A stretch of DNA of 64,000 bases, from positions 62,001 through 126,000 of the forward strand of contig NZ_BOLN01000004.1 of the NCBI RefSeq assembly GCF_016861655.1, written 5' to 3'. Origin of the DNA: Levilactobacillus lanxiensis. GTDB lineage: Bacteria > Bacillota > Bacilli > Lactobacillales > Lactobacillaceae. Position 1 is the stretch's first letter; every line of letters starts with the position of its first letter. This document shows, in pieces, positions 1 through 64,000 of the stretch. Both the position numbers and the translations under genes were made by a program. The notes beneath the pieces were generated by a model. That model was not told where the DNA came from. It ran no database searches and worked only from the letters and a program-made list of their open reading frames with translations.

Positions 1-1
1 A

Positions 2-178
2 GAGGTTGACGCAACTGGTTCTGAAACCGGGAAACCAGACTATTCCGTAGACTACGCAAAGCCTGGCGAATTGCCTAAGAGTTATGAAACTAAACGCGAG
101 ATGCGTGGCGTTAAGACCAAGTATCACCCAATGGGAATGGTCGAAGACGTCTACATCGAAAACACAATCGTAATGTAG
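2..178 (+). CDS. phage tail sheath-like protein, C-terminal end (partial)
   Basis: An open frame enters from the left edge and stops with TAG at 176-178, giving 58 residues ending ...EDVYIENTIVM. The stop lies 13 bases before the tail-tube gene, and in PBSX-type tails the gene just before the tube encodes the contractile sheath, so the assignment rests on gene order. The fragment is too short for family recognition and could instead be a small structural protein next to the sheath. Confidence 0.45.
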   Translation, partial: EVDATGSETGKPDYSVDYAKPGELPKSYETKREMRGVKTKYHPMGMVEDVYIENTIVM

Positions 179-191
179 AGGAGGGAAATAA

Positions 192-629
192 ATGGCTGGA
201 GAAAATTTAGCGGCTTCATTGGAAGATGACGAACCGTTGTTTGATGCCGGGGATGTTGCCATTTACTTGGACGACAAGTTAGTCAAGTACTTCAACGGCA
301 ACGATATGGCTTCCGTTTCGTGGACGACTGATAACGTGACATTGGAAATTGATGCGCAAGGTGCCGGGACCGCCGTTAAGAATCATGATGGCCGTGGGAC
401 AATCACGCTTCACTTGAACCGTGCATCCGACACTTGGCAAGACATCATGGGCTTTGGTGCTTCAACGGGGTATCACAAGATTAACATCGTGACACCATAC
501 GAACACGTTTACGCTGGTAAGGCGCTGTTGACTAAGAACCCTGATATCAACATTGGTGGTACCGCACAAACTGTTGATACTGCATTCTCATGCAACAAAA
601 TCACTTTGGAAGGCAACAAAGCCGCTTAG
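192..629 (+). CDS. phage tail tube protein (XkdM-like)
   Basis: This 145-residue protein starts at ATG after GAGGAGGGA. It has the size and beta-rich look of myovirus tail-tube subunits (residues 55-110 alternate short strands: VTLEIDAQG, GTITLHLN, YHKINIV). Tube subunits stack as hexameric rings inside the sheath and form the DNA channel. It sits directly before the tail-assembly chaperone and tape-measure genes, the standard place for the tube gene. There is no catalytic motif. Assignment is from order, length and composition. Confidence 0.7.
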   Translation: MAGENLAASLEDDEPLFDAGDVAIYLDDKLVKYFNGNDMASVSWTTDNVTLEIDAQGAGTAVKNHDGRGTITLHLNRASDTWQDIMGFGASTGYHKINIVTPYEHVYAGKALLTKNPDINIGGTAQTVDTAFSCNKITLEGNKAA

Positions 630-647
630 GCATAGGAGGATTAATTA

Positions 648-1172
648 ATGTCAGAAGAATTGAACGATATTTTAACGGAAGATGATTCAGCCGCTTCAAC
701 TGGAGCACCAACTAGTGCTCCTAGTAATGTGGGGGATGCCCCCACGGTTAGTGAGCCAGTAGCTCAGACGCCCCAACCAACTCAGGACAAGCCACAAGTA
801 TTGACTGCGGCGCCAACGGTTATGCGCGATGAATCGGATAAAGTTGCCGTAGATAGTAATTTTAATCTGGTTTACGTATTGAAGAATGGGAAGTCTCTCA
901 AGCTGTCAGTGATCAAGCCAGACCTGGGTGTCAGCACGCAACTTTCTGACATGCAAGTTCGAATTGAAGAAACGTCTACTGGTGACCGTTACCTAATGGT
1001 TAACAATGCTGGCGTTTATCAAAAGCTTATGACCGACTTCATCCGAGTTATTTTGGTGGATGGTGCTCCTCTGCATACGGTGACATTTGATAGTCTGTCT
1101 AAGATTGGCATGACTAAGAGTGAGCTGGATGACTTGATGAGCATCATCGTCACGTTTTATCTCTCAGAGTAA
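648..1172 (+). CDS. tail assembly chaperone, short (N) form
   Basis: This 174-residue protein is preceded by AGGAGG and lies between tube and tape measure, the position of the gpG / XkdN chaperone that coats the tape measure during tail assembly. Residues 13-55 are a Pro/Thr/Ser/Ala-rich linker; the rest is a compact domain ending ...SIIVTFYLSE. The reading frame one base further on is open from 1141 to 1407 and encodes a conserved-looking extension, the classic arrangement for a programmed ribosomal frameshift. Two short perfect hairpins (702-721 and 729-745) lie within the linker-coding part. Confidence 0.7.
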   Translation: MSEELNDILTEDDSAASTGAPTSAPSNVGDAPTVSEPVAQTPQPTQDKPQVLTAAPTVMRDESDKVAVDSNFNLVYVLKNGKSLKLSVIKPDLGVSTQLSDMQVRIEETSTGDRYLMVNNAGVYQKLMTDFIRVILVDGAPLHTVTFDSLSKIGMTKSELDDLMSIIVTFYLSE

Positions 1173-1407
1173 TATTTTTTTCAACAAGCGTCAGATCGAA
1201 AAGATTTTCTCTAAGAATCCCGGATTGGCAATGGAATGGTCGGCCTATATTCAAGGAACGGTCAACGTCACCCGTGAGGAAATTCGGGGGATGTCAGGTA
1301 ATGAGCTGAGTATCTTGCAATACGCGACCGAGCAACGTACCAAGGCGAACCGCTACAACCAAGCTGCTGCCATTGCCCTCGCATTTGGAGGGAAGGAGGG
1401 GTCTTAA
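1156..1407 (+). CDS. tail assembly chaperone, frameshift extension (T domain)
   Basis: This frame is +1 relative to the upstream chaperone. It is open from 1141 and stops at 1405-1407, two bases before the tape-measure start. The TTG at 1225 has no ribosome site, so independent initiation is unlikely. A slip of tRNA-Phe by one base on UUU at 1155-1157 (context ACG TTT TAT) would join the frames as ...IIVTF-ISQSNIFFNKRQ..., giving a fusion of about 250 residues. The tail KNPGLAMEWSAYIQG...ATEQRTKANRYNQ resembles T-domain extensions. The frameshift is inferred; a -2 slip would give the same frame. Confidence 0.6.
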   Translation, partial: FISQSNIFFNKRQIEKIFSKNPGLAMEWSAYIQGTVNVTREEIRGMSGNELSILQYATEQRTKANRYNQAAAIALAFGGKEGS

Positions 1408-4400
1408 TTGCCAGATATTGCTGGTGACCGGATATCATACAGAATTGATATCAATGGCCTCTCCCAACTTGATGGGATGAAGCGAACGATTGAACAGATG
1501 GAAAAGCTCGTTCCTGGATTAAATAAATCTGTCAAAAATACGCAACAATCCATTAAGAAAATGAATGACGAAGCTTCACACAGTCGCGTCACAGATAGCT
1601 TGAATCAAGAGAAACGTGGCTTTGATGGACTAACGAGTTCTGTTGGTAGAACCGGTAGTAAGATTGATTGGGCAAACATGAAGACGACCAATCTCACGCG
1701 ATCCATGAAAAAGGCCGGTGGGACTTCTTACTTCAAGAAACAGTCACGTGATTTGGACGCTTTAGGTAACAAGATGCAGTCATTTGGTCGTAAAGCTACT
1801 GTTGCCACGGCTGCTATTGCTGCAGGGGCTGGATTTGCCTTAAAGACGGCAACAGACCTTCAGAATCGATATAAAACAATCACTAACTTGGCTGAAACTG
1901 GTGGTGAAAAGCAGTCCGAGGCAACTAAGAACGTTGCTAAGATGCAGCGGGATGCTACCAAGTATTCAGATACGTACGGCGTTTCCCAGAAGAAGATTGC
2001 TGAAGGATATGAAACTCTTAATCGTCGTGGCTATACAACTAACCAAGCTCTAGGATCTCAGAAGTCTTATCTTCAAGGCGCAATTGCCTCTGGTGATGCT
2101 TATTCTGATGTGGTAAGTAACGCAGCTTCAGCTATTGAGCAATTTGGCATGAAAGTCAATTCTGTTAAGGGGATGGCTTCAGCTAGTAAGACCGCAATCA
2201 ACCAGATGGCATATTCAGCCGATTTGACTGCAACAAGTTTTGGTAACTTGGGTGAAGCACTTAAGTTCTCAGGTCCTGATGCGCATGCTGCTCATCAATC
2301 GCTTCATACGACTGTGGCAGCAATTGGTGATATCTCTAACTTTGGTATTGATGGCAGTCAGGCTGGTACCTCAATGCGGCAGATTTATCAGCGACTGACG
2401 AGTCCACCATCTAAAGGTAAAGCGCCCAATGCTATGAAGGACTTAGGCCTGAAGTATAGTGATTTTCGCGACAGTAAAAATGAACTTCTCCCTATTCAAG
2501 ATATCTTTGAAAAGCTTGCTACTAGAATGAATAAGATGAAGAAGAGCCAAACCGACAAAGGGGCTATTTATGCTGCTCTTTTTGGGGTGAATGCTTCTAG
2601 TGCGGCTCAAGCTCTTGGGAACAGCTATAAGCAAGTCGATGCATTGGATAAGAAAGTTCAGAAGTCTCAGAATATGTATGGTGGCAAGGGCTACGTTTCC
2701 CAACTTTCTGAGAAAAATTTGGATACGTTAAAAAGCCAATGGAACCGTATAAAAAGCGGACTATTAAACGATAGTATAGATGTTTTTAATGCTTGGATGC
2801 CAACATTAACTAAGCTTGCTAAGCAAGTTGCTGATCTTCTTGAAGGGTTCCAAAAGCTACCAGCACCAACTAAGAAATTTATTGGCTTAGGTGTTGGTCT
2901 TACGGCACTTGTTGGTCCAGTTGCGTTATTGGCAGGATCATTGCTCAAGATGCACGGTGCATTGTCTGCCATCATTAAGTTGGGTGGCAAGAGTTCTGGT
3001 GGCAAGACTGGAATTATTGGTCAGATGACTGGTTTTTTAGGAATCGGTAAGAATAATCCTAGAAAGTTTTCACAACGGTCTGGAGCAACACATTTTAGTA
3101 GTCAATCTCGAGTACCAGGAAGTCTAATTGCTAATGGCGTTGACTGGAACGGATTAAATAAGCGGCGTAAATCAGCTAACACACTTACCCGCAATGTTGT
3201 TTCCAAAGTAAAGCCGGGTCGAGCTTTGCTATCTGGAATGGATACACTCAAATCTGGTAGGTCGTGGTTATGGAATGAAACCAAGAGCGGAACTTCAAAT
3301 GTCTTAGGAAAGGCCAAAGGCGGACTTAATTTCTTAAAGAACAGCAAGATTGGAACTGTAGCCAAGATTGGTGGCAAGCTTTCCTCTCGCGTTCCTGTTC
3401 TGGATGTTGCTATGGCTGGGACTAATCTGATTGGCATGAACCAGAAAAATGCTGGTAAAAAGGTTGGTTCGGCTGGCGGTATGTTAGCTGGTGGAGCTAT
3501 TGGTTCTATGTTTGGTCCTATCGGTGGGGTGGCTGGTGCGGCTATTGGTCAGACAATGGGAACTGAGATTGGTTCTACCATTCAAAAGAGCTTGCCTAAG
3601 AAAATGAAGAAATCCATCGGTTCTGCTGTGAAGGATGTTAAGAAGACTTTTAGCAGCTTAGCTAAGCCTTTCAAGGCAACCGTCAAGTCTATTTCAAAAG
3701 TTTGGGGTAGTGCGACGAAGGGAATCTCTAAGGCCTGGTCACAATATGTTATTAAACCACTTTCAGGTAAGAATGGTAGCGCAGCAATCAAAGGAACTCT
3801 GAAGATATTCAAATCTGTACTGGTACCTACGATGAAAATCGCGGGTGTAGCCTTTAAAGTGTTTGGAGCTGCGGTAAAGACAGCAATTAAAGTGGCTGGA
3901 CACATTATTGAAGGCTTTATCAAGACAGTATCTGGTGTCTTTGCATTGATCAGCGATCTAATCCATGGGCGTTGGAAGAATATCTGGAAGGACGCCGTTC
4001 AAATCTTTACCGGAATTTTCGGTACGATTGGCAATGTCCTGGGAGACATTTTAAAAACTGTTTGGGATGGCATCGTAGACCTAGGCAAAAACATTGGCAA
4101 GTTCCTAGCCCATCCAGTCAAGACGATTGAAAGCTGGGTTGGTGGCGGTGGTAGTAGTGCCACACCGTCAGTCAAGGCGCCAGACGTAGCCAAGAGTGCC
4201 CAAAGTAGTAATAAGCAACTTGGTGCTTTGAGCAGTGGCAAGTCAGCAAAGAAGTCGTCAAAGCCTAAAATCAATATTCAAACTGGATTGGCTCATGCTG
4301 CTGGTGGCTTTATGAGAAGCAATCACTTAGCTCTTGTTGGTGAAGGTGGGCCCGAAATGGCTTATCACGCTGGCAAGGGTTACATGCGTTGGCTGGGGAT

Positions 4401-6876
4401 GAATGGTCCCACATTAACTAAGGTACGCTCAGGCGAACGTATCCTTAATGCTCGCGATTCTGCTAGTGTTGCTAAAGGTGGTCTTGGCCGCGGGATGATG
4501 CTTCCCGGCTATGCAAGTGGAACGGCTAAACTGGTCCAAGGTAAGAATAGGTTGGGGTCAGCGAGCCTCAATTTTGACGCGTACGGTGCTTCAACTAAGA
4601 AGTCGACTAAATCACTGAGCAAGCTTCAGAAAGGTTCTAAGCGGCAATGGTCGACTATCCAGCGGAACACCAGTCAAAGTACTGGCCGTATTTCTAAGAA
4701 GACGTCGAAGGATTTTACGTCGATTCAAAAGGATACGGGCAAGACTACTGATTCACTCCGTAAGAACACGGTTGCCGACTTTGACACAATGCAAAAAGGC
4801 TCCATGGCCCAGATGAATCAGTTACACAAGGGGATGAATGCCGTCGCTAAGGCCATGGTAAATGACTTTGACGACATTTTTAGCAAGTTATCCACTTATG
4901 CACACAAGGAAATGGCTGCTGCTATCAAACAGCTTAATGGTGGTGTGAAAGGTATCAACACCGTTTTGAATAAGTTTGGTGGCGGTGGTAGCGTGTTGCC
5001 AATGATTCATTACGCACAAGGTAGCCAAGGACCTATTAGTAAGCACACAATGGCTGTGGTCAACGACGCTAAAGTCGGGCCACGTCAGGAGGCTATCCTC
5101 AAGAGTAATGGTCATGCATACTTGCCTAAGGGAAATGATGTTGTCTTACCATTGGGTCCTGGGGATGAAGTACTGAACGGGTCAGAAACGGCGCAACTAC
5201 AAGACGTCGGAGCCCTACCACACTTTGCTAAAGGGACTGGTGCGCTTAAACGCCTGATCAAGAGTAGTGACAAGCATCCTAAAATGGCATGGAACCGTGA
5301 TTTTAGTTCCAACGTCAAAGGTGGACTAGACACGGCGCTCGGTAATGGCCTGTTTGGCACTGGTAAACGTGCTGCCACACACGTTGGTGTTCCTTGGAAT
5401 GCTGAAGTATGGTCACAATTAAAGTCAGCCATGTCATCTGATAGTGGTGGCGGTTCTGTTCTTCATTCACCAGGTCCTGGCTGGAGAATCAGCTCTGGTT
5501 TTGGATATCGAGGGAAGACTTCTGGAGGAATGTCGAATCATGATGGTACCGACTTCTCTCAAGCAAAAGTAGTCCATGCCTTGGAAGATGCTACTGTCAC
5601 CGAAGCAGGCCCAGGACGATGGCTTGGAAGTGACGGCGTTGGTGAGGTTATTGGAACTAAAGGGGGCCGTCTAAGATTAATTTACCAGGAACTGAATGGC
5701 AAATACCCTAGTGGTGCAACTTTACTTGTTCATGCTGGTGATCACGTTAAGCAAGGCCAGGCTATTGCTAAGCTAGGGCCGAGTGGTACTCACGTCCATA
5801 TTGGTGCAACTACCAAAGGGCTATGGGACCATGGTGGTTCTTCGACTAAGGGGTGGCTCGATGTCACGAAGTTGCATGGTAGTTTTGGCAATCCGGCGAC
5901 TCAAAAAAAATCTAAGAATCCGGCCCTTACTAAGCTGGTTAAATCGGAACTTGGTAAGCGATTGAAATGGGTATCAAATAAGCTTGGAGAAGACTCGATA
6001 GGCAGTATTGGTAGTCTTGGCTTGAGTGGTGGCTTAGCCTCACGTGCCCGCACTCTAGCTGCTGCCTTTAAGAAGCTCTATCCAGCCGCCACTAATTCTG
6101 GGATTGCTGCCGTTTTGGGCAACTGGAATTTTGAATCAGGTGGATTGAATCCTGGGGCAGTTAATAGCAGCGGTGGCGCTTCTGGATTAGGGCAATGGCT
6201 TGGCGTTCGTAAGACAGCACTGATGAACTTTGCTCGTCGTAAGGGTAAGAGCTGGAAAAATGCAGGCCTACAACTAGAGTTTGCCCTAAAAGGGGATGGC
6301 TCCGATAGTTCTTTGCTGAAGAGTGTTATTCGTGGTAAAGGTTCAGTCGCATCGCTGGCAGCCCGTTTTTCTAATGGCTGGGAGCGAGGCGGCTATACCT
6401 CAGAACACGTTGCTGGAGCACGCCAGGTACAAGCTGCATTACATGCTAACGGTGGCTGGGCTAAGAACGGAAAGCTTAATATCTTTGGTGAAGCTAAGGG
6501 CGAGAATGAAGTTGCTGTCAACACTAAGCGGCCGAGTGCAGACCCGCTGTTACTAGAAGCTATGAGTGACCGAGCAATTAAAGCACCTAACAGTGTTTTT
6601 GGCCAGTTCAGGTCCTTTGCTAAGATGCAGCATGAATTTGCCAAGATGAAGGACTCACAGGCGAAATTTGCTAAAACTGCTAAGGCGGCTACACCGACTA
6701 AGTCAAATGGATTAGTCGTACGACCACAGATTACGTACAGTCCTAAATTTGTTATTAATGGTTCAACGGATCCTAAAGAAGCTCAGAAGCTTGTTGCCAA
6801 ACAGGCGGCTAAGGATCGTCGTCAGTTTGAATCGATGATGAATGATTTGTGTGACCGGTTAATGTCAGTTGAATAG
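1408..6876 (+). CDS. tape measure protein with M23 peptidase and tail-lysozyme domains
   Basis: This 1822-residue protein starts at TTG 1408 after GGAAGGAGGG. It sets tail length and travels through the tube. The N-terminal third is helical/coiled-coil with tape-measure sequence around residues 130-500, followed by Gly/Ala-rich membrane-like segments (about 490-515 and 680-730). An M23 endopeptidase domain spans about 1350-1480, with zinc-ligand motifs H1378-DGT-D1382 and H1462-V-H1464. A phage tail lysozyme domain spans about 1545-1670, with probable catalytic E1576 in NFESGG and later GASGLGQW. The two wall-cutting domains would let the tail open peptidoglycan during DNA injection. PBSX calls this position XkdO. 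Confidence 0.93.
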   Translation: MPDIAGDRISYRIDINGLSQLDGMKRTIEQMEKLVPGLNKSVKNTQQSIKKMNDEASHSRVTDSLNQEKRGFDGLTSSVGRTGSKIDWANMKTTNLTRSMKKAGGTSYFKKQSRDLDALGNKMQSFGRKATVATAAIAAGAGFALKTATDLQNRYKTITNLAETGGEKQSEATKNVAKMQRDATKYSDTYGVSQKKIAEGYETLNRRGYTTNQALGSQKSYLQGAIASGDAYSDVVSNAASAIEQFGMKVNSVKGMASASKTAINQMAYSADLTATSFGNLGEALKFSGPDAHAAHQSLHTTVAAIGDISNFGIDGSQAGTSMRQIYQRLTSPPSKGKAPNAMKDLGLKYSDFRDSKNELLPIQDIFEKLATRMNKMKKSQTDKGAIYAALFGVNASSAAQALGNSYKQVDALDKKVQKSQNMYGGKGYVSQLSEKNLDTLKSQWNRIKSGLLNDSIDVFNAWMPTLTKLAKQVADLLEGFQKLPAPTKKFIGLGVGLTALVGPVALLAGSLLKMHGALSAIIKLGGKSSGGKTGIIGQMTGFLGIGKNNPRKFSQRSGATHFSSQSRVPGSLIANGVDWNGLNKRRKSANTLTRNVVSKVKPGRALLSGMDTLKSGRSWLWNETKSGTSNVLGKAKGGLNFLKNSKIGTVAKIGGKLSSRVPVLDVAMAGTNLIGMNQKNAGKKVGSAGGMLAGGAIGSMFGPIGGVAGAAIGQTMGTEIGSTIQKSLPKKMKKSIGSAVKDVKKTFSSLAKPFKATVKSISKVWGSATKGISKAWSQYVIKPLSGKNGSAAIKGTLKIFKSVLVPTMKIAGVAFKVFGAAVKTAIKVAGHIIEGFIKTVSGVFALISDLIHGRWKNIWKDAVQIFTGIFGTIGNVLGDILKTVWDGIVDLGKNIGKFLAHPVKTIESWVGGGGSSATPSVKAPDVAKSAQSSNKQLGALSSGKSAKKSSKPKINIQTGLAHAAGGFMRSNHLALVGEGGPEMAYHAGKGYMRWLGMNGPTLTKVRSGERILNARDSASVAKGGLGRGMMLPGYASGTAKLVQGKNRLGSASLNFDAYGASTKKSTKSLSKLQKGSKRQWSTIQRNTSQSTGRISKKTSKDFTSIQKDTGKTTDSLRKNTVADFDTMQKGSMAQMNQLHKGMNAVAKAMVNDFDDIFSKLSTYAHKEMAAAIKQLNGGVKGINTVLNKFGGGGSVLPMIHYAQGSQGPISKHTMAVVNDAKVGPRQEAILKSNGHAYLPKGNDVVLPLGPGDEVLNGSETAQLQDVGALPHFAKGTGALKRLIKSSDKHPKMAWNRDFSSNVKGGLDTALGNGLFGTGKRAATHVGVPWNAEVWSQLKSAMSSDSGGGSVLHSPGPGWRISSGFGYRGKTSGGMSNHDGTDFSQAKVVHALEDATVTEAGPGRWLGSDGVGEVIGTKGGRLRLIYQELNGKYPSGATLLVHAGDHVKQGQAIAKLGPSGTHVHIGATTKGLWDHGGSSTKGWLDVTKLHGSFGNPATQKKSKNPALTKLVKSELGKRLKWVSNKLGEDSIGSIGSLGLSGGLASRARTLAAAFKKLYPAATNSGIAAVLGNWNFESGGLNPGAVNSSGGASGLGQWLGVRKTALMNFARRKGKSWKNAGLQLEFALKGDGSDSSLLKSVIRGKGSVASLAARFSNGWERGGYTSEHVAGARQVQAALHANGGWAKNGKLNIFGEAKGENEVAVNTKRPSADPLLLEAMSDRAIKAPNSVFGQFRSFAKMQHEFAKMKDSQAKFAKTAKAATPTKSNGLVVRPQITYSPKFVINGSTDPKEAQKLVAKQAAKDRRQFESMMNDLCDRLMSVE

Positions 6877-6883
6877 AAGGAAG

Positions 6884-6909
6884 GGTCTCCTATTGTGGGA
6901 GGCCTTTTT
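6884..6909 (+). terminator. intrinsic terminator/attenuator after the tape measure gene
   Basis: GGTCTCC at 6884-6890 pairs with GGAGGCC at 6898-6904 around a 7-base loop and is followed by TTTTT. It lies between the tape measure and the next tail gene, which has no obvious promoter of its own, so it probably trims rather than ends the tail transcript. Confidence 0.6.
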
Positions 6910-6940
6910 ACATATAGCGTTTTTGAGAGGAGGAATATCT

Positions 6941-7945
6941 TTGGCGACTAAGAAGACACTTAAAACATATACGCAAAAGATGACAACGGCTAAGACTGCC
7001 TATAACAAGGCTAAGTCCACATATACTAAGAACGAGAAAGCCGTATCCACGCTGAAGACTAAGCTATCTAAGGCTAAGACGGCTAGTGAGAAGTCGACCA
7101 TAAAGTCAAAGATAACTAGCGCCAACAAGTCCGTGAAAAAATCCAAGAAAAAAGTCACGAAGGCTAAGACAGCGTATACAAAGGCCAAGAGTAACCTGGC
7201 ATCATTTAAGAAGAGTCAAGCTGCCGAAAAGCGCAAGGCGACAGTGAAACTAAAGAAGAAAATGATTACGCAAATGCAAAAGGACAAGCCGGGCTACTGG
7301 AAGGCTAAGCGGCCATTTGTCATTCCTAAGTATCCCGGAACTATGCATAGCTACGTTTTCATCGATAATACGACTGAGAGTGAGACGTCCACTAGCGACA
7401 TGACCACGAACTCGATTGCGCCAGGACAATACATTAATCACTTTGTGCAGAACCAGCCAACACAACGGCAGATTGACGGGAAGCTGGGTGGATCATCTAC
7501 TTCGAAAGTGCCTGGTCTTAAGAAGCAGTATGACATGCTGAAACGCTGGGGCAAGAATGGAACAGAAGTTGAGTTGCACCATGGGCAACGAAGCAGTAAT
7601 AGTGCCGTTTTAACGTCTACTGGCCTGACTTTTGACGCGCCAAGAGATAATGCTTTACCGGTATCTGTTTCATTGGAAGACGTTAAGTGGGCCACCAGTG
7701 AAATTAAAAAGAGTTCAAAGAAGAAAACGACTGGTAAGCAAGAGGCTGGTAGTGGTCCCAAATCGGTAACGCAAGGAACACGGAAAAAGGCCAAGCCTAA
7801 GGCCGGAAAATTTACCACAATTAAAAAAGGCGATACCTACTGGGGATATCACGTTAGTTTTGGAACGTCGATTGCTAAGCTGCGGAGCTGGAATGGGTAT
7901 CCGGACAGAAAATTGCCAATCGGTAAAAAGGTCAGAGTGAAGTAG
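6941..7945 (+). CDS. LysM-domain tail/baseplate hub protein (XkdP-like)
   Basis: The protein has 334 residues from TTG 6941, which follows GAGAGGAGG; an in-frame TTG at 6869 was rejected because it would translate through the terminator hairpin. Residues 1-100 are a very basic Lys/Ala/Thr coiled coil. The central part is phage-specific. The last 45 residues (FTTIKKGDTYWGYHVSFGTSIAKLRSWN...LPIGKKVRVK) are a LysM fold, which binds peptidoglycan. XkdP-type proteins follow the tape measure and link the tail tube to the baseplate. Confidence 0.75.
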   Translation: MATKKTLKTYTQKMTTAKTAYNKAKSTYTKNEKAVSTLKTKLSKAKTASEKSTIKSKITSANKSVKKSKKKVTKAKTAYTKAKSNLASFKKSQAAEKRKATVKLKKKMITQMQKDKPGYWKAKRPFVIPKYPGTMHSYVFIDNTTESETSTSDMTTNSIAPGQYINHFVQNQPTQRQIDGKLGGSSTSKVPGLKKQYDMLKRWGKNGTEVELHHGQRSSNSAVLTSTGLTFDAPRDNALPVSVSLEDVKWATSEIKKSSKKKTTGKQEAGSGPKSVTQGTRKKAKPKAGKFTTIKKGDTYWGYHVSFGTSIAKLRSWNGYPDRKLPIGKKVRVK

Positions 7946-7955
7946 GTGACGGCAC

Positions 7956-8423
7956 TTGTATCGTAATACGATTCAGTTTAATAAATATCAGCTACCAGAG
8001 ACATTTAGCATGACGCTCAGTGGGGTTAACTACAAATTCACAATTCGATATAACTATGTTAACGACAGAATCTACCTAACAATTGCTGACGAAAATGGTG
8101 TCGATATTGTCACGAACGAAAAGCTGGTGGCTAAGGAACGGCTTTTTGCGGGGGTGTCGGATGCCAACTTACCTAAAGACGATTTAGTTTTAATCGATGA
8201 AACAGGTAAGACAACCATCGTCAATTTTTCCAGCATTAATCAGGATATTTTTATCAGCGTTGATGATACGTTTACCGGAGAGCTTGACCCAGGCAACACG
8301 GATGATGGAATTTTTAATCCAGACGGGGATGATGCCAATATGGGATTCGATGATGACGACTCGAATGATGAAGCTAACTCTGATGATGACGATGATGGCT
8401 TGGATGACTTGGACAGGTGGTGA
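7956..8423 (+). CDS. phage baseplate-region protein, acidic C-terminus
   Basis: This 155-residue protein starts at TTG 7956, 10 bases after the LysM gene. Residues 1-100 look like a beta-rich domain (TFSMTLSGVNYKFTIRYNYVNDRIYLTIADENG). Residues 105-155 are extremely acidic (about half Asp/Glu) and end in DDLDRW. It has no PBSX counterpart that I recognise, but it lies in the baseplate cluster and is probably a structural or chaperone component. The acidic tail might balance the very basic flanking proteins. Confidence 0.5.
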   Translation: MYRNTIQFNKYQLPETFSMTLSGVNYKFTIRYNYVNDRIYLTIADENGVDIVTNEKLVAKERLFAGVSDANLPKDDLVLIDETGKTTIVNFSSINQDIFISVDDTFTGELDPGNTDDGIFNPDGDDANMGFDDDDSNDEANSDDDDDGLDDLDRW

Positions 8424-8429
8424 TAGCTA

Positions 8430-9728
8430 GTGCAATTTGTACACCGTTACATGCGGATTTACGTCACATGGAAGAAGAATAAGAAGGAATTTCTTAGTTG
8501 GGATAAGTCCCCCTATAACGGAACGTTCGAGTTGACTTCGCCGTTTACCACTGGTATCAATCCAGATATGAATCAGCTCACCATGTATAACTTAACCAGT
8601 GATCAGTATGCGTATTTTCTAGAAGGCAGAACGGTAACTGTGACCGCTGGTTTTTATAATGCTGATGCCACAGCTAAGAATGGTGGCATGATTGCTAAAG
8701 GAACCATCAAGTCTTCCACACCCATCGCGCAAGACAGTGTGGATAAGACGGCCCAGGTTAATTTCAATCACTTCCCGGACATTAGCGAGAATCCACTGAA
8801 GGTTAAAAAGGTCACCAAAGTTAAGGTGACTGTTAAAAATACGCGTAAGAAGGCCAGCGAGAGTAGCGCCACTGACTTAATCCGGCAGTACAACAAAAAG
8901 AAAACCAATGAGCTGAACGCCTGGCTGCGGAATAATCCTAATGCTAAAGCACATGAACGGGGAGTTAAACGTAATCAAATTGCCGCCCAGCGGAGAACTT
9001 ATGCTGCCAGAACACGTAAAAAGTATACACAGACGGCCAAGACTAAGAAGTCAAAGGCCAAGTATGCCAAACAAATCAAGTATGAGAATCTGTCATTCAA
9101 GGCGGGGACCAAAGCTTCAACAATTGCGCGGACTATTGCCAAACGTGCCAAGGTGCCATTGGGCGCGCTTAAACTAACTTACGACAGGAAGTTTCCAAAT
9201 GGATATACGGTCAGTGGTAAGCCGCTTAACGCGCTCAAAAAGTTGGCAGACAGTGCTAGTACCACGACTTACATTGAAAATGGCAAGTTATATATTCGTG
9301 AAATTACGACTGGTCAAAAAGCTAAGTTACATCTAACACCGCAAACAGGCTTAACAAGCCACCCAACGCCGACAGATGACGGTACGTACAACGGACAGAA
9401 GTATGAAGTGCAATGCCTCATGCGCCAGGAAATCCACGTTGGTGCCCTAGTATACATTGATGACGGTTTAAAAAATTATGGTAAGTGTGTGGTGCTCAGT
9501 GGGCAGCGGGAGTATACGTCGTCATCAAGTACGGTGACTTTCCAATTTGTGCCCTATAGTGCCTACAAGACTGCCAACGCGGTACGGTTGAAGAAGGCTA
9601 AGGCCGCTACTGAAAAGGATCAGGCTAAGGCTAAGCTGAAAGCAAAAAATGAAAAGGCCAAGGATGATAAAAAGAAGAAAATCATCAAGTCTCGGCGAAA
9701 GGCGCGGCAAAAAGGAAATAAGAAATGA
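8430..9728 (+). CDS. baseplate hub protein (XkdQ/gp44-like)
   Basis: This 432-residue protein starts at GTG 8430; an internal ATG at 8451 is an alternative start. Its place between the LysM protein and the DUF2577-like gene matches XkdQ, which forms the central hub below the tail tube. The N-terminal 120 residues resemble a hub beta-domain. Residues 130-215 are a Lys/Arg/Ala-rich insertion and the C-terminal 45 residues are again highly basic (KAKAATEKDQAKAKLKAK...). Residues 225-345 carry the late-control/hub fold (KRAKVPLGALKLTYDRKFPNGYTVSGKPLNALKKLADSASTTTYIENGKLYI). Confidence 0.7.
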   Translation: MQFVHRYMRIYVTWKKNKKEFLSWDKSPYNGTFELTSPFTTGINPDMNQLTMYNLTSDQYAYFLEGRTVTVTAGFYNADATAKNGGMIAKGTIKSSTPIAQDSVDKTAQVNFNHFPDISENPLKVKKVTKVKVTVKNTRKKASESSATDLIRQYNKKKTNELNAWLRNNPNAKAHERGVKRNQIAAQRRTYAARTRKKYTQTAKTKKSKAKYAKQIKYENLSFKAGTKASTIARTIAKRAKVPLGALKLTYDRKFPNGYTVSGKPLNALKKLADSASTTTYIENGKLYIREITTGQKAKLHLTPQTGLTSHPTPTDDGTYNGQKYEVQCLMRQEIHVGALVYIDDGLKNYGKCVVLSGQREYTSSSSTVTFQFVPYSAYKTANAVRLKKAKAATEKDQAKAKLKAKNEKAKDDKKKKIIKSRRKARQKGNKK

Positions 9729-9737
9729 GGCGATTGA

Positions 9738-10076
9738 TTGAAAACGGGGGCAAGTAAGCTTAATGAGTTGATTGACCTAAGAGTCAGCTTAGCATTGGCT
9801 GACAGAGACGCTCTATACCGGGCCTTTGTCACAGATACTTCGCCGCTAACGGTACAGCCTAAAGTAATGACCACGGGTGGTAAAAAGCATACGCCAGTGC
9901 GAGGAGTTAAACGATTGGACTGGGGTGGCACGCGAGAGCTGGCGGTTGGGGATGAAGTCCTGGTTGGTGTTCTTGCTGACAGCGATGCTAATGATAAAAA
10001 AGGGAAGACTTATATCGCCGATGAGAATCGCCGTTACAGTATTGATTCAAGCATTGTTATTGGGGTGATCAAGTGA
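9738..10076 (+). CDS. DUF2577-like baseplate protein (XkdR-like)
   Basis: This 112-residue protein starts at TTG 9738 and has the size and position of XkdR. The central segment (DWGGTRELAVGDEVLVGVLADSDAND) suggests a small OB-like beta barrel, as in the spike or needle region of contractile tails. It overlaps the next gene by 4 bases, indicating translational coupling. Family placement is by gene order plus general sequence look. Confidence 0.65.
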   Translation: MKTGASKLNELIDLRVSLALADRDALYRAFVTDTSPLTVQPKVMTTGGKKHTPVRGVKRLDWGGTRELAVGDEVLVGVLADSDANDKKGKTYIADENRRYSIDSSIVIGVIK

Positions 10077-10456
10077 GCATAGACGTTAAGATGGATGAAA
10101 ATGGAGACCCTGATTTTTCTAATGGACGGGACATTGTGAATGGCGTCGATGAGCTGAAGCAATCGTTGGAGATGAGACTGCTATCTTCGGTAGGCTGGGC
10201 GGTCAATGACATTGACTTTGGCGTTGAATGGCTAGACTTTTTTAGTGATGGCAATAACGCCGATCTGGCTGAAGACAAAATTTCTGAGGCGCTGGAACAG
10301 GACGACCGCATCCAAGCAGTCATTAGTATTACCGTTACGCCAAACTATGATAAACGGATTGCCACCATTCAGACGGTTCTTCAGCTGGCGGATGATAATC
10401 TGATTGCTGACAATGGCGACCCTAACTTAGACTTTGACGCATCCATTAGTATTTAA
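10073..10456 (+). CDS. DUF2634-like baseplate wedge protein (XkdS / gp25-like)
   Basis: This 127-residue protein starts at GTG 10073 inside the end of the previous gene. The sequence DVKMDENGDPDFSNGRDIVNGVDELKQSLEMRLLSSVGWAVNDIDFGVEW is typical of gp25/W-like sheath-initiator proteins, in which a short N-terminal strand docks the first sheath ring. It lies immediately before the baseplate J gene, as in PBSX and many myoviruses. Confidence 0.8.
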   Translation: MSIDVKMDENGDPDFSNGRDIVNGVDELKQSLEMRLLSSVGWAVNDIDFGVEWLDFFSDGNNADLAEDKISEALEQDDRIQAVISITVTPNYDKRIATIQTVLQLADDNLIADNGDPNLDFDASISI

Positions 10457-10468
10457 GGAGGTGAATGA

Positions 10469-11641
10469 ATGCCACTAACAATTACAGGATTCGTACCTAA
10501 GGACTATGATGATTGGCTTTTAGCCATTCAAACGGAGCTGCAGAAGAATGAAAACCTAGGACCGGATGTGGATCTATCCACAGGGTCGTACGTGGAGACG
10601 TTTGCGGAATCACTAGCCCGGCAACTAGAAGCGTCGGATTTGACCAAAGAGGATTTGCATGATGCTATCTCAATTTGGCTAGCTGAGGGTGTGGATTTAG
10701 ACCGCTTGGCTAGTAATTTTGGAGTCTCACGCAACGTAGCGGCCTATGCACAGACTGAGCTAACAATTACGGGGACACCAGGCTATGTAGTTGATGAAGA
10801 GACCATGTTTAGCAATAATCAGGACCGAAACTATTTAACTGAGGAAGAGGTTACGATTGGAACGAGTGGCACAGCAACTGTTCGAGTCTGGGCCGAAGAG
10901 GTTGGTGAAGAGTACAACTGTGACGCCAACACAATTACTGATCAGGTCATGTACGTTGAAGAAATTACTGATGTGACGAACCCCGAACCAGCCTCTGGTG
11001 GGGCAGATATGGAATTGGACTATGATTTACGCCGGCGGGTTCAAATGGCACAAAAGGCAACGGTATCGCCGACACCTAACGGTATTTCTACAGCGCTGTT
11101 CCAGCTGCCAGATGTGAAAAGCTATCGTTATGTTGTTAATGAGGACGTTCCTAAGCTGGTGGGCGACCCGCCGTACACGACTCACATCTTTGTTCTGGGT
11201 GGCGTTCAGCAGGACGTGGCACAGGTTATTTCGGACAATGTAGCAGCTGGAATCGTGCTGACAGGCTCACAAAAATTTGATATTCCACTGGATAATGGCG
11301 ACGTTCATCACGTCGCTTTTTCTATTGGATCGACGCAGACAATTTACATGAGCATTAGCGTTGACTTAGGTGATATCGGTGAGTTGACTAGCGATGATGT
11401 TATTCAGGATATTCGGGATAGCATCCAGGCCTGGATGGATGACTTCAGCATGGGAGACAAGCTGAAGTATACCCAGTTGTTCGGCGTTATCTATGATGTT
11501 GAATCAGTTAGCAACGTGACGGACTTGACCTGGGGGATAGCGGAAGATGATTTGAAACGGGCAGATATCCAGTTGGATAACTTTGCCGTGGCTGAGACCA
11601 CAGACGATGCAATCGGGGTGACAATCAATGGTCAAGAATGA
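10469..11641 (+). CDS. baseplate J-like wedge protein (XkdT-like)
   Basis: This 390-residue protein follows AGGAGGTGA. It has the layout of baseplate J/gp6 proteins: an N-terminal segment with SYVETFAESLARQLE, a middle beta domain (TITGTPGYVVDEETMFSNNQDRNYLTEEEVTIGTSGTATV), and the DYDLRRRVQ-type helix near residue 190 seen in this family. J proteins form the wedge ring that triggers sheath contraction. It overlaps the next gene by 14 bases. Confidence 0.9.
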   Translation: MPLTITGFVPKDYDDWLLAIQTELQKNENLGPDVDLSTGSYVETFAESLARQLEASDLTKEDLHDAISIWLAEGVDLDRLASNFGVSRNVAAYAQTELTITGTPGYVVDEETMFSNNQDRNYLTEEEVTIGTSGTATVRVWAEEVGEEYNCDANTITDQVMYVEEITDVTNPEPASGGADMELDYDLRRRVQMAQKATVSPTPNGISTALFQLPDVKSYRYVVNEDVPKLVGDPPYTTHIFVLGGVQQDVAQVISDNVAAGIVLTGSQKFDIPLDNGDVHHVAFSIGSTQTIYMSISVDLGDIGELTSDDVIQDIRDSIQAWMDDFSMGDKLKYTQLFGVIYDVESVSNVTDLTWGIAEDDLKRADIQLDNFAVAETTDDAIGVTINGQE

Positions 11642-12347
11642 GTTTGAAAGCTATCACGAAGATGAGGTCTTGGCAGTTCCGACTAATCGCATTAATACAG
11701 CACCGGGGAGCCCAACCGAACGAATGATGCGGGTATTTGATAAGTTCTTATATGATGATATCCAGGATACTGAGAATATGAAGAAGGCCATTGCCCTGGA
11801 TAACATGGTTGGTGGTCAGCTGGATGACTATGGGGATGACTGGGGTCTGTTGCGACTTGGTGAGCCTGATGATATCTATCGTTTCTTGCTGAAATTGCGG
11901 ACAATCACACGGACTTCGCAAGGAACCTTCAACGAGTTAATCCGAATCATTTCGGCGACCTTTAGTATTGATGAACACGATTTCCAAGTGAAGAACGATT
12001 ACGTTATTCAACCGGATGGTTCGACGATTGGGAAGCCATTTCACGTATCAGTATATAATTTGCCGCTGGATGAAATTGAACACCCGGAAATTATCCAGTC
12101 TTTTATTACTGAGCTGCAGCAGGCTCTGGTGCTTGGAGTGACGTTGTCTAGTGTGTCCTTTGTAACTAGTCCTAGTGCAAACGTATATGTGGGCACGGCG
12201 CTAACTACGATGAACGAGGTTGAGTTGCCTAGTGATGTGGATACTGAAACTATGGAGCATACGATTACGAATACAAACTACATGCGTTCGTTTCAGCAGG
12301 TTACAACGAAGTATGAAATTGAGAGTGGGGAGGTAGACCATGGCTAA
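11628..12347 (+). CDS. baseplate protein (XkdU/YmfQ, DUF2313-like)
   Basis: This 239-residue protein is encoded between J and the fibre, the place of XkdU/gpI. The N-terminal 120 residues are helical (RMMRVFDKFLYDDIQDTENMKKAIALDNMVGGQLDDYGDDWGLLR...FLLKLRTITRTSQGTFNELIRIISATFSI). This family forms the adaptor that attaches tail fibres to the wedge. Overlaps at both ends indicate coupled translation. Confidence 0.75.
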   Translation: MVKNEFESYHEDEVLAVPTNRINTAPGSPTERMMRVFDKFLYDDIQDTENMKKAIALDNMVGGQLDDYGDDWGLLRLGEPDDIYRFLLKLRTITRTSQGTFNELIRIISATFSIDEHDFQVKNDYVIQPDGSTIGKPFHVSVYNLPLDEIEHPEIIQSFITELQQALVLGVTLSSVSFVTSPSANVYVGTALTTMNEVELPSDVDTETMEHTITNTNYMRSFQQVTTKYEIESGEVDHG

Positions 12348-14415
12348 ATGGAATCAACTGGTTATCACGGATGCGGGGTATCAGCTGTCGGCAAAAACAC
12401 TAGCTGGTACAAAGATTCAGTACACGCATGCTCAGACAACGGATAAGGATATGTCGGACCTAACTTCCGATGAACTGAAGTCAGTTACAAAGCTAGACAG
12501 TGTCGTTCAAGACCTGTCGGTTGGTATTATCACGGTCCAAGATGACCATACTGTTAATATCCCTGTTAAGGTAAGCAATCAAGATGTCACAGCTGATTAC
12601 TTACTATGTGGTCTGGCAATTTTTGCCAAGCCTGTAGATGGGGATGAAATCCTTTATGGGATTGCTACCGCTGTTAGTCCAGATTTGATGGTGGCTCAGA
12701 ATGGTTCTACGGTTGTTGGCACTAACTTTAAACTGAAGGTCCATGTAGGGTCAGCTGCCAATGTAAATATCGTTATTTCGCCGGATGGGTCCGTGTCTAA
12801 TGAGGAGCTTGAAGGAATTCTCAAAGACTATGTACTAACATCGGAATTGTCGAAAAAACTACCTGAAGGAATTGTTACTGAGGGTGGAAACAACGTCATG
12901 ACTGGCAGTAATGTTTTCAAAGCAGATCCAGTGGATGCTGATGGTAATGCTTATGTGACGGGGTCCGGGGCGGTTGCGGCAGCCGAAGGACATTTTGCAC
13001 AGGCAAGTAAGTCAGGTGGTGTGACAATTTCTGGCGTGGAGCTTGAAGTAGATGACGCCGGTAAGCTCAAGTATGGCGATGATCTGGTTTTAATGGCGAA
13101 CAAGCCACAGGCACCAGGGTTCACTGCAGCAATGGACTTCTCAGTCGGCCAGCCGGAGTGGACGGTCACGCTTCCCAAAATTGATGGTGGGGCCTCAATC
13201 GTGTCGTCCACCGTTCAGTACCGTAAGAGTGGTGACACCGATTGGACCAGCATTCAGTCAGCAGTATCCGTGCTGTCGGGCCATGTGACTGGACTCACGG
13301 GCAACTCAGAGTATGAATTCCGAGCCTTCGTATCTAACTATGCCGGTGATAGCCCGTACTCAAACACAGAAACCGTGAAGACGATGGACGACCGAATTTT
13401 CGGTGTATCTTGGGACATGAGTAGTGACCCTAAGCTAACTCGTACAGATGCCGCGGTCGGCTTGGTGGCGGGCATTAACGGTTCTCAAAACGATTTTGAC
13501 ACTGTGGGTCCTTGGGCTAAGATGGACAAGACCATTACAGACGATAAGGGCAACTCCTTTGTCCGGATTCCCAAGCTGTACATTAAGAAGACTCAGACTG
13601 ACAAACTGGCCACCTGGCAAGTTTCTCTGAGCAAAATTGACGATACTTGGTACCTGCCAAAGTGTTTCTGGGACTTCACTAATCAAAAAGAGTTGGATTA
13701 CGTGGACGTGGGTCGTTATGAAGGAACAATCAGTAGCGGCAAGCTAAAATCTAATAGTGGAGTAATGGCAACGGTTTCTCAACCGATTGGAACGTTCAGA
13801 ACGGATGCTAAAGCCAACGGGACTGGGTATCAGTTGCTAGATGTTCATGTGATTGATGTTTGGCAAGTGCTATTTGTCATTGAGTTTGCAACTATTAATT
13901 CTCAGAGTATCATGAACGGAATTTCTAGTGGGTCACAAGTGAAAAACGGCTCTGGAACCAATCATGCTGGTTCTTCTGGATTCCTGTCTCCAACGGGTGC
14001 AATGGATTATCGTGGGATTGAGAACCTGTATGGAAACATTTTTCAGTTTGCCGATGGCGTTAATATGGCCTCAAAAAAGCCATGGGTATGTGATGATTCG
14101 TCTAAGTATCAATCAGATCTATTTGCCGCCCCTTATACTAGTTTGAACTATTCGGTAGCAGAATCAGGGTACTCTGAACGAATGGGATTAGACACCAATC
14201 ATCCTTTTGCCCAGTTTGCGACGAAAACAGGGGACAGTGAGTCCACCTATTACTCAGATTACAACTATACCCCAAGTGGTAACTGTGTAGCTCTTTACGG
14301 CGGCAACTGGAACGGTTCCGGCTACGATGGCGTTTTCTGCTGGCATCTGTACGAGTCGTCTTCGTACTTGAATTCTGGCATCGGGTCGCGTCTCGTTAAA
14401 AAGGCTTTGGCTTAA
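12340..14415 (+). CDS. tail fibre/receptor-binding protein, target of the DGR
   Basis: This 691-residue protein has three parts. Residues 1-150 are an N-terminal baseplate-attachment region of the kind that starts many fibres (MAKWNQLVITDAGYQLSAKTLAG). Residues about 257-350 form a fibronectin type III-like domain (SSTVQYRKSGDTDWTSI...VTGLTGNSEYEFRAFVSNYAGDSPYS). Residues about 350-691 form a C-terminal domain with the C-type-lectin / formylglycine-enzyme-like look of DGR targets, ending GGNWNGSG...GIGSRLVKKALA. VR covers residues 654-685. Residues 659, 662, 667, 671, 676 and 680 differ from the TR-encoded version (Asn, Asn, Tyr, Asn, Asn, Asp). The tip probably binds the host surface. Confidence 0.9.
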   Translation: MAKWNQLVITDAGYQLSAKTLAGTKIQYTHAQTTDKDMSDLTSDELKSVTKLDSVVQDLSVGIITVQDDHTVNIPVKVSNQDVTADYLLCGLAIFAKPVDGDEILYGIATAVSPDLMVAQNGSTVVGTNFKLKVHVGSAANVNIVISPDGSVSNEELEGILKDYVLTSELSKKLPEGIVTEGGNNVMTGSNVFKADPVDADGNAYVTGSGAVAAAEGHFAQASKSGGVTISGVELEVDDAGKLKYGDDLVLMANKPQAPGFTAAMDFSVGQPEWTVTLPKIDGGASIVSSTVQYRKSGDTDWTSIQSAVSVLSGHVTGLTGNSEYEFRAFVSNYAGDSPYSNTETVKTMDDRIFGVSWDMSSDPKLTRTDAAVGLVAGINGSQNDFDTVGPWAKMDKTITDDKGNSFVRIPKLYIKKTQTDKLATWQVSLSKIDDTWYLPKCFWDFTNQKELDYVDVGRYEGTISSGKLKSNSGVMATVSQPIGTFRTDAKANGTGYQLLDVHVIDVWQVLFVIEFATINSQSIMNGISSGSQVKNGSGTNHAGSSGFLSPTGAMDYRGIENLYGNIFQFADGVNMASKKPWVCDDSSKYQSDLFAAPYTSLNYSVAESGYSERMGLDTNHPFAQFATKTGDSESTYYSDYNYTPSGNCVALYGGNWNGSGYDGVFCWHLYESSSYLNSGIGSRLVKKALA
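14300..14394 (+). repeat. DGR variable repeat (VR)
   Basis: This 95-bp segment at the 3' end of the fibre gene matches TR (14465-14559) without gaps, offset by exactly 165 bases. Seven positions differ: 14314, 14315, 14323, 14339, 14350, 14365 and 14378. All seven are A in TR; they read G, G, T, G, T, T, G here. The other 88 positions are identical. The final 14 bases (14381-14394, no adenine) would be the initiation-of-mutagenic-homing (IMH) segment; just beyond it VR has G where TR has C. Confidence 0.95.
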
Positions 14416-14421
14416 GGAGGA

Positions 14422-14441
14422 CCGGGGGAGTTCTCCCCCGG
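14422..14441 (+). promoter_or_regulatory. GC-rich hairpin/cruciform downstream of VR
   Basis: CCGGGGGAG at 14422-14430 is a perfect inverted repeat of CTCCCCCGG at 14433-14441 (9 bp around TT, or 8 bp around a GTTC loop). It starts 27 bases after VR and just after the fibre stop codon. There is no T-run, so it is not a typical terminator. A hairpin/cruciform downstream of the IMH is required for efficient target recognition in the Bordetella phage BPP-1 DGR, and this one fits that role. Confidence 0.75.
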
Positions 14442-14464
14442 GAACTTTTGGGGATTTGTGGTGC

Positions 14465-14559
14465 GCGGCAACTGGAACAATTCCGGCAACGATGGCGTTT
14501 TCTACTGGCATCTGAACGAGTCGTCTTCGAACTTGAATTCTGACATCGGGTCGCGTCTC
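14465..14559 (+). repeat. DGR template repeat (TR)
   Basis: This noncoding 95-bp copy of VR lies between the fibre stop and the reverse transcriptase. Read in the fibre frame it is rich in AAY codons (starting at 14470, 14476, 14479, 14488, 14515, 14530, 14536), the codon choice typical of DGR templates because AAY can mutate to many amino acids. It holds 20 adenines, 7 of which are changed in VR. The template transcript would run through TR and the following 157-base spacer up to the reverse transcriptase gene. Confidence 0.95.
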
Positions 14560-14716
14560 CTTATTTGATGAATGAAATTGCACTGCATCTTCCCTGCCAC
14601 TTGGCAAAAATTAGGCTGCTCAAAGCAGGAGCTAGTAGGATATCTCGAAAGTTCTTGAAGCTAATAAGGAAAACAAATTGCATAAATGCACATTTTGAAA
14701 AGAAAGGAGGAGCCTA
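14560..14716 (+). ncRNA. DGR TR-RT spacer, likely part of the template RNA
   Basis: This 157-base noncoding stretch between TR and the reverse transcriptase contains small hairpins (CTGCT...AGCAG near 14613-14625 and TGCATAAATGCA near 14683) and ends in AAGGAGG before the RT start. In BPP-1 the equivalent spacer is part of the template RNA and is needed for cDNA priming. That role is inferred here from position and length. Confidence 0.5.
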
Positions 14717-15781
14717 ATGAAGCGATATGGAAACTTGTTCGATAAAATTGTGAGTTCAGACAATCTGGGGCTTGCAATTGAAGAGGCCTCTAAGGGAAAA
14801 CGCACCCGTAAGGGTGTTTCCCGTGTTCTGGATAACAAAGATTTCTACGTCATGCAGTTGCATGACATGCTAGTAGACCATGAGTACGTGCCTAACCATG
14901 TGGTTCGTCGTGTGATTCGGGATAAGATTAAAACACGAACAATTGCTAAGCCGCAGTTCTACCCGGACCAAGTTATTCAGTGGGCCGCCATGCTAGTACT
15001 GCAGCCAATCTTCTTGAAAGGCATGTATGAGTACAGTGTGGGGTCAATCCCACATCGCGGTACTTCAATGGGACAAAAGGCAGTTAAAAAGTGGCTGCAA
15101 AATGACCCCAAGAACACTAAGTATTGTCTAAAGATGGATGTGCATAAATTTTACCCATCCATCAACACGGCAATTCTCAAGTCCAAGTTCCGACGAAAAA
15201 TTAAGGACCGGGATACCCTCTGGCTACTTGATACTTTGGTGGACCAGTTTGAACAGGGGCTGCCAATCGGTTTTTACTCTTCCCAGTGGTTTGCCAACTT
15301 TTTCTTGCAAGACTTAGACCATTACATCAAGGATGATTTGCAAATTCCGTACCTTGTACGGAATATCGATGATCTAGTGCTACTGGGGCCGAACAAAAAG
15401 AAGCTACACAAGGCAGAGCAAGCTATTTCCAGCTACCTGGCTGATGAATTTCTGGAGGTTAAGCCCAACTGGCAAGTCTTCAAGGTCAACTCACGGCCTA
15501 TCGACTTTTTAGGAATGCGCCTGTACCGGGGCCACACGACTTTGCGTCGCCGAAACGCTTTAAAAATTAAACGCCGGATGGCAAAGATTTCCAAAAAACC
15601 TGGACTAAATCGATTCGATGCGGCAAGTGTCATCGCTTACTGGGGCTGGCTTAAGCACTCAGATAGCTATGGATTTTACATGAAGTATATGAAGCCTGCT
15701 TGTACCATTAAGCGGGCAAAGGAGGTAATGTCTAATGGCAGCAAACGACGAGTACGCTACACTGACCGGACCCATTCCTGA
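14717..15781 (+). CDS. DGR reverse transcriptase
   Basis: This 354-residue enzyme is preceded by a strong AAGGAGG. Motifs in order: the KTRTIAKP region (72-79) and FYPDQVIQWA (81-90); motif A, LKMDVHKFYPSI with Asp141; motif 4, GLPIGFYSSQWFANFFLQDLD (181-201), whose IGxxxSQ signature marks DGR enzymes rather than group II intron RTs; the catalytic pair Asp218-Asp219 in RNIDDLVLLG; and a later PIDFLGMRLY segment. No endonuclease or maturase domain is visible, as usual for DGRs. It would copy TR RNA into adenine-mutated cDNA. Residue 216 is Asn (codon AAT at 15362) where YxDD is usual. The last 47 bases overlap the next gene. Confidence 0.95.
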   Translation: MKRYGNLFDKIVSSDNLGLAIEEASKGKRTRKGVSRVLDNKDFYVMQLHDMLVDHEYVPNHVVRRVIRDKIKTRTIAKPQFYPDQVIQWAAMLVLQPIFLKGMYEYSVGSIPHRGTSMGQKAVKKWLQNDPKNTKYCLKMDVHKFYPSINTAILKSKFRRKIKDRDTLWLLDTLVDQFEQGLPIGFYSSQWFANFFLQDLDHYIKDDLQIPYLVRNIDDLVLLGPNKKKLHKAEQAISSYLADEFLEVKPNWQVFKVNSRPIDFLGMRLYRGHTTLRRRNALKIKRRMAKISKKPGLNRFDAASVIAYWGWLKHSDSYGFYMKYMKPACTIKRAKEVMSNGSKRRVRYTDRTHS

Positions 15782-16112
15782 TGGATTTGCGGTGTATCAG
15801 ATGCCAGGCGTACAGCTTGGTGATCACACGTTCTTTGGGTGGAAAATGGTGAAGCAAAAGTCCGAATCCTATACGGATGATGACGGGAAAGAGCAGCATC
15901 GGAGCGTTGACGACGAGACCACACCTGCTGTATACGATGGAACAACGCAGCTACTTCAAGATAATGCAGAAAAGGCCAAAGAGATTGCTAGTCTAAAGGC
16001 AGCCAACGAACTTACTCAGCAGGGCCTGATGGAAGCTGTTGACTACTTGTCAGCACAACTAGTACAGACGAGCACCACAACAACTGATTCTTCAACCGGG
16101 GAGGCGAAGTAA
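15735..16112 (+). CDS. phage tail accessory protein (XkdW position)
   Basis: This 125-residue protein starts at ATG 15735 after AAAGGAGG, inside the 3' end of the RT gene. Residues 1-70 look like a small beta domain (IPDGFAVYQMPGVQLGDHTFFGWKMVKQKSESYTDDDGKEQ); residues 75-110 form a helix or short coiled coil (QLLQDNAEKAKEIASLKAANELTQQGLMEAVDYLSAQLV); the C-terminus is Thr/Ser-rich. It occupies the XkdW place before the XkdX peptides. It does not resemble the four-helix, basic Avd protein of DGRs. Exact function unknown. Confidence 0.55.
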   Translation: MAANDEYATLTGPIPDGFAVYQMPGVQLGDHTFFGWKMVKQKSESYTDDDGKEQHRSVDDETTPAVYDGTTQLLQDNAEKAKEIASLKAANELTQQGLMEAVDYLSAQLVQTSTTTTDSSTGEAK

Positions 16113-16243
16113 TGGCATTTTCGGCATTGGCACAAATTTATGCGCAAGCGATTGTGGAAGGTACCTGGACAATTGAAGAAGTCCCCGCACCTTTCCGCGG
16201 CGATACTCAAACCGCATTAGACCAGCTACAGTCAAACAAATAA
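16112..16243 (+). CDS. XkdX-like small phage protein 1
   Basis: This 43-residue peptide starts at an ATG that overlaps the previous TAA (TAATG). The sequence IYAQAIVEGTWTIEEVPAPFRGDTQTAL fits the XkdX family pattern of a short helix, Gly, T-I-E-E-V-P, and a second helix. XkdX peptides follow the fibre genes in PBSX-type phages; their role is not established. It is followed 14 bases later by a related peptide gene. Confidence 0.7.
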   Translation: MAFSALAQIYAQAIVEGTWTIEEVPAPFRGDTQTALDQLQSNK

Positions 16244-16257
16244 GGAGATAACCAACT

Positions 16258-16419
16258 ATGTTAAATTTCAAATTCTCAGCACTTTCAGCAATCTACGCCG
16301 CTAACGTCTTGGACGGGGGCAGAACTATTGATGAAGTTCCGACCTACCTGCAAGAAGATGTCAAAAATATTTTAGGTTCTGCAAAAAACTCCGTGAGCAC
16401 CGATACTTCACAAGCATAG
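16258..16419 (+). CDS. XkdX-like small phage protein 2
   Basis: This 53-residue peptide starts at ATG 16258 after AAGGAG. It shares the core S-A-x-x-x-I-Y-A-x-x-(I/V)-x-x-G-x-x-T-I-(D/E)-E-V-P with the 43-residue gene just upstream, so the two look like tandem duplicates that have diverged outside the core. The C-terminus is Ser/Thr-rich. It ends the tail gene run before the lysis-side genes. Confidence 0.65.
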   Translation: MLNFKFSALSAIYAANVLDGGRTIDEVPTYLQEDVKNILGSAKNSVSTDTSQA

Positions 16420-16473
16420 TTTTAGTAGCTGGTGCTTTTTTGATGGGATTTTTTATCGGGAAGGGGTGAGCAC

Positions 16474-16914
16474 TTGCTGAAGCATGATTCACGTAATGGC
16501 TTGCTAGCGAGAATGTATAGTCATTGGAACCATTTCTTCTTTGGAATTTTTTCAGTATTATGTGGAGTTTATATCCTACTTCATCAAGGTTATCTTGATG
16601 ATCCTCGAGTTACGCCGCCACCGCCACCATCACACTTTGAGAAAATTACATTTCAATTTGCTGATGATTGGTGGTTCGCGGCACTATTAATTGTCTTCGG
16701 AACTGTCCTACTTGTTGGCGTCCTTGGTGAGTCTAGGAAGCTTAGAGATTGGGGCCTTGTTGCAATTGCACCGTTGTATGGTGCAATGATGGTTGCATTT
16801 GGTGTCCGAGGATTACTTGATTTTAGGTTTAATTTGACATGGGTGTTTATTGGTCTCGCTGTAGCGTTGCTGATTGGCACTGCAATGCGAGGTGACCATC
16901 GGCATGAGGATTAG
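16474..16914 (+). CDS. prophage membrane protein
   Basis: This 146-residue protein starts at TTG 16474 after AAGGGGTGAG. It has about four membrane segments (about 19-37, 66-83, 92-112, 116-135) and a periplasm-side Pro-rich stretch (PRVTPPPPPSH). It lies between the tail and lysis genes. No family is recognised; it could assist lysis or exclude superinfecting phage. It overlaps the following gene by 11 bases. Confidence 0.55.
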   Translation: MLKHDSRNGLLARMYSHWNHFFFGIFSVLCGVYILLHQGYLDDPRVTPPPPPSHFEKITFQFADDWWFAALLIVFGTVLLVGVLGESRKLRDWGLVAIAPLYGAMMVAFGVRGLLDFRFNLTWVFIGLAVALLIGTAMRGDHRHED

Positions 16915-17266
16915 TGACTGGTCAACACTGTTGGGGGCTATTGGTGCATTAGCAGTGACAATTTGGGGAGTCATTCATGGGGCTAACACGGATAAACGTC
17001 AGTCGAACAATGACCGGCAAGAGTTGGAATCATGGATTATGAACCAAATTAAACAAGATAATCAGCAACTTCGAAGTGATCGTGAGTCGGACCGAAAGCA
17101 ATTTTCTACTGATTTAGAGGCCTTGCGAGCTAAGAAAGATGCAATGGAGCAAGAACTTAATCAGCAAATCGCACTTAAAGTCCGTGAGAACGAGCAACTA
17201 AAGCAGCGAAACGCTGCCTTAGAGGCAGAAAACGAAGCATACCGGAATCGGTACGGCCAATTATGA
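16904..17266 (+). CDS. membrane-anchored coiled-coil phage protein (lysis module)
   Basis: From ATG 16904 (after GAGGTG; upstream in-frame codons lack a ribosome site) this is a 120-residue protein. One N-terminal membrane segment (WSTLLGAIGALAVTIWGVIHG) is followed by about 85 residues of charged coiled coil (KQFSTDLEALRAKKDAMEQELNQQIALKVRENEQLKQRNAALEAENEAYRN). The layout resembles small XhlA-type haemolysin proteins that work beside holins. It overlaps the holin gene by 4 bases. Confidence 0.6.
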   Translation: MRISDWSTLLGAIGALAVTIWGVIHGANTDKRQSNNDRQELESWIMNQIKQDNQQLRSDRESDRKQFSTDLEALRAKKDAMEQELNQQIALKVRENEQLKQRNAALEAENEAYRNRYGQL

Positions 17267-17793
17267 TGGAGGACATTATGGATAACCTATTGAATGTTTT
17301 TAAAGTGTTAAATGACACAGGAATCTTGGGTGTCATCGTGGTGGCATTTGTTGGATGGTTTACACGAATTAACCCAGCATTGAAACATAAAGTTGAATTG
17401 CAAAAGACTTCTCGGCAACGTGAGGCACTATTACTACTGGACCAGTTAGCTACGAACGTAGTATTAGAGCTGTCAACAAAGTACGAACTTCCAAATGATG
17501 AAAAACGTGAAAAGGCGATTGCTCAGGTAACCGAACAGCTACAAGGTTTTGGGCATGAAATCGATCCTAAGGTAGTATCGGCTGGCATTGAGAAGGCTTA
17601 TCAATTGCTGAGTACTAAAAACACAGCAGCACAAGTTAAGCAAGCTAAGTATGACGCCGCTCTCGCGTCCACAGAAGCCGCGTTCGCTAAGAAGCAGGAA
17701 CAACTATCTGTAAACAGTTCTGCAGTTAAGGATGAAGTTAATCCATTGAAAGTTCCAGCTACTGCACAACCAACGGAGGGAGGCAATCAATAA
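17263..17793 (+). CDS. phage holin, LLH family
   Basis: This 176-residue protein has a single N-terminal membrane segment (TGILGVIVVAFVGWFTRINPAL) followed by a long cytoplasmic helical region. The core QREALLLLDQLATNVVLELSTKYELPNDEKREKAIAQVTEQLQGFG is typical of the LLH holin family of lactobacillus phages. It makes the membrane lesion that releases or activates the endolysin. The stop codon overlaps the endolysin start by one base, so the two are translationally coupled. Confidence 0.85.
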   Translation: MMEDIMDNLLNVFKVLNDTGILGVIVVAFVGWFTRINPALKHKVELQKTSRQREALLLLDQLATNVVLELSTKYELPNDEKREKAIAQVTEQLQGFGHEIDPKVVSAGIEKAYQLLSTKNTAAQVKQAKYDAALASTEAAFAKKQEQLSVNSSAVKDEVNPLKVPATAQPTEGGNQ

Positions 17794-18845
17794 TGCCACG
17801 TTTAGACATGGTTGATATCTCAAATAACAATGGCTATATGACCGTATCCAACTACAAATCCATGGCTAAATATGGTGTGAAGGCGATTGTTCAAAAGCTC
17901 TCAGAGGGGACTTACTTTACAGATGGCACCCGAAAAGTTAATATCACCAACGCGATTAAAGCTGGGATGCACGTTAATGGCTACCACTTTGCTCGGTTTA
18001 CCACAGTGGCTGGTGCCAAAGCTGAGGCACAAATGGCGGCGCGATGCGCGTTGTCAGCGGGACTCGGTAAGGACAGCGTAATCGTTTTGGACTTTGAATC
18101 TAACAACAAAGGCTGGTCCATAAACTCTGCCACAATTCGAGCATGGGTCAAAGAGGTTAAGCGCATGGGTTATCCGAAAACCGATGTGTATACGATGGGA
18201 AGTTGGACTAATTCATTGCCATTAAATAACTCTGGACGTGGGGGCTGGATTGCCTCCTATCCTAGTAATCCCAGTGGTATGAACCTGTACAAGTCTTACA
18301 ATGGATGGCAATGGTCATCGACACATAAATTTCCCGGGGTTTATGGTGGACTTGACGTAAGCCAAATGTATTCGGATTACTACTACGGTTCGGCTGCCAA
18401 GGTCGCTAAGCCTAAGAAGGCCGTTTACTATGACTACAATCCTAAAGTTGTTTACGCGCGAACAGAAATTAAACGATACAAGGATAAAGAGTTCAAGCAT
18501 CCAGTGGACTCCTGGCCGACTCACACGGGCTTTGAGGTAGCCTCACTGGTTAAATATGGCAAAGTGACACGCTTTAAGTTAGCCAATGGGTTATTTATCA
18601 CGGCTAATCAAGCCTACGTAAACCGGCTATACTACGTGGCAGGGGGTAAGACCAAGCAGGTTAAATCAGTTCGGGGGACTCATCGTTATAAAGACAAGTC
18701 GCTACACCATGTAGTTGATTGGTGGCCCGCTGGAACAATCTTTGCAGTCGATAAGATTGTTAAAGATGGTAATGCAACGCGAATTAAGCTAGCGAACGGG
18801 ATGTTCATTAGCGGCAATAAGTTAAATAATAGTTTTGTGAAGTAA
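17793..18845 (+). CDS. endolysin: GH25 muramidase with two C-terminal wall-binding repeats
   Basis: This 350-residue protein hydrolyses the MurNAc-GlcNAc bond. Residues 1-200 are a GH25 domain starting PRLDMVDISNNNG with the catalytic acid pair in VIVLDFE (about 95-101) and QWSST/GGLDVSQMY near its end. Residues about 215-350 carry two copies of a 60-residue SH3-like module (DUF5776 type) with repeated RYKDK, VD.WP, FKLANG/IKLANG and FI. No signal peptide is visible, so export needs the holin. It is the last prophage gene before a strong terminator. Confidence 0.93.
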   Translation: MPRLDMVDISNNNGYMTVSNYKSMAKYGVKAIVQKLSEGTYFTDGTRKVNITNAIKAGMHVNGYHFARFTTVAGAKAEAQMAARCALSAGLGKDSVIVLDFESNNKGWSINSATIRAWVKEVKRMGYPKTDVYTMGSWTNSLPLNNSGRGGWIASYPSNPSGMNLYKSYNGWQWSSTHKFPGVYGGLDVSQMYSDYYYGSAAKVAKPKKAVYYDYNPKVVYARTEIKRYKDKEFKHPVDSWPTHTGFEVASLVKYGKVTRFKLANGLFITANQAYVNRLYYVAGGKTKQVKSVRGTHRYKDKSLHHVVDWWPAGTIFAVDKIVKDGNATRIKLANGMFISGNKLNNSFVK

Positions 18846-18851
18846 GTTTAG

Positions 18852-18888
18852 GGGTGTCTCACGCGTAAAAGCGTGGGACACCCTTTTT
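18852..18888 (+). terminator. strong intrinsic terminator ending the prophage late operon
   Basis: A 13-bp stem (18852-18864 with 18871-18883, one T-G wobble) around a GTAAAA loop is followed by TTTTT at 18884-18888. Confidence 0.95.
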
Positions 18889-19035
18889 GTATAATATTCA
18901 GTATATTTTGAATATTGTTTCTTCTATCTTATATGTATTCCTCGCACGGATTTATTTTCTAACCATTTTTCTAACCACTTAGGGAATTGGCTTGTTAAAT
19001 AGTGCCAACTTTGTTATGCTTGAAGTCGTTGAAAT

Positions 19036-19120
19036 GCGGCCATGGCGGAATTGGCAGACGCGCAAGATTAAGGATCTTGTCCGGGTAATCCGGGTGGAAG
19101 TTCGAATCTTCTTGGCCGCA
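19036..19120 (+). tRNA. tRNA-Leu, anticodon AAG
   Basis: A full cloverleaf folds: acceptor GCGGCCA/TGGCCGC, anticodon stem CAAGA/TCTTG around TTAAGGA (anticodon AAG at 19070-19072), a long variable arm (CCGG/CCGG) and T-arm GGAAG TTCGAAT CTTCT, with no encoded CCA. The long variable arm and the AAG anticodon identify leucine (CUU). A34 in tRNA-Leu is uncommon in bacteria, where GAG is usual. It lies about 150 bases right of the prophage terminator, so it may mark the attachment site. Confidence 0.93.
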
Positions 19121-19137
19121 TCAGAGGTTTACAGAAA

Positions 19138-19166
19138 GTACCGACCTATTGGGTTGGTGCTTTTTT
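19138..19166 (+). terminator. tRNA-Leu terminator
   Basis: GTACCGACC (19138-19146) pairs with GGTTGGTGC (19152-19160), followed by six T. Confidence 0.85.
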
Positions 19167-19233
19167 GTTTTGTTAGGGTGGTTATGCAGGAAAAGCCATA
19201 TAATTGTGGCTATAGGGACTACAAGGTGGCGAG

Positions 19234-19431
19234 TTGTTTAATTTACTTGAAAAACTGGGCCAGAACTTTCCGCCGCTTGATATAGCGCACGCAACTAAAG
19301 AGGATCTTCTGCGTTATCGCATGGTAGGTCTTTCTGATGAAGAGAAAAAGAAGACCATTGCGCGGGCTAAGGAATTAGGCATGTTGCAGGAAAAGTCGAG
19401 CGGGCGCACAAAACAAACTAATGACATGTGA
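19234..19431 (+). CDS. small conserved-looking protein, function unknown
   Basis: This 65-residue protein starts at TTG 19234 after AAGGTGGCGAG. It is mostly helical and charged (ATKEDLLRYRMVGLSDEEKKKTIARAKELGMLQEK), with no membrane segment or known motif. A good terminator follows at 19451, which supports a genuine gene. I do not recognise the family. Lying between a tRNA and a MATE gene at the prophage edge, it could be chromosomal or a remnant of an earlier element. Confidence 0.5.
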   Translation: MFNLLEKLGQNFPPLDIAHATKEDLLRYRMVGLSDEEKKKTIARAKELGMLQEKSSGRTKQTNDM

Positions 19432-19450
19432 TGATTAGTGTGTACTAAAA

Positions 19451-19487
19451 ACCGTGTTAGCCAATAATCTTGGCCAGCACGGTTTTG
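19451..19487 (+). terminator. intrinsic terminator
   Basis: ACCGTGTTAGCC (19451-19462) pairs with GGCCAGCACGGT (19472-19483) with one mismatch; TTTT follows within GGTTTTGATTT. Confidence 0.75.
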
Positions 19488-19556
19488 ATTTAACGATGAA
19501 GCCCCGAAACAATTAAATTACCCCCGAAAAATGACAAACAGATAACATTTTCACCA

Positions 19557-19570
19557 AGCAATCGTTTTCA
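19557..19570 (-). promoter_or_regulatory. catabolite-responsive element (cre) candidate
   Basis: On the minus strand this reads TGAAAACGATTGCT, which matches the CcpA consensus TGNAANCGNWNNCW at every fixed position. It lies about 85 bases upstream of the -35 box of the MATE gene. Catabolite control of that exporter is inferred, not shown. Confidence 0.5.
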
Positions 19571-19654
19571 TGAAAATAGACCTTCAAAAATCCTTAAGAA
19601 GAGCGTAAGATTGAAAATTAAATCAACCACTTTTCATCTTTTCAGGCAAATGTA

Positions 19655-19683
19655 CTGACAAGTGGTGGTGAACGCGTTATAGT
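19655..19683 (+). promoter_or_regulatory. sigma-A promoter for the MATE exporter
   Basis: CTGACA (19655-19660), a 17-base spacer and TATAGT (19678-19683) form a good housekeeping promoter. The start codon is about 45 bases beyond the expected transcription start. Confidence 0.7.
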
Positions 19684-19734
19684 AGTTCTCTTGTGTCAAT
19701 TTAATTGACCATAATTTTAGAAGGAGGTCGGCGT

Positions 19735-21192
19735 ATGAGCGACTTAACCAAGGGCAATTCCCTCAAACTTATTTTCTTTTTCACGATTCCATTGTTGATT
19801 GGTAATTTATTTCAGCAATTATATAACGTCTCTGATACTGTAGTTGTGGGGCAAACCCTTGGTGTGAAGGCGCTGGCCGCCGTTGGTGCGACTGGTTCAA
19901 TCAACTTCTTAATTATTGGATTCGCGCAAGGCCTGACCGCTGGCTTGGCCATTATTACGGCCACCCGGTTCGGGGCCCGCGATTACAAGGGTGTGCGGCG
20001 GTCCTTTGCCGCGAGCATTATCATTTCAATCTTAATGACAATCGTGTTGACGGTTCTGTCGTTAACTTTCGTTGATCCTATCTTGAAATTAATGCAAACC
20101 CCAGCGTCCATCTTCGACAATGCGCGGATCTTCATCAGCACGATCTTTGCCGGAATCTTTGCGTCGATGGCGTTCAACTTACTCTCTAACATTATTCGTG
20201 CGCTCGGGGATTCCCGGACGCCACTGATTTTCCTGGTCATCGGGACCGTGGTTAACGTGCTTTTAGAATTACTCTTCATCCTGGTCTTCCACATGGGCGT
20301 CGCTGGTGCCGGTTGGGCAACCGTCATCTCTCAGGTGGTCGCCTCACTCCTCTGTGTGGGTTACATCATCCGGTCCATTCCACTCCTACACATCACTAAG
20401 GAAGATTTTAAATTCGGGTTCGATGAACTCTGGCAACATTTTTCCACGGGGATGCCCATGGGCTTTCAACTGTCCATCATTGCAATTGGCACGATGGTGA
20501 TGCAGGCAGCCTTGAACTCTCTGGGGACCGACTCCGTTGCGGCTTCAACCGCAGCGTCCAAGGTTGACCAACTGTGTTCACTGCCCATGTCTTCTTTCGG
20601 AGTCACCATGGCAACCTTTGCCGCTCAGAACTTTGGGGCCGGCAAGTACGGTCGTATCATGGAAGGGGTCAAGAAGACCCTCTGGTTATCCGGGACCTTC
20701 GCCGTTTTGGCGGGGAGTCTGGTTATCTTCTTCGGTAAGCCAATTGTGACGTTGATCATTGGAACGGCCGACGAACACGTCATTCAATTGTCACAAACCT
20801 ACTTCAATATTATTGGGAGCACGTACCTTTTGTTAAGTGTCCTCTTTATCATCCGGAACACACTCCAAGGCCTGGGTCGGCGAGTCTTGCCAACCTTAGC
20901 GGGTGTCGGGGAACTGACCATGCGGGTCTTTGCCGCGGTGTTCCTGGTGGGCACGTTGGGTTATGCCGGAGCCGTTTCCGCGGAACCATTGGCTTGGTTG
21001 GGTTCTTGTGCCATCCTGGTACCCTCTTGGATTCGAGCCGTGAAGCAATTGCGGAACTTACAACGTTCAGAAGATATCGCTGCTGGGAAGAACCCAGAGG
21101 TCGAAGCGTTGACTGCATCAGTTGCGCACGCCGAACCTGTGGGTGAAACAATTTCATCAGCACCTGAATTAGAGTCTTACCGTAAAGCGTGA
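19735..21192 (+). CDS. MATE family multidrug/metabolite exporter
   Basis: This 485-residue membrane protein has about twelve helices and starts at ATG 19735 after AGAAGGAGGT; the upstream in-frame TTG 19705 has no ribosome site. MATE features include the N-terminal PLLIGNLFQQLYNVSDTVVVGQTLG and the repeated half near 245-300 (GMPMGFQLSIIAIGTMVMQAALNSLG...PMSSFGVTMATFAAQNFGAGKYGRI). It uses Na+ or H+ gradients to expel organic cations or metabolites. It is a single-gene unit with its own promoter, an upstream cre candidate and a terminator. Substrate unknown. Confidence 0.92.
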   Translation: MSDLTKGNSLKLIFFFTIPLLIGNLFQQLYNVSDTVVVGQTLGVKALAAVGATGSINFLIIGFAQGLTAGLAIITATRFGARDYKGVRRSFAASIIISILMTIVLTVLSLTFVDPILKLMQTPASIFDNARIFISTIFAGIFASMAFNLLSNIIRALGDSRTPLIFLVIGTVVNVLLELLFILVFHMGVAGAGWATVISQVVASLLCVGYIIRSIPLLHITKEDFKFGFDELWQHFSTGMPMGFQLSIIAIGTMVMQAALNSLGTDSVAASTAASKVDQLCSLPMSSFGVTMATFAAQNFGAGKYGRIMEGVKKTLWLSGTFAVLAGSLVIFFGKPIVTLIIGTADEHVIQLSQTYFNIIGSTYLLLSVLFIIRNTLQGLGRRVLPTLAGVGELTMRVFAAVFLVGTLGYAGAVSAEPLAWLGSCAILVPSWIRAVKQLRNLQRSEDIAAGKNPEVEALTASVAHAEPVGETISSAPELESYRKA

Positions 21193-21200
21193 TAAACTAT

Positions 21201-21231
21201 GGTGTGGTCAGTGATGGCCGCACCATTTTTC
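21201..21231 (+). terminator. terminator of the MATE gene
   Basis: GGTGTGGTCA (21201-21210) pairs with TGGCCGCACC (21215-21224) around GTGA, followed by ATTTTT. Confidence 0.9.
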
Positions 21232-21273
21232 TTTACCTAAAAATGTAAAAAACGCACAAGGAGACCTTGCGAA

Positions 21274-21885
21274 ATGAAAAATTTTATTTTTGATATTGAC
21301 GGGACTTTACTGGACACCGAGGCTATGTATATGAAGTCGCTCCAGGCCGTTCTTCATGACCGGGGGATTGAACGGGAATATGCGACGCTGGCAAAGACGT
21401 TTGGCATTCCCAGCCGGGACGCACTGATTCGCTTGCAGTTGCCGGATGTAGATGACATCTTGGCCGAGTGGGGCCCCCGGACGCAGGATTACCGGGATAC
21501 GGTGGCCATTTATGCGGGAGTTAAATCGGCACTGGCCCAGTTGAAGGCAGCCGGCGCGGGGCTCGCCATCATGACCTCCAAGCAACGGTTTGAATATGAC
21601 CGGGATGTGGTCAGCATGGGGCTGGATAGCTACTTTAGCCAGGCCATTGTCGCCGAAGATATTGCCCACGGCAAGCCGGAACCGGATGGTATCTTATTGG
21701 CCATGGACCGGCTGGGGGCAGAGCCAGCGGAGACCGTTTACGTGGGGGACACGGTGTATGACGCCGAGGCTTCGGCAGCGGCCCACGTGACCTTTGGTTT
21801 CGCAGCGTGGAATGGCCGAACGCCAACTGATTTTACGCCGGACGTTAGTTTTATCACGCCAGCGGCTATGCTGGACCACCTGTAA
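21274..21885 (+). CDS. HAD-superfamily hydrolase (phosphoglycolate-phosphatase-like)
   Basis: This 203-residue protein follows AAGGAGA. HAD motifs are present: I, FDIDGTLLDT with nucleophile Asp7 and Asp9; II, IMTSKQ near residue 90; the KPEPDGILLAMDRL Lys; and IV, VYVGDTVYDAEAS. The helical cap between about 15 and 80 is of the subclass I type seen in beta-phosphoglucomutase/Gph-like enzymes. It probably dephosphorylates a small metabolite; substrate not predictable. It may be co-transcribed with or independent of the PTS genes 100 bases on. Confidence 0.88.
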   Translation: MKNFIFDIDGTLLDTEAMYMKSLQAVLHDRGIEREYATLAKTFGIPSRDALIRLQLPDVDDILAEWGPRTQDYRDTVAIYAGVKSALAQLKAAGAGLAIMTSKQRFEYDRDVVSMGLDSYFSQAIVAEDIAHGKPEPDGILLAMDRLGAEPAETVYVGDTVYDAEASAAAHVTFGFAAWNGRTPTDFTPDVSFITPAAMLDHL

Positions 21886-21989
21886 ATTTAGCTGAGGGAG
21901 TAGCTGGAACCGCTTTTTTATGCTATATTTAATTCAGACGCAATTTACGGAAAACCGCTGAATAGCGGAATTGATGAAGGGGTGGCAGG

Positions 21990-22409
21990 ATGCTCGCCAT
22001 AATCGTCACAAGCCACGGTGAATTTGCCCGTGGAATTTTACAAAGTGCTGAAATGATCTTTGGTAAAGCGCAAAAAATTATTGCCGTTACACTGGCGGCC
22101 GACGAAAGTGTCGAGGACTTGGCCAATCACTACCAGGCGGCGATTCAAGAAATGGCCCCGGTAGACGAATTGTTATTTTTGGTCGATCTATGGGGTGGCT
22201 CGCCCTTTAACGCGGCTAGTCGGGTCGTTGCCCAGCATCCGGACCGATATGGTCTCGTGGCTGGCTTGAATCTGCCAATGCTGATTGAGGCACTGTCGAT
22301 TCAGAACCAGACTTTGGCTGAGGTGATTCCCCACTTAGAGCGCGCAGCTCAAGGGGGCATTCGCCATTTAGATTTACAAGCGAACACGGGAGATGACGAG
22401 TTACTATGA
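21990..22409 (+). CDS. PTS mannose-family EIIA component
   Basis: This 139-residue cytoplasmic protein starts MLAIIVTSHGEFARGI. His9 in SHG is the phosphorylation site that accepts phosphate from HPr. The central VDLWGGSPFNAA loop is the family hallmark. It is a free EIIA rather than an EIIAB fusion. It overlaps the EIIB gene by ATGA, so the A and B genes are coupled. It begins a four-gene IIA-IIB-IIC-IID set; the sugar cannot be read from sequence. Confidence 0.92.
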   Translation: MLAIIVTSHGEFARGILQSAEMIFGKAQKIIAVTLAADESVEDLANHYQAAIQEMAPVDELLFLVDLWGGSPFNAASRVVAQHPDRYGLVAGLNLPMLIEALSIQNQTLAEVIPHLERAAQGGIRHLDLQANTGDDELL

Positions 22410-22909
22410 CGATGACAATTAAATTAGCGCGGGTCGATAACCGCTTACTGCACGGTCAAGTTGCGACGGTGTGGACCAAGACGGTACGGCCTAACCGGAT
22501 TTTGGTCGTCTCCGATGACGTGGCCCAGGATCAACTGCGCAAGACGTTGATCGTCCAAGCGGCGCCAGCTGAAGCCAAGGCCAACGTCATTACGTTAGCG
22601 AAAATGGCGCAGATCTATCAGGATGCCCGTTTTGATGGCTTTCAGCCGATTATCTTAATGGAAACACTGCCGGAAATGGCCAGTTTGGTGGACCAAGGTG
22701 TCGACTTGACCGCGACCGGTGTGAACGTGGGTAACCTAGCTTATACGGCGGGGAAGACCCTGTTGACGGCTAGTCTGTCCGCCGATGAAGCAGATGTTGC
22801 GGCTGCCAAGAAGTTGGTCGCAGCTGGTGTCGACGTCTATGCGCAGACGGTTCCGACGGATCGGAAACAGGATTTCTTAAAGTTAGCAGCTAAAAAGGGT
22901 TTGTCGTAA
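22406..22909 (+). CDS. PTS mannose-family EIIB component
   Basis: This 167-residue protein has the active-site motif RVDNRLLHGQVATVW, whose His accepts phosphate from EIIA and passes it to the incoming sugar. The start is ATG 22406 in ATGA overlap with EIIA; ATG 22412 is an alternative. Later GVNVGNLAY and KLVAAGVDVYAQTVPTD are normal for the family. A hairpin with a T-run lies between this gene and EIIC. Confidence 0.92.
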   Translation: MTMTIKLARVDNRLLHGQVATVWTKTVRPNRILVVSDDVAQDQLRKTLIVQAAPAEAKANVITLAKMAQIYQDARFDGFQPIILMETLPEMASLVDQGVDLTATGVNVGNLAYTAGKTLLTASLSADEADVAAAKKLVAAGVDVYAQTVPTDRKQDFLKLAAKKGLS

Positions 22910-22916
22910 CACCTCA

Positions 22917-22950
22917 CTCGGTGGTCACCCCACCTGAGCGGGGTGTTTTT
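22917..22950 (+). promoter_or_regulatory. possible terminator/antiterminator in the PTS operon
   Basis: CACCCC (22926-22931) pairs with GGGGTG (22940-22945) followed by GTTTTT, a terminator-like hairpin. An overlapping alternative stem, CTCGGTGG (22917-22924) with CCACCTGAG (22930-22938), uses some of the same bases, so the two folds exclude each other. This layout suggests attenuation between IIB and IIC. Confidence 0.5.
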
Positions 22951-22988
22951 GCGGTACATATTAGAAAGTAGAAGGGAGTCAACGGGTC

Positions 22989-23780
22989 ATGAGCATTTGG
23001 GGAGTTTTGATTATTGCCTTCTTAGCGGGGATCGAAGGTGTGATTGATGAATGGGAATTTCATCAACCCATCGTTGCCTGTACGCTGGTCGGCCTAGCAA
23101 CCGGGAATCTCGTGAGTGGGATTGCTCTCGGGGCTTCACTGCAGTTAGTGACGTTGGGGTGGATGAACATAGGGGCCGCTGTTGCCCCTGATCCGGCGTT
23201 AGCCGCCGTTGTGGCCGCATGGTGGGTCAGTGGCCCCGCGCACTTGCCCGTGGCGGCAGGGGTCATTTTAGCCATTCCCTTAGCCTTGATCGGGCAGGGG
23301 TTGACGCAGGGCCTGCGCAAACTGATTATTCCGTTGGTGCAACAGGCCGATGTGGCCGCTGCCAGTGGCAATCTCCACCGCATCGACTGGATTTTGCGCC
23401 TCAGCGTGGTCTTACAGGGCCTACGCGTTTTGATTCCGACGGCGTTTTTGATGTGGATTCCGAGTGCTTGGGTCCATGCGAGTTACCACCTGCTACCGCA
23501 AGTTATTCAGGGCGGGTTGCGGGTATCCGCGGGCTTGCTAGTCGTTGTCAGTTTTGCCATTGTCATCAACATGATGGCGACCCGGCAGCTCTGGCCGTTC
23601 TTCTTTATTGGTTTTGCACTCGCAACGGACGGCCATTTGAGTTTGGTCGCCCTAGGCTTAATTGGCGTCGGACTGGCGATTCTTTACCTGCGCTTGCAGG
23701 ATGGTGGTCACCACGATAATGGTGGCGGCAATAATCAGACTGAAGAAGACGAATTGGACCGCGAACTGGATGATCTTTAA
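22989..23780 (+). CDS. PTS mannose-family EIIC permease
   Basis: This 263-residue membrane protein is one half of the mannose-family channel. The N-terminal VLIIAFLAGIEGVIDEWEFHQPIVACTLVGLATGNLVSGIALGASLQLVTLGWMNIGAAVAPDPALAAVVA is the typical EIIC(Man) opening and substrate-binding region. The C-terminus is a hydrophilic His/Asn/Glu/Asp-rich tail (GGHHDNGGGNNQTEEDELDRELDDL). The IID gene follows after 13 bases with its own AAGGAGG. Confidence 0.92.
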   Translation: MSIWGVLIIAFLAGIEGVIDEWEFHQPIVACTLVGLATGNLVSGIALGASLQLVTLGWMNIGAAVAPDPALAAVVAAWWVSGPAHLPVAAGVILAIPLALIGQGLTQGLRKLIIPLVQQADVAAASGNLHRIDWILRLSVVLQGLRVLIPTAFLMWIPSAWVHASYHLLPQVIQGGLRVSAGLLVVVSFAIVINMMATRQLWPFFFIGFALATDGHLSLVALGLIGVGLAILYLRLQDGGHHDNGGGNNQTEEDELDRELDDL

Positions 23781-23793
23781 GGAGGCGTGACGA

Positions 23794-24621
23794 ATGGCAA
23801 CTGAACAAACAAAACCGCGCCAACTCACGCTGGGGGATCAATTCCTGATTTTCGGGCGATCCGGTTGGGAACAAGCAGCGTGGAATTATCCGCGGTTACA
23901 AAATTTAGGCTTTTGTTATTTAATGATTCCAGCGATTCGGCGGCTCTATCCGGATAAAGCGGATGCAGGCGCCGCAGCGGAACGGCATTTGGCGTTATTT
24001 AATACCATGCCCTACATGCAGTCATTGATTACTGGGGTGACGTTATCCCTCGAGGAGGACCATGCGAATGGCAAACCGGTCTCGGCTGAGGACATCAGTG
24101 CCGTCAAGGTTGGCATGATGGGGTCCTTGGCCGGGGTGGCCGATCCCGTTTGGTGGGGAACCTGGCGGCCGATTCTGAGTGCCTTTGCCGCCAGCTTAGC
24201 GCTGAGTGGGTTTGGCATCGTCGGTCCCTTAGTCTTCTTCATCGGTTGGAACGTGGTGCGGTTGGCCTTTCGCTGGGGCGCACAACGGTGGGGCTATCGC
24301 CAGGGACTCAAGGTCGTGACGGCCCTGAGCAGCGGTATGCTGCAGAAACTAACTCTGGGAGCCTCCATTGTGGGGATGTTTGTTATGGGGGCTATCGTGC
24401 CGCGGTGGACGCGGGTCAAGCTGGCCCCCATCATCGCGACGAGCGCTCACGGGAGCTTGTCCTTACAGGGGATGCTGGACCGGCTACTGCCGGGACTGGT
24501 GCCCCTGCTGTTGACGCTGGGCTGTGTCTGGCTATTGCGCCGGCACGTCAAGCCGTTGTGGCTGTTAGTCGGCGTCTTCGTCATCGGCCTAGGTGGTTAC
24601 TGGTTGGGCATCTTCCGGTAA
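23794..24621 (+). CDS. PTS mannose-family EIID permease
   Basis: This 275-residue membrane protein pairs with EIIC. Family signatures: FGRSGWEQAAWNYPRLQNLGFCYLMIPAIRRLYP near the N-terminus, FNTMPYMQSLITGVTLSLEE, VKVGMMGSLAGVADPVWWGTWRPI, and a final membrane anchor. It is the last gene of the PTS set and is followed by a shared terminator facing the diguanylate cyclase gene. Confidence 0.92.
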   Translation: MATEQTKPRQLTLGDQFLIFGRSGWEQAAWNYPRLQNLGFCYLMIPAIRRLYPDKADAGAAAERHLALFNTMPYMQSLITGVTLSLEEDHANGKPVSAEDISAVKVGMMGSLAGVADPVWWGTWRPILSAFAASLALSGFGIVGPLVFFIGWNVVRLAFRWGAQRWGYRQGLKVVTALSSGMLQKLTLGASIVGMFVMGAIVPRWTRVKLAPIIATSAHGSLSLQGMLDRLLPGLVPLLLTLGCVWLLRRHVKPLWLLVGVFVIGLGGYWLGIFR

Positions 24622-24850
24622 TCGCGGCGGGTGTTTGGGTGGGATGCGCAACTGCTGTGGTGAGACGTTGAGAAGCCGTGACTGAGCCAACAAGCGTGGT
24701 AATGGCAGACAACGAAGCGTAAGCACAGGGAACATCGAAACACCGCCTATCTTCTGATTTGGTAGCCTTACTATAGCATGACCAAGACGATGGTTCACGC
24801 CATTTACCTTATAACCTTTTCGATAAAAAATAACGGTTAATTTGTATTCA

Positions 24851-24885
24851 AAAACGCGTCTGGGAGAAAATTCCAGACGCGTTTT
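24851..24885. terminator. bidirectional terminator between PTS and diguanylate cyclase
   Basis: A perfect 13-bp stem (AAAACGCGTCTGG at 24851-24863 with its complement at 24873-24885) has A and T runs on both sides, so it serves both converging genes. Its ACGCGTCTGG core recurs in the terminator at 37024. Confidence 0.85.
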
Positions 24886-24904
24886 GTGTTCCAATTTTAT
24901 ATAG

Positions 24905-26035
24905 TTATCCCACGGTCACTTGATCACGACCGTTGCGTTTAGAGTAGTACAAGCTCTGATCCGCTCGTCGGTAAACGTCCAACTGTTCCTCGTCGGCCGT
25001 TTGAAGCTGGGTCAGGCCAACGGAAATGCTGACGCTTATTTGCTGGCCGCCGTGCGAGAAGATAGCCGACCGGACACTCTCGGCAATATCGTCGACGTGT
25101 TCCCGGGCCTGATCCGTTGTGTAATTTTTAAAGAGAATCGTGAATTCCTCGCCACCGGTTCGGTAGAGGACGAGGTTGGGGTCGACGCGCCGGAGCTGAT
25201 CACTAATCAGGGTGGCCGTGTGTCCCAACACGTAGTCACCCGCCAAATGGCCATAGGTGTCGTTGACGTGCTTGAAGTGGTCGATATCGAACAGCATCAG
25301 TGTCAGCGGCTTGTGGGTGACCTTACTGTTGTCGAAGGCCGCGCTGAAGTCATTTTTAAAGGCAAAGTAGTTCTTTACGTGGGTGAGGTCATCGTAGTTC
25401 GTGGTATAGGTCAGCTGTGCCAGGGTGGCCGCGCCGCTCATCAACGAATCCACGTAAATGTACATGATGGTGAGCAGGAAGAAACTGAAAATGAGCTCCC
25501 ACATCATGATGGAAGAGGAGAGGCCAAAGCGTTGGCCGACCACGCCCCAGAGGATTGCGGAGAGGAGCAACGAGGCGACAGTGTATTCAATGTAGTCGAG
25601 CCACATGTGGTGCCGTCGACTGCGAACGAACTTCATCACGTAGAAGTAGGCGATGAAGACCACCGCGAAGACCCAGGCGAGTCCCAGTCCCAGCGTTTGG
25701 TTGACGACCATGAACAGCAGGATAGCGAGAGCCAACTGCCAGAACTTAATTTCCAACATCAGAAAGTAACTGACAAAGACAATCGCGAAGATTTGAAAAT
25801 TGGTGAAGGCCCAGCTATAGGGGGTGTGGTTGACGGCGAGTTGCACGCCAACGTTGAGCACGACCATATAGACGAGACCGACGTCGGTGCGGACCTTGTC
25901 CTCATTGGGGTGTTTGCCACGGGTTTTAAACCACCGAATAATCCGGTTGGTGAGGTACCAGTATAGCGTCAACACGCCCAGCAGGAAGAACAGACTCGTA
26001 ATTGCCGGGGTCACAAACCAGTGAGACCAAGTCAT
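24905..26035 (-). CDS. membrane diguanylate cyclase (GGDEF)
   Basis: This 376-residue protein has about six to seven N-terminal membrane helices (residues 8-215), then a GGDEF domain (about 220-375) containing FDIDHFKHVNDTYGH and the active loop YRTGGEEFTI. It makes cyclic di-GMP from two GTP. The RxxD inhibitory site is not in its usual position five residues before GGEEF, so product inhibition may be weak. A helical membrane sensor replaces any PAS or Cache domain. It lies beside an EAL gene on the same strand, suggesting a local c-di-GMP switch. Confidence 0.9.
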   Translation of the reverse strand: MTWSHWFVTPAITSLFFLLGVLTLYWYLTNRIIRWFKTRGKHPNEDKVRTDVGLVYMVVLNVGVQLAVNHTPYSWAFTNFQIFAIVFVSYFLMLEIKFWQLALAILLFMVVNQTLGLGLAWVFAVVFIAYFYVMKFVRSRRHHMWLDYIEYTVASLLLSAILWGVVGQRFGLSSSIMMWELIFSFFLLTIMYIYVDSLMSGAATLAQLTYTTNYDDLTHVKNYFAFKNDFSAAFDNSKVTHKPLTLMLFDIDHFKHVNDTYGHLAGDYVLGHTATLISDQLRRVDPNLVLYRTGGEEFTILFKNYTTDQAREHVDDIAESVRSAIFSHGGQQISVSISVGLTQLQTADEEQLDVYRRADQSLYYSKRNGRDQVTVG

Positions 26036-26136
26036 TAAGGAACACCATCCAATCTATATTCAGCATTTATTTGTACCTACCATACATGTTAACTCACCAA
26101 ACTTAAAAGTGACACATGCAGTTCACCCATTTTGGG

Positions 26137-26180
26137 CAAAAAGAGGGAGCCTCAGCACCGAAACCGGTTCCGAGACTCCC
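26137..26180 (-). terminator. terminator of the EAL gene
   Basis: GGGAGTCTC and GAGGCTCCC form the stem on the minus strand (26180-26172 with 26153-26145), followed by CTTTTT. It separates the EAL gene from the GGDEF gene, so they are separate transcripts or read through poorly. Confidence 0.75.
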
Positions 26181-26187
26181 GTTAAAT

Positions 26188-26835
26188 TTAAACTAAGCTA
26201 GGTTTACCGTACAAGTAACCCTGGTGCAGGGTGATACCGAATTGCTTGGCCAACGCTTGGTCGTCCGCATCTTCGACCCCTTCAAGGATCAACCGTAACC
26301 GGTATTCCCGAGAAATTTGGGCCCAGAAGGCGAGGCTGGCGGGAATCAAGTCGGCTTCCCCGCTCATCCGCAGGTTTTGCATGGCAAACTTGATTTCGTC
26401 CACGTAAGGCAACAGGTCGCGAATATTTTGGTACGTGTTGGACCCCGTGCCCACATCATCTAAGACCAAACCAATACCATATTGATGAACAGCCAAACTG
26501 AACTGCTTCATTTCCTCGAGGGTCGGGGCTTCGGTTAACTCAATGGTCAATGCGGCTGGGGCAATGCGTTTCTTTAAAGCAATCACCGTCCCCAACGTGA
26601 GGGGATTGCGAAGCTGTTGATTATTGAGGTTAAAAGCGAGTACCTGATTGTTAACGGCTGTGTGTAACGAAGAAGCCGTGTCCTCAAGGAGCTTAGCCTG
26701 ATCGGCAACAGAGATGTCCGTAAAATGATGCGGCAAGACCCAAGCGTCCTCTTCCTGCTTACGTAACAAGACTTCATAGCCGAAGACTCGGTGGTCATCT
26801 TGATTGATCTGTGGTTGTACAAAGAAACGATACAT
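26188..26835 (-). CDS. compact EAL-domain phosphodiesterase
   Basis: This 215-residue protein is almost only an EAL domain. Catalytic positions appear kept: E21-V-L23 in FGYEVLLR for EAL, Asn69 in AFNLNN, E99/E102 in IELTE, D126-D127 in DDVGTG, K149 in DEIKF, E185 in EGVE and Q205 in HQGYLYGKP. It should cleave c-di-GMP to pGpG, though the EVL and DDVGTG variants could lower activity. It is a stand-alone domain with no sensor. The start follows AGGAGTGG. Confidence 0.85.
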   Translation of the reverse strand: MYRFFVQPQINQDDHRVFGYEVLLRKQEEDAWVLPHHFTDISVADQAKLLEDTASSLHTAVNNQVLAFNLNNQQLRNPLTLGTVIALKKRIAPAALTIELTEAPTLEEMKQFSLAVHQYGIGLVLDDVGTGSNTYQNIRDLLPYVDEIKFAMQNLRMSGEADLIPASLAFWAQISREYRLRLILEGVEDADDQALAKQFGITLHQGYLYGKPSLV

Positions 26836-27304
26836 AACCGATCCACTCCTTTAGAATCTTCCTACTCATGACTTTAAGTCTATTCTACCGCAATCTTGAA
26901 AAAGCACAACGACATATATCTTTCAGTGTGGTAACTGCGGGAGGCTATGATTTGCTTGAGACGCAAATCGTTGGTCAGTCACACTAACGGACGGGTTCGT
27001 GATTAAGGCGACTGCCGCCAAAGCTAGTTCGGCTGGTTTCCTTACTGAGAGTAGCCAAGTGCGTGATTTTAGCCGGAATAGGGGATGTGTGTATTAATTA
27101 GCGAATGATAACCCAGTCCAACTGATTTTAAGTAAAAATGGGGTAAAATTTGCGTTGACAAATGGTCAAATTTTTTAGGGATAGCCTAAAATTGATCAGT
27201 TTTATCAAAATTCATGGGCAAGCGATTTGCCAATTTTACCGGGTGTTTCAAAAAATTGCAAGAAGAAAATACCGGGGACCGTAATCTTAAGAATTAGCCG
27301 ACTG
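26836..27304. other. intergenic region, no gene seen
   Basis: About 470 bases between the EAL start and the terminator of the LCP gene. I see no supported ORF. A short inverted repeat TTGAC-AAATG-GTCAA lies near 27154 and an EAL promoter should lie near 26840-26900, but nothing else is assignable. Confidence 0.5.
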
Positions 27305-27312
27305 TTGCTAAC

Positions 27313-27343
27313 AAAAAAGGCGCCCGGAACTTTCCCGGACGCC
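27313..27343 (-). terminator. terminator of the LCP gene
   Basis: On the minus strand GGCGTCCGGGA pairs with TCCGGGCGCC (one mismatch), followed by TTTTTT at 27318-27313. Confidence 0.85.
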
Positions 27344-27361
27344 ACGTGAAGCAGTTTTAAA

Positions 27362-28483
27362 TTAGTAGCCGTATCCGCCGCCGTTCGTCCCGCTATTGTC
27401 ATAGGAAGAGTAACCGGTCGTGCTGGTATCAGCGTCAGTTGTAAATTTCTTGGTGTTGGCCAGGCCCAGCGTCTTGCGAATGTGGTTCGAGACGCGTTTC
27501 AGCTCGGTCGTGGTTGGCACTTGATAGGAGAGCCCATCAATCATTGCGTCTTGTCCCTGTAAGGTTTCGGACTTGATGTGGTGGGAAGCATTCCCGTACT
27601 TGGCCCGAATCTGCATCAGGTCATCAAAGGTCAGGTCAGTCTTCAGGTTCCCATTCAATGATTTCAAAATGGTTTGGTAACGGGTAATGGAGGACAGGCC
27701 GGCCGCCTTCACGACCAGTTTCTGTAAGACCTCACGTTGTCGCTTTTGCCGACCGTAGTCACCCAACGGATCATCATGCCGCATCCGCGAGTAGTCCAGC
27801 GCCTGTTTCCCATTCAAATGGGTCTTCTTACCCTTGACCACGTTGGCAGCACCGTACTGGAAGGTCAACGGTGGCTTCACATCGACCCCACCCACAGCGT
27901 TGACCATCTTTTCAAGGCCACCCATGTTGACGATGGCGTAGAAGTCAATCGGAATGTCCAGCAGGTCTTCCACGGTCTTCACGGCCGTCTTTGGTCCGCC
28001 AATCGTGTAGGCGGCGTTGATCTTTTGAATCGACGCGTTGGCCCCGGAACCGACCGTGACCCGCGTATCCCGCGGAATACTCGTCAGGTAGGCGGTTTCC
28101 TTGGTCGGGTTGATGGTGGCGACCATCATGGTGTCGGTCCGGCCGACGTCTGAACGGCCCAGCGCCCCGGTATCGGTTCCCATCAGGAGAATCGAGAAGG
28201 GTTTGTTGGACTTCAACACGGCGGAAACGTTCCGGCTCTTGGCGGCGTTCGAGGCCTCGTAGGTCTGGCTAAACGTCTTCTTCGCGGACATCCAGGCTTG
28301 GTAGCCATACGCAAGGCCGCCTCCCAGCATGAGCAAGACGAACAAGACAATCGTCCACATGATGGGGCGGTGTGGGTGAACCTTAGGTGTTTTAAAATGT
28401 GAGTTACGGTCGGCACGGCTGTCGTAGACCTGCTCGAAATCCTCAGGCTTGTGCTGCCGTTTAGGTGTATTATCGTTTGGCAT
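27362..28483 (-). CDS. LytR-CpsA-Psr (LCP) family wall-polymer ligase
   Basis: From ATG 28483 (after GAGGAAAT; an upstream extension to 28555 lacks a ribosome site) this is 373 residues. A short cytoplasmic N-terminus precedes one membrane helix (MWTIVLFVLLMLGGGLAYGY) and the extracytoplasmic LCP domain, with ILLMGTD...GRSDVGRTDTMMVATINP, SIPRDTRV, INAAY and HLNGKQALDYSRMRHDD...D.GRQKRQREVL, the conserved Arg/Asp residues that bind polyprenyl pyrophosphate. LCP enzymes attach teichoic acid or capsule to peptidoglycan. The C-terminus is Gly/Tyr/Ser-rich. Confidence 0.93.
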   Translation of the reverse strand: MPNDNTPKRQHKPEDFEQVYDSRADRNSHFKTPKVHPHRPIMWTIVLFVLLMLGGGLAYGYQAWMSAKKTFSQTYEASNAAKSRNVSAVLKSNKPFSILLMGTDTGALGRSDVGRTDTMMVATINPTKETAYLTSIPRDTRVTVGSGANASIQKINAAYTIGGPKTAVKTVEDLLDIPIDFYAIVNMGGLEKMVNAVGGVDVKPPLTFQYGAANVVKGKKTHLNGKQALDYSRMRHDDPLGDYGRQKRQREVLQKLVVKAAGLSSITRYQTILKSLNGNLKTDLTFDDLMQIRAKYGNASHHIKSETLQGQDAMIDGLSYQVPTTTELKRVSNHIRKTLGLANTKKFTTDADTSTTGYSSYDNSGTNGGGYGY

Positions 28484-28847
28484 AATTATTTCCTCATCCT
28501 CATCAAAAGCTTTGGCTGACGCACCGGGCCAGGCGCACAAGTAACGTGGCGGCACCAGTGATACAGATTTGTTAATTCCCCTGGAATCCCATCTGTAGAC
28601 TCAATTAATTCATTAGACCATAAAAATCGTCATTCGTAAATGTTTCTTCCGGTTAAATCGGCTAGTTTTGGGAGCCGTCTAGACCAGCTAAAGCCAGATT
28701 TACCAAGTTGTCAAGTTGACCTAAAGTGTATTATAGCGCTATTTGTAAACGGTTGCGAAGGGAGCCGACGGTGGGGACGTGCTATAATAAGAAGCGTTGC
28801 TTAAGAAACTCTAATTTTTGGTAATGTTTACCTGGGGAGGGACGCCG
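28484..28847. promoter_or_regulatory. divergent promoter region LCP / AEC transporter
   Basis: About 360 bases with no gene. An extended -10 box TGCTATAAT at 28780-28788 faces right toward the transporter gene; no good -35 is present at normal spacing, consistent with an extended -10 promoter. The LCP promoter must lie on the other strand but is not clear. Confidence 0.5.
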
Positions 28848-29795
28848 ATGGCCGTCTTTATTCGAAGCGTTTCGGGTGTTTTGATCATCCTGGTCATGAT
28901 TGGCCTGGGCTACGTGCTTTCCCGGCGTGGCTGGTTTGATGATCAAGCGCCTAAGTTGATTGCCCGGTTGGTCACGCAGATTGCGTTGCCCGCCTACATG
29001 ATTAGTACGATCACGGCAAAGTTCTCGGCGGAAACGCTGAAGAAGACGCTGCCGGATTTGCGATTTCCAATCGTCTCAATGCTGATCATGTTCGGCCTCT
29101 CCATCATTGCCTTCCATGCGTTTCGCATTAATCCCAAGCACCGCGGCCTGTTTGAATCCATGTTTTTGAATTCCAACACCGTGTTCGTGGGGTTGCCAGT
29201 CAACGAAGCGTTGTTCGGCCCCAAGAGTCTGCCGTTTGTGCTGGTCTACTACATGGCCAACACGACATTTTTCTGGACGTTGGGGGTCTACCTGATTCAA
29301 CGCGACGGGCAGGGGGCGGCCAAGTTTGATCTCAAACAAACGCTGCAGAAGATTTTCTCACCGCCGTTACTGGGATTCATTCTGGGGGTTCTCCTGGTGC
29401 TACTCGACATTCAATTGCCGGGCTGGATCATGCAAGACTTCCAATATATTGGTGGCCTAACGATTCCGTTGTCGATGATTTTTATCGGCACAGCAATTGC
29501 GGGGGCGGGCTTACAAAATGTCCACGTCGACCGCGACAGCCTGGGAATTCTCCTGGGACGCTTCATCGTCGCCCCGGTCTTGATGGGCTTGCTCGTCTTA
29601 CCGACTAGTATGCCAATTCTAATGAAACAAGTCTTTATTTTACAAGCAGCGATGCCCGTAATGACGAATGCGCCGGTGGTGGCCAAACTCTACCGCGCCG
29701 ACGCTGATTACGCGGCCATCATGGTAACCGAAACTACCCTCCTAAGTTTAGTGGTCATTCCGATTCTGATGGTCATCGTGCAACACGTTGCCTGA
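28848..29795 (+). CDS. AEC (auxin efflux carrier) family transporter
   Basis: This 315-residue protein starts at ATG 28848 after GGGGAGG; an upstream start at 28818 was rejected. It has about ten membrane helices in two repeats. Family features include LVTQIALPAYMISTI, the FLNSNTVFVGLPVNEALFG segment and a C-terminal QAAMPVMTNAPVVAKLY. Bacterial AEC members move malate, citrate or other carboxylates and related compounds; substrate unknown. The following EamA gene begins 41 bases later. Confidence 0.88.
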   Translation: MAVFIRSVSGVLIILVMIGLGYVLSRRGWFDDQAPKLIARLVTQIALPAYMISTITAKFSAETLKKTLPDLRFPIVSMLIMFGLSIIAFHAFRINPKHRGLFESMFLNSNTVFVGLPVNEALFGPKSLPFVLVYYMANTTFFWTLGVYLIQRDGQGAAKFDLKQTLQKIFSPPLLGFILGVLLVLLDIQLPGWIMQDFQYIGGLTIPLSMIFIGTAIAGAGLQNVHVDRDSLGILLGRFIVAPVLMGLLVLPTSMPILMKQVFILQAAMPVMTNAPVVAKLYRADADYAAIMVTETTLLSLVVIPILMVIVQHVA

Positions 29796-29836
29796 TTGAT
29801 GCCGTTTGACTTAATAAGGAGGAACATTTTTTCGTT

Positions 29837-30868
29837 TTGAGAAAAACACTATTGTATATCGCGTTTTCAACGTTAATGTTTAGTTCCATGGAAATTGCCC
29901 TGAAGTCTGCTGGAAATGCGTTCAATCCGATTCAGCTGAACCTGATTCGTTTTTTCATCGGGGGCTTGATCCTATTACCGATTGCTTTACGAGCCTTACA
30001 TAAACAAAGTCACCGGTTAAACCGCAGTGACTGGGCCCTGTTCTTCTTGACCGGGCTGGTCTGTGTCATCATCAGTATGACGCTGTACCAATTGGCCATT
30101 AGCGTGGACGAGGCTTCAACTGTGGCCGTTCTGTTCAGCTGTAACCCCGTCTTCGCCTTGATCTTCTCTTATCTGATCTTGCACGAACGGTTAGGCCGAG
30201 CGAACTTGATTGCCGTGATCGTGTCAATCATTGGATTGGTCGTCATTGTGAACCCCGCCCATTTGACCAACCCCGTCGGTTTGACGCTGGCCATTGCCTC
30301 CGCCTTGACCTTTGGGTTGTACAGTATCGTGTCCCGGTGGGGTTCCGTGCGGCACCACTTCAACGGGATTGTCATGACCTGCTTCACGTTCTTGGCCGGG
30401 TCATTGGAATTGTTCGTGATCATGATGATCACCCACATCCCCGCCGTTGCGAGTGGCTTACGGCAAGCAAGCTGGTCTCGTCAATTTGCGGCGATGCCCA
30501 TCTTGCAAAATATTAGCTTACAATACTTCTGGATCTTATTCTTCATCGGGGTCTGCGTTACCGGTGGTGGGTTTGCCTTTTACTTCTTAGCCATGGAACG
30601 GTCCGACGTTTCCACGGCATCTCTGGTCTTCTTCATCAAGCCAGGGTTGGCACCCATCATGGCCGCAATCCTGATTCACGAAAAGATTTTGACCAACACG
30701 ATTGTCGGAATTGTCATTATCCTGATTGGGTCAGTCATTACCTTCATGGGGAACCGGGTCAAGGCGTGCGAATCTGCTTTGGCAGAAGAAGACGCCAGCG
30801 ACTTCCAGGAAGCCGACGACCCAGTGGCTGCGAAATTAGCAGCGCACTCTGAATCCTCAGCTGACTAA
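29837..30868 (+). CDS. EamA/DMT family transporter
   Basis: This 343-residue protein has ten predicted helices in two EamA repeats (about 5-140 and 150-305), with hallmark ALFFLTGLVCVIISMTLYQLAISVDEAST and VFFIKPGLAPIMAAILIHEKI. These drug/metabolite transporters export small metabolites. The chosen start is TTG 29837; AAGGAGGA lies unusually far upstream (14 bases), so the true start is uncertain. The last 40 residues are acidic and cytoplasmic. A terminator follows. Confidence 0.88.
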   Translation: MRKTLLYIAFSTLMFSSMEIALKSAGNAFNPIQLNLIRFFIGGLILLPIALRALHKQSHRLNRSDWALFFLTGLVCVIISMTLYQLAISVDEASTVAVLFSCNPVFALIFSYLILHERLGRANLIAVIVSIIGLVVIVNPAHLTNPVGLTLAIASALTFGLYSIVSRWGSVRHHFNGIVMTCFTFLAGSLELFVIMMITHIPAVASGLRQASWSRQFAAMPILQNISLQYFWILFFIGVCVTGGGFAFYFLAMERSDVSTASLVFFIKPGLAPIMAAILIHEKILTNTIVGIVIILIGSVITFMGNRVKACESALAEEDASDFQEADDPVAAKLAAHSESSAD

Positions 30869-30893
30869 GTGGTTAACCTTTAAAATTGCTATG

Positions 30894-30930
30894 AGGCGTT
30901 TCTCAGAACTTCTGGGGAACGCCTTTTTTT
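30894..30930 (+). terminator. terminator after the EamA gene
   Basis: AGGCGTT (30894-30900) pairs with AACGCCT (30918-30924), with an inner CAGAA/TTCTG stem and a run of T. Confidence 0.85.
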
Positions 30931-31068
30931 GTGGCTGGCATCGGTGTTTCCAAAAGATTAGGGGCAGGAGAAAAATACGTGAAAATAGGCACAAATTGCG
31001 CGAAGCCACGGCAAACCTATGTTATGATTATCAGTGAGAATTGCAAAGAGAGAAAGGGAGCATGATCA

Positions 31069-31740
31069 ATGGCAACGCTGGTCATTTTACGGCACGGGGA
31101 AAGTGTCGCGAACCGAGACAACATTTTCACGGGGTGGAGTGACGTGCCGCTGACGGCTAAGGGCCGTGAACAGGCGGCTGCGGCTGGCAAATTGGTGGCG
31201 GCCACGGGCTTACAGTTTGGGGCGTTACACACCTCCATGCTGCAGCGCGCCATTGTGACCTCGAACATCGTGCTGGAAGCCATCGACCAACTGTATATCC
31301 CCGAATACAAGTCGTGGCGGCTGAACGAACGCCATTACGGCGCATTACGGGGGAAGAACAAGGCCGCGGTCAAGGCCCAAGTTGGCGAGGCCCAGATCAA
31401 GATTTGGCGGCGAAGCTTTGAAACGGTGCCGCCCTTGCTGGATCACGTGAGTCAGGACCGGCGTTACGACCAATTTGGACCGCACGTGGAGCCCCGTGGG
31501 GAGAGCCTAGAGATGGCTTATCATCGGCTGTTACCTTACTGGACGGACCAGATTGCCCCACGGTTATTGGATGGGCACAATCAGTTGGTCGTGGCCCATG
31601 GCAGTACGTTACGCGCATTGATTAAGTACTTGGATCACGTGGCCGATGCGGATATTAGCAAGGTTGAAGTTGCGAACGGTGAACCCATTCGTTACGACTT
31701 TGATGACCGGCTGAACGTATTAGCCAAGCAAACCCTGTAA
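31069..31740 (+). CDS. gpmA: 2,3-bisphosphoglycerate-dependent phosphoglycerate mutase
   Basis: This 223-residue enzyme interconverts 3- and 2-phosphoglycerate. It has the histidine phosphatase signature [20 protein letters not shown] (catalytic His9), R-H-Y-G-ALRG near 88-94, [12 protein letters not shown] and the second His in [23 protein letters not shown] is the usual GpmA form. It follows GAAAGGGAG and has its own terminator. Lactobacilli often carry paralogues, so this may not be the main glycolytic copy. Confidence 0.9.
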
Positions 31741-31769
31741 GTTTTTAAAGTAAATAATAAGTTCCCACT

Positions 31770-31806
31770 GTCGGCGAAGACATTCATTGTCTTTAGCCGA
31801 CTTTTT
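31770..31806 (+). terminator. terminator of gpmA
   Basis: GTCGGC (31770-31775) pairs with GCCGAC (31796-31801) with an inner AAGACA/TGTCTT stem, followed by TTTTT. Confidence 0.85.
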
Positions 31807-31888
31807 CGTATAATCAAGGTAAGACAGTTAGGTCCGACCGTTTAGGCGGTAAAAAGGCAGTAGGGGAATCTAATTGGGGGAGAGAAAA

Positions 31889-33121
31889 TTGAATAAACGA
31901 AACTTACGCCATTGGGCGGTATTGTTCGTCGTCATCTTGGGGATTGGCGGCGTGATTTTTGGCATGCACGCTATTGACCAGCAGGATAAGCGGGAAGTGG
32001 CCACGAGTAATCGTCAGCACGCCCAGCAGACCAAAGCAACGCTGGCGGCGGATGCTGCGGCCAGTAAGCGTCACCGGGATTTAAGCAAGACGGCCTTTGA
32101 CCGCACAAATAAGGGGCAGGCGCAGCCAAAATTTAGCGCCCACCTGACCCAGGAACTGAAGAACAAGAAGTTCGTGGGAACGGCGCTGGTCGTGAAGAAT
32201 GACCGGGTCGTTTATCAGCGGGCCTTCGGGTTTGCCAACGCGGCCAAGCACAAGAAGAACAAGGTCACGTCACAGTATCTGATCAATTCCGTGCAGAAAT
32301 CCATGACCGGATTCTTGGTCATTAAGGCGGCTCAGGCCGGTCAACTGCAACTGACGGACCGGTTGAATCAGTATTATCCGGGCATCAAGGGCAGTAACCG
32401 CGTGACGATTCGCCAGATGCTCAACATGGAGGCCGGGATTACCGGTGAGCTCAAACCGGGCCGGACGCTGACGGAAAATGAGGTTTACCAGTACGTCAGT
32501 CAAAACGTCCGGATTAATCCTAGTAAGATTGGCCAATTCGACTACCAGCAGATCTGTTTCACGTTGCTGGCGGGTATTTTGCATCAGGTGACGCATGATT
32601 CTTATTACGATTTATTTTATCAGCAAATGGTCACGCCACTGAACCTGAACCATACTGGCTTTGCCCAGTTGCGGTCCAAGACCAAGGGGATGACGACGGG
32701 CTATGCCGGCGCCACACCGCAAGATTACAGTGATCCACACAAGCCATCGGCAGCTAGCATGGCTGTCCAGGTGGCCACGGGGAACGCCACGATGAGCACG
32801 GGTGACGTGTTCAGAGCGGAACGGGCAATTGTCCAGGGCAGCCTGCTAAACACGCCAGCGGGCGCGCAGGTGCTGCATGAGGCAGACGCCACGATTCATT
32901 ACGCCGGTGGGGTCTACCACCTCGACCAGGGCAATGGGTATTACGGGCACGGCATGGGCGATTACTACGAGAGCACCTTTGCCATCAGTAAGAACGGTAA
33001 GAATGGCGTCGTCTTCCTGTCGAACAACTTCGAGAAGAAAACGATGTATCCAGACTGGTCAACGGAAGACCTGGCCCTACAAACGTTCCAACAGATTAAT
33101 GCAGCGAAAAAATTAAAGTAA
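31889..33121 (+). CDS. membrane-anchored serine hydrolase, beta-lactamase/D-Ala carboxypeptidase class C fold
   Basis: The start is TTG 31889 after GGGGGAGAG (a TTG at 31874 adds five residues). One N-terminal membrane helix anchors an external domain. Numbering from the longer form, the nucleophile motif is S139-V-Q-K142 in INSVQKSMTG; the second motif is Y224-Q-Q (YxN in most relatives), and HGMG supplies a third motif. The Gln in place of Asn is a mild departure. It may trim wall peptides or act as an esterase. It stands alone between two terminators. Confidence 0.85.
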   Translation: MNKRNLRHWAVLFVVILGIGGVIFGMHAIDQQDKREVATSNRQHAQQTKATLAADAAASKRHRDLSKTAFDRTNKGQAQPKFSAHLTQELKNKKFVGTALVVKNDRVVYQRAFGFANAAKHKKNKVTSQYLINSVQKSMTGFLVIKAAQAGQLQLTDRLNQYYPGIKGSNRVTIRQMLNMEAGITGELKPGRTLTENEVYQYVSQNVRINPSKIGQFDYQQICFTLLAGILHQVTHDSYYDLFYQQMVTPLNLNHTGFAQLRSKTKGMTTGYAGATPQDYSDPHKPSAASMAVQVATGNATMSTGDVFRAERAIVQGSLLNTPAGAQVLHEADATIHYAGGVYHLDQGNGYYGHGMGDYYESTFAISKNGKNGVVFLSNNFEKKTMYPDWSTEDLALQTFQQINAAKKLK

Positions 33122-33126
33122 GCAAC

Positions 33127-33176
33127 GGCTGCCTAGTCGTCTGTCCATTTGGGGGAGATGATTAGGCAGTTTTTTA
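33127..33176 (+). terminator. terminator of the serine hydrolase gene
   Basis: CTGCCTAGTC pairs with GATTAGGCAG about 20 bases on, followed by TTTTTT. Confidence 0.75.
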
Positions 33177-33293
33177 GCGGGAAATTTGTCGGTCGGCAGG
33201 TCGCGTCACCGACGAACAAATGCGTCAGTGGGAATGATTAGTCAGCATATCATTGCGTCGTTGCGGTACACTAAGGTAAAAGGGGGCGGAACC

Positions 33294-33617
33294 ATGCTCG
33301 AAGTTGGGTTCAATCACCAGTTGTCCGGGGTGTACGGCGTGTCGCTAACCGTCATGGTTTTGTTGGCGGTCATCGTGGTGCCGCTGGTGCAGAAACGTTG
33401 GCACCGGCGTTATCCGGTGCTCAACAGCATGTGGTGGCAGTTGGCGCCCATCCTGGCATTTTCAGCGGTCCAAATGGCTTATGTAAAGTTTAATCTTGTG
33501 TTGGGTGGCCTGTTTTTATTAATTGATCTGATGCTCATTTTGGATGGGTATCAACGGCAGGTCGCTAGGGAGCAGCATGACCAACAGGAAGGTAAACAGC
33601 ATCAAAAAAACGTCTGA
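33294..33617 (+). CDS. small membrane protein, function unknown
   Basis: From ATG 33294 (after AAAAGGGGGCGGA) this is a 107-residue protein; a longer in-frame reading from 33186 has no ribosome site. Three membrane helices are visible (about 15-35, 52-65, 68-88), followed by a charged Gln/His-rich tail (RQVAREQHDQQEGKQHQKN). I do not recognise the family. It ends at a terminator shared with the converging pepC gene. Confidence 0.6.
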   Translation: MLEVGFNHQLSGVYGVSLTVMVLLAVIVVPLVQKRWHRRYPVLNSMWWQLAPILAFSAVQMAYVKFNLVLGGLFLLIDLMLILDGYQRQVAREQHDQQEGKQHQKNV

Positions 33618-33638
33618 GACTTTCATCTCAGGCGTTTT
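33606..33638. terminator. bidirectional terminator between the small membrane protein gene and pepC
   Basis: AACGTCTGAGA pairs with TCTCAGGCGTT, flanked by A and T runs. Confidence 0.8.
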
Positions 33639-33653
33639 CTAGTAACCCACAAC

Positions 33654-34997
33654 TTAGGCTAAGGCACCCATTGGATCCCAAGGGGCCAAAACAGTTGGTT
33701 CTTCAGTTTCTTGGATTTGCTTCAAGTCGTCAGGCAAGAATTGCTTGTTGACAACAACTTGGTAGCAGTATTCGTCCATCCAGGCGTCGCTCATCACGAA
33801 GTAACCCTTCGTGCCGACCTTTTCACCCCAGGAGTTTTCAACCTTCCACTTGGTTGGTTGGCCGTCGACTAAATCGACACCAGTCAAGACCATAGCGTGG
33901 GTCATCATGCTTTCCCCGTAGTCCAGGCGTTCTGCCTTGGTCGTGGAGAAGTCGATGTTGAAGAGGGCATCCTTGTCGTAGTACTTGGTGTCCATGATCC
34001 CCTTTTGACGTTCGGAAGATTGACCAACATCACAACCGAACCAAACGGATTGGCCAGCCTGCAATTGCTTGATGGCTAATTGTTTGAAGTCCTTCATCGT
34101 AACGTTCAGATGCTTCACTTGACGGCCGCTGACCACGTTACCCAGCATTTCAACGGTGTAGGTGTGGTTGTATGGCTTGTCAGCGGTTGGGGCGTTGATG
34201 ATGGAGACGTAATCGGTCAAGTCCCAGTTGATGTACTTGTCGAAGAATGACTTTGGCGTTAAGTCCTTGTCGATGTGGTATTGCTTGTCATCGTCACGGT
34301 ATTCAAAGTCAAACTTGCTGACGGGTTCGCCGAGGGAGAAGCTCAGTAAGCGGTAAACTTCGCCGAGCATCTTGTCTTTGGCAGCGGCGATATCGTCGGC
34401 GCTAGCCTTGTCAGCGACCAGTTGACGTAAGATAACGGCATCCTTACGTAGCTTCAGGTTCAACGTGCTGTTGAGTTCGTTAGACTTGGAACTGTTGTAA
34501 GTTTCAGGCATAACAGACTTTGGCACGATCCCGTATTTTTGAATGATGGCACACAGCATGTCCCATTGCCCACCGTCTTGTTGAGGGGTTGCCATTAAGA
34601 AGGCAACCTTTCGGCTAGACGTTGGTTGGTCAGCGGTGGCCAAGACGTTTTCGTAGAAGTAGTTTGCTTTTTCAAATTTGTCCCAGAAGTTGGTGTAGTT
34701 TTGGGATAATTCAAAGTCACTTAAGTTAAACAGGTCGGCTAAATGATGGCGCATGGTGTTCAATGCGGCAAACATCCAGCAACGGCCACTTTGCTTTTGG
34801 TTGGCAACTTTCCCGGTGTCCAAGTCAATGGAGAACACGGGAGTCATGTCGGTTTCGGAAGCATAATCGGCAGACGTTGCTAAGATACCTTGATGACTGA
34901 CGGCGCGTTCTAAGACCTTCGCGGTTGGGTCAGTAGCTAAAGCTTGTTGATAACGGGCGGTTTGATCCGCCGTGATTTCTTTACTCAATGACGTCAC
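33654..34997 (-). CDS. pepC: aminopeptidase C (bleomycin hydrolase family)
   Basis: This 447-residue papain-fold cysteine aminopeptidase removes N-terminal residues from peptides in the cytoplasm. The catalytic Cys lies in QKQSGRCWMFAALNTMRHHL (near residue 73), the His in MMTHAMVLTGVD, and the Asn in WKVENSWGEKVG. Length and N-terminal extension are normal for PepC, which works as a hexamer. It contributes to amino acid supply from milk or plant peptides. Confidence 0.97.
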   Translation of the reverse strand: MTSLSKEITADQTARYQQALATDPTAKVLERAVSHQGILATSADYASETDMTPVFSIDLDTGKVANQKQSGRCWMFAALNTMRHHLADLFNLSDFELSQNYTNFWDKFEKANYFYENVLATADQPTSSRKVAFLMATPQQDGGQWDMLCAIIQKYGIVPKSVMPETYNSSKSNELNSTLNLKLRKDAVILRQLVADKASADDIAAAKDKMLGEVYRLLSFSLGEPVSKFDFEYRDDDKQYHIDKDLTPKSFFDKYINWDLTDYVSIINAPTADKPYNHTYTVEMLGNVVSGRQVKHLNVTMKDFKQLAIKQLQAGQSVWFGCDVGQSSERQKGIMDTKYYDKDALFNIDFSTTKAERLDYGESMMTHAMVLTGVDLVDGQPTKWKVENSWGEKVGTKGYFVMSDAWMDEYCYQVVVNKQFLPDDLKQIQETEEPTVLAPWDPMGALA

Positions 34998-35136
34998 TCT
35001 CCTATCTTATTCTCTCATTGTACTCCAATCTTCTCATTTTTTGTATAGAATTGGGCAAGTTGGTGAAAAATGTGGTGACAGGCGGGGCTGGTTTGTGGAT
35101 ACTAGGACTAAACGAAGTGAAAAGGGGAGTGGCGAC

Positions 35137-35235
35137 TTGGCTATTGCGGATAGTATTTTTTACATTGTGGTTTTGGGGGCTGTTGGGGCGACGGTTATTG
35201 GGTTGGTGTGGTTGTTGCTGAAGCAGCGAAAGTGA
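35137..35235 (+). CDS. 32-residue single-pass membrane peptide
   Basis: TTG 35137 lies seven bases after AGGGGAG and opens a 32-residue peptide: a short N-terminus, one hydrophobic helix (IFYIVVLGAVGATVIGLVWLLL) and a basic end (KQRK). A strong terminator follows at 35249. Longer in-frame readings from 34972 would overlap the pepC start and lack a ribosome site. Size and layout recall type I toxin peptides and other small membrane proteins, but no antisense RNA or sequence match is claimed. Confidence 0.5.
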   Translation: MAIADSIFYIVVLGAVGATVIGLVWLLLKQRK

Positions 35236-35248
35236 AAATAAGTAAAAG

Positions 35249-35287
35249 GGATACCTTCTTCATGGATTTGAAGAAGGTATCCCTTTT
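35249..35287. terminator. bidirectional terminator
   Basis: A 15-bp stem, AAGGGATACCTTCTT with AAGAAGGTATCCCTT, is flanked by A and T runs. It serves the small membrane peptide and the converging exported-protein gene. Confidence 0.85.
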
Positions 35288-35290
35288 GAA

Positions 35291-35881
35291 TTACTTAAGA
35301 TTTAAATTCAAAGTTTTGGTAGTTTGAGCGGGAGTATCTGCGAAGAAGTCGTAGTTAGTATTGATTTTCAATTGTGTTTCCCCCAATTTTCCGGTTTTGT
35401 CTTTTGAGTGGAAGAGTAACACAAAATTTTGATGGGAGTGTGAATTAGTCGAGACATTGGCATCAAGGGAAACTGAATCACGGTACGTAAATTTTGCGCC
35501 TGTTGCTGACACCAAGGATGCGGCCGAATTATCAACTTGCCAGTAAATCCCCTCATGATCAAGGAGACCAAGTGCAAGGTCACTAGTTCCATTGTCGTAC
35601 ATGGTTCCTGTTAGCTTAACCCAGCTTTGATAGCGGCTATGAATTGGTGATACATGAAATACGTATAGATGCTTTAAACGAATTTTACTTGAATATTTAA
35701 CGCCAAAAGTTTTGTTCAAGGTATACTTATTCATACTCTGATATTGCTTATGGACGGGGTCATCTGCGTTATAGTAAATAAACTTCTTGGTCTTAGCCAT
35801 TGCAGGTGTAGAAGTTGCTAACGTACCGCCAAACAAGCTGACAGCTGCCAGTGTAACGGCAAATAACTTATGTAGTTTCAA
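35291..35881 (-). CDS. exported protein, function unknown
   Basis: This 196-residue protein has a clear signal peptide (MKLHKLFAVTLAAVSLFGGTLATSTPAMA, cleavage after AMA). The mature part is rich in Lys, Tyr and Ser and probably beta-structured (YVFHVSPIHSRYQSWVKLTGTMYDNGTSDLALGLLDHEGIYWQVDN). Its base composition is visibly more AT-rich than its neighbours, a hint of horizontal transfer or relaxed selection. No wall anchor or catalytic motif is seen. The family is not recognised. Confidence 0.7.
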   Translation of the reverse strand: MKLHKLFAVTLAAVSLFGGTLATSTPAMAKTKKFIYYNADDPVHKQYQSMNKYTLNKTFGVKYSSKIRLKHLYVFHVSPIHSRYQSWVKLTGTMYDNGTSDLALGLLDHEGIYWQVDNSAASLVSATGAKFTYRDSVSLDANVSTNSHSHQNFVLLFHSKDKTGKLGETQLKINTNYDFFADTPAQTTKTLNLNLK

Positions 35882-35946
35882 AATATTATCTCCTAAAATT
35901 GAATTTAACAGTGACTATTATAGGATTAATGATTGTATAAGTCATT

Positions 35947-35970
35947 AGTTAATTTTTATCATGATTAACT
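35947..35970. promoter_or_regulatory. inverted repeat upstream of the exported-protein gene
   Basis: AGTTAAT (35947-35953) and ATTAACT (35964-35970) are a perfect inverted repeat with a 10-base spacer, about 70-90 bases before the start of the divergent exported-protein gene. It could be a regulator binding site. Confidence 0.35.
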
Positions 35971-36049
35971 ATGCGGAATAGTGCAATGCGTAGTTCATTA
36001 ATTAATTCCGAAAGAACGAAATAAATTTGCAAATAAATTGCCAAAGAAA

Positions 36050-36094
36050 AAGCTTGTGACCCAGCCATTCAGCCAGATTACAAGCTCTTCCTAA
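36050..36094 (-). terminator. terminator of the aldo/keto reductase gene
   Basis: On the minus strand AGCTTGT pairs with ACAAGCT about 25 bases on, with an inner GC-rich part, followed by TTTTTCT. Confidence 0.7.
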
Positions 36095-36107
36095 AACGGT
36101 ATTCAGT

Positions 36108-36914
36108 TTAGTCGTAATTCAAATGCTTATCTTGATCTAACCCATTAATTTCGGCAATTTCTGCGTCCGTTAAGTGAAAGCCGGAAATTTCAAAGTTTTC
36201 GCGAACCCGGGCTGGCTTGGAAGACTTCGGAAAGACCACGAAGCCCGTGTCGATTTGCCACCGCAAAACGATTTGTGCAGGGGACTTGCCGTATTTGTCA
36301 GCCAATTTCGAAATGACGGGGTCTTCGAGAATCAAGTGGCCGTGACCGATTGGGGAGTAGCCTTCGTTGACGATGTCATTGTCCGTATCAAACTTGCCTA
36401 AGTCGGCCTGTACCTTGTAAGGGTGGCGTTCGATTTGGTTGACCATTGGCTTAACCTTGGCCATGGCAAAGACCTGTTCGAGTTGGTCCTTGGAGAAGTT
36501 AGACACGCCAATGGCCCGAACCTTCTTTTGTTGGTACAGGGTTTCTAAGGCACGCCAAGTATCCAAGGTCAGGTCGAAGTTTTCTTCGTTAGGCCAGTGG
36601 ATCAGGTAGAGATCCAGGTAGTCCAGCTGTAAGTCGGCTAACGTCTTGTCAAAAGCGGCCAGGGTCTTGTCGTAGCCTTGATCGGCGTTCCAAACCTTAG
36701 ATGTAATAAATAGGTCAGACCGGTCAACGCCGGAAGCCTTGATCGCCGCACCAACGGCTGGTTCGTTGCCGTAAATGTGGGCGCAATCGAGGTGCCGGTA
36801 GCCAGCGTCTAAAGCTGTCTTGATTGATGCGGGGACGTCCTTACTATCGATTAAATAAGTCCCGAATCCTAACATCGGGATGGTCACGCCGTTGCTTAAC
36901 TGTGTCGTTTCCAT
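36108..36914 (-). CDS. aldo/keto reductase
   Basis: This 268-residue NADPH-dependent reductase has a TIM-barrel. The catalytic tetrad is visible: Asp43 and Tyr48 in RHLDCAHIYGNE, Lys73 in ITSKVW, and His106 in LYLIHWP. AIGVSNFS and the C-terminal VVFPKSSKPARVRENFEI are cofactor-site signatures. It is close to the 2,5-diketogluconate reductase-like group common in lactobacilli, which reduces aldehydes and dicarbonyls. It is a single-gene unit on the minus strand. Confidence 0.93.
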   Translation of the reverse strand: METTQLSNGVTIPMLGFGTYLIDSKDVPASIKTALDAGYRHLDCAHIYGNEPAVGAAIKASGVDRSDLFITSKVWNADQGYDKTLAAFDKTLADLQLDYLDLYLIHWPNEENFDLTLDTWRALETLYQQKKVRAIGVSNFSKDQLEQVFAMAKVKPMVNQIERHPYKVQADLGKFDTDNDIVNEGYSPIGHGHLILEDPVISKLADKYGKSPAQIVLRWQIDTGFVVFPKSSKPARVRENFEISGFHLTDAEIAEINGLDQDKHLNYD

Positions 36915-37023
36915 GTCATTACCTCGCTCTACAAATATTTAACGCATACGTTAATGATACACTACCGAGCCATTAGTTTCAGGGGTGGGGTCTTACCGGG
37001 GGGAATATAATTGGTGGGTGTAC

Positions 37024-37058
37024 GAAAAAACGCGTCTGGGATTTCTCTCAGACGCGTT
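37024..37058 (-). terminator. terminator downstream of rpiA
   Basis: AAACGCGTCTGAGAG and its partner form a strong stem, with TTTTTT on the minus-strand side. The ACGCGTCTG core is shared with the terminator at 24851. Confidence 0.8.
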
Positions 37059-37091
37059 TGCTATTGATAATCATATATAGCGGAAACGTGC

Positions 37092-37194
37092 GCCAAAGGG
37101 CAGCTGACTCCGCTTAAACCTGATAACCAAACAAGCCAAAACCAGGATTATTCGGTTATCAGCCTTAATGCTCGTCAGCTAACCGCTCTTTGGC
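37092..37194. other. nested inverted-repeat element, probably a structured RNA
   Basis: Three perfect stems nest inside each other: GCCAAAG (37092-37098) with CTTTGGC (37188-37194); AGCTGAC (37102-37108) with GTCAGCT (37174-37180); and CTGATAACC (37120-37128) with GGTTATCAG (37154-37162). The element lies between the rpiA stop and its terminator, so it would be in the rpiA 3' UTR. No known RNA family is recognised; a small repeat element is the alternative. Confidence 0.5.
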
Positions 37195-37208
37195 CCACTC
37201 TTGCAAAA

Positions 37209-37895
37209 TTAGTCGCGAGCGGTCAAGACTTCTGGTCCGTCTTGGCGACCAACGATAACCGTGTTGACCGTGTCCAGGAACAAACCGTGTTCAACGATAC
37301 CCACGATGCCATTTAACGTGTTGGCTAATTCGTGGGGGTGGTCGATGCGGCCCAGGTGCAGGTCAATGATGTAGTTCTTGGAGTCGGTTAAGACGTGGCT
37401 GCCGTCTTCTTGCATCCGGAAACTAGGGTTGAAGCCCATCTTGTCTAATTTTTCCAGGACGTGGCTGGAACCAAAGGGAATGACTTCCAGTGGCAAGGGG
37501 AACTTGCCCAAGTGGTGAACCATTTTGCTTTCATCCACGATCCACATGTTCTTGGTGGAGTTGATGGCAACGATCTTTTCCCAAAGGTGAGCGGCACCGC
37601 CACCCTTGATACCTTGGAAGTTGTCGTCAATTTCGTCGGCACCATCGATGGTCAGGTCGAGGTGGTCGACTTCATCTAATTGCTTGATGGTGATGCCGAG
37701 GGATTCGGCTTGCTTGGCGGAACGGTCGGACGTGGCCACACCAATGATGCTGAGGCCTTCGTTCTTAACTCGTTCGCCGAGGGCGTCGATCATGTAACGG
37801 ACGGTTGAACCGGTCCCGATACCTAAAATCATGCCGTCCTTAACGTACTTAACGGCTTCTTGGCCAACAAGGGCTTTTAATGCGTTTTGATCCAT
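37209..37895 (-). CDS. rpiA: ribose-5-phosphate isomerase A
   Basis: This 228-residue enzyme interconverts ribose 5-phosphate and ribulose 5-phosphate. Signatures are [16 protein letters not shown] near the N-terminus, the substrate loop [11 protein letters not shown], and the [14 protein letters not shown] segment with the catalytic Lys/Glu region. In heterofermenters it feeds the phosphoketolase route and nucleotide synthesis. A GNAT-like gene starts 5 bases upstream on the same strand, so the two form an operon. Confidence 0.97.
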
Positions 37896-37900
37896 CTTAA

Positions 37901-38245
37901 CTACTCCTCTTCTGTGTGTTCTAGATGTAAAGCAACTGGCTTGACCGCCGCGTCACCGGTCACGGGTAGCTGATTAGCTGCCAAAATGGCCTGTTCCTCG
38001 GGGTGCTGGCTGAAGTACCGTTTGGCGTACGGATCAAGCAGTTTAACCGTCACGTTCGCGGTCGTTGCCAGTTGGGTAAAACGATTTATCAGCTGGTCAG
38101 CTAGCGTCGTGGCGGACTGTGATGGGCGGACAAAGATTTGTTCAAGCACCCAGCTGGTGTCGCTCAAACACAGGTAGTGTAGGCTTGCCAGCAGCTGCTC
38201 GTCTTGGGTAATCTGCAATTGCCCGGGTTGTTCCGTAATCGTCAT
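37901..38245 (-). CDS. small GNAT-like (YjdJ-type) protein
   Basis: This 114-residue protein has the look of minimal GNAT folds of the YjdJ/Gtn group: [26 protein letters not shown], then [13 protein letters not shown], then [14 protein letters not shown], which matches the P.A..YF..HPE end motif. It probably binds acetyl-CoA, but no substrate is predicted. The C-terminal 30 residues extend past the usual domain. It is encoded just before rpiA. Confidence 0.6.
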
Positions 38246-38533
38246 GGGTAAACTCCTTTCATGACCAGTCTCGCCTCTAATTTTGGTCTATCGGCCGGTC
38301 AATGTCAACTCCTTTTCCCCGGCAAAAAAGTTTGGCGCCGGCCAGACTTTTGCTGGTAATCACGGGGGAGGTTGCTTACACTAAAGTAGGCATTGCAGGG
38401 ATGGTCGAATTGGCATGCTCGCAGTGTTTAAACCAATAGCGACAAAAGAAGCTCGACCAATTCAACCAGCTAGTTCGGATATAATCGTTGCGAATGCTGG
38501 TGTAAATGGTAAAATTAATAGCTCACGGTAACT

Positions 38534-38608
38534 AGGCCAATCAGGTGTTAACTGCTTATCCACTATGTAAGTTATCTGTTGACCTGGCCTGTTATCACAT
38601 TGATTGGC
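38534..38608. other. alternative-stem region upstream of dut
   Basis: AGGCC(AATC)AGGT(GT)TAAC at 38534-38552 can pair with GTTGACCTGGCCT at 38578-38590. GCCAATCA at 38536-38543 can instead pair perfectly with TGATTGGC at 38601-38608. The folds compete, as in riboswitch-like leaders. No ORF is supported here. It belongs to the 660-base gap 38246-38909, in which a TATAAT lies at 38480 without a good -35. Confidence 0.35.
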
Positions 38609-38674
38609 TGGACTAATATAAGTGAGAGACAAGGACGGACTAGTTGATTACGGTCTAAGCCAATGTAAGCCGCA

Positions 38675-38836
38675 GGGCTGGTGAAAATGGACTCAGCCGT
38701 GGGAGTTACCTTAGCGGGTCTCCCGCTTAGGTAACTGCTATCTTTGAGACGTGGTTTTCGGCTCAAAGTAAGTCTGGAGACCGTCCTTTGGCTCCAGACG
38801 TGCGCCCACAGCGCCACGGTCCATTTTCACCAGCCC
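38675..38836. other. large branched hairpin element with 17-bp terminal inverted repeats
   Basis: GGGCTGGTGAAAATGGA (38675-38691) is perfectly complementary to 38820-38836. Inside are CCGTGG/CCACGG (38697-38702 with 38814-38819) and three separate hairpins: 38704-38736 (15 bp, one mismatch), 38742-38768 (7 bp) and 38772-38799 (8 bp). Such a multi-branch fold of 162 bases fits a structured RNA or a MITE-like insertion. It lies 73 bases before dut. No coding capacity is supported. Confidence 0.6.
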
Positions 38837-38909
38837 GGAGGCGATGCCGACATCAATCTAAGCTCGTATAAAAACAAAGATAAAAAGACTATCAAGGGAG
38901 TGTTTTGAC

Positions 38910-39449
38910 ATGCAACGAGGATTTGAAATTGTCAGCAAGTACGCCAACCAAGGACTAAAGCTGCCGTACCGAACCACCCAACAGGCGGCCGGCTACGATT
39001 TTGAGTGTGCGGCGGACTTTACCCTGCCATCCATTTGGCGGCACGACCTGCTCCACGCCTTCAAGCGACTCCGGCACCAGTCTGAGCTGACGACTGAGGA
39101 ATTACTGGCCGGTCAAAGTGACCTGAAGCCCTGGCTGGTACCAACGGGCGTTAAGGCCTACATGCAACCGGGTGAGGTCTTGATCCTGGCCAACCGGTCC
39201 AGCAGTCCGTTGAAACACAACCTGATTTTGCCAAATGGTATCGGGGTGATCGACGCGGATTACTACAATAATGAAAAGAACGAGGGCGAAATCTTCGTCC
39301 AGTTAATCAATGTTGGGTTAAAGGACCAAGTCATCAAGAAGGGCCAACGGATTGCACAAGGCCTGTTCATGCCGTATTTGTTGGCTGATGATGAGCAGGC
39401 GCCACAACAACAGCGGACTGGTGGATTTGGGTCGTCTGACCGTAACTAA
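38910..39449 (+). CDS. dut: dUTP diphosphatase (dUTPase)
   Basis: This 179-residue trimeric dUTPase hydrolyses dUTP to dUMP. Motifs in order: 1, AGYDFECA; 2, LANRSSSPLKHN; 3, LPNGIGVIDADYYNNEKNEGEI with the Asp/Tyr of the nucleotide site; 4, KKGQRIAQGLF; 5, QRTGGFGSSDRN, the flexible C-terminal arm. Residues about 38-75 form an insertion between motifs 1 and 2 (WRHDLLHAFKRLRHQSELTTEELLAGQ), making the protein longer than the usual 145-150. It starts an ordered run with radA and the PIN/TRAM gene. Confidence 0.95.
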   Translation: MQRGFEIVSKYANQGLKLPYRTTQQAAGYDFECAADFTLPSIWRHDLLHAFKRLRHQSELTTEELLAGQSDLKPWLVPTGVKAYMQPGEVLILANRSSSPLKHNLILPNGIGVIDADYYNNEKNEGEIFVQLINVGLKDQVIKKGQRIAQGLFMPYLLADDEQAPQQQRTGGFGSSDRN

Positions 39450-39541
39450 AACTTTACAATTGACGCTGATAGACTAGTGGGGGATTACCCGCTAGATATG
39501 CTAAAATATAGGTATTCAGACTAAGAAAAAGGGGGATCTCC

Positions 39542-40924
39542 GTGGCTAAACCAAGAACGACTTACGTATGTCAAAATTGTGATTATAGTTCACCGCGTTA
39601 TCTCGGGCGTTGCCCGAACTGTGGTGAGTGGAATACCATGGTGGAAGAAGTTGTCACACCTACGGCCGCAAAGGCTAAGCCTCAGTCAACGCGGACTGCG
39701 GTAGGTAGCGAACAATCCCATCCCCAATTAATGAAGGACATCAAGCATTCCTCAGAAGCGCGAACCAAGACCAAGATGGAAGAACTCAACCGAGTCTTGG
39801 GGGGCGGTATCGTGGCCGGTTCTCTCATCTTAATTGGTGGGGACCCCGGCATCGGAAAATCCACGCTGCTCCTGCAGGTCTCTGGTCAACTGAGTGAGAC
39901 CGGTGGCAAGGTGCTGTACGTTTCTGGTGAAGAAAGTGCCTCACAGATCAAGATGCGGGCTGACCGGTTAGTTGTCAACAGCGATAACCTCTACCTTTAT
40001 CCAGAGACGGACATGGCCAGCATCCGGGCCAACATCGAGCAGATGCAGCCGGATTATGTGGTGATTGACTCCGTCCAAACCATGCAGGCGCCGGGCATTG
40101 AGTCCGCCATTGGGTCCGTTTCACAGATTCGGGCCGTCACTGGCGAACTGATGCAGATTGCCAAGACCAATAACATTACGATTTTTGTGGTGGGGCATGT
40201 GACCAAGGGTGGCGCGATTGCCGGTCCTAAGATTTTGGAGCACATGGTGGATACCGTGCTCTACTTTGAAGGGGACCTGCACCACACCTACCGGATTCTG
40301 CGGGCGGTCAAGAACCGTTTCGGCTCAACCAACGAACTAGGGATTTTTGAAATGCGCGAGGGCGGCCTATATGAGGTTGCCAACCCATCGGAAATCTTCC
40401 TGGAGGAACGGCTGAAGGACGCGACGGGTTCCGCTATCGTGGTGTCAATGGAAGGGACGCGGCCAATTCTGGTCGAAGTCCAGGCCTTGATTTCACCGTC
40501 CGTCTTCGGGAATGCCCAGCGGACCTCTAGCGGGTTGGATCGTAACCGGGTGGCGTTGCTGATGGCAGTTCTGGAAAAACGGGCCAACCTGATGATTCAG
40601 AACCAGGATGCCTTCTTGAAGGCGGCTGGTGGGGTTAAGCTGGATGAACCGGCGATTGATTTGGCGATTGCCTTGTCCATTGCCTCCAGCTATCGGGACA
40701 CCGCCACGGCACCAACGGATTGCTTCGTGGGTGAAGTCGGTTTGACCGGTGAGATTCGCCGGGTCAACCGGATTGAATCCCGGGTGGCCGAAGCCAAGAA
40801 GCTCGGTTTTAAACGGATTTTTGTTCCTAAGAATAACCTCCAAGGTTGGACGGCGCCCAAGGGCATCGATGTGGTTGGGGTCTCCACCTTGCGGCAAGCG
40901 TTAAAATTAGCCCTTGGTGTGTAA
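39542..40924 (+). CDS. radA: DNA repair protein RadA
   Basis: This 460-residue protein starts at GTG 39542 after AAAGGGGGA. It has an N-terminal C4 zinc finger ([21 protein letters not shown]), a RecA-like ATPase with Walker [11 protein letters not shown] (near 96-105), the RadA-specific KNRFGS motif near residue 260, and a C-terminal inactive Lon-protease-like domain ([13 protein letters not shown]). It drives branch migration of recombination intermediates and helps natural transformation. It is upstream of the PIN/TRAM membrane gene, as in other Bacilli. Confidence 0.97.
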
Positions 40925-40957
40925 GCCACAGGGACCTTTGAAGGGAGGTGAACAAAT

Positions 40958-42136
40958 ATGCGTAAAAAAACGGTTGTGTTAATTATTTTCGCCATCTTAG
41001 GTGGGGTCATGGGAGCGGCTTACTTCTCCCGACTCTGGCTACTGATGGGGGTGACCAGTCGGTTACTGAACAACGTTATCGTGGATATTTTGCTTGGTGC
41101 CATTATTTTCCTTATTCTTGGAGTCCTCTTCGCGGGCGTGATTCTCCGACTGATCAACCGGATTGAAACGTACCTGAACAAGCAAAATCCGATGACCATT
41201 ATCTTTGGTAGCCTGCTGACGATTGTCGGTCTGGCTTTGGCGCTGCTGATTTCGCAATTTTTATTCCACGTGCCGTCATTCTTCATTGGTACGGTGATTC
41301 CGTGGATTCTGATGTTGTTGTTCGGTTACTTTGGATTCCGTATCGGGGCTCGGCTCAGCAAGATTCGGCTGGAGGAGTGGCGTAAGCTGTTCCAATCCCG
41401 CGGGAAAAAGGCTGAGGAAGAGGCCGACAAGAAGGTCTTGGACAAGGAAACGGAACCTAATTTCCATCACTACAAAATCTTGGATACCAACATCTTAATC
41501 GATGGGCGGATCTATGATTTAGCCAAGACGGGCTTCCTGGAAGGCACGCTACTGGTGCCCAACTTCGTACTCTACGAACTCCAGTACATCGCGGATTCTA
41601 GCGATTCTATCAAACGGGTTCGTGGTCGCCGGGGACTAGATATTCTGAACAAGTTGCAAAATGAACATATCATGCCAATTGAAATGTACGAAGGCGACTT
41701 CGAAGACATTCCTGAGGTAGATAGCAAGTTGATTGCGTTGGCCAAGCAAAACGGCGGGGTCATCGTCACCAATGATTACAACTTGAACAAGGTCATCCAG
41801 TTCCAAAATGTTCAGGTGCTGAACATTAACTCCTTAGCTAACGCCCTGAAGCCACGCGTCATTCCTGGAGAAAACCTCCACGTGATGGTCGTGAAGAACG
41901 GGACGGAACGCCAACAAGGGGTCGCTTACCTCGATGACGGCACCATGGTCGTGGTCGAAGACGGGCGGTACTTTATCAACAAACAACTGGATGTTGTGGT
42001 CACCAGTGCCATTCAAACGGATGCTGGGCGGATGATTTTTGCCAAGCCACTGCATTCCAGCAAGAACATTGAAGAACAAGCCGATGCCGGTAAGAAGGGG
42101 TCTAACGAGTCCAAAAACGTGAAACGTTCACGATAA
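40958..42136 (+). CDS. PIN/TRAM-domain membrane protein (YacL-like)
   Basis: This 392-residue protein has four N-terminal membrane helices (about 5-30, 37-62, 82-106, 112-132), a cytoplasmic PIN nuclease domain starting HYKILDTNILIDGRIYDLAKTGFL with later conserved acids (EVDSKLIALA, VTNDYNLNKV), and a TRAM-like RNA-binding domain (about 295-370). It is probably a membrane-tethered RNA-binding nuclease. Its place between radA and gltX is the usual one. The C-terminus is a charged Lys/Ser tail. Confidence 0.92.
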   Translation: MRKKTVVLIIFAILGGVMGAAYFSRLWLLMGVTSRLLNNVIVDILLGAIIFLILGVLFAGVILRLINRIETYLNKQNPMTIIFGSLLTIVGLALALLISQFLFHVPSFFIGTVIPWILMLLFGYFGFRIGARLSKIRLEEWRKLFQSRGKKAEEEADKKVLDKETEPNFHHYKILDTNILIDGRIYDLAKTGFLEGTLLVPNFVLYELQYIADSSDSIKRVRGRRGLDILNKLQNEHIMPIEMYEGDFEDIPEVDSKLIALAKQNGGVIVTNDYNLNKVIQFQNVQVLNINSLANALKPRVIPGENLHVMVVKNGTERQQGVAYLDDGTMVVVEDGRYFINKQLDVVVTSAIQTDAGRMIFAKPLHSSKNIEEQADAGKKGSNESKNVKRSR

Positions 42137-42221
42137 TGGACTAGACAATTTCACATTTCTGGAAAGGATTGAGGCTCACGCCTTTATTTTTCCGCGACGG
42201 CATTGTAGAATTAAAGCATTG

Positions 42222-42239
42222 CGTCATAAAATTATGACG
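42222..42239. promoter_or_regulatory. 18-bp palindrome in the gltX promoter region
   Basis: CGTCATA-AAAT-TATGACG is a perfect 7-bp inverted repeat, 50 bases before gltX. A possible -10 (TAAAAT) lies inside it, with TTGTAG at 42203 as -35. The overlap suggests an operator; a repressor is not identified. Confidence 0.4.
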
Positions 42240-42288
42240 AGGTTTCACCAAATTAACGTAATAAAATTTAGAAAGAGGCGCAAACGTT

Positions 42289-43779
42289 TTGGCGAAAAAT
42301 TCAATTCGGGTTCGGTACGCTCCGAGCCCAACCGGTCATTTGCATATTGGTAATGCCCGGACGGCCATTTTCAACTATTTATTTGCCCGTCACAACAAGG
42401 GTAAGTTCATCATTCGGATCGAGGATACGGATACGAAACGGAACATCGCTGACGGTGAACGGAGCCAATTAGAAAACTTGAAGTGGCTCGGTTTGGATTG
42501 GGACGAAGGTCCTGACGTCGGTGGCGACTACGGTCCTTACCGTCAGTCTGAACGCCGTGACATTTACACGCCACTCATCCAACAATTGTTGGATGAAGGC
42601 AAAGCTTACGAATCATACCGGACGGAAGATGAATTAACTGCCGACCGTGAAGCCCAAAAGGCACGTAAGGAAATGCCACATTACGAATACGAATATGCTG
42701 GGATGAACGAAGAAGAAAAGCAAGCTGCCATTGACGCCGCTAAGGCTAAGGGCTTGAAGCCTGTTATTCGTTTCCGCGTACCCAAGGATGAAGTCTTTGA
42801 ATGGGACGACATGGTTAAGGGTCACGTGGCCTTTAACTCTGACACCATTGGTGGGGACTTTGTTATCGCCAAGCGCGATGGGATGCCAACCTACAACTTT
42901 GCCGTTGTCGTTGACGACCACAAGATGGCCATCAGCCACGTCTTCCGGGGCGATGACCACGTTGCCAACACGCCAAAACAATTGATGATCTACCAAGCAT
43001 TCGGCTGGGAAGCCCCAAAGTTTGGCCACATGAGTCTGATTATCAGCAAGGACACTGGTAAGAAGCTGTCCAAGCGTGACGAATCCGTCTTACAATTCAT
43101 CGAACAATACCGCGACCTGGGTTACTTACCAGAAGCCATGTTCAACTTCATTCTGTTGTTGGGCTGGTCCCCAGTCGGTGAAGATGAAATCTTTAACCGG
43201 AAGCAATTTATCAAGATGTATGATGAAACGCGTTTGAGTTCTTCACCAGCCACCTTTGATAGCGACAAGCTGGAATGGTTGAACAACCGTTACGTGAAGG
43301 ATGCTGACGACAGTACCATCATGGACTTGGCCTTGAAGCAATTGATCAAGGCCGGCAACATTCCTGCTAACCCAGACAACATGAAGTTGGAATGGGCGCG
43401 TCAATTAATCAATTTGTACAAGCGGCAAATGAGTTACATGGCCCAAATCAATGACATGGCTTCGGTCTTCTTTGAAGAACCCGAACAAGTCAGTGGTGAA
43501 GCCTTTGACGAAATCAACAACGAAACGGCACCCGTCGTTTTGAAGGAATTCGCTGCCCAAATTGAAAAGCTCGACCTCTTTGATTCCGTAGAAATTTTCC
43601 ACGTGATCAAGGCCGTTCAAGCCAAGACCGGCATTAAGGGTCGTCAACTTTGGATGCCAATCCGAATTGCCGTGACCCACGAAATGCACGGACCAGAATT
43701 ACCAGAATCCATCGAATTAGTTGGACGGGAAACCGCCTTAGAACACATTCACCAGACTTTAGCACAATTAGAAGGCTAA
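42289..43779 (+). CDS. gltX: glutamyl-tRNA synthetase
   Basis: This 496-residue class I synthetase starts at TTG 42289 after AAAGAGGCG. HIGH motif: [23 protein letters not shown] motif: [10 protein letters not shown]. The C-terminal helical anticodon-binding domain is complete. In Bacilli lacking GlnRS the enzyme also charges tRNA-Gln with glutamate for later amidation. No T-box leader is seen upstream. A strong terminator follows the gene. Confidence 0.98.
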
Positions 43780-43789
43780 TGATTTGGTA

Positions 43790-43834
43790 AAGAAGCCGGA
43801 TGAGGGCCAATTGGCGCTCATTCGGCTTCTTTGT
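43790..43834 (+). terminator. terminator of gltX
   Basis: AAGAAGCCGGATGAGGGCCA pairs with GGCGCTCATTCGGCTTCTT around a short ATT loop, followed by T-rich sequence. Confidence 0.85.
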
Positions 43835-44020
43835 TATCGGGTGAATATGCTACAATGGAGCTAACTCATTTGGTCTTGACTGGTTTGCCTGATTTAAAGG
43901 GTCTCGTCGGCGTGTCAATTCGTCGCGTCGGTGTCAGCCTGATCGGGGGCACGCGTAACTAGCCGCCAGCAGGATTAATTTAACCTATAATTCAACTAAT
44001 GACGTGAAAGGAGCTTCGGC

Positions 44021-45433
44021 ATGCTCAAAGTTTTTAATACCATGACTCGCCAGAAAGAAACATTCGAACCGATTACCCCGGGAGTGGTCAACATGTACGT
44101 GTGTGGCCCAACCGTTTACAATTACATTCATATTGGGAATGCGCGGAGTGCCATTGCCTTTGATACGATTCGACGGTACTTTGAGTATCGGGGCTATCAA
44201 GTGACCTACGTGTCTAACTTCACGGACGTCGATGATAAAATGATCAATGAAGCCCACAAGGAAGGTATCACCGTGCCTGAATTGGGGGACAAGTTTATTG
44301 CGGCCTTTAAGGAAGACACGGCAGCTTTGAACGTGGAACCCGCCACGGTCAATCCTCGGGCAACCGACCACATCACTGAGATTGTGGCCTTTGTTCAGGA
44401 CTTGATCGATAAGGGCTACGCCTATCCGGTTGATGGGGACGTCTATTATCGGGCACATAAGTTTGCCCATTACGGCGAATTGGCCCATTTGAACCTGGAT
44501 GACCTGGAAGAGGGGGCTTCTCAGCATACCAATGATGAGGAGACCGCCCGCAAAGAAGATCCCGTCGACTTTGCCCTGTGGAAGGGCGCTAAGCCGGGCG
44601 AAATCTCCTGGCCATCTCCTTGGGGAGCCGGTCGGCCGGGCTGGCACATTGAGTGCTCGGTCATGTCGACACACTACCTGGGCGATACCTTTGACATTCA
44701 TGGTGGTGGCGAAGACCTGATCTTCCCCCATCATCAAAACGAAATTGCGCAGAGTGAAGCCAAGACTGGCAAAACCTTTGTTCATTACTGGATGCACAAC
44801 GGTTTCGTCACGGTGGGCGATGATGACGAAAAGATGAGCAAGTCGCTCGGTAATTTCGTCACGGTCCATGATATTTTGAAGACCGTGGATCCCCAGACGT
44901 TGCGCTTCTTCATGGCAACGACCCAGTATCGTCGGCCTATCCAGTACACGCAACAGAACCTGGATACGGCGGAACGCAACCTGGAACGGCTCCAGACGGC
45001 GTACAACAACATGGGTTACCGACTGAAGGATGCCGAAGACGGCAATGATCCTAAGGTTGAACAGGAAACCCGGCAAATTGTTGCCGACTACATTGATGCC
45101 ATGGATGATGATTTTAACGTGCAAAATGGGGTGGCAGAAGTCTTTGAGCTATCCCGTTTGGGCAACGTTTACGCGGAACGGCCCGTAGTTTTTGCCGGGA
45201 CGCTAGAATTCATGCGCAAGACGTTAGCTGACCTACTCAGCGTCTTTGGCGTGAAGTTGGCCGAGGCCACGAGTCTGGGCGACGACGGGATTCAAGCCTT
45301 GATCGACGAGCGCCTGGCTGCCCGGAAGGCCCGGAACTTTGAACGTAGCGATGAAATCAGAGAACAATTGAAGAACCAAGGGATTATTTTGGAAGACACG
45401 CCCCAAGGGACGCGTTGGCGAAAGGAAAATTAA
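44021..45433 (+). CDS. cysS: cysteinyl-tRNA synthetase
   Basis: This 470-residue class I synthetase follows AAAGGAGC. HIGH motif: [32 protein letters not shown]. Zinc ligands are Cys in [10 protein letters not shown] and ECSVM and His/Glu in [20 protein letters not shown]. The TAA stop overlaps the ATG of mrnC by one base (TAATG), as in many Bacilli, so cysS, mrnC and rlmB are translationally linked. Confidence 0.98.
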
Positions 45434-45840
45434 TGACAGCGACAGTAGATTATCAACAACTGAATGGGGTGGCACTGGCCTACATGGGCGATGCTTCCTA
45501 TGAGGTCATCATACGGCGGCACCTGATTGCGGAAGGCTTAGCCAAGCCCAATCATTTACAAAAGAAAGCCACCCATTACGTGTCGGCCAAGGCCCAAGCA
45601 GCCTTGATCAGCCTGATGGAACAAGACAGCATTTTAAGCGAGGACGAGTGGACCATGTTCAAACGCGGGCGGAACGCCAAGAGCTACACCCACGCCAAGA
45701 ACACGGACGTTGTGACCTACCGCATTTCAACCGGGTTTGAAGCCTTAATGGGCTACCTGGCCTTGAGTGGACGGCAGGACCGCGTGGATGAACTCGGCCA
45801 ATGGTGCATTGAACAAGTAGAAGCGGGGCGGACTGAATAA
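45433..45840 (+). CDS. mrnC: Mini-ribonuclease 3
   Basis: From ATG 45433 (TAATG overlap with cysS) this is a 135-residue RNase III catalytic domain without a dsRNA-binding domain. The active-site helix is [23 protein letters not shown], and [33 protein letters not shown] is the family signature. It processes the 5' and 3' ends of 23S rRNA in Bacilli. It overlaps rlmB by one base, so rRNA processing and modification are co-expressed. Confidence 0.95.
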
Positions 45841-46607
45841 TGACAGAACAAGCAAATACCGAAACCAGTAATGATTTCGTGATTGGCCGGCACCCAGCCG
45901 TCGCCGCATTACGGAGTCAACAAACGGTTAACAAGGTCTTTCTCCAAAGTGGCTTAAAGGCTGAGGCTATTGACGAAATTCGGCAATTGGCCAAGAAGCG
46001 GCACTTAGTGATTTCCGAAGTGCCTAAGCAAAAGTTGGACCTCTTAACCGACCACCAAAATCACCAAGGGGTCGCGCTGGGTGTGGCCGCGTTTGAATAC
46101 GCCACGGTCGATGACCTCTTCGCCAACGCCAAAAAGGCCGGCGAAGAACCCTTCTTCTTGATCCTAGACGGCGTTGAAGATCCCCATAACCTGGGGTCTA
46201 TCTTACGGACGGCCGATGCCAGTGGCGTGCACGGGGTGATTATCCCTAAGCGCCGGGCCGTGGGGTTGACATCAGTCGTGGCCAAGACCTCGACCGGGGC
46301 CATCGAACGCGTGCCCGTTGCCCGGGTGACCAACCTGGTCAACACCGTACATGATCTGAAGGACCGCGGCGTCTGGGTCTTTGGGACCGACATGGCCGGG
46401 ACCGACTACCGGGACTGGAACGCTAAGGGCGCCAGTGCCCTGATCATTGGGAACGAAGGCAAGGGTATTTCTCGCCTCTTAAAGGAAACCGTTGACCAGA
46501 TGTTAACGATCCCCATGGTCGGTGAAGTGCAGAGCTTGAACGCGAGTGTCGCTGCGGGACTGTTGATGTATCAAGGCTTCAGTTCCCGGCACCCGGTTCA
46601 ACACTAA
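45840..46607 (+). CDS. rlmB: 23S rRNA (guanosine-2'-O-)-methyltransferase RlmB
   Basis: This 255-residue SPOUT methyltransferase has an N-terminal substrate-binding domain (IGRHPAVAALRSQQTVNKVFLQSG) and a C-terminal trefoil-knot domain with LDGVEDPHNLGSILRTADASGVHGVIIP (motif 1), IIGNEGKGISRL (motif 2) and IPMVGEVQSLNASVAAGLLMY (motif 3). It methylates the ribose of a conserved guanosine in the 23S peptidyl-transferase region using S-adenosylmethionine. The start overlaps mrnC. Confidence 0.95.
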   Translation: MTEQANTETSNDFVIGRHPAVAALRSQQTVNKVFLQSGLKAEAIDEIRQLAKKRHLVISEVPKQKLDLLTDHQNHQGVALGVAAFEYATVDDLFANAKKAGEEPFFLILDGVEDPHNLGSILRTADASGVHGVIIPKRRAVGLTSVVAKTSTGAIERVPVARVTNLVNTVHDLKDRGVWVFGTDMAGTDYRDWNAKGASALIIGNEGKGISRLLKETVDQMLTIPMVGEVQSLNASVAAGLLMYQGFSSRHPVQH

Positions 46608-46637
46608 GGAACGGTGACGAGCGAGGGGTAAGTTGTA

Positions 46638-47183
46638 ATGAAAGAAGACATTTTAATTGTCGATGCCTACAACATGATCGGCAACTGGCCCAAACTCAAC
46701 CGGCTGAAGTTAACGGACCGGTTACCAGAAGCGCGGGACGAGCTGTTGAACATGCTGGCCAACTATAAAAAGTTGCGGGATGCCAAGATCACGGTGGTGT
46801 TTGATGCCATGTACGTGCCCGGTATTTCCAAGAGCTATAAGCAGTTTGACTTGGAGGTCGTCTGGACGAACCGTGATGAGACCGCCGACAGCTATATTGA
46901 AAAATTAGCGAAGGAGCGGCAGACGCGGTTCACGCAGGTGACCGTCGCCACCAGTGACCAGGCGGAGCAGTGGACCATCTTTTCGGAGGGGGCTCTGCGG
47001 ATTCCAGCCAGGGAACTGCTGACGGACATCGAGCGAGCGCAAAACGAAGTGAAACAGACCGCCCGTGAGTTTGCGGACAAGGGTATCGTGCGCAAGTCGC
47101 CGTGGAATGACCAACAGCTGTACAAGTTGGAAAAGCTCCGCGACCAGATGATGGCCAAGCCAAAACGAAAAAAGAAACCGTAA
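46638..47183 (+). CDS. rae1: ribosome-dependent mRNA endonuclease Rae1 (YacP, NYN domain)
   Basis: This 181-residue NYN/PIN-like protein opens DILIVDAYNMIGNWPKL, with a catalytic Asp in VDAYN; further acids lie in VVFDAMYVPG, TADSYIEKLA and VATSDQAEQW. In B. subtilis Rae1 (YacP) enters the ribosome A site and cleaves certain mRNAs. It sits in the standard place after rlmB and before the sigma-H-like gene. The C-terminal basic tail (MAKPKRKKKP) may bind rRNA. A terminator follows. Confidence 0.92.
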   Translation: MKEDILIVDAYNMIGNWPKLNRLKLTDRLPEARDELLNMLANYKKLRDAKITVVFDAMYVPGISKSYKQFDLEVVWTNRDETADSYIEKLAKERQTRFTQVTVATSDQAEQWTIFSEGALRIPARELLTDIERAQNEVKQTAREFADKGIVRKSPWNDQQLYKLEKLRDQMMAKPKRKKKP

Positions 47184-47197
47184 GCCCCTTTCGTGGG

Positions 47198-47235
47198 GGA
47201 TGGTGTGGGTGCTTGATGGGCTCACACCATTTTTA
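47198..47235 (+). terminator. terminator after rae1
   Basis: ATGGTGTG pairs with CACACCAT around a GC-containing loop, followed by TTTTTAT. Confidence 0.75.
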
Positions 47236-47351
47236 TTTGGTGGAAAAATCGATTGCATAACAAAATAAATTGCGCGGAAAACGTTCGTTCGCTATGGGGT
47301 GCGGACAGGCTCCTTTAGACTTAAGTTACTACTTAAGGGGAGGCGTTACCC

Positions 47352-47921
47352 GTGTCTGACTTATCCGATCATGCGTTAATTGAATTGCTGCATCAGAGCC
47401 TGGATTCACCCGCGTTACCCATTTTGTTTGAGCGCTACCGACCCGTCTTGCAGCGACTGCAGAACCAGTATTTTATCCCGGAGTTTGAACAGGGCGACTG
47501 GGAGCAGGAGGCCCTGCTAGTGATGTGTGAAACGGTTCGCCGGTTTGAGACTCAACGGCTGCGCAGCTTTGGCGCTTACTACCGACTGCGCCTGGCCCAC
47601 CGAATCTTTGATTTGATTCGCCAAGCCCAGGCGCTCAAACGACAAATGACCCGCAACGCCATGTCGATTGAGACGGAGGCCGAGTACATTGCGGACACGG
47701 TGCCGGACCACCACTGGTTATTGCGGGAGCAGCTGGAGACTAAGGAGGCCATTTACCAGGTGTTGCCCAGGCTTTCGGGGATTGAGCACACGGTGTTTAC
47801 CGGGCTACTGCTGGGACAGACGCTAGCGAGTATTAGTCAGCGGCACCAACTGAGTGATCAGCAGGTGCGGGGCGCTTGCCACCGGGGACAGTCGAAGCTG
47901 CGACAAGTCCTCGCCGAATGA
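47352..47921 (+). CDS. sigma-70 family factor (SigH/ComX-like)
   Basis: This 189-residue protein starts at GTG 47352 after GGGGAGGCG. It has sigma region 2 (FEQGDWEQEALLVMCETVRRFETQRLRSFGAYYRLRLAHRIFDLIRQAQALKR) and a C-terminal region 4-like helix-turn-helix (FTGLLLGQTLASISQRHQLSDQQVRGACHRGQSKLRQVL). Its place between rae1 and rpmG-secE-nusG is that of sigH in Bacilli; in lactobacilli this gene is the sporulation-less counterpart that may control competence genes. Confidence 0.85.
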   Translation: MSDLSDHALIELLHQSLDSPALPILFERYRPVLQRLQNQYFIPEFEQGDWEQEALLVMCETVRRFETQRLRSFGAYYRLRLAHRIFDLIRQAQALKRQMTRNAMSIETEAEYIADTVPDHHWLLREQLETKEAIYQVLPRLSGIEHTVFTGLLLGQTLASISQRHQLSDQQVRGACHRGQSKLRQVLAE

Positions 47922-47995
47922 TTGACGGCAGGGGCAAAGGATGGTAAGCTACTACAGTATGAGTTGGATTGGATAAAAATAAAGGTGGTGGAAAG

Positions 47996-48145
47996 ATGGC
48001 TCAACGGAAAATTGCCCTGGCCTGTTCAGTTTGCGGGTCGCGGAATTACACCATCACTGCGAGTGCAACACGGACACAACGACTTGAGGTTATGAAGTAT
48101 TGTAAGTACTGTGGCAAGCACACGTTACACCGGGAAACCCGTTAA
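47996..48145 (+). CDS. rpmG: 50S ribosomal protein L33, zinc-binding form
   Basis: This 49-residue protein starts at ATG 47996 after AAAGGTGGTGGAAAG. Two CxxC pairs are present ([10 protein letters not shown] and [12 protein letters not shown]), so this is the C+ zinc-binding paralogue. It sits just before secE and nusG, its standard position. C+ forms are often replaced by C- copies under zinc limitation, though no such copy is in this window. Confidence 0.95.
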
Positions 48146-48191
48146 TTTGACTGATAATCACGACAAACATTAATTTTAGGGAGGCAACACC

Positions 48192-48368
48192 ATGCGTTTA
48201 TTCCGTTTCTTCAAATCGGTCGGTGCCGAAATGAAACAAGTTTCTTGGCCCGGCGTTAAGCAGACTCGTCACGACACGGGCACTGTGGTCGGCATTTCTG
48301 TCCTGTTCGCAATCTTCTTTGCGGTCGTCGACTGGGTCGTGCAATACGGCTTAAAGTTCCTTTCCTAA
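48192..48368 (+). CDS. secE: preprotein translocase subunit SecE
   Basis: This 58-residue protein starts at ATG 48192 after AGGGAGGCAA. It has an amphipathic N-terminus (FFKSVGAEMKQVSWPGVKQTRHDT, the conserved VSWP.. motif) and one membrane helix (GTVVGISVLFAIFFAVVDWVVQYGLKFL). SecE clamps SecY in the protein export channel. Co-location with nusG is universal in Bacilli. Confidence 0.97.
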   Translation: MRLFRFFKSVGAEMKQVSWPGVKQTRHDTGTVVGISVLFAIFFAVVDWVVQYGLKFLS

Positions 48369-48424
48369 TCGGAATTGTCGGTGGTCAAATCACTTAAAAT
48401 ATGCTATATTAGTTGGTAACAGGG

Positions 48425-48450
48425 AACTTCGTGTATGCGGAGTTTTTTTA
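48425..48450 (+). promoter_or_regulatory. terminator-like hairpin in the nusG leader
   Basis: AACTTCG (48425-48431) pairs with CGGAGTT (48438-48444) followed by TTTTTTATTTT. It lies between secE and nusG, 44 bases before the nusG start, and would act as an attenuator or partial terminator. A TATATT -10-like box lies just upstream near 48405. Confidence 0.55.
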
Positions 48451-48493
48451 TTTTGCCCGAAAAGTCAATGAAAATTAAAGGAGTGCACCAAAC

Positions 48494-49045
48494 ATGGTTG
48501 AGTCAGCTGAAAAGCAATGGTACGTTCTGCATACCTACGCAGGTTACGAGAACAAAGTTATGGCGAACTTGGAATCACGGTCCGAATCAATGGGGATGCA
48601 AGACAACATTTTCCGCGTTGTCGTTCCCGAAGAAGAGGAACACGAAGTTAAGAATGGTAAGGACAAGGTCTCAATGGAAAAGACTTTCCCTGGCTACGTC
48701 TTAGTTGAAATGGTCATGAGTGACCAAGCTTGGTACATCGTCCGGAACACGCCTGGGGTTACCGGGTTCTTGGGTTCCCATGGGCAAGGTAGTAAGCCCA
48801 CGCCACTGTTACCTGATGAAGTGGAACGGATTTTACGTCGTGTCGGGATTTCTGCCCGTCACGCCGACCTGGACGTTGCGCCTGGCGATTCCGTAACCAT
48901 CGTCGACGGTGCCTTCAGTGGCTTAGTCGGTAAGATTACCGAAGTCGATGACGAAAAGATGAAGTTGAAGGTTAACATCGACATGTTCGGCCGGGAAACC
49001 AGTACTGAACTGAACTTTGACCAAGTCGACCCAATCTTAGGCTAA
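48494..49045 (+). CDS. nusG: transcription elongation factor NusG
   Basis: This 183-residue protein has an N-terminal NGN domain (QWYVLHTYAGYENKVMANLESR...FPGYVLVEMVMSDQAWYIVRNTPGVTGFLG) and a C-terminal KOW domain (PGDSVTIVDGAFSGLVGKITEVDDEKMKLKVNIDMFGRETSTELNF). It binds RNA polymerase and, in Bacilli, promotes sequence-specific pausing and links transcription to translation. The start is ATG 48494 after AAAGGAG. A hairpin in its leader may let NusG control itself. Confidence 0.97.
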   Translation: MVESAEKQWYVLHTYAGYENKVMANLESRSESMGMQDNIFRVVVPEEEEHEVKNGKDKVSMEKTFPGYVLVEMVMSDQAWYIVRNTPGVTGFLGSHGQGSKPTPLLPDEVERILRRVGISARHADLDVAPGDSVTIVDGAFSGLVGKITEVDDEKMKLKVNIDMFGRETSTELNFDQVDPILG

Positions 49046-49114
49046 TTCAAAAAGAACTTGTTGTGATTAGTAAAGTGTGGTATGATTCTCAGGTATGCGT
49101 GACGCATATGTACA

Positions 49115-49145
49115 AAGTGGGAGGGGCAAACTAACAGCCCCACTT
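49115..49145 (+). promoter_or_regulatory. L1-binding-like leader element before rplK
   Basis: AGTGGGAGGGGC...GCCCCACT forms a hairpin with an internal bulge in the 130-base leader. The GTGGGAGG core is typical of the ribosomal protein L1 autoregulatory site in rplKA operons. A related GTGGGAGG...CCAC motif recurs before rplA (49649-49682). Confidence 0.55.
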
Positions 49146-49176
49146 ACCACACACGGACTCAAGGAGGTATTGTCTC

Positions 49177-49602
49177 GTGGCTAAAAAAGTAGCTAATGTC
49201 GTTAAATTACAAATTCCTGCGGGTAAAGCAACCCCAGCTCCCCCAGTTGGACCAGCTTTAGGTCAAGCAGGTATCAACATCATGGGCTTCACTAAGGAAT
49301 TCAACGCTCGTACCGCTGACCAAGCTGGTATGATCATTCCTGTTGTGATCAGTGTCTATGAAGATCGTTCCTTTGATTTCATCACTAAGACTCCTCCAGC
49401 AGCAACGCTGTTGAAGAAGGCCGCTGGTGTTGAAAGCGGTTCTGGCGAACCTAACACGAAAAAGGTTGCTACGGTAACCAAGGATCAAGTTAAGCAAATC
49501 GCTGAAACTAAAATGCAAGATCTAAACGCAGCTGATGTTGAAGCAGCTATGCGCATGATTGAAGGTACTGCCCGGAGCATGGGCTTCACGGTCGAAGGTT
49601 AA
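49177..49602 (+). CDS. rplK: 50S ribosomal protein L11
   Basis: This 141-residue protein starts at GTG 49177 after AAGGAGG. Signature [37 protein letters not shown] at the N-terminus is the thiostrepton-binding domain; the C-terminal domain binds the 23S GTPase centre. It forms an operon with rplA 98 bases downstream. Confidence 0.98.
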
Positions 49603-49700
49603 GCTCAGTTTTCGGATAGTCGGACACTTCACGAAAATGAAATGTGTCAAGTGGGAGGTTTATCCGTTACAACCACATTTGCAAGGAGGAATACACAAAA

Positions 49701-50399
49701 ATGGCTCACAAACGAGGTAAGAATTATCAAGACGCTGCTAAAATGGTCGAGGCTGACAAGGTCTACGGCATGGGCGACGCGATTGATTTAGTTAAGAAGA
49801 TGGATTTCGCTAAGTTCGATGCAACTGTTGAAGTTGCCTTCAAGCTTAACGTTGATACAAAGCAAGCGGACCAACAACTCCGTGGCGCATTAGTATTACC
49901 AAATGGTACCGGTAAGGAAACCACGGTAATCGTATTCGCTAAGGGTGACCAAGCTAAGGCTGCAGAAGCTGCCGGTGCTGACGTTGTTGGTGAACAAGAC
50001 TTAGTAGAACGCATCCAAGACGGCTGGTTGGACTTTGACGTTGCGATTGCAACGCCAGACATGATGGCCCAAGTTGGTCGTTTAGGTCGGGTCTTAGGAC
50101 CTAAGGGCTTAATGCCTAACCCTAAGACGGGGACTGTTACGATGAACGTCGAAAAGGCTGTTTCCGATGCTAAGAACGGGCAAGTTACTTACCGGACTGA
50201 CCGGGACGGTAACGTTGCTGTTCCATTTGGTAAGGTTTCCTTTGATGCTGACAAGCTTGCCGGCAACTTGAAGACCATTGCCGAAACGATTGTTCGTATC
50301 CGCCCAGCCGCTGTGCGTGGGACTTACGTTCAACACGTTTCAATCGCTTCAACGTTCGGCCCTAGTGTCGACGTTGACTTGGCTTCTTTATTAGCCTAA
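49701..50399 (+). CDS. rplA: 50S ribosomal protein L1
   Basis: From ATG 49701 (after CAAGGAGGA; an upstream frame to 49644 has no ribosome site) this is 232 residues. It has [34 protein letters not shown], and the [18 protein letters not shown] signature in the L1 stalk-binding domain. L1 moves deacylated tRNA out of the E site and represses its own operon by binding the leader. Confidence 0.98.
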
Positions 50400-50435
50400 G
50401 TTAAATTTTAAATTAAAAAAATCCCCTGCAATACG

Positions 50436-50464
50436 TTGACAGTGATGCTGAAGTATTGTATGCT
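50436..50464 (+). promoter_or_regulatory. strong promoter of rplJL
   Basis: TTGACA (50436-50441), a 17-base spacer and TATGCT (50459-50464) form a near-consensus sigma-A promoter. Confidence 0.85.
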
Positions 50465-50471
50465 ATTGAAG

Positions 50472-50590
50472 TTGTATTTAATAGATCTACCTAAGACTCA
50501 GGTGGCCTAATGGTCTTAATTTCCTGCCGAGGAAGAAGTTTACTTAAACTTTTGACTCCTTATGTCTTGGTGACATGGGGATTTTTTTAT
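50472..50590 (+). ncRNA. L10 leader (rplJL autoregulatory RNA)
   Basis: The transcript from 50471 runs about 150 bases before rplJ and contains the GGTGGCCTAATGGTC and CCTGCCGAGG segments expected of the L10(L12)4-binding leader. It ends in a hairpin, CCTTATGTC (50558-50566) with GACATGGGG (50572-50580), and seven T, an intrinsic terminator. Excess L10/L12 binding would favour termination. Confidence 0.75.
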
Positions 50591-50621
50591 CCCACCAAAC
50601 TACTCCGGGAGGTGAATTAAT

Positions 50622-51128
50622 TTGAGTGAACAAGCTATTGCAATTAAAGCTAAAAAGGTTGATGAGGTTGTTGAAAAATTCAACAACGCCACCAGTGCTA
50701 TCGTCGTTGACTACCGTGGTTTAACTGTTGAAGAAGCAACTGACTTACGGAAGCAATTGCGTGACGCCGGCGTTCAAATGAACGTTATCAAGAACAAAAT
50801 TTTGGTTCGGGCTGCTGAAAAGGCTGGTTACGAAGATCTGAATGATCTTTTCGCTGGTCCTACTGCCGTTGCATTCTCTAACGATGATGCAATTGCCCCA
50901 GCTAAGGTTTTGAAGAAGTTTGCTGACAGCGTTGACGACCTTGAAATCAAGGGTGGTTTCATCGAAGACAAGATTGTCTCCGTTGACGAAATCAACACTT
51001 ACGCAAGCTTGCCTAGTCGTGAAGACCTGCTCTCTATGCTGGCTAATGTCTTACAAGCACCAGTACGGAACGTGGCTTACGCTGTTAAGGCTATTGCTGA
51101 AAAGGGTGACGAAGGCGACGCAGCCTAA
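50622..51128 (+). CDS. rplJ: 50S ribosomal protein L10
   Basis: This 168-residue protein starts at TTG 50622 after [58 protein letters not shown] is the rRNA-binding domain; the C-terminal helix holds L7/L12 dimers. It is downstream of the autoregulatory leader and in operon with rplL. Confidence 0.98.
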
Positions 51129-51185
51129 GTTCCTGATTCAATTTGAACCATAAAAAATAAAACCCAATTATTGGAGGAAAATAAC

Positions 51186-51551
51186 ATGGCTTTTGATAAA
51201 GATGCTATCATCGCTTCTCTTAAAGAAGCATCCATTACTGACCTTAACGACTTAGTTAAGGGTATCGAAGACGAATTCGGCGTTTCTGCTGCTGCCCCAG
51301 TTGCTGCAGCCGGTGCTGCTGGTGGCGACGCTGCTGCCAAGGATTCATTCGACGTTGAATTAACTGAATCTGGTGACGCCAAGGTTAAGGCCATCAAGGC
51401 TGTCCGTGAAATCACTGGTTTAGGTTTGAAGGACGCTAAGGGCCTCGTTGACAACGTACCATCTGTCATCAAGGAAGGCGCTACTGAAGACGAAGCTAAC
51501 GACATCAAGGAAAAGCTTGAAGCCGTTGGTGGTGTGGTTACTCTTAAGTAA
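51186..51551 (+). CDS. rplL: 50S ribosomal protein L7/L12
   Basis: From ATG 51186 (after TTGGAGGAAAATAAC; an upstream TTG reading is rejected) this is 121 residues: an N-terminal dimerisation region ([36 protein letters not shown]), an Ala/Gly-rich hinge (residues about 37-51) and the C-terminal factor-binding domain ([32 protein letters not shown]). It recruits translation GTPases. Confidence 0.98.
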
Positions 51552-51573
51552 TCATCTTCACTTACGAAATGAA

Positions 51574-51604
51574 AAACCGTTGCCCTCGGGTGACGGTTTT
51601 TTTG
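51574..51604 (+). terminator. terminator of rplJL
   Basis: AAACCGT pairs with ACGGTTT, with inner CCC/GGG, followed by TTTTTT. Confidence 0.85.
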
Positions 51605-51743
51605 TGTCCAAATTTTTGGGGACCGGCTAGATCACCGTGCTCACCGGTCGGTTAATTTCTTCTTATGATTGAGACGCCCCAATAGCTTTTTACGGGCAAA
51701 ATGTTTAAGCTAAGGAAGAAGTTAACTTGAACGGAGTGAGTAG

Positions 51744-52439
51744 ATGGCTGGGACTATTTTAATTGTGGAAGATGACGAAGCGTTGTTGGCGTCGCTGACC
51801 ACTGAATTACAATTCGAGGATTATACGGTGTTAAATGCGATGGACGGCAAACGGGCCTTAGAGATTTATGAATCTAATCGGGGTCAGTTGGATTTGATTT
51901 TGCTGGATTGGATGTTGCCGGAATTGGATGGTCTTGGCGTCTTGCGCCGGATTCGTCGGCATGACAGCTTACCGGTCATCATGATGACGGCCCGTGATTA
52001 TGTGGGGGATAAGGTTGCTGGGCTGGATACGGGGGCGGATGATTACATCACGAAGCCCTTTGAAATTGAGGAATTGTTGGCCCGTATCCGGGTTATTTTA
52101 CGACATCAGCAGCACCAGACGACCACGGACAGTCAGCTACATGTGGCGGATGTCACGCTAGATATGCGGGCGCGGCAGGTTCAACGTAATGGCCGACGGG
52201 TCCAATTGACCCAACGAGAGTATGAATTATTGCTCTGCTTGATGAAAAATGCCGGGCAAACCATGACCCGGGATGAGTTGTTAGATGCCGTTTGGGGTGT
52301 TGATTTCGAAGGACAACCCAACGTGGTGGACGTGTACGTCCGGTATTTGCGGCATAAACTGAACGAAGAAGAAAGTCAGCCCCTGATTCACACGGTCCGT
52401 GGCTTGGGCTATGTGTTGTCAGCTGACTACCGTGGGTGA
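51744..52439 (+). CDS. OmpR/PhoB-family response regulator
   Basis: This 231-residue regulator has a receiver domain with VEDDEALL, the phosphorylation site Asp55 in LILLDWMLPELDG, and the switch KPFEIEEL; its winged-helix DNA-binding domain covers about 125-230 (LTQREYELLLCLMKNAGQTMTRDELLDAVWG...VDVYVRYLRHKL). It starts at ATG 51744. The stop overlaps the kinase start. Downstream envelope genes suggest its target regulon. Confidence 0.95.
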   Translation: MAGTILIVEDDEALLASLTTELQFEDYTVLNAMDGKRALEIYESNRGQLDLILLDWMLPELDGLGVLRRIRRHDSLPVIMMTARDYVGDKVAGLDTGADDYITKPFEIEELLARIRVILRHQQHQTTTDSQLHVADVTLDMRARQVQRNGRRVQLTQREYELLLCLMKNAGQTMTRDELLDAVWGVDFEGQPNVVDVYVRYLRHKLNEEESQPLIHTVRGLGYVLSADYRG

Positions 52440-53833
52440 TGGCGATGGCAAGAAAAAAGCGTCGCGTATCGACGGCTCAAGAGATTCAGCACCGGTTTAT
52501 CTGGATGTTGGTGCTGGTGATCATTCTCATGGGGGGGACGATTGTGACCACGGTCGGTTACCAGCTGGTCAAGCAGAGTGAACAGTCCTCCGTCGAACTG
52601 ATGGCGAGTCTCAAACGATCGATCATCGATGACAAACCGGACTGGGATCACTGGCGGAAGAACAGTTCAATCAACACGAAAAACACGATGGTTCGGGTCT
52701 ATAATAGCAAGATTGGGGAGGCCCCCGCGACCTTCTATTCCCCCAACACGCAAAAATTTATACGCGCTAGACACTATCAAATGCCCATCTTTTCTGCGGT
52801 GGCGTATACGCCGGGTTATGGCTTTACCTATTACCGGTCGGGCACCCGGTTAGGTATTCGGTCGGAAATTTGGCTGAGCCTACGGCCGATTACGAACGTC
52901 TTGTTATCAGTCATTCTGGTCGTCGTGATTATTATGATCCTGACGGTGATGATTGGCTGGCTGTACATCCGGTTGACGGCCAGAAAAATTACGAAGCCGT
53001 TAGCGAGTCTGAATGTGGCCGCACAGGAACAGTCTCAGGTGCGGACGACCAAGGCCATTTTGCCGGTGCCGACCCAGCCTAGTGAAGTGACCGAACTGGC
53101 CCACAGCTTCAATACCTTATTGACCACGATTAACGACCACGCCAGTCAGGAACGGGAATTCATTTCCAATGCGGCCCATGAGTTACGGACGCCAATTGCG
53201 GCGATTCGCGGGCACGTGCGCCTGATTGAACGGCGTGGGGCCGAGCATCCAGAGATCATCCCCCGGTCCGTCAAGTTTATTGATGACGAATCGCAGCGCA
53301 TGCAAAAATTGGTGAACAGCTTGCTGACACTGTCGCGGGCAGACCGGGGAACGCTGCAACTAGATTATTTTGATTTGGCTGAGGCGTTAAATGAGACGGT
53401 CGAGGAAGAACGCACGGTGCTGAAGCAGCCGTTAGAGGTGGCTGGCGTCGTGTCGACCGTCATCTATGGCAACGCTGAAAGCGTGCAACAGATTGTGGCG
53501 GCGTTGCTAGATAACGCCGGTAAGTACTCGCCGGTGGACCAGCCGATTACGGTGCGCTTGGTCAAGACGGCTACGGCGGTTCAATTGCAGGTGGTTGATC
53601 ACGGACCGGGGATTGCGGATGTAGACAAGTCCCACATCTTCGAACGGTTTTATCGCGTAGATTCTGCGCGTACCCGGCAGATTGGCGGGACCGGGCTGGG
53701 GTTAGCGATTGTGGCCCAGCTGGTGGCTTTGAATCGGGCGACCATTACGGTCCAGGATAACCACCCACAGGGGAGCCAGTTTATCGTGGCGTTTCCGCTG
53801 AGCCAACCCAATTCTGATAAACTCTCAGATTAA
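52439..53833 (+). CDS. sensor histidine kinase
   Basis: From ATG 52439, overlapping the regulator stop by one base, this is 464 residues. It has TM1 (about 15-35), a roughly 115-residue outside loop, TM2 (about 152-175), HAMP, a HisKA box FISNAAHELRTPIAAIRGH with the phospho-His, and an HATPase domain (LLDNAGKYSP; DHGPGI; IGGTGLGLAIV). It would sense an envelope signal and phosphorylate the adjacent OmpR-type regulator. A terminator follows at 53862. Confidence 0.95.
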   Translation: MAMARKKRRVSTAQEIQHRFIWMLVLVIILMGGTIVTTVGYQLVKQSEQSSVELMASLKRSIIDDKPDWDHWRKNSSINTKNTMVRVYNSKIGEAPATFYSPNTQKFIRARHYQMPIFSAVAYTPGYGFTYYRSGTRLGIRSEIWLSLRPITNVLLSVILVVVIIMILTVMIGWLYIRLTARKITKPLASLNVAAQEQSQVRTTKAILPVPTQPSEVTELAHSFNTLLTTINDHASQEREFISNAAHELRTPIAAIRGHVRLIERRGAEHPEIIPRSVKFIDDESQRMQKLVNSLLTLSRADRGTLQLDYFDLAEALNETVEEERTVLKQPLEVAGVVSTVIYGNAESVQQIVAALLDNAGKYSPVDQPITVRLVKTATAVQLQVVDHGPGIADVDKSHIFERFYRVDSARTRQIGGTGLGLAIVAQLVALNRATITVQDNHPQGSQFIVAFPLSQPNSDKLSD

Positions 53834-53861
53834 TCTCTTTTGCGACCTATATTAGATTTTG

Positions 53862-53906
53862 CGGCACTTAACTATCATGGACTTATCAACTGCCATGAGA
53901 GTTAAG
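53862..53906 (+). terminator. terminator after the two-component system
   Basis: GCACTTAACTATCATGG pairs with CCATGAGAGTTAAGTGC (one small bulge), followed by TTTTTT. Confidence 0.85.
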
Positions 53907-53934
53907 TGCTTTTTTGTGCAAAGGAGGGTGTCGT

Positions 53935-54876
53935 ATGCAGCTCATTTCAATTGTTGTGCCTAGTTATAACGAACAAGAGAGTTTGCCATTATTTTATAAA
54001 CGTGTGGAACAAATTATGACCGATTTTAATCGTCACCGGGATCAATTTCAATGGGAGTATTGGTTCGTGAATGATGGGTCAAGTGATGAGACGTTACAAC
54101 AAATTCAATATCTCCACGCAACAAATCCAGAGGCCGTGCATTACGTGAATTTTTCCCGGAACTTTGGCAAGGAAGCCGCTTTATTGGCGGGGTTAAAGGC
54201 TGCGCAAGGGGATTACGTCGCAGTGATGGACGCGGATTTGCAGGACCCACCGGAGCTGTTGCCGACGATGATTCAGATGTTAGTGGAAACGGACGTCGAC
54301 GTGGTTGCCACGAAGCGCGCCAATCGGCAAGGCGAACCCTGGTTGCGGTCGAAACTATCATCGGCCTTCTACCATGTGATCAATGGCATCTCCCAGGTGA
54401 AAATCGTCCCTGGGACCCGCGATTACCGGTTGATGCGCCGTTCCGTGGTGCAAGCCATTATCGAGATGCCAGAGGTCAACCGGTTTTCTAAGGGCATCTT
54501 CAGCTGGGTCGGTTTCAAGACGAAATACCTGAGCTTTCGGCATCAGGACCGGGTTGCTGGGAAAACGCATTGGTCCATGCGGCAATTATTGGATTATTCC
54601 TTAGAAGGCATCATGGACTATTCAGAAGTGCCACTGGCCATCGCGTCTTGGCTGGGCGGCCTGTCCTTTATCGGCGCCATCCTGGCGATGATTTGGATTG
54701 TGGGACGGGCGTTATTGTTTGGTAATCCAACGGCAGGGTGGCCCTCACTGGTCGCCATTATTTTAATGTTAGGCGGTCTCCAGCTTCTGTGCTTGGGGAT
54801 TCTAGGCAAGTATATTGGGCGAATCTATTTGGAAACGAAGCACCGGCCCCAATACTTGATCAAGGATAAACGGTAG
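53935..54876 (+). CDS. family 2 glycosyltransferase, CsbB/GtrB-like lipid-linked sugar synthase
   Basis: From ATG 53935 (after AAAGGAGGG) this is 313 residues: a GT-A domain (SIVVPSYNEQESLPLFY; nucleotide-sugar site VMDADLQDPPELLPTM; FSKGIFSWVGF near the acceptor) and two C-terminal membrane helices (about 230-258 and 268-292). This is the DPM1/GtrB/CsbB layout, which makes undecaprenyl-phosphate-sugar on the cytoplasmic side. YfhO and DedA genes follow, matching the B. subtilis CsbB-YfhO glycosylation pathway. Confidence 0.9.
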   Translation: MQLISIVVPSYNEQESLPLFYKRVEQIMTDFNRHRDQFQWEYWFVNDGSSDETLQQIQYLHATNPEAVHYVNFSRNFGKEAALLAGLKAAQGDYVAVMDADLQDPPELLPTMIQMLVETDVDVVATKRANRQGEPWLRSKLSSAFYHVINGISQVKIVPGTRDYRLMRRSVVQAIIEMPEVNRFSKGIFSWVGFKTKYLSFRHQDRVAGKTHWSMRQLLDYSLEGIMDYSEVPLAIASWLGGLSFIGAILAMIWIVGRALLFGNPTAGWPSLVAIILMLGGLQLLCLGILGKYIGRIYLETKHRPQYLIKDKR

Positions 54877-54885
54877 GAGGAGAAC

Positions 54886-55530
54886 ATGATTAGACAAAAG
54901 AATCAGCAGGCCGCGTTCGGTTGCTTGGGACTATTTCTGATTTTGGCCATTTTAGTCAAAACACAATTTGCGCCGTTGATGCGCTTAGATCAACGCTGGT
55001 CGACTAGTTTTAGTGCCAGTGCACTGGGCCAGCACGTTCGGGTCTGGGAATGGTTGACGCTATTCGGGAGCCCACTGGTCATGAGTGGCCTGGCGGTAGT
55101 CTTGGCGCTCTTCCTCTGGCGCATTCGGCAGCACAGCTGGGCAGGGGTCACCCTGTTGGGCGTTATCGGTGGGGATGGCCTGTTACTGGTGGTCAAACAG
55201 CTGGTTGGTCGGCTACGGCCGCTGCATCAGGTCGTCGCGGATACCGGTTTTAGCTTTCCTAGTGGGCACGTCTTTGGCACGGTGTTACTGGCCGCAATGC
55301 TGATTACGCTATTGCACCGGTTTCTAAAGGGCAACGCTGTTTTCTGGTGGGTGACGGCCTTGATTATTCTCGGCGTCATCGGGGTATTGTTGGCGCGATT
55401 GGGCCTGCGGGCACACTATCCGAGCGACGTTCTGGGGAGCGTCCTCTTAGCTAATGGCTGGTGGTTAGAAATGATCAGTCTACGAGAATGGGTCGTCCAC
55501 AAGCGGCAAAAAAATTTGGTTAAAGAGTAA
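54886..55530 (+). CDS. PAP2-family membrane phosphatase
   Basis: This 214-residue protein has about six helices. Its PAP2 motifs are KQLVGRLRP (C1), FSFPSGHVFGT (C2, catalytic His) and RLGLRAHYPSDVLGS (C3). Such enzymes dephosphorylate undecaprenyl pyrophosphate or phosphatidylglycerol phosphate. Next to a GT2/YfhO/DedA set it likely helps recycle lipid carrier. It starts 9 bases after the GT2 gene. Confidence 0.92.
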   Translation: MIRQKNQQAAFGCLGLFLILAILVKTQFAPLMRLDQRWSTSFSASALGQHVRVWEWLTLFGSPLVMSGLAVVLALFLWRIRQHSWAGVTLLGVIGGDGLLLVVKQLVGRLRPLHQVVADTGFSFPSGHVFGTVLLAAMLITLLHRFLKGNAVFWWVTALIILGVIGVLLARLGLRAHYPSDVLGSVLLANGWWLEMISLREWVVHKRQKNLVKE

Positions 55531-55545
55531 GGATGAGGTGGCAAC

Positions 55546-58173
55546 ATGGCAGCATTATCGGCAAAAAAAGTTTGGCAAAATACCGGGATTGCGTGGCTAC
55601 TGGCACTGGCAATCGTTGCGGGGGTCTTCCTGCACGCAGGCGTGGTGCCATTTGGACCGCATAGTCTGTTGATGAGCGATATGGGGACCCAATACATTCC
55701 GTTATTAACCGCCATGCAACACGCCTTAAAGTATCAGGTCTTTCATTTATATTCGTTCTCGCAATCATTAGGGAGCGTGGTGGTTCCCACGGTGGCCTAT
55801 TATCTATTGAGTCCGTTTAACCTGATTGTGGTCTTTTTCAGTGCAGCACAGGTCCCGGTAGCGGCTAGCCTGATTGTCATGACCAAGATTGCCACCATCG
55901 CGGCAACCATGACCTGGTATTTGCAGCACCATTTCCGGACGCCCCAACGCCTGACCGTGACTTTTGCGCTGGCGTTCAGCTTTTGTGGGTTTGTCGCGGT
56001 GAATTACTTTGACTTCATGTGGTTGGACTCCTTAATCATTTTGCCATTGGTGGCAGGCGGTATTGACCGCTTGGTACGGGAGCAGCGGCCGGGGATGTTT
56101 TTCGGCTGGCTATTGGCCAGTATCGTGACCAACTATTACTTGGGGTACATGACGTGCTTGTTTGCGGCGCTCTACTTTGTTTACGTGCTAGTTAACTGGT
56201 CGGCGATACGCGATGTGATCACCCGTCCGGCCGACTGGTATGGACGGTTGAGTCAATTTGTCCTGACAGCGATGTTCAGTGGGCTTAGTGCCGCGGTGAT
56301 CTTGATTCCCACCGGGATTGGGATGCTCCAGACGGCCAAGTCCGCGACCAGTGCCATCAATTGGCGACCGGTCCCAGAGTTCGGCCTGGAAATCTTCTCC
56401 CAGTTTGGGGTGGGGGCCACGACCTATTCTCAGCGTCTGTGGCACGCACCAACCGTATTTGTGTCGAGTGTCGTGGTTGTGTTAGTGCTCACGTACTTTG
56501 TTCATCCCCGCATCACGAAGCAACGTAAATGGTCGGCAGCGGGTCTTTTGCTAGCCCTGTTCCTGGCTATGTGGGTGCGGACGTTTAATACAATTTGGCA
56601 CATGATGCAGGCGCCGGCTGGGTTTCCGTTCCGCAATGTCTTCTTCCTCAGCTTTATCATGGTTGAATTGGCCTTTGCTGCCTGGCAAGCGGAGCCGCGA
56701 CAAATCAAGCGGTACTGGCAGTGGGGGCTGCCGGCGATACAGGCTCTGAGTGTGGTCGTGGGCGCGTTATTTATCAAAGGGATGCTGAAACTCGTGCAGG
56801 GCTACTCTGCGAGATTGGCGACCTACTATCGGCACATTCAGACGATTCACTGGACGAGCGTTGGCTTGTCGGTATTGTCTATTGGCTTAGCGGCTGTGGT
56901 CATCTTTGCCACGCAGAAAATTTGGCGTAAAGGACTCATTAGTTTGCTGGTCATCACCGAGGTCGGGGGAAACTTTATGCTGGCCATGCGCGGTAGTGCC
57001 TTTGGCCATGCGCAGGCTTATGCCGTGGCTTATCAGGCCGAGAACCGACAAATGGGACAGGTCAATGATCCGGACGGGCAACTCTACCGGGTTCAAAATG
57101 ACAATACGTTAATTAACCGGGCTTACACGGGTCATTACAACAACTACAATGATAGTCTGTTGTTTAATTTCCATGGCGTGGCGGCGTACAGTTCGACCTT
57201 AAACGAACAAACGCGCCAGACGCTGCAAAAGCTGGGCCTCTTCAGTGATAACGTGCGGCGCATCGGCGCGACGGGGTTGACCCCACTGAGCGAACTGTTG
57301 CTCGGGGTCAAGGATTCCGTCCATCTGACGGGGAGCCAGTCCGTGACCACGCCATCGGCCAGTTACAGTGGGATGGGCTTTGCCGTCTCACCAGCGTTGG
57401 CGGCCGTGCAACTGAGTAGTGACGCGTTACGGAATCAGGAAGCCTTGATGCAGGCACTTCGACCGCAAAAACAGGCGTACCTGGCGCAAGCTAAACTCGT
57501 CAGTGATCATGTCAAACATGTTGGGGTCATCCATGGGGTGAAAACGACTTATCCGGAACATCACGTGTTGACCATGCGAGCCACGGCGACCGGCCCCGTC
57601 TACTTTTGGGCCGTGAACGGTGGCACCAAGTATGCAACGATGCAGGTCAACGGCCGGTCAATTAAGCCGGCGACGAATAGTAATGGCCAGGCCGTCTTAC
57701 TCAAGCTAGGGGACTTCAAGCGGGGCCAATTGCTGACCTGTCGCTTTGCAGCCACCTATGCCGTTGCCCTCTACAAGACTCAGATCATGAGTCTTCGGCA
57801 GAGCGACTTTACCAAATTGGTTCAGGACGTGCGCCAACAAAAGTTAACGCTGCGAACCCAAGAGAGTCGGTTCCAGACCAAGCTTACGGGGCACGTTCAG
57901 GGATCCGCGCAAAAGTCTGAACTATTCCTGAGCATCCCCTATGATACTGGCTGGCAAGCACGGGTCAATGGCAAACGGGTGACCGCTCAGCGGCTGGTTA
58001 ATGGCTTAATGGGCCTGCCAATTCAACCGGGAAAAAACCGGATTCAGTTGACCTATCACGTGCCAGGCGGCCGTTTAGGGCTGGGTATCAGCCTCGCGTC
58101 GCTGTTGGGATTCGCTGGCCTCAGCTGGTATTGGCGCAAACGGCGTCAACCAGCGGCTAAACATGCCAAATAA
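55546..58173 (+). CDS. YfhO-family membrane glycosyltransferase
   Basis: This 875-residue protein has about 12 membrane helices in its first 450 residues, a large outside domain (about 470-840) and a final membrane helix (LGLGISLASLLGFAGLSWYW). MSDMGTQYIPLLTAM and FDFMWLDSLIILPLVAGGIDRL are GT-C style signatures of the YfhO family. In B. subtilis YfhO transfers GlcNAc from undecaprenyl phosphate to lipoteichoic acid with CsbB. Adjacency to a CsbB-like gene supports the same job here. Confidence 0.9.
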   Translation: MAALSAKKVWQNTGIAWLLALAIVAGVFLHAGVVPFGPHSLLMSDMGTQYIPLLTAMQHALKYQVFHLYSFSQSLGSVVVPTVAYYLLSPFNLIVVFFSAAQVPVAASLIVMTKIATIAATMTWYLQHHFRTPQRLTVTFALAFSFCGFVAVNYFDFMWLDSLIILPLVAGGIDRLVREQRPGMFFGWLLASIVTNYYLGYMTCLFAALYFVYVLVNWSAIRDVITRPADWYGRLSQFVLTAMFSGLSAAVILIPTGIGMLQTAKSATSAINWRPVPEFGLEIFSQFGVGATTYSQRLWHAPTVFVSSVVVVLVLTYFVHPRITKQRKWSAAGLLLALFLAMWVRTFNTIWHMMQAPAGFPFRNVFFLSFIMVELAFAAWQAEPRQIKRYWQWGLPAIQALSVVVGALFIKGMLKLVQGYSARLATYYRHIQTIHWTSVGLSVLSIGLAAVVIFATQKIWRKGLISLLVITEVGGNFMLAMRGSAFGHAQAYAVAYQAENRQMGQVNDPDGQLYRVQNDNTLINRAYTGHYNNYNDSLLFNFHGVAAYSSTLNEQTRQTLQKLGLFSDNVRRIGATGLTPLSELLLGVKDSVHLTGSQSVTTPSASYSGMGFAVSPALAAVQLSSDALRNQEALMQALRPQKQAYLAQAKLVSDHVKHVGVIHGVKTTYPEHHVLTMRATATGPVYFWAVNGGTKYATMQVNGRSIKPATNSNGQAVLLKLGDFKRGQLLTCRFAATYAVALYKTQIMSLRQSDFTKLVQDVRQQKLTLRTQESRFQTKLTGHVQGSAQKSELFLSIPYDTGWQARVNGKRVTAQRLVNGLMGLPIQPGKNRIQLTYHVPGGRLGLGISLASLLGFAGLSWYWRKRRQPAAKHAK

Positions 58174-58191
58174 AAGTAAAGGAGCACAATC

Positions 58192-58842
58192 ATGGGATAC
58201 CTCGTCGATTTTGTGTTACACATTGACAGTCACCTTGTTAATCTCGTCAGTACGTTTGGTGGCACGACCTACCTCATCTTGTTTGCGATTATCTTCATCG
58301 AGACGGGGGCGGTGATCTTGCCGTTTTTACCGGGAGATTCCCTCTTATTTGCGGCGGCCGCTTTGGCTGCTAACCCGGTGTATCAACTCCACATTTGGCT
58401 TTTCGTGCCGCTGTTCTTAGTGGCGGCGATTGCCGGGGATTCGTTGAACTTCTATCTGGGTCGGCGAACGGGGATGGCGCTGAGCGGGCACTCCTGGTTT
58501 GACCGGTTACTTAATCGGGAACGATTGGCGCAATCGGAAAAGTTTTTCCAACGCCACGGACCGATTGCCATTTTTCTGGGGCGCTTTCTCCCAATTATTC
58601 GGACGTTCGTGCCGTTTGTGGCGGCCGGATCGCAGGTGGCTTATTCACGCTTCCTCAAATATAACGTGAGCGCGGCGATTGCCTGGGTGGCTATTTGTTG
58701 TGGCGGCGGGTATTTCTTCGGCAATATTCCCGTGGTCAAGGCCAATTTCTCAGCGGTCGTGCTCGGCATCATTGTGATTTCCCTGTTGCCGGCACTGATT
58801 GGCTGGGTACGCATGACGCTTCAGAGTCGTCGCGAGAAATAG
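58192..58842 (+). CDS. DedA-family membrane protein
   Basis: This 216-residue protein has the DedA core: FIETGAVILPFLPGDSLLFAAAALA and FFQRHGPIAIFLGRFLPIIRTFVPFVAAGSQ, the re-entrant loop with acidic and Arg residues. DedA members include UptA-type undecaprenyl-phosphate flippases, so here it may return the lipid carrier used by the GT2/YfhO pair. It follows yfhO by 18 bases; a terminator follows. Confidence 0.92.
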   Translation: MGYLVDFVLHIDSHLVNLVSTFGGTTYLILFAIIFIETGAVILPFLPGDSLLFAAAALAANPVYQLHIWLFVPLFLVAAIAGDSLNFYLGRRTGMALSGHSWFDRLLNRERLAQSEKFFQRHGPIAIFLGRFLPIIRTFVPFVAAGSQVAYSRFLKYNVSAAIAWVAICCGGGYFFGNIPVVKANFSAVVLGIIVISLLPALIGWVRMTLQSRREK

Positions 58843-58877
58843 TTGGTTTGCTTAAATATTCCGCAAAGACTTAAATT

Positions 58878-58921
58878 TAGAGTAAGCCCGGGTCAAACAC
58901 TGGTCGGGGCTTGCTCTTTTT
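58878..58921 (+). terminator. terminator after the DedA gene
   Basis: AGAGTAAGCCC pairs with GGGCTTGCTCT, followed by TTTTTT. Confidence 0.85.
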
Positions 58922-59045
58922 TGCTATGCTGGGTATTAGTGAGAAGCTGTTAGGTTGTTAAATTAACCAGCGCTTTGTACAGGTTAACAATTGTTCTTCA
59001 TCGAATTGGTTGCGATAATGAAGAACTACGGGGAGGTAAGCGACT

Positions 59046-61655
59046 ATGGGGAAACGATTGTGGGGGCGAATTCAGAAACATTTGACCCTGATCAAGGGGC
59101 TCTTTATATTTTCAATTTTGATTTTTGTGATTCAAATGGTCGGCCGGGTGGCACACGAAGTTAATGGGGAACAACTGCGCGCGGAGCTGGCGACACTAGA
59201 TACGGGGACCTTTCTCCTGTTACTGGTCGGGGGCTTTGTAGCCGTCTTACCAATGCTGGTCTACGATTTTACGATTGTGGAATTTCTCCCGGGGAAGTTT
59301 TCGCGGGGGTATGTGATTCGCAGCGGGTGGACCACCAATACGTTTACAAATTTAGCTGGTATGGGGGGCTTGCTGGGGGCCAGTCTCCGCGCCAACTTTT
59401 ATGCCAAATCAGCGACGAAAAAGCAGGTGGTGTACGCCATCTCCAAGATTGCTTTGTTCCTATTGGCGGGGCTGTCGCTGTCCTGTTGGGTCGCGTTGAT
59501 CTTGTTGTTCGGCTTTGATGTGGGTCAACCATTCCGGGGATACTGGTTCTGGTTACTAGGCGGGGGGCTCTATTTCCCGGGGATTTTTATCTTCACCCGC
59601 GTCAGCGACGGCGAGTTCTTTAAGGACCTCACGTGGCGTCGTGAATTCAAACTGATCTTAGGGTCCAGTCTGGAGTGGGGGAGCTGCGCGCTCTTCTTCC
59701 TGTTGATCGGTTGGGCCTTGCGGTTACCCATTCCGTTGGCCGCGGTCTTTCCGATGTTTGTGGTGGCTTCGGTTGCCGGGGTCGTTTCCATGATTCCCGG
59801 GGGACTGGGCTCCTTTGATGTCTTCATGATTATTGGTCTGGGCTTTCTGGGCGTCAGTCGGGCAGACGCCACGGGGTGGTTGCTGCTCTACCGGCTCTTT
59901 TATTACCTCTTACCGTTTGGCGTCGGCGTGGGCTTCTTCATCCACGACGTTGGGCACCGACTGAATCAATTCTTAAATGGTCTACCGGTGGCCACGTTCC
60001 GGCGAGCCGCGCACTTATTTGTGACGACCTTTATGTATTTTTCCGGGGTCATGATGCTCTTATTTGCGACCATTCCCGACGTGGTTTTGGCCAATCATTT
60101 TTACCTGCGATTAGTGCCCTACATGTTTTATTTCCTGAGTCAGATTACCAACATTGTCATGGCCTTTCTACTGATTGGTCTGGCGCGCGGCGTGGGCTCC
60201 CGGGTCAAACGGGCCTACTGGCCAACACTCGTGGTGTTGGTCGTGGCGATTGGCAACACGCTGTGGCGGGAGAACTTCCCGGTTGGCTTAGCGATTCTGC
60301 TAGGACTGGTCTTAGCCTGCCTGCTCTTTGCACGACCAGAGCTGTACCGGACGAGTTTCCACTACTCCTGGGGTGGACTCCTGGTTGATGGGCTCATCTA
60401 CGTGGGCACCTTCGTGGTGTACACGATCATTGGCATCTCCAGCTTCCCGAGTCATCACCATCGGCCATTCTTGCCAGAATCGTGGCTATTACCATCTACG
60501 CAGGTCTGGTTGACCGGGTTGGGGAGCCTGTTGGTGGCGCTACTGATTTTATTGGGCATCTTTCGGTACCTAGCGGCCGGCAAGCCCGAGTGGCTTCAGG
60601 CGCCTTACGATGCCCCGAGAATGCGGGCGGTGATTCGCCAGTTTGGTGGCAACGAGGTCAGTCATCTGGCCTTTCTGCGGGACAAACGCGCGTACTTCTA
60701 TCAGGAGGCGGGCGTCGATCAACTCTTCCTACTTTACCGGCAGAAGGCGGATAAGTTGCTGGTGATGGGCGAACCCATTGGAAATCAAGATAAATTGGCG
60801 CCGGCCCTGCAAGCCTTTATGCACGATGCCAATCAAGCGGGCTTACGGCCGGTCTTCTATGAAATTAGTGAAACGCTGACGCTGCGCCTGCATGAAATGG
60901 GGTTTGACTTCATCAAGGTGGGTGAAGAGGGCCATGTTCACCTACAGGACTTTACCTTGGCGGGGAAGGCCCACCGTGGTGAACGCGCATTGATCAACAA
61001 GTTTAAGCGGGAGGGGTATCGCTTTGACCTCCTGCAACCGCCACTGAGTGAGGACCAGTATCAATCGTTGAAAACCATTTCCGATTCCTGGTTGGGTGAC
61101 GAAACGGAAAAGGGCTTCTCGATGGGCTATTTTGACCGAGAATACCTGAATGAAGCGCCGGTCGCGGTGGTCGTTGACGCCGAAGGCACCTTGGTGGCCT
61201 TTGCCAATCTGATGCCGACCGGCGATCATCAGATGACGTCGATCGACCTGATGCGTGCCCGGCGAGATGCCCCCTCGGGGATTATGGACGGCCTCTTCGT
61301 CTACCTGTTTGAGACCTGTCGTGACCAGGGCTACGCCAGCTTTAATTTGGGCATGGCGCCCCTGGCAAACGTGGGGGTCTCGGAATTTAGTTTCATTGAG
61401 GAACGGGCGGCACATCTGATCTACGAGTACGGCTCGAACTTCTACAGTTTCCAGGGCCTGCGGGCGTATAAGGAAAAATACGTGACGGACTGGCAGCCGA
61501 AATACTTGGCTTACCGTCGTCGGCAATCGTTGATCTTTACCATGCTCCAACTGGTTCTAGTCATCAATCAACCGACGACACCGCTGCCCCGACTGGCGCC
61601 GCGCTGGTTGAGCGGCTGGGTCACGGATGAGGTCCACTGGCAAAATCACAATTAA
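59046..61655 (+). CDS. mprF: MprF: phosphatidylglycerol lysyltransferase/flippase
   Basis: This 869-residue protein has a 13-14 helix N-terminal flippase half (to about 510) and a cytosolic aminoacyl-transferase domain (about 520-850) with GNEVSHLAFLRDKRAYFYQ, DFTLAGKAHRGERALINKFKREGYRF and FNLGMAPLANVG. It moves Lys (or other amino acids) from tRNA onto phosphatidylglycerol, reducing surface negative charge and raising resistance to cationic peptides. It follows the envelope cluster but has its own leader with GGGGAGG. Confidence 0.95.
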   Translation: MGKRLWGRIQKHLTLIKGLFIFSILIFVIQMVGRVAHEVNGEQLRAELATLDTGTFLLLLVGGFVAVLPMLVYDFTIVEFLPGKFSRGYVIRSGWTTNTFTNLAGMGGLLGASLRANFYAKSATKKQVVYAISKIALFLLAGLSLSCWVALILLFGFDVGQPFRGYWFWLLGGGLYFPGIFIFTRVSDGEFFKDLTWRREFKLILGSSLEWGSCALFFLLIGWALRLPIPLAAVFPMFVVASVAGVVSMIPGGLGSFDVFMIIGLGFLGVSRADATGWLLLYRLFYYLLPFGVGVGFFIHDVGHRLNQFLNGLPVATFRRAAHLFVTTFMYFSGVMMLLFATIPDVVLANHFYLRLVPYMFYFLSQITNIVMAFLLIGLARGVGSRVKRAYWPTLVVLVVAIGNTLWRENFPVGLAILLGLVLACLLFARPELYRTSFHYSWGGLLVDGLIYVGTFVVYTIIGISSFPSHHHRPFLPESWLLPSTQVWLTGLGSLLVALLILLGIFRYLAAGKPEWLQAPYDAPRMRAVIRQFGGNEVSHLAFLRDKRAYFYQEAGVDQLFLLYRQKADKLLVMGEPIGNQDKLAPALQAFMHDANQAGLRPVFYEISETLTLRLHEMGFDFIKVGEEGHVHLQDFTLAGKAHRGERALINKFKREGYRFDLLQPPLSEDQYQSLKTISDSWLGDETEKGFSMGYFDREYLNEAPVAVVVDAEGTLVAFANLMPTGDHQMTSIDLMRARRDAPSGIMDGLFVYLFETCRDQGYASFNLGMAPLANVGVSEFSFIEERAAHLIYEYGSNFYSFQGLRAYKEKYVTDWQPKYLAYRRRQSLIFTMLQLVLVINQPTTPLPRLAPRWLSGWVTDEVHWQNHN

Positions 61656-61659
61656 AAAA

Positions 61660-61700
61660 GGCGCCACGGCTGGCAGTTTCTTGCGGGTCGTGGCGTCTTT
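61660..61700. terminator. bidirectional terminator mprF / LOG gene
   Basis: GGCGCCACGGC pairs imperfectly with the GTCGTGGCGTC segment, with A-run and T-rich flanks for converging genes. Confidence 0.65.
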
Positions 61701-61703
61701 CGT

Positions 61704-62282
61704 CTAGTTCGTGTATTTGAATGGTAATTGGTGTTTGAAATTGGCAAAGCCGGTAAACATGTCGTCAATCGTGGCGGCATCGATGAAGAGGTTCATGTTT
61801 TCTTGTGGGGCAAAGCCTTCGTCACAGCTCTTCTGCATCATGGCCACCAGTTGATCGTAGTAGTGATCGATGTTGAAGAGGGCGATGGGCTTCTGGTGAA
61901 CGTTGATCTGACTCCACGAGAGCATGGTCGTGAATTCTTCAAAGGTCCCGAAGCCGCCGGGGAGCACGATAAAGGCATCGGATTGACGCATCATCTCATC
62001 CTTACGTTCGTCCATGGTGCTGGTTTCAAGCAACGTGGTGATGTCCGTTTTGGCCAGCCCCATCTCGCTCAGGAAGGTTGGGATGATCCCGATGACCTCA
62101 CCGCCAGCCTCCATGGTTGCGGTGGCAATGGCGCCCATGAGGCCTTCCTTACCACCACCGTAAACCAGTGGATGGTGATTGTCGGCCAGGTATTGGCCTA
62201 GGGCATTCGTTTCTTTTAGAAAATTCGGATTGTAGCCGTGGTTGGAACCACAGAAGACACAAACATTTTTAACAGTTGGCAT
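61704..62282 (-). CDS. LOG-family (TIGR00730) nucleotide phosphoribohydrolase
   Basis: This 192-residue Rossmann protein has VCVFCGSNHGYNP at the start and the LOG motif VLPGGFGTFEEF at about 108-119. LOG enzymes release cytokinin-like bases or AMP-derived adenine from nucleoside monophosphates. The bacterial role is often nucleotide turnover. The family was long mislabelled lysine decarboxylase. It is a single gene on the minus strand. Confidence 0.9.
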   Translation of the reverse strand: MPTVKNVCVFCGSNHGYNPNFLKETNALGQYLADNHHPLVYGGGKEGLMGAIATATMEAGGEVIGIIPTFLSEMGLAKTDITTLLETSTMDERKDEMMRQSDAFIVLPGGFGTFEEFTTMLSWSQINVHQKPIALFNIDHYYDQLVAMMQKSCDEGFAPQENMNLFIDAATIDDMFTGFANFKHQLPFKYTN

Positions 62283-62460
62283 AGGATTACCCCCAAAGTT
62301 TTTAGTCTAAATAATTATACCGCAAAATGGTTCTATCCTGGTGAATAAAGTCACTTAGTTAATGTTCGACCTTAACATTGTAGTTTTGATTGCCGCCGGC
62401 TGGCTTGCTGAGTAAGCTAGGGGTAATCAAAATGAGTCGGTGTTAAGGAGGATGAACAAC

Positions 62461-63372
62461 ATGGCATTTAAAAGAATTGTCGTCGCTGGTGGTGGGACCC
62501 TGGGCAGTCAGATTGCCTACCAAACCGCCTATAGTGGGTTTCAGGTGACTATCTATGATATTAACGCAGCGGCCATCGCGGCGGCCAAGCGGCGGATTGC
62601 TACCTGGGACCAGGCCTACGCCCAGGAAATGAATGCCACGCCAGCCGTAATTCATGACACGAATGACCGGTTAGCCTTTGCGACCGACCTGGAGACGGCG
62701 GTGGAGGACGCGGACCTGGTGATTGAGGCGGTGCCCGAAGTCGTGGCCATTAAGAATGACTTTTACGCGGCACTGGCCAAGGTCGCGCCGGCCCGTACCA
62801 TCTTCGCGACGAACTCCTCAACCATGGTGCCCAGTCAATTCGCGGCCATTACCGGGCGGCCAGCCCAGTTCATGGCGCTGCACTTTGCTAACCACGTGTG
62901 GGAAAACAACATGGCGGAGGCCATGGGCCACCAGGGCACGTCGCCTGAGGTGTACCAGCAGGTCGTGGCGTTTGCCCGGCAGATTGGGATGGTCGTCATC
63001 CAGCTACACAAGGAGCAACCCGCCTACATTCTCAATACGATTTTGATTCCCTTCGTGGATGCGGCCCTGGTCTTGTGGGTCCATGGTGTCGCTGATCCGC
63101 AGACGATTGACCGGGCCTGGATGGTGGCCACGGGTGCGCCCATGGGCCCCTTTGGTATCCTCGATGAGATTGGGTTACGGACGGCCTACAACATCATGTT
63201 AGCGGCCAGCACAGCGCCGGGAAAGGGCACGTTAGTCGACGTTGCCCACAAAATCAAGTCAGAGATGATTGATCAAAATAAATTGGGTCAAGAAAGTAAT
63301 CAGGGCTTTTACAGTTATCCGGCACCGGCCTTTGCGTCGGCGAAATTTTTGAAGGATGACGGCAAAGATTAA
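62461..63372 (+). CDS. 3-hydroxyacyl-CoA dehydrogenase-like NAD oxidoreductase
   Basis: From ATG 62461 (ten bases after AAGGAGG; the ATG at 62452 is too close) this is 303 residues. The Rossmann fingerprint VVAGGGTLGSQIAYQTAYSGFQVTIYDI binds NAD; DLVIEAVPEVVAIK and NSSTMVPSQFA, then ALHFANHVWENN (His at the active site), follow. The C-terminal helical domain completes the enzyme (MGPFGILDEIGLRTAYNI). It oxidises a 3-hydroxyacyl substrate; which one is not clear, as no other fatty acid oxidation gene is nearby. Confidence 0.9.
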   Translation: MAFKRIVVAGGGTLGSQIAYQTAYSGFQVTIYDINAAAIAAAKRRIATWDQAYAQEMNATPAVIHDTNDRLAFATDLETAVEDADLVIEAVPEVVAIKNDFYAALAKVAPARTIFATNSSTMVPSQFAAITGRPAQFMALHFANHVWENNMAEAMGHQGTSPEVYQQVVAFARQIGMVVIQLHKEQPAYILNTILIPFVDAALVLWVHGVADPQTIDRAWMVATGAPMGPFGILDEIGLRTAYNIMLAASTAPGKGTLVDVAHKIKSEMIDQNKLGQESNQGFYSYPAPAFASAKFLKDDGKD

Positions 63373-63385
63373 TTGTAGAGAGTCG

Positions 63386-63414
63386 GAGTCTGGTGAGAGC
63401 TTGCCAGACTTTTT
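63386..63414 (+). terminator. terminator after the dehydrogenase gene
   Basis: AGTCTGG pairs with CCAGACT, followed by TTTTTT. Confidence 0.8.
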
Positions 63415-63609
63415 TGACGCACTCTTTTTCGGGTTAGGTTGAATCTTACGCCAATCTGCCGAGATTACAACCCAAATAAGGGTATAAAATTAACTGGGGG
63501 TGTACCATAAGCGACCGATGTGAATTTGCATAAAAAACGTTATTTACGCGATTGAAATATTTATTTCCAAGTCGTCAAATCGTCATGATTTACTTGGAAT
63601 TTAAGCGTA

Positions 63610-63657
63610 AAAAAGCCGGCAACGCCAACCCCTGAGGGCTGCGCGTTGCCGGCTTCT
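63610..63657 (-). terminator. terminator of nrdF
   Basis: On the minus strand AGCCGGCAACGC pairs with GCGTTGCCGGCT, followed by TTTTTT. Confidence 0.9.
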
Positions 63658-63664
63658 GCTTAAT

Positions 63665-64000
63665 TTAATGTTGGGAATCGTCTGGGTCGGCGGGTTCGCC
63701 AATGTTGTAGTCGTCGTTGCTCATGGCTTCAACATTTCCCAGGAGATAGCCGTTACCGACTTGGGAGAAGAAGTCATGGTTGGCGGTCGACGTGGAAATT
63801 CCGTTCATGACCACGGGGTCGACATCTTCGGCCGTATCAGGGAAGAGGGAATCTTGACCAAGGTTCATCAGCGCCTTGTTGGCGTTGTAGCGGATGAAGG
63901 TCAAGACCTTGTCGGACCAGCCGATTTGGTCGTATAACGTGTGGGTGTATTGTTCTTCGTTGGCGTACAGCTTGTACAAGAAGTCGTACATCCAGTCCTT
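63665..64000 (-). CDS. nrdF: class Ib ribonucleotide reductase beta subunit, C-terminal part
   Basis: The frame enters from the right edge (reading KDWMYDFLYKLYANEEQYT) and ends after 111 residues. Class Ib NrdF features are FIRYNANKALMNLGQDSLFP, TANHDFFSQVGNGYLLGN and the acidic C-terminus NDDYNIGEP that docks on NrdE. The subunit carries the dimanganese-tyrosyl cofactor that generates the radical for dNTP synthesis. The residues after NDDYN (IGEPADPDDSQH) extend the usual end. The N-terminal part lies outside the window. Confidence 0.9.
   Translation of the reverse strand, partial: KDWMYDFLYKLYANEEQYTHTLYDQIGWSDKVLTFIRYNANKALMNLGQDSLFPDTAEDVDPVVMNGISTSTANHDFFSQVGNGYLLGNVEAMSNDDYNIGEPADPDDSQH

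What the first reader, a model, noticed from the sequence alone, without database searches (positions are those of the whole stretch)
14300..15781. Compact diversity-generating retroelement in a prophage tail operon
Seen: a 95-bp VR in the fibre gene, a GC hairpin, a noncoding 95-bp TR and a reverse transcriptase with the IGxxxSQ motif, all in 1.5 kb. DGRs of this order are known from Bordetella phage BPP-1, where they diversify the receptor-binding Mtd protein. Inference: this prophage of a lactic acid bacterium can rewrite its host-binding tip. Whether this copy is already described I cannot tell.
Basis: partly seen in the sequence, partly recalled or inferred. Interest (0 to 1): 0.95.

Follow-up and report, generated by a model that had tools for sequence, protein, structure and literature searches.

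The report
Phage tail mutator, altered catalytic motif
A virus integrated in a Levilactobacillus chromosome carries a compact diversity-generating retroelement that is predicted to rewrite the tip of its tail fibre, and its reverse transcriptase has asparagine where the other relatives tabulated here have the catalytic-motif tyrosine, yet comparison with near kin shows adenine-targeted changes that this altered enzyme likely made.

The parts
12340..14415 (+). tail-fibre (target) gene, 691 aa, VR at its 3' end
   Evidence: ORF; PHROG tail and tail-fibre families
13507..14412 (+). C-terminal C-type-lectin (FGE-subtype) tip domain, residues 390-691
14300..14398 (+). variable repeat (VR), 99 nt
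14383..14395 (+). IMH-like end of VR: GGGTCGCGTCTC then G (TR has C at 14560)
   Evidence: the base after the shared 12-mer is C in TR and G or A in VR in 5 of 5 N-type pairs
14422..14441 (+). GC hairpin, 8-bp stem, 4-nt loop, 23 nt after VR
14465..14563 (+). template repeat (TR), 99 nt, non-coding
14595..14671 (+). RT-18 RNA (Rfam RF03021), structured-RNA family member between TR and RT
   Evidence: 66.6 bits, gathering 41.3; found in 19 of 19 relatives given
14717..15781 (+). DGR reverse transcriptase, 354 aa, IGFYSSQ and NIDD (N216)
15735..16112 (+). next gene (125 aa, overlaps the RT end), no Pfam, PHROG or NCBIfam hit, so no match to an Avd model
19033..19121 (+). right att repeat, 89 bp, covering 87 of the 88 bases reported for tRNA-Leu (19035-19122); identical copy at G000:C4:30104-30192 beside the integrase gene

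Best explanation
This is a diversity-generating retroelement in a prophage tail operon: its reverse transcriptase likely copies the template-repeat RNA with errors at adenines, and the copy would replace the variable repeat that encodes the predicted lectin-fold tip of the tail fibre. Shown by sequence and comparison: the TR/VR pair with adenine-biased mismatches, the hairpin, the RT-18 RNA match between TR and RT, the DGR-type RT, and adenine-targeted VR differences between relatives with identical TRs. Predicted by model: the lectin fold. Inferred: that the RT makes the cDNA from an RNA running through TR and RT-18, that homing starts at the IMH-like end beside the hairpin, and that the tip binds the host surface. 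The RT belongs to a clade whose catalytic YxDD became NxDD; since VRs of that clade differ at adenines between near kin, NxDD likely still catalyses mutagenic copying. Because no Avd is recognisable, the RT and its RNA probably work without an Avd of the known family.
For: 7 of 8 TR/VR mismatches at TR A. Window against L139 (G406; identical TR): VR A-sites differ 10/21, VR non-A 1/78, TR 0/99, rest of the 1194-nt block 9/996, Fisher 3.8e-14; L005 against L140 (identical TR): 16/26, 0/77, 0/103, 8/620, 1.8e-21. Where N-type TRs differ at non-A sites, each VR follows its own TR (15/15, 20/20, 6/6; 14/15 and 19/20 for L083). RT is DGR type. The 11 N-type rows given to the tree (of 12; P0001 was not given) are one side of a branch with support 100/99. 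dN/dS 0.019-0.074 in the 14 of 15 N-type pairs that gave a value. RT-18 in 19 of 19 relatives given; BPP-1 has the Phage_DGR RNA between its TR and RT. Avd models ring in 2 of 2 controls and above cut-off in 0 of 18 others. Target fold. Complete-looking prophage.
Against: No expression, induction or population sequencing. N216 sits in a motif whose tyrosine is otherwise kept, so reduced activity is possible; the mutated share of TR adenines is lower in the N-type pairs (54/118) than in sister-side Y-type pairs (94/156), p 0.02. The RT-18 segment alone does not fold better than shuffles (z -0.12). No sigma-70-like promoter was found in 14100-14900. Sub-cut-off Avd matches exist (PF22296: 4 genomes, best 19.3 bits of 40, this genome 14.8 bits about 54 kb beyond the RT on the same contig; NF033474: 3 genomes, best 17.2 of 80, none in this genome), so an unrecognised Avd cannot be excluded.
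Confidence: 0.92

Rival explanations
1. A frozen DGR: the change to NIDD inactivated the RT, and VR differences are left over from an older Y-type ancestor.
For: The tyrosine is otherwise kept: 144 Y, 12 N of 156 rows; PMC3521204 names only F as a replacement, in 14% of its DGR RTs (section 10). The mutated share of adenines is somewhat lower than in sister-side elements.
Against: dN/dS 0.02-0.07 with many synonymous sites near saturation. Two identical-TR pairs of N-type elements with VR differences at TR adenines inside blocks whose other sites are about 99% identical. VRs track their own diverged TRs.
Confidence: 0.05
2. VR differences come from recombination among fibre alleles, not from copying of TR.
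For: The locus is mosaic: window and L139 share a block of 97-100% identity (93% in the bin with VR) inside flanks of 80-91% that fall to about 50%.
Against: Inside that block the differences concentrate on VR sites opposite TR adenines, not on neighbouring sites. A whole-genome search with TR found only TR and this VR, so no other donor was seen in this genome.
Confidence: 0.02
3. The DGR needs an Avd that the models do not recognise, or one supplied from elsewhere.
For: Inactivating avd cuts BPP-1 repair in E. coli to about 1e-9 (PMC12875486, section 6). The paper PMC10053308 (passages) says that most known DGRs encode Avd. Weak sub-cut-off matches exist.
Against: PF22296 and NF033474 rang in BPP-1 and the P. 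aestuarii plasmid but over cut-off in none of 18 others, including 11 cellular genomes. The TR-RT spacer of 153 nt holds RT-18. The gene after RT matches no family.
Confidence: 0.2
4. The RT is a retron, group II intron or defence RT beside a chance repeat.
For: Other RT models match: group_II_RT_mat 79 bits against cut-off 300, retron St85 57 against 235; PADLOC generic RT 95.6 bits and DRT models (no cut-offs there).
Against: Best sequence and fold match is BPP-1 bRT; IGxxxSQ; cognate TR/VR.
Confidence: 0.01

Closest known systems
Lactobacillus phage LBR48 (GU967410), putative reverse transcriptase
   Same: RT 89.5% identical over 354 aa, also NIDD; RT-18 RNA; baseplate genes at one end of its linear record, RT, holin and lysozyme at the other
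   Different: Its record lacks the VR and the 5' hairpin arm; the record calls the gene RT and marks no DGR in the stretches seen
Bordetella phage BPP-1 DGR (mtd-avd-TR-brt)
   Different: BPP-1 has Avd, YMDD and Phage_DGR RF03022 RNA; here no recognisable Avd, NIDD, RT-18
Thermus aquaticus TaqVP (5vf4), DGR variable protein
   Different: 17% identity; TaqVP is a single-domain protein, here the tip of a 691-aa fibre; the T. aquaticus DGR contains avd (PMC6328139 passages)
Y-type DGRs of Lactobacillaceae (L055-L058, L087, L089, L092) and Apilactobacillus plasmid (L125)
   Same: Sister RT group in the tree (L089 not given to it); VR, hairpin, TR, RT-18 and RT in the seven loci without L125
   Different: YxDD kept; RT 50-54% identical to the window in L055-L058 and L125 (the others not measured against the window); A-to-C present in 7 of 7 scored VRs

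Membership tests
Diversity-generating retroelement (DGR) | TR/VR pair with mismatches concentrated at TR adenines, VR in a protein gene | tested here: met
   7 of 8 mismatches
Diversity-generating retroelement (DGR) | RT of the DGR clade with (I/V/L)GxxxSQ | tested here: met
   IGFYSSQ; bRT best match; motif as characteristic from PMC3521204 (passages; section 10)
Diversity-generating retroelement (DGR) | two catalytic aspartates | tested here: met
   D218 D219, kept in 12 of 12 N-type rows and 143 of 143 others besides BPP-1
Diversity-generating retroelement (DGR) | homing signals: IMH-like 3' end and hairpin after VR | tested here: met
   present by sequence; function not tested
Diversity-generating retroelement (DGR) | lectin-fold variable protein (usual, not required) | tested here: met
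   predicted model, weak profile hit
Diversity-generating retroelement (DGR) | mutagenic homing at adenines in vivo | not testable with these tools
   comparative proxy only
BPP-1-type RT-Avd DGR (subset) | Avd protein | tested here: not met
   none over cut-off; both controls rang; weak matches below cut-off
BPP-1-type RT-Avd DGR (subset) | tyrosine of YxDD | tested here: not met
   N216 aligned with bRT Y213
BPP-1-type RT-Avd DGR (subset) | Phage_DGR RNA (RF03022) | tested here: not met
   RT-18 instead; RF03022 reached its cut-off in BPP-1 only
Retron / group II intron RT | score above the family cut-off | tested here: not met
   far below NCBIfam cut-offs

The most novel reading that the evidence does not exclude
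In Levilactobacillus phages the DGR polymerase was re-tuned: the YxDD tyrosine became asparagine, together with a threonine-to-serine change inside the SQ motif, giving an Avd-free mutator that turns template adenines into G or T but not C. That would be a natural experiment on what sets the error spectrum of a mutagenic reverse transcriptase.
Probability: 0.2. Interest if true: 0.75.

Novelty: new variant of a known kind. Interest (0 to 1): 0.5.

Why it matters
DGRs are natural targeted mutators, and what causes their adenine errors is still being worked out. A clade whose VRs keep differing at adenines while its RT lacks the catalytic-motif tyrosine, with no Avd recognisable, would show, if confirmed, that neither is indispensable in nature. 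It would offer a two-part system (one protein, one RNA) for biochemistry. It also ties Rfam's RT-18 RNA to DGRs by place, and points to tail-tip diversification in phages of food lactobacilli.

Tried and rejected
Avd by PF05635: 0 of 1 and 0 of 20, but the BPP-1 record did not ring either, so that test was dropped; PF22296 and NF033474 were used instead. A-to-C in AC context alone: N-type 0/23 against sister-side plus L020 3/30, p 0.25; and 25 of 49 Y-type loci also lack A-to-C there, so the context-specific claim was dropped and only the all-context contrast kept. Spectrum as proof that NIDD causes it: rejected, because Y-type lineages differ too (11 scored loci among L029-L041 sum to 6 G, 74 T, 67 C; my sum rows) and four Y-type loci have no A-to-C. 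The regex mis-read two proteins (P0001, P0003); redone by alignment. DNA pattern for the N motif: viral contigs gave 4 hits, 3 N-type and L119, in which the script found no RT motif. Folding of RT-18 alone gave no excess. Promoter scan: none. In one search, 28 loci without a detectable pair (among them copies of LBR48 and weak, intron-like RT hits) and 5 without the RT motif were left out, as were four loci that are the window itself; its pair finder penalises TR-adenine mismatches less and takes the downstream copy as TR; a few Y-type pairs are poor (L007 with 11 non-A mismatches, L104 with 5). The unweighted scan found the same window pair. The Y-type plasmid locus L125 was not scored. Literature: among the results listed by the searches I saw no paper on a DGR in L. 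brevis phages or on an NxDD RT; the lists are capped, the library lacks most subscription journals, and the paper that I recall as the source of RT-18 is not held.
Full report
Observation. The window holds a 99-nt direct repeat: VR 14300-14398 at the 3' end of a 691-aa tail-fibre ORF, and TR 14465-14563 in DNA without a + strand ORF of 80 aa or more. They differ at 8 sites, 7 of them adenine in TR; the eighth (C in TR, G in VR) follows the shared GGGTCGCGTCTC and separates the two copies as IMH* and IMH do in BPP-1 (naming from PMC6642488 passages, and recalled). A hairpin with an 8-bp stem lies at 14422-14441. The RT ORF 14717-15781 carries IGFYSSQ. The genome gave one match to this RT, and TR matched only itself and this VR.

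Setting. The window is part of contig C4 of a 3.03-Mb genome; genomes of the same genus include those in which the loci of L. brevis CD0817 and L. tangyuanensis 137-3 lie (matched by contig position), so the host is a Levilactobacillus. An exact 89-bp repeat lies at C4:30104-30192 and window 19033-19121; the right copy covers 87 of the 88 bases reported for a tRNA-Leu gene. Between the copies are an integrase (Pfam Phage_integrase), terminase, capsid E, minor tail protein, baseplate J and endolysin. So the prophage is about 51 kb and looks complete. The DGR lies between the fibre gene and the next small gene of the tail region.

Is the N-type element active? Three lines say that it has been. 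First, NG86 dN/dS among six N-type RT genes is 0.019-0.074 in 14 of 15 pairs (one saturated; many dS values are near saturation and the locus is mosaic, so the ratios are rough). Second, where N-type TRs differ from each other at non-adenine sites, each VR follows its own TR, with one exception site in L083. Third, two pairs of N-type elements have identical TRs inside near-identical blocks. In the window against L139 (1194 nt), VR sites opposite TR adenines differ at 10 of 21 and all other sites at 10 of 1173 (3.8e-14), one of these ten being a non-A site in VR. In L005 against L140 (826 nt), 16 of 26 against 8 of 800 (1.8e-21). The blocks were extended while 50-nt windows kept at least 46 matches.

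RNA. Between TR and RT lies an Rfam RT-18 match (66.6 bits, cut-off 41.3). RT-18 was found in 19 of 19 relatives given, and BPP-1 has Phage_DGR RF03022 between its TR and RT. RT-18 therefore looks like the counterpart of the BPP-1 spacer RNA in this branch. That is inference from place and constancy; the segment alone folds no better than shuffles.

Avd. PF22296 and NF033474 ring in BPP-1 and in the P. aestuarii plasmid, and above cut-off in none of the other 18 records, which include this genome and 10 other cellular genomes. Below cut-off there are weak matches: four genomes with PF22296 (best 19.3 bits of 40; this genome 14.8 bits at C4:132278, about 54 kb beyond the RT), three with NF033474 (best 17.2 of 80; none in this genome). 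Inactivating avd cuts BPP-1 repair in E. coli to about 1e-9 (PMC12875486, section 6).

Error spectrum. Over 54 distinct VR/TR pairs (28 loci without a detectable pair and 5 without the RT motif left out), N-type elements (5) changed 54 of 118 adenines to 35 G, 19 T, 0 C; Y-type (49) to 273 G, 226 T, 168 C. Against seven sister-side Y-type elements (49 G, 35 T, 10 C; 7 of 7 with at least one C) Fisher p is 0.014, and the context-matched expectation is 6.1 C. PMC12875486 (passages) reports that bRT puts in G opposite A mainly before C. Within the AC context alone the N-type deficit is not significant against the sister-side elements plus L020 (p 0.25). This is one lineage contrast; the pair members share some substitutions (3 of 5 and 3 of 4 doubly changed sites have the same base); selection on the protein is uncontrolled; and one Y-type group (11 scored loci among L029-L041) has its own skew, with almost no A-to-G. 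The link to N216 is a lead, not a result.

Mosaic exchange. The fibre tip, VR and TR seem to travel together: 97-100% identity over about 1.2 kb between window and L139, with 93% in the bin that holds VR, inside flanks of 80-91% that fall to about 50%. RT similarity and TR similarity are uncoupled: L006 and L045 RTs have dS 0.10 yet different TRs, while L006 and LBR48 share a TR with RT dS 1.46.

Literature seen. Passages: PMC8144416, PMC12875486 (section 6), PMC3521204 (section 10), PMC6642488, PMC3240598, PMC6805780 and PMC6563214 ('reverse transcriptase' occurs 0 times in either main text), PMC10053308, PMC8867640, PMC6328139. All other papers: search listings only.

Verdict. A genuine DGR, a new variant of a known kind: N-type catalytic motif, no recognisable Avd, RT-18 RNA, and comparative evidence of adenine-targeted change since near kin parted.

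Noticed in passing
L042 (GU967410) about 515-560: The deposited LBR48 genome lacks the VR and one hairpin arm (about 170 nt), with Ns near by: a cloning or assembly deletion, or a real loss.
   Followed up: partly
L029-L034, L036-L039, L041 (11 scored viral contigs): Their VRs show almost no A-to-G: 6 G, 74 T, 67 C summed. A lineage-specific DGR spectrum with Y-type RTs; some loci may be near-copies, and the L031 pair is doubtful.
   Followed up: partly
window 13680-14873 and L139: Fibre tip, VR and TR look like one exchange module between phages of different Levilactobacillus species, uncoupled from the RT.
   Followed up: partly
L125 (NZ_CP093363.1, Apilactobacillus apisilvae, 42.7 kb): A plasmid record with baseplate, fibre and lysozyme genes, ParA and a Y-type DGR RT: possibly a phage-plasmid with a DGR.
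   Followed up: no
G114:C1:2865685-2866785 (L059, L080): RT matched in two pieces with overlapping query ranges: an insertion or partial duplication inside the RT.
   Followed up: no
window 24905-26035 and 26188-26835 (-): Neighbouring chromosomal ORFs look like GGDEF and EAL proteins (read by eye, no family search).
   Followed up: no
window 14436-14453: A terminator-like site overlaps the GC hairpin between VR and TR; it might limit read-through into TR.
   Followed up: no
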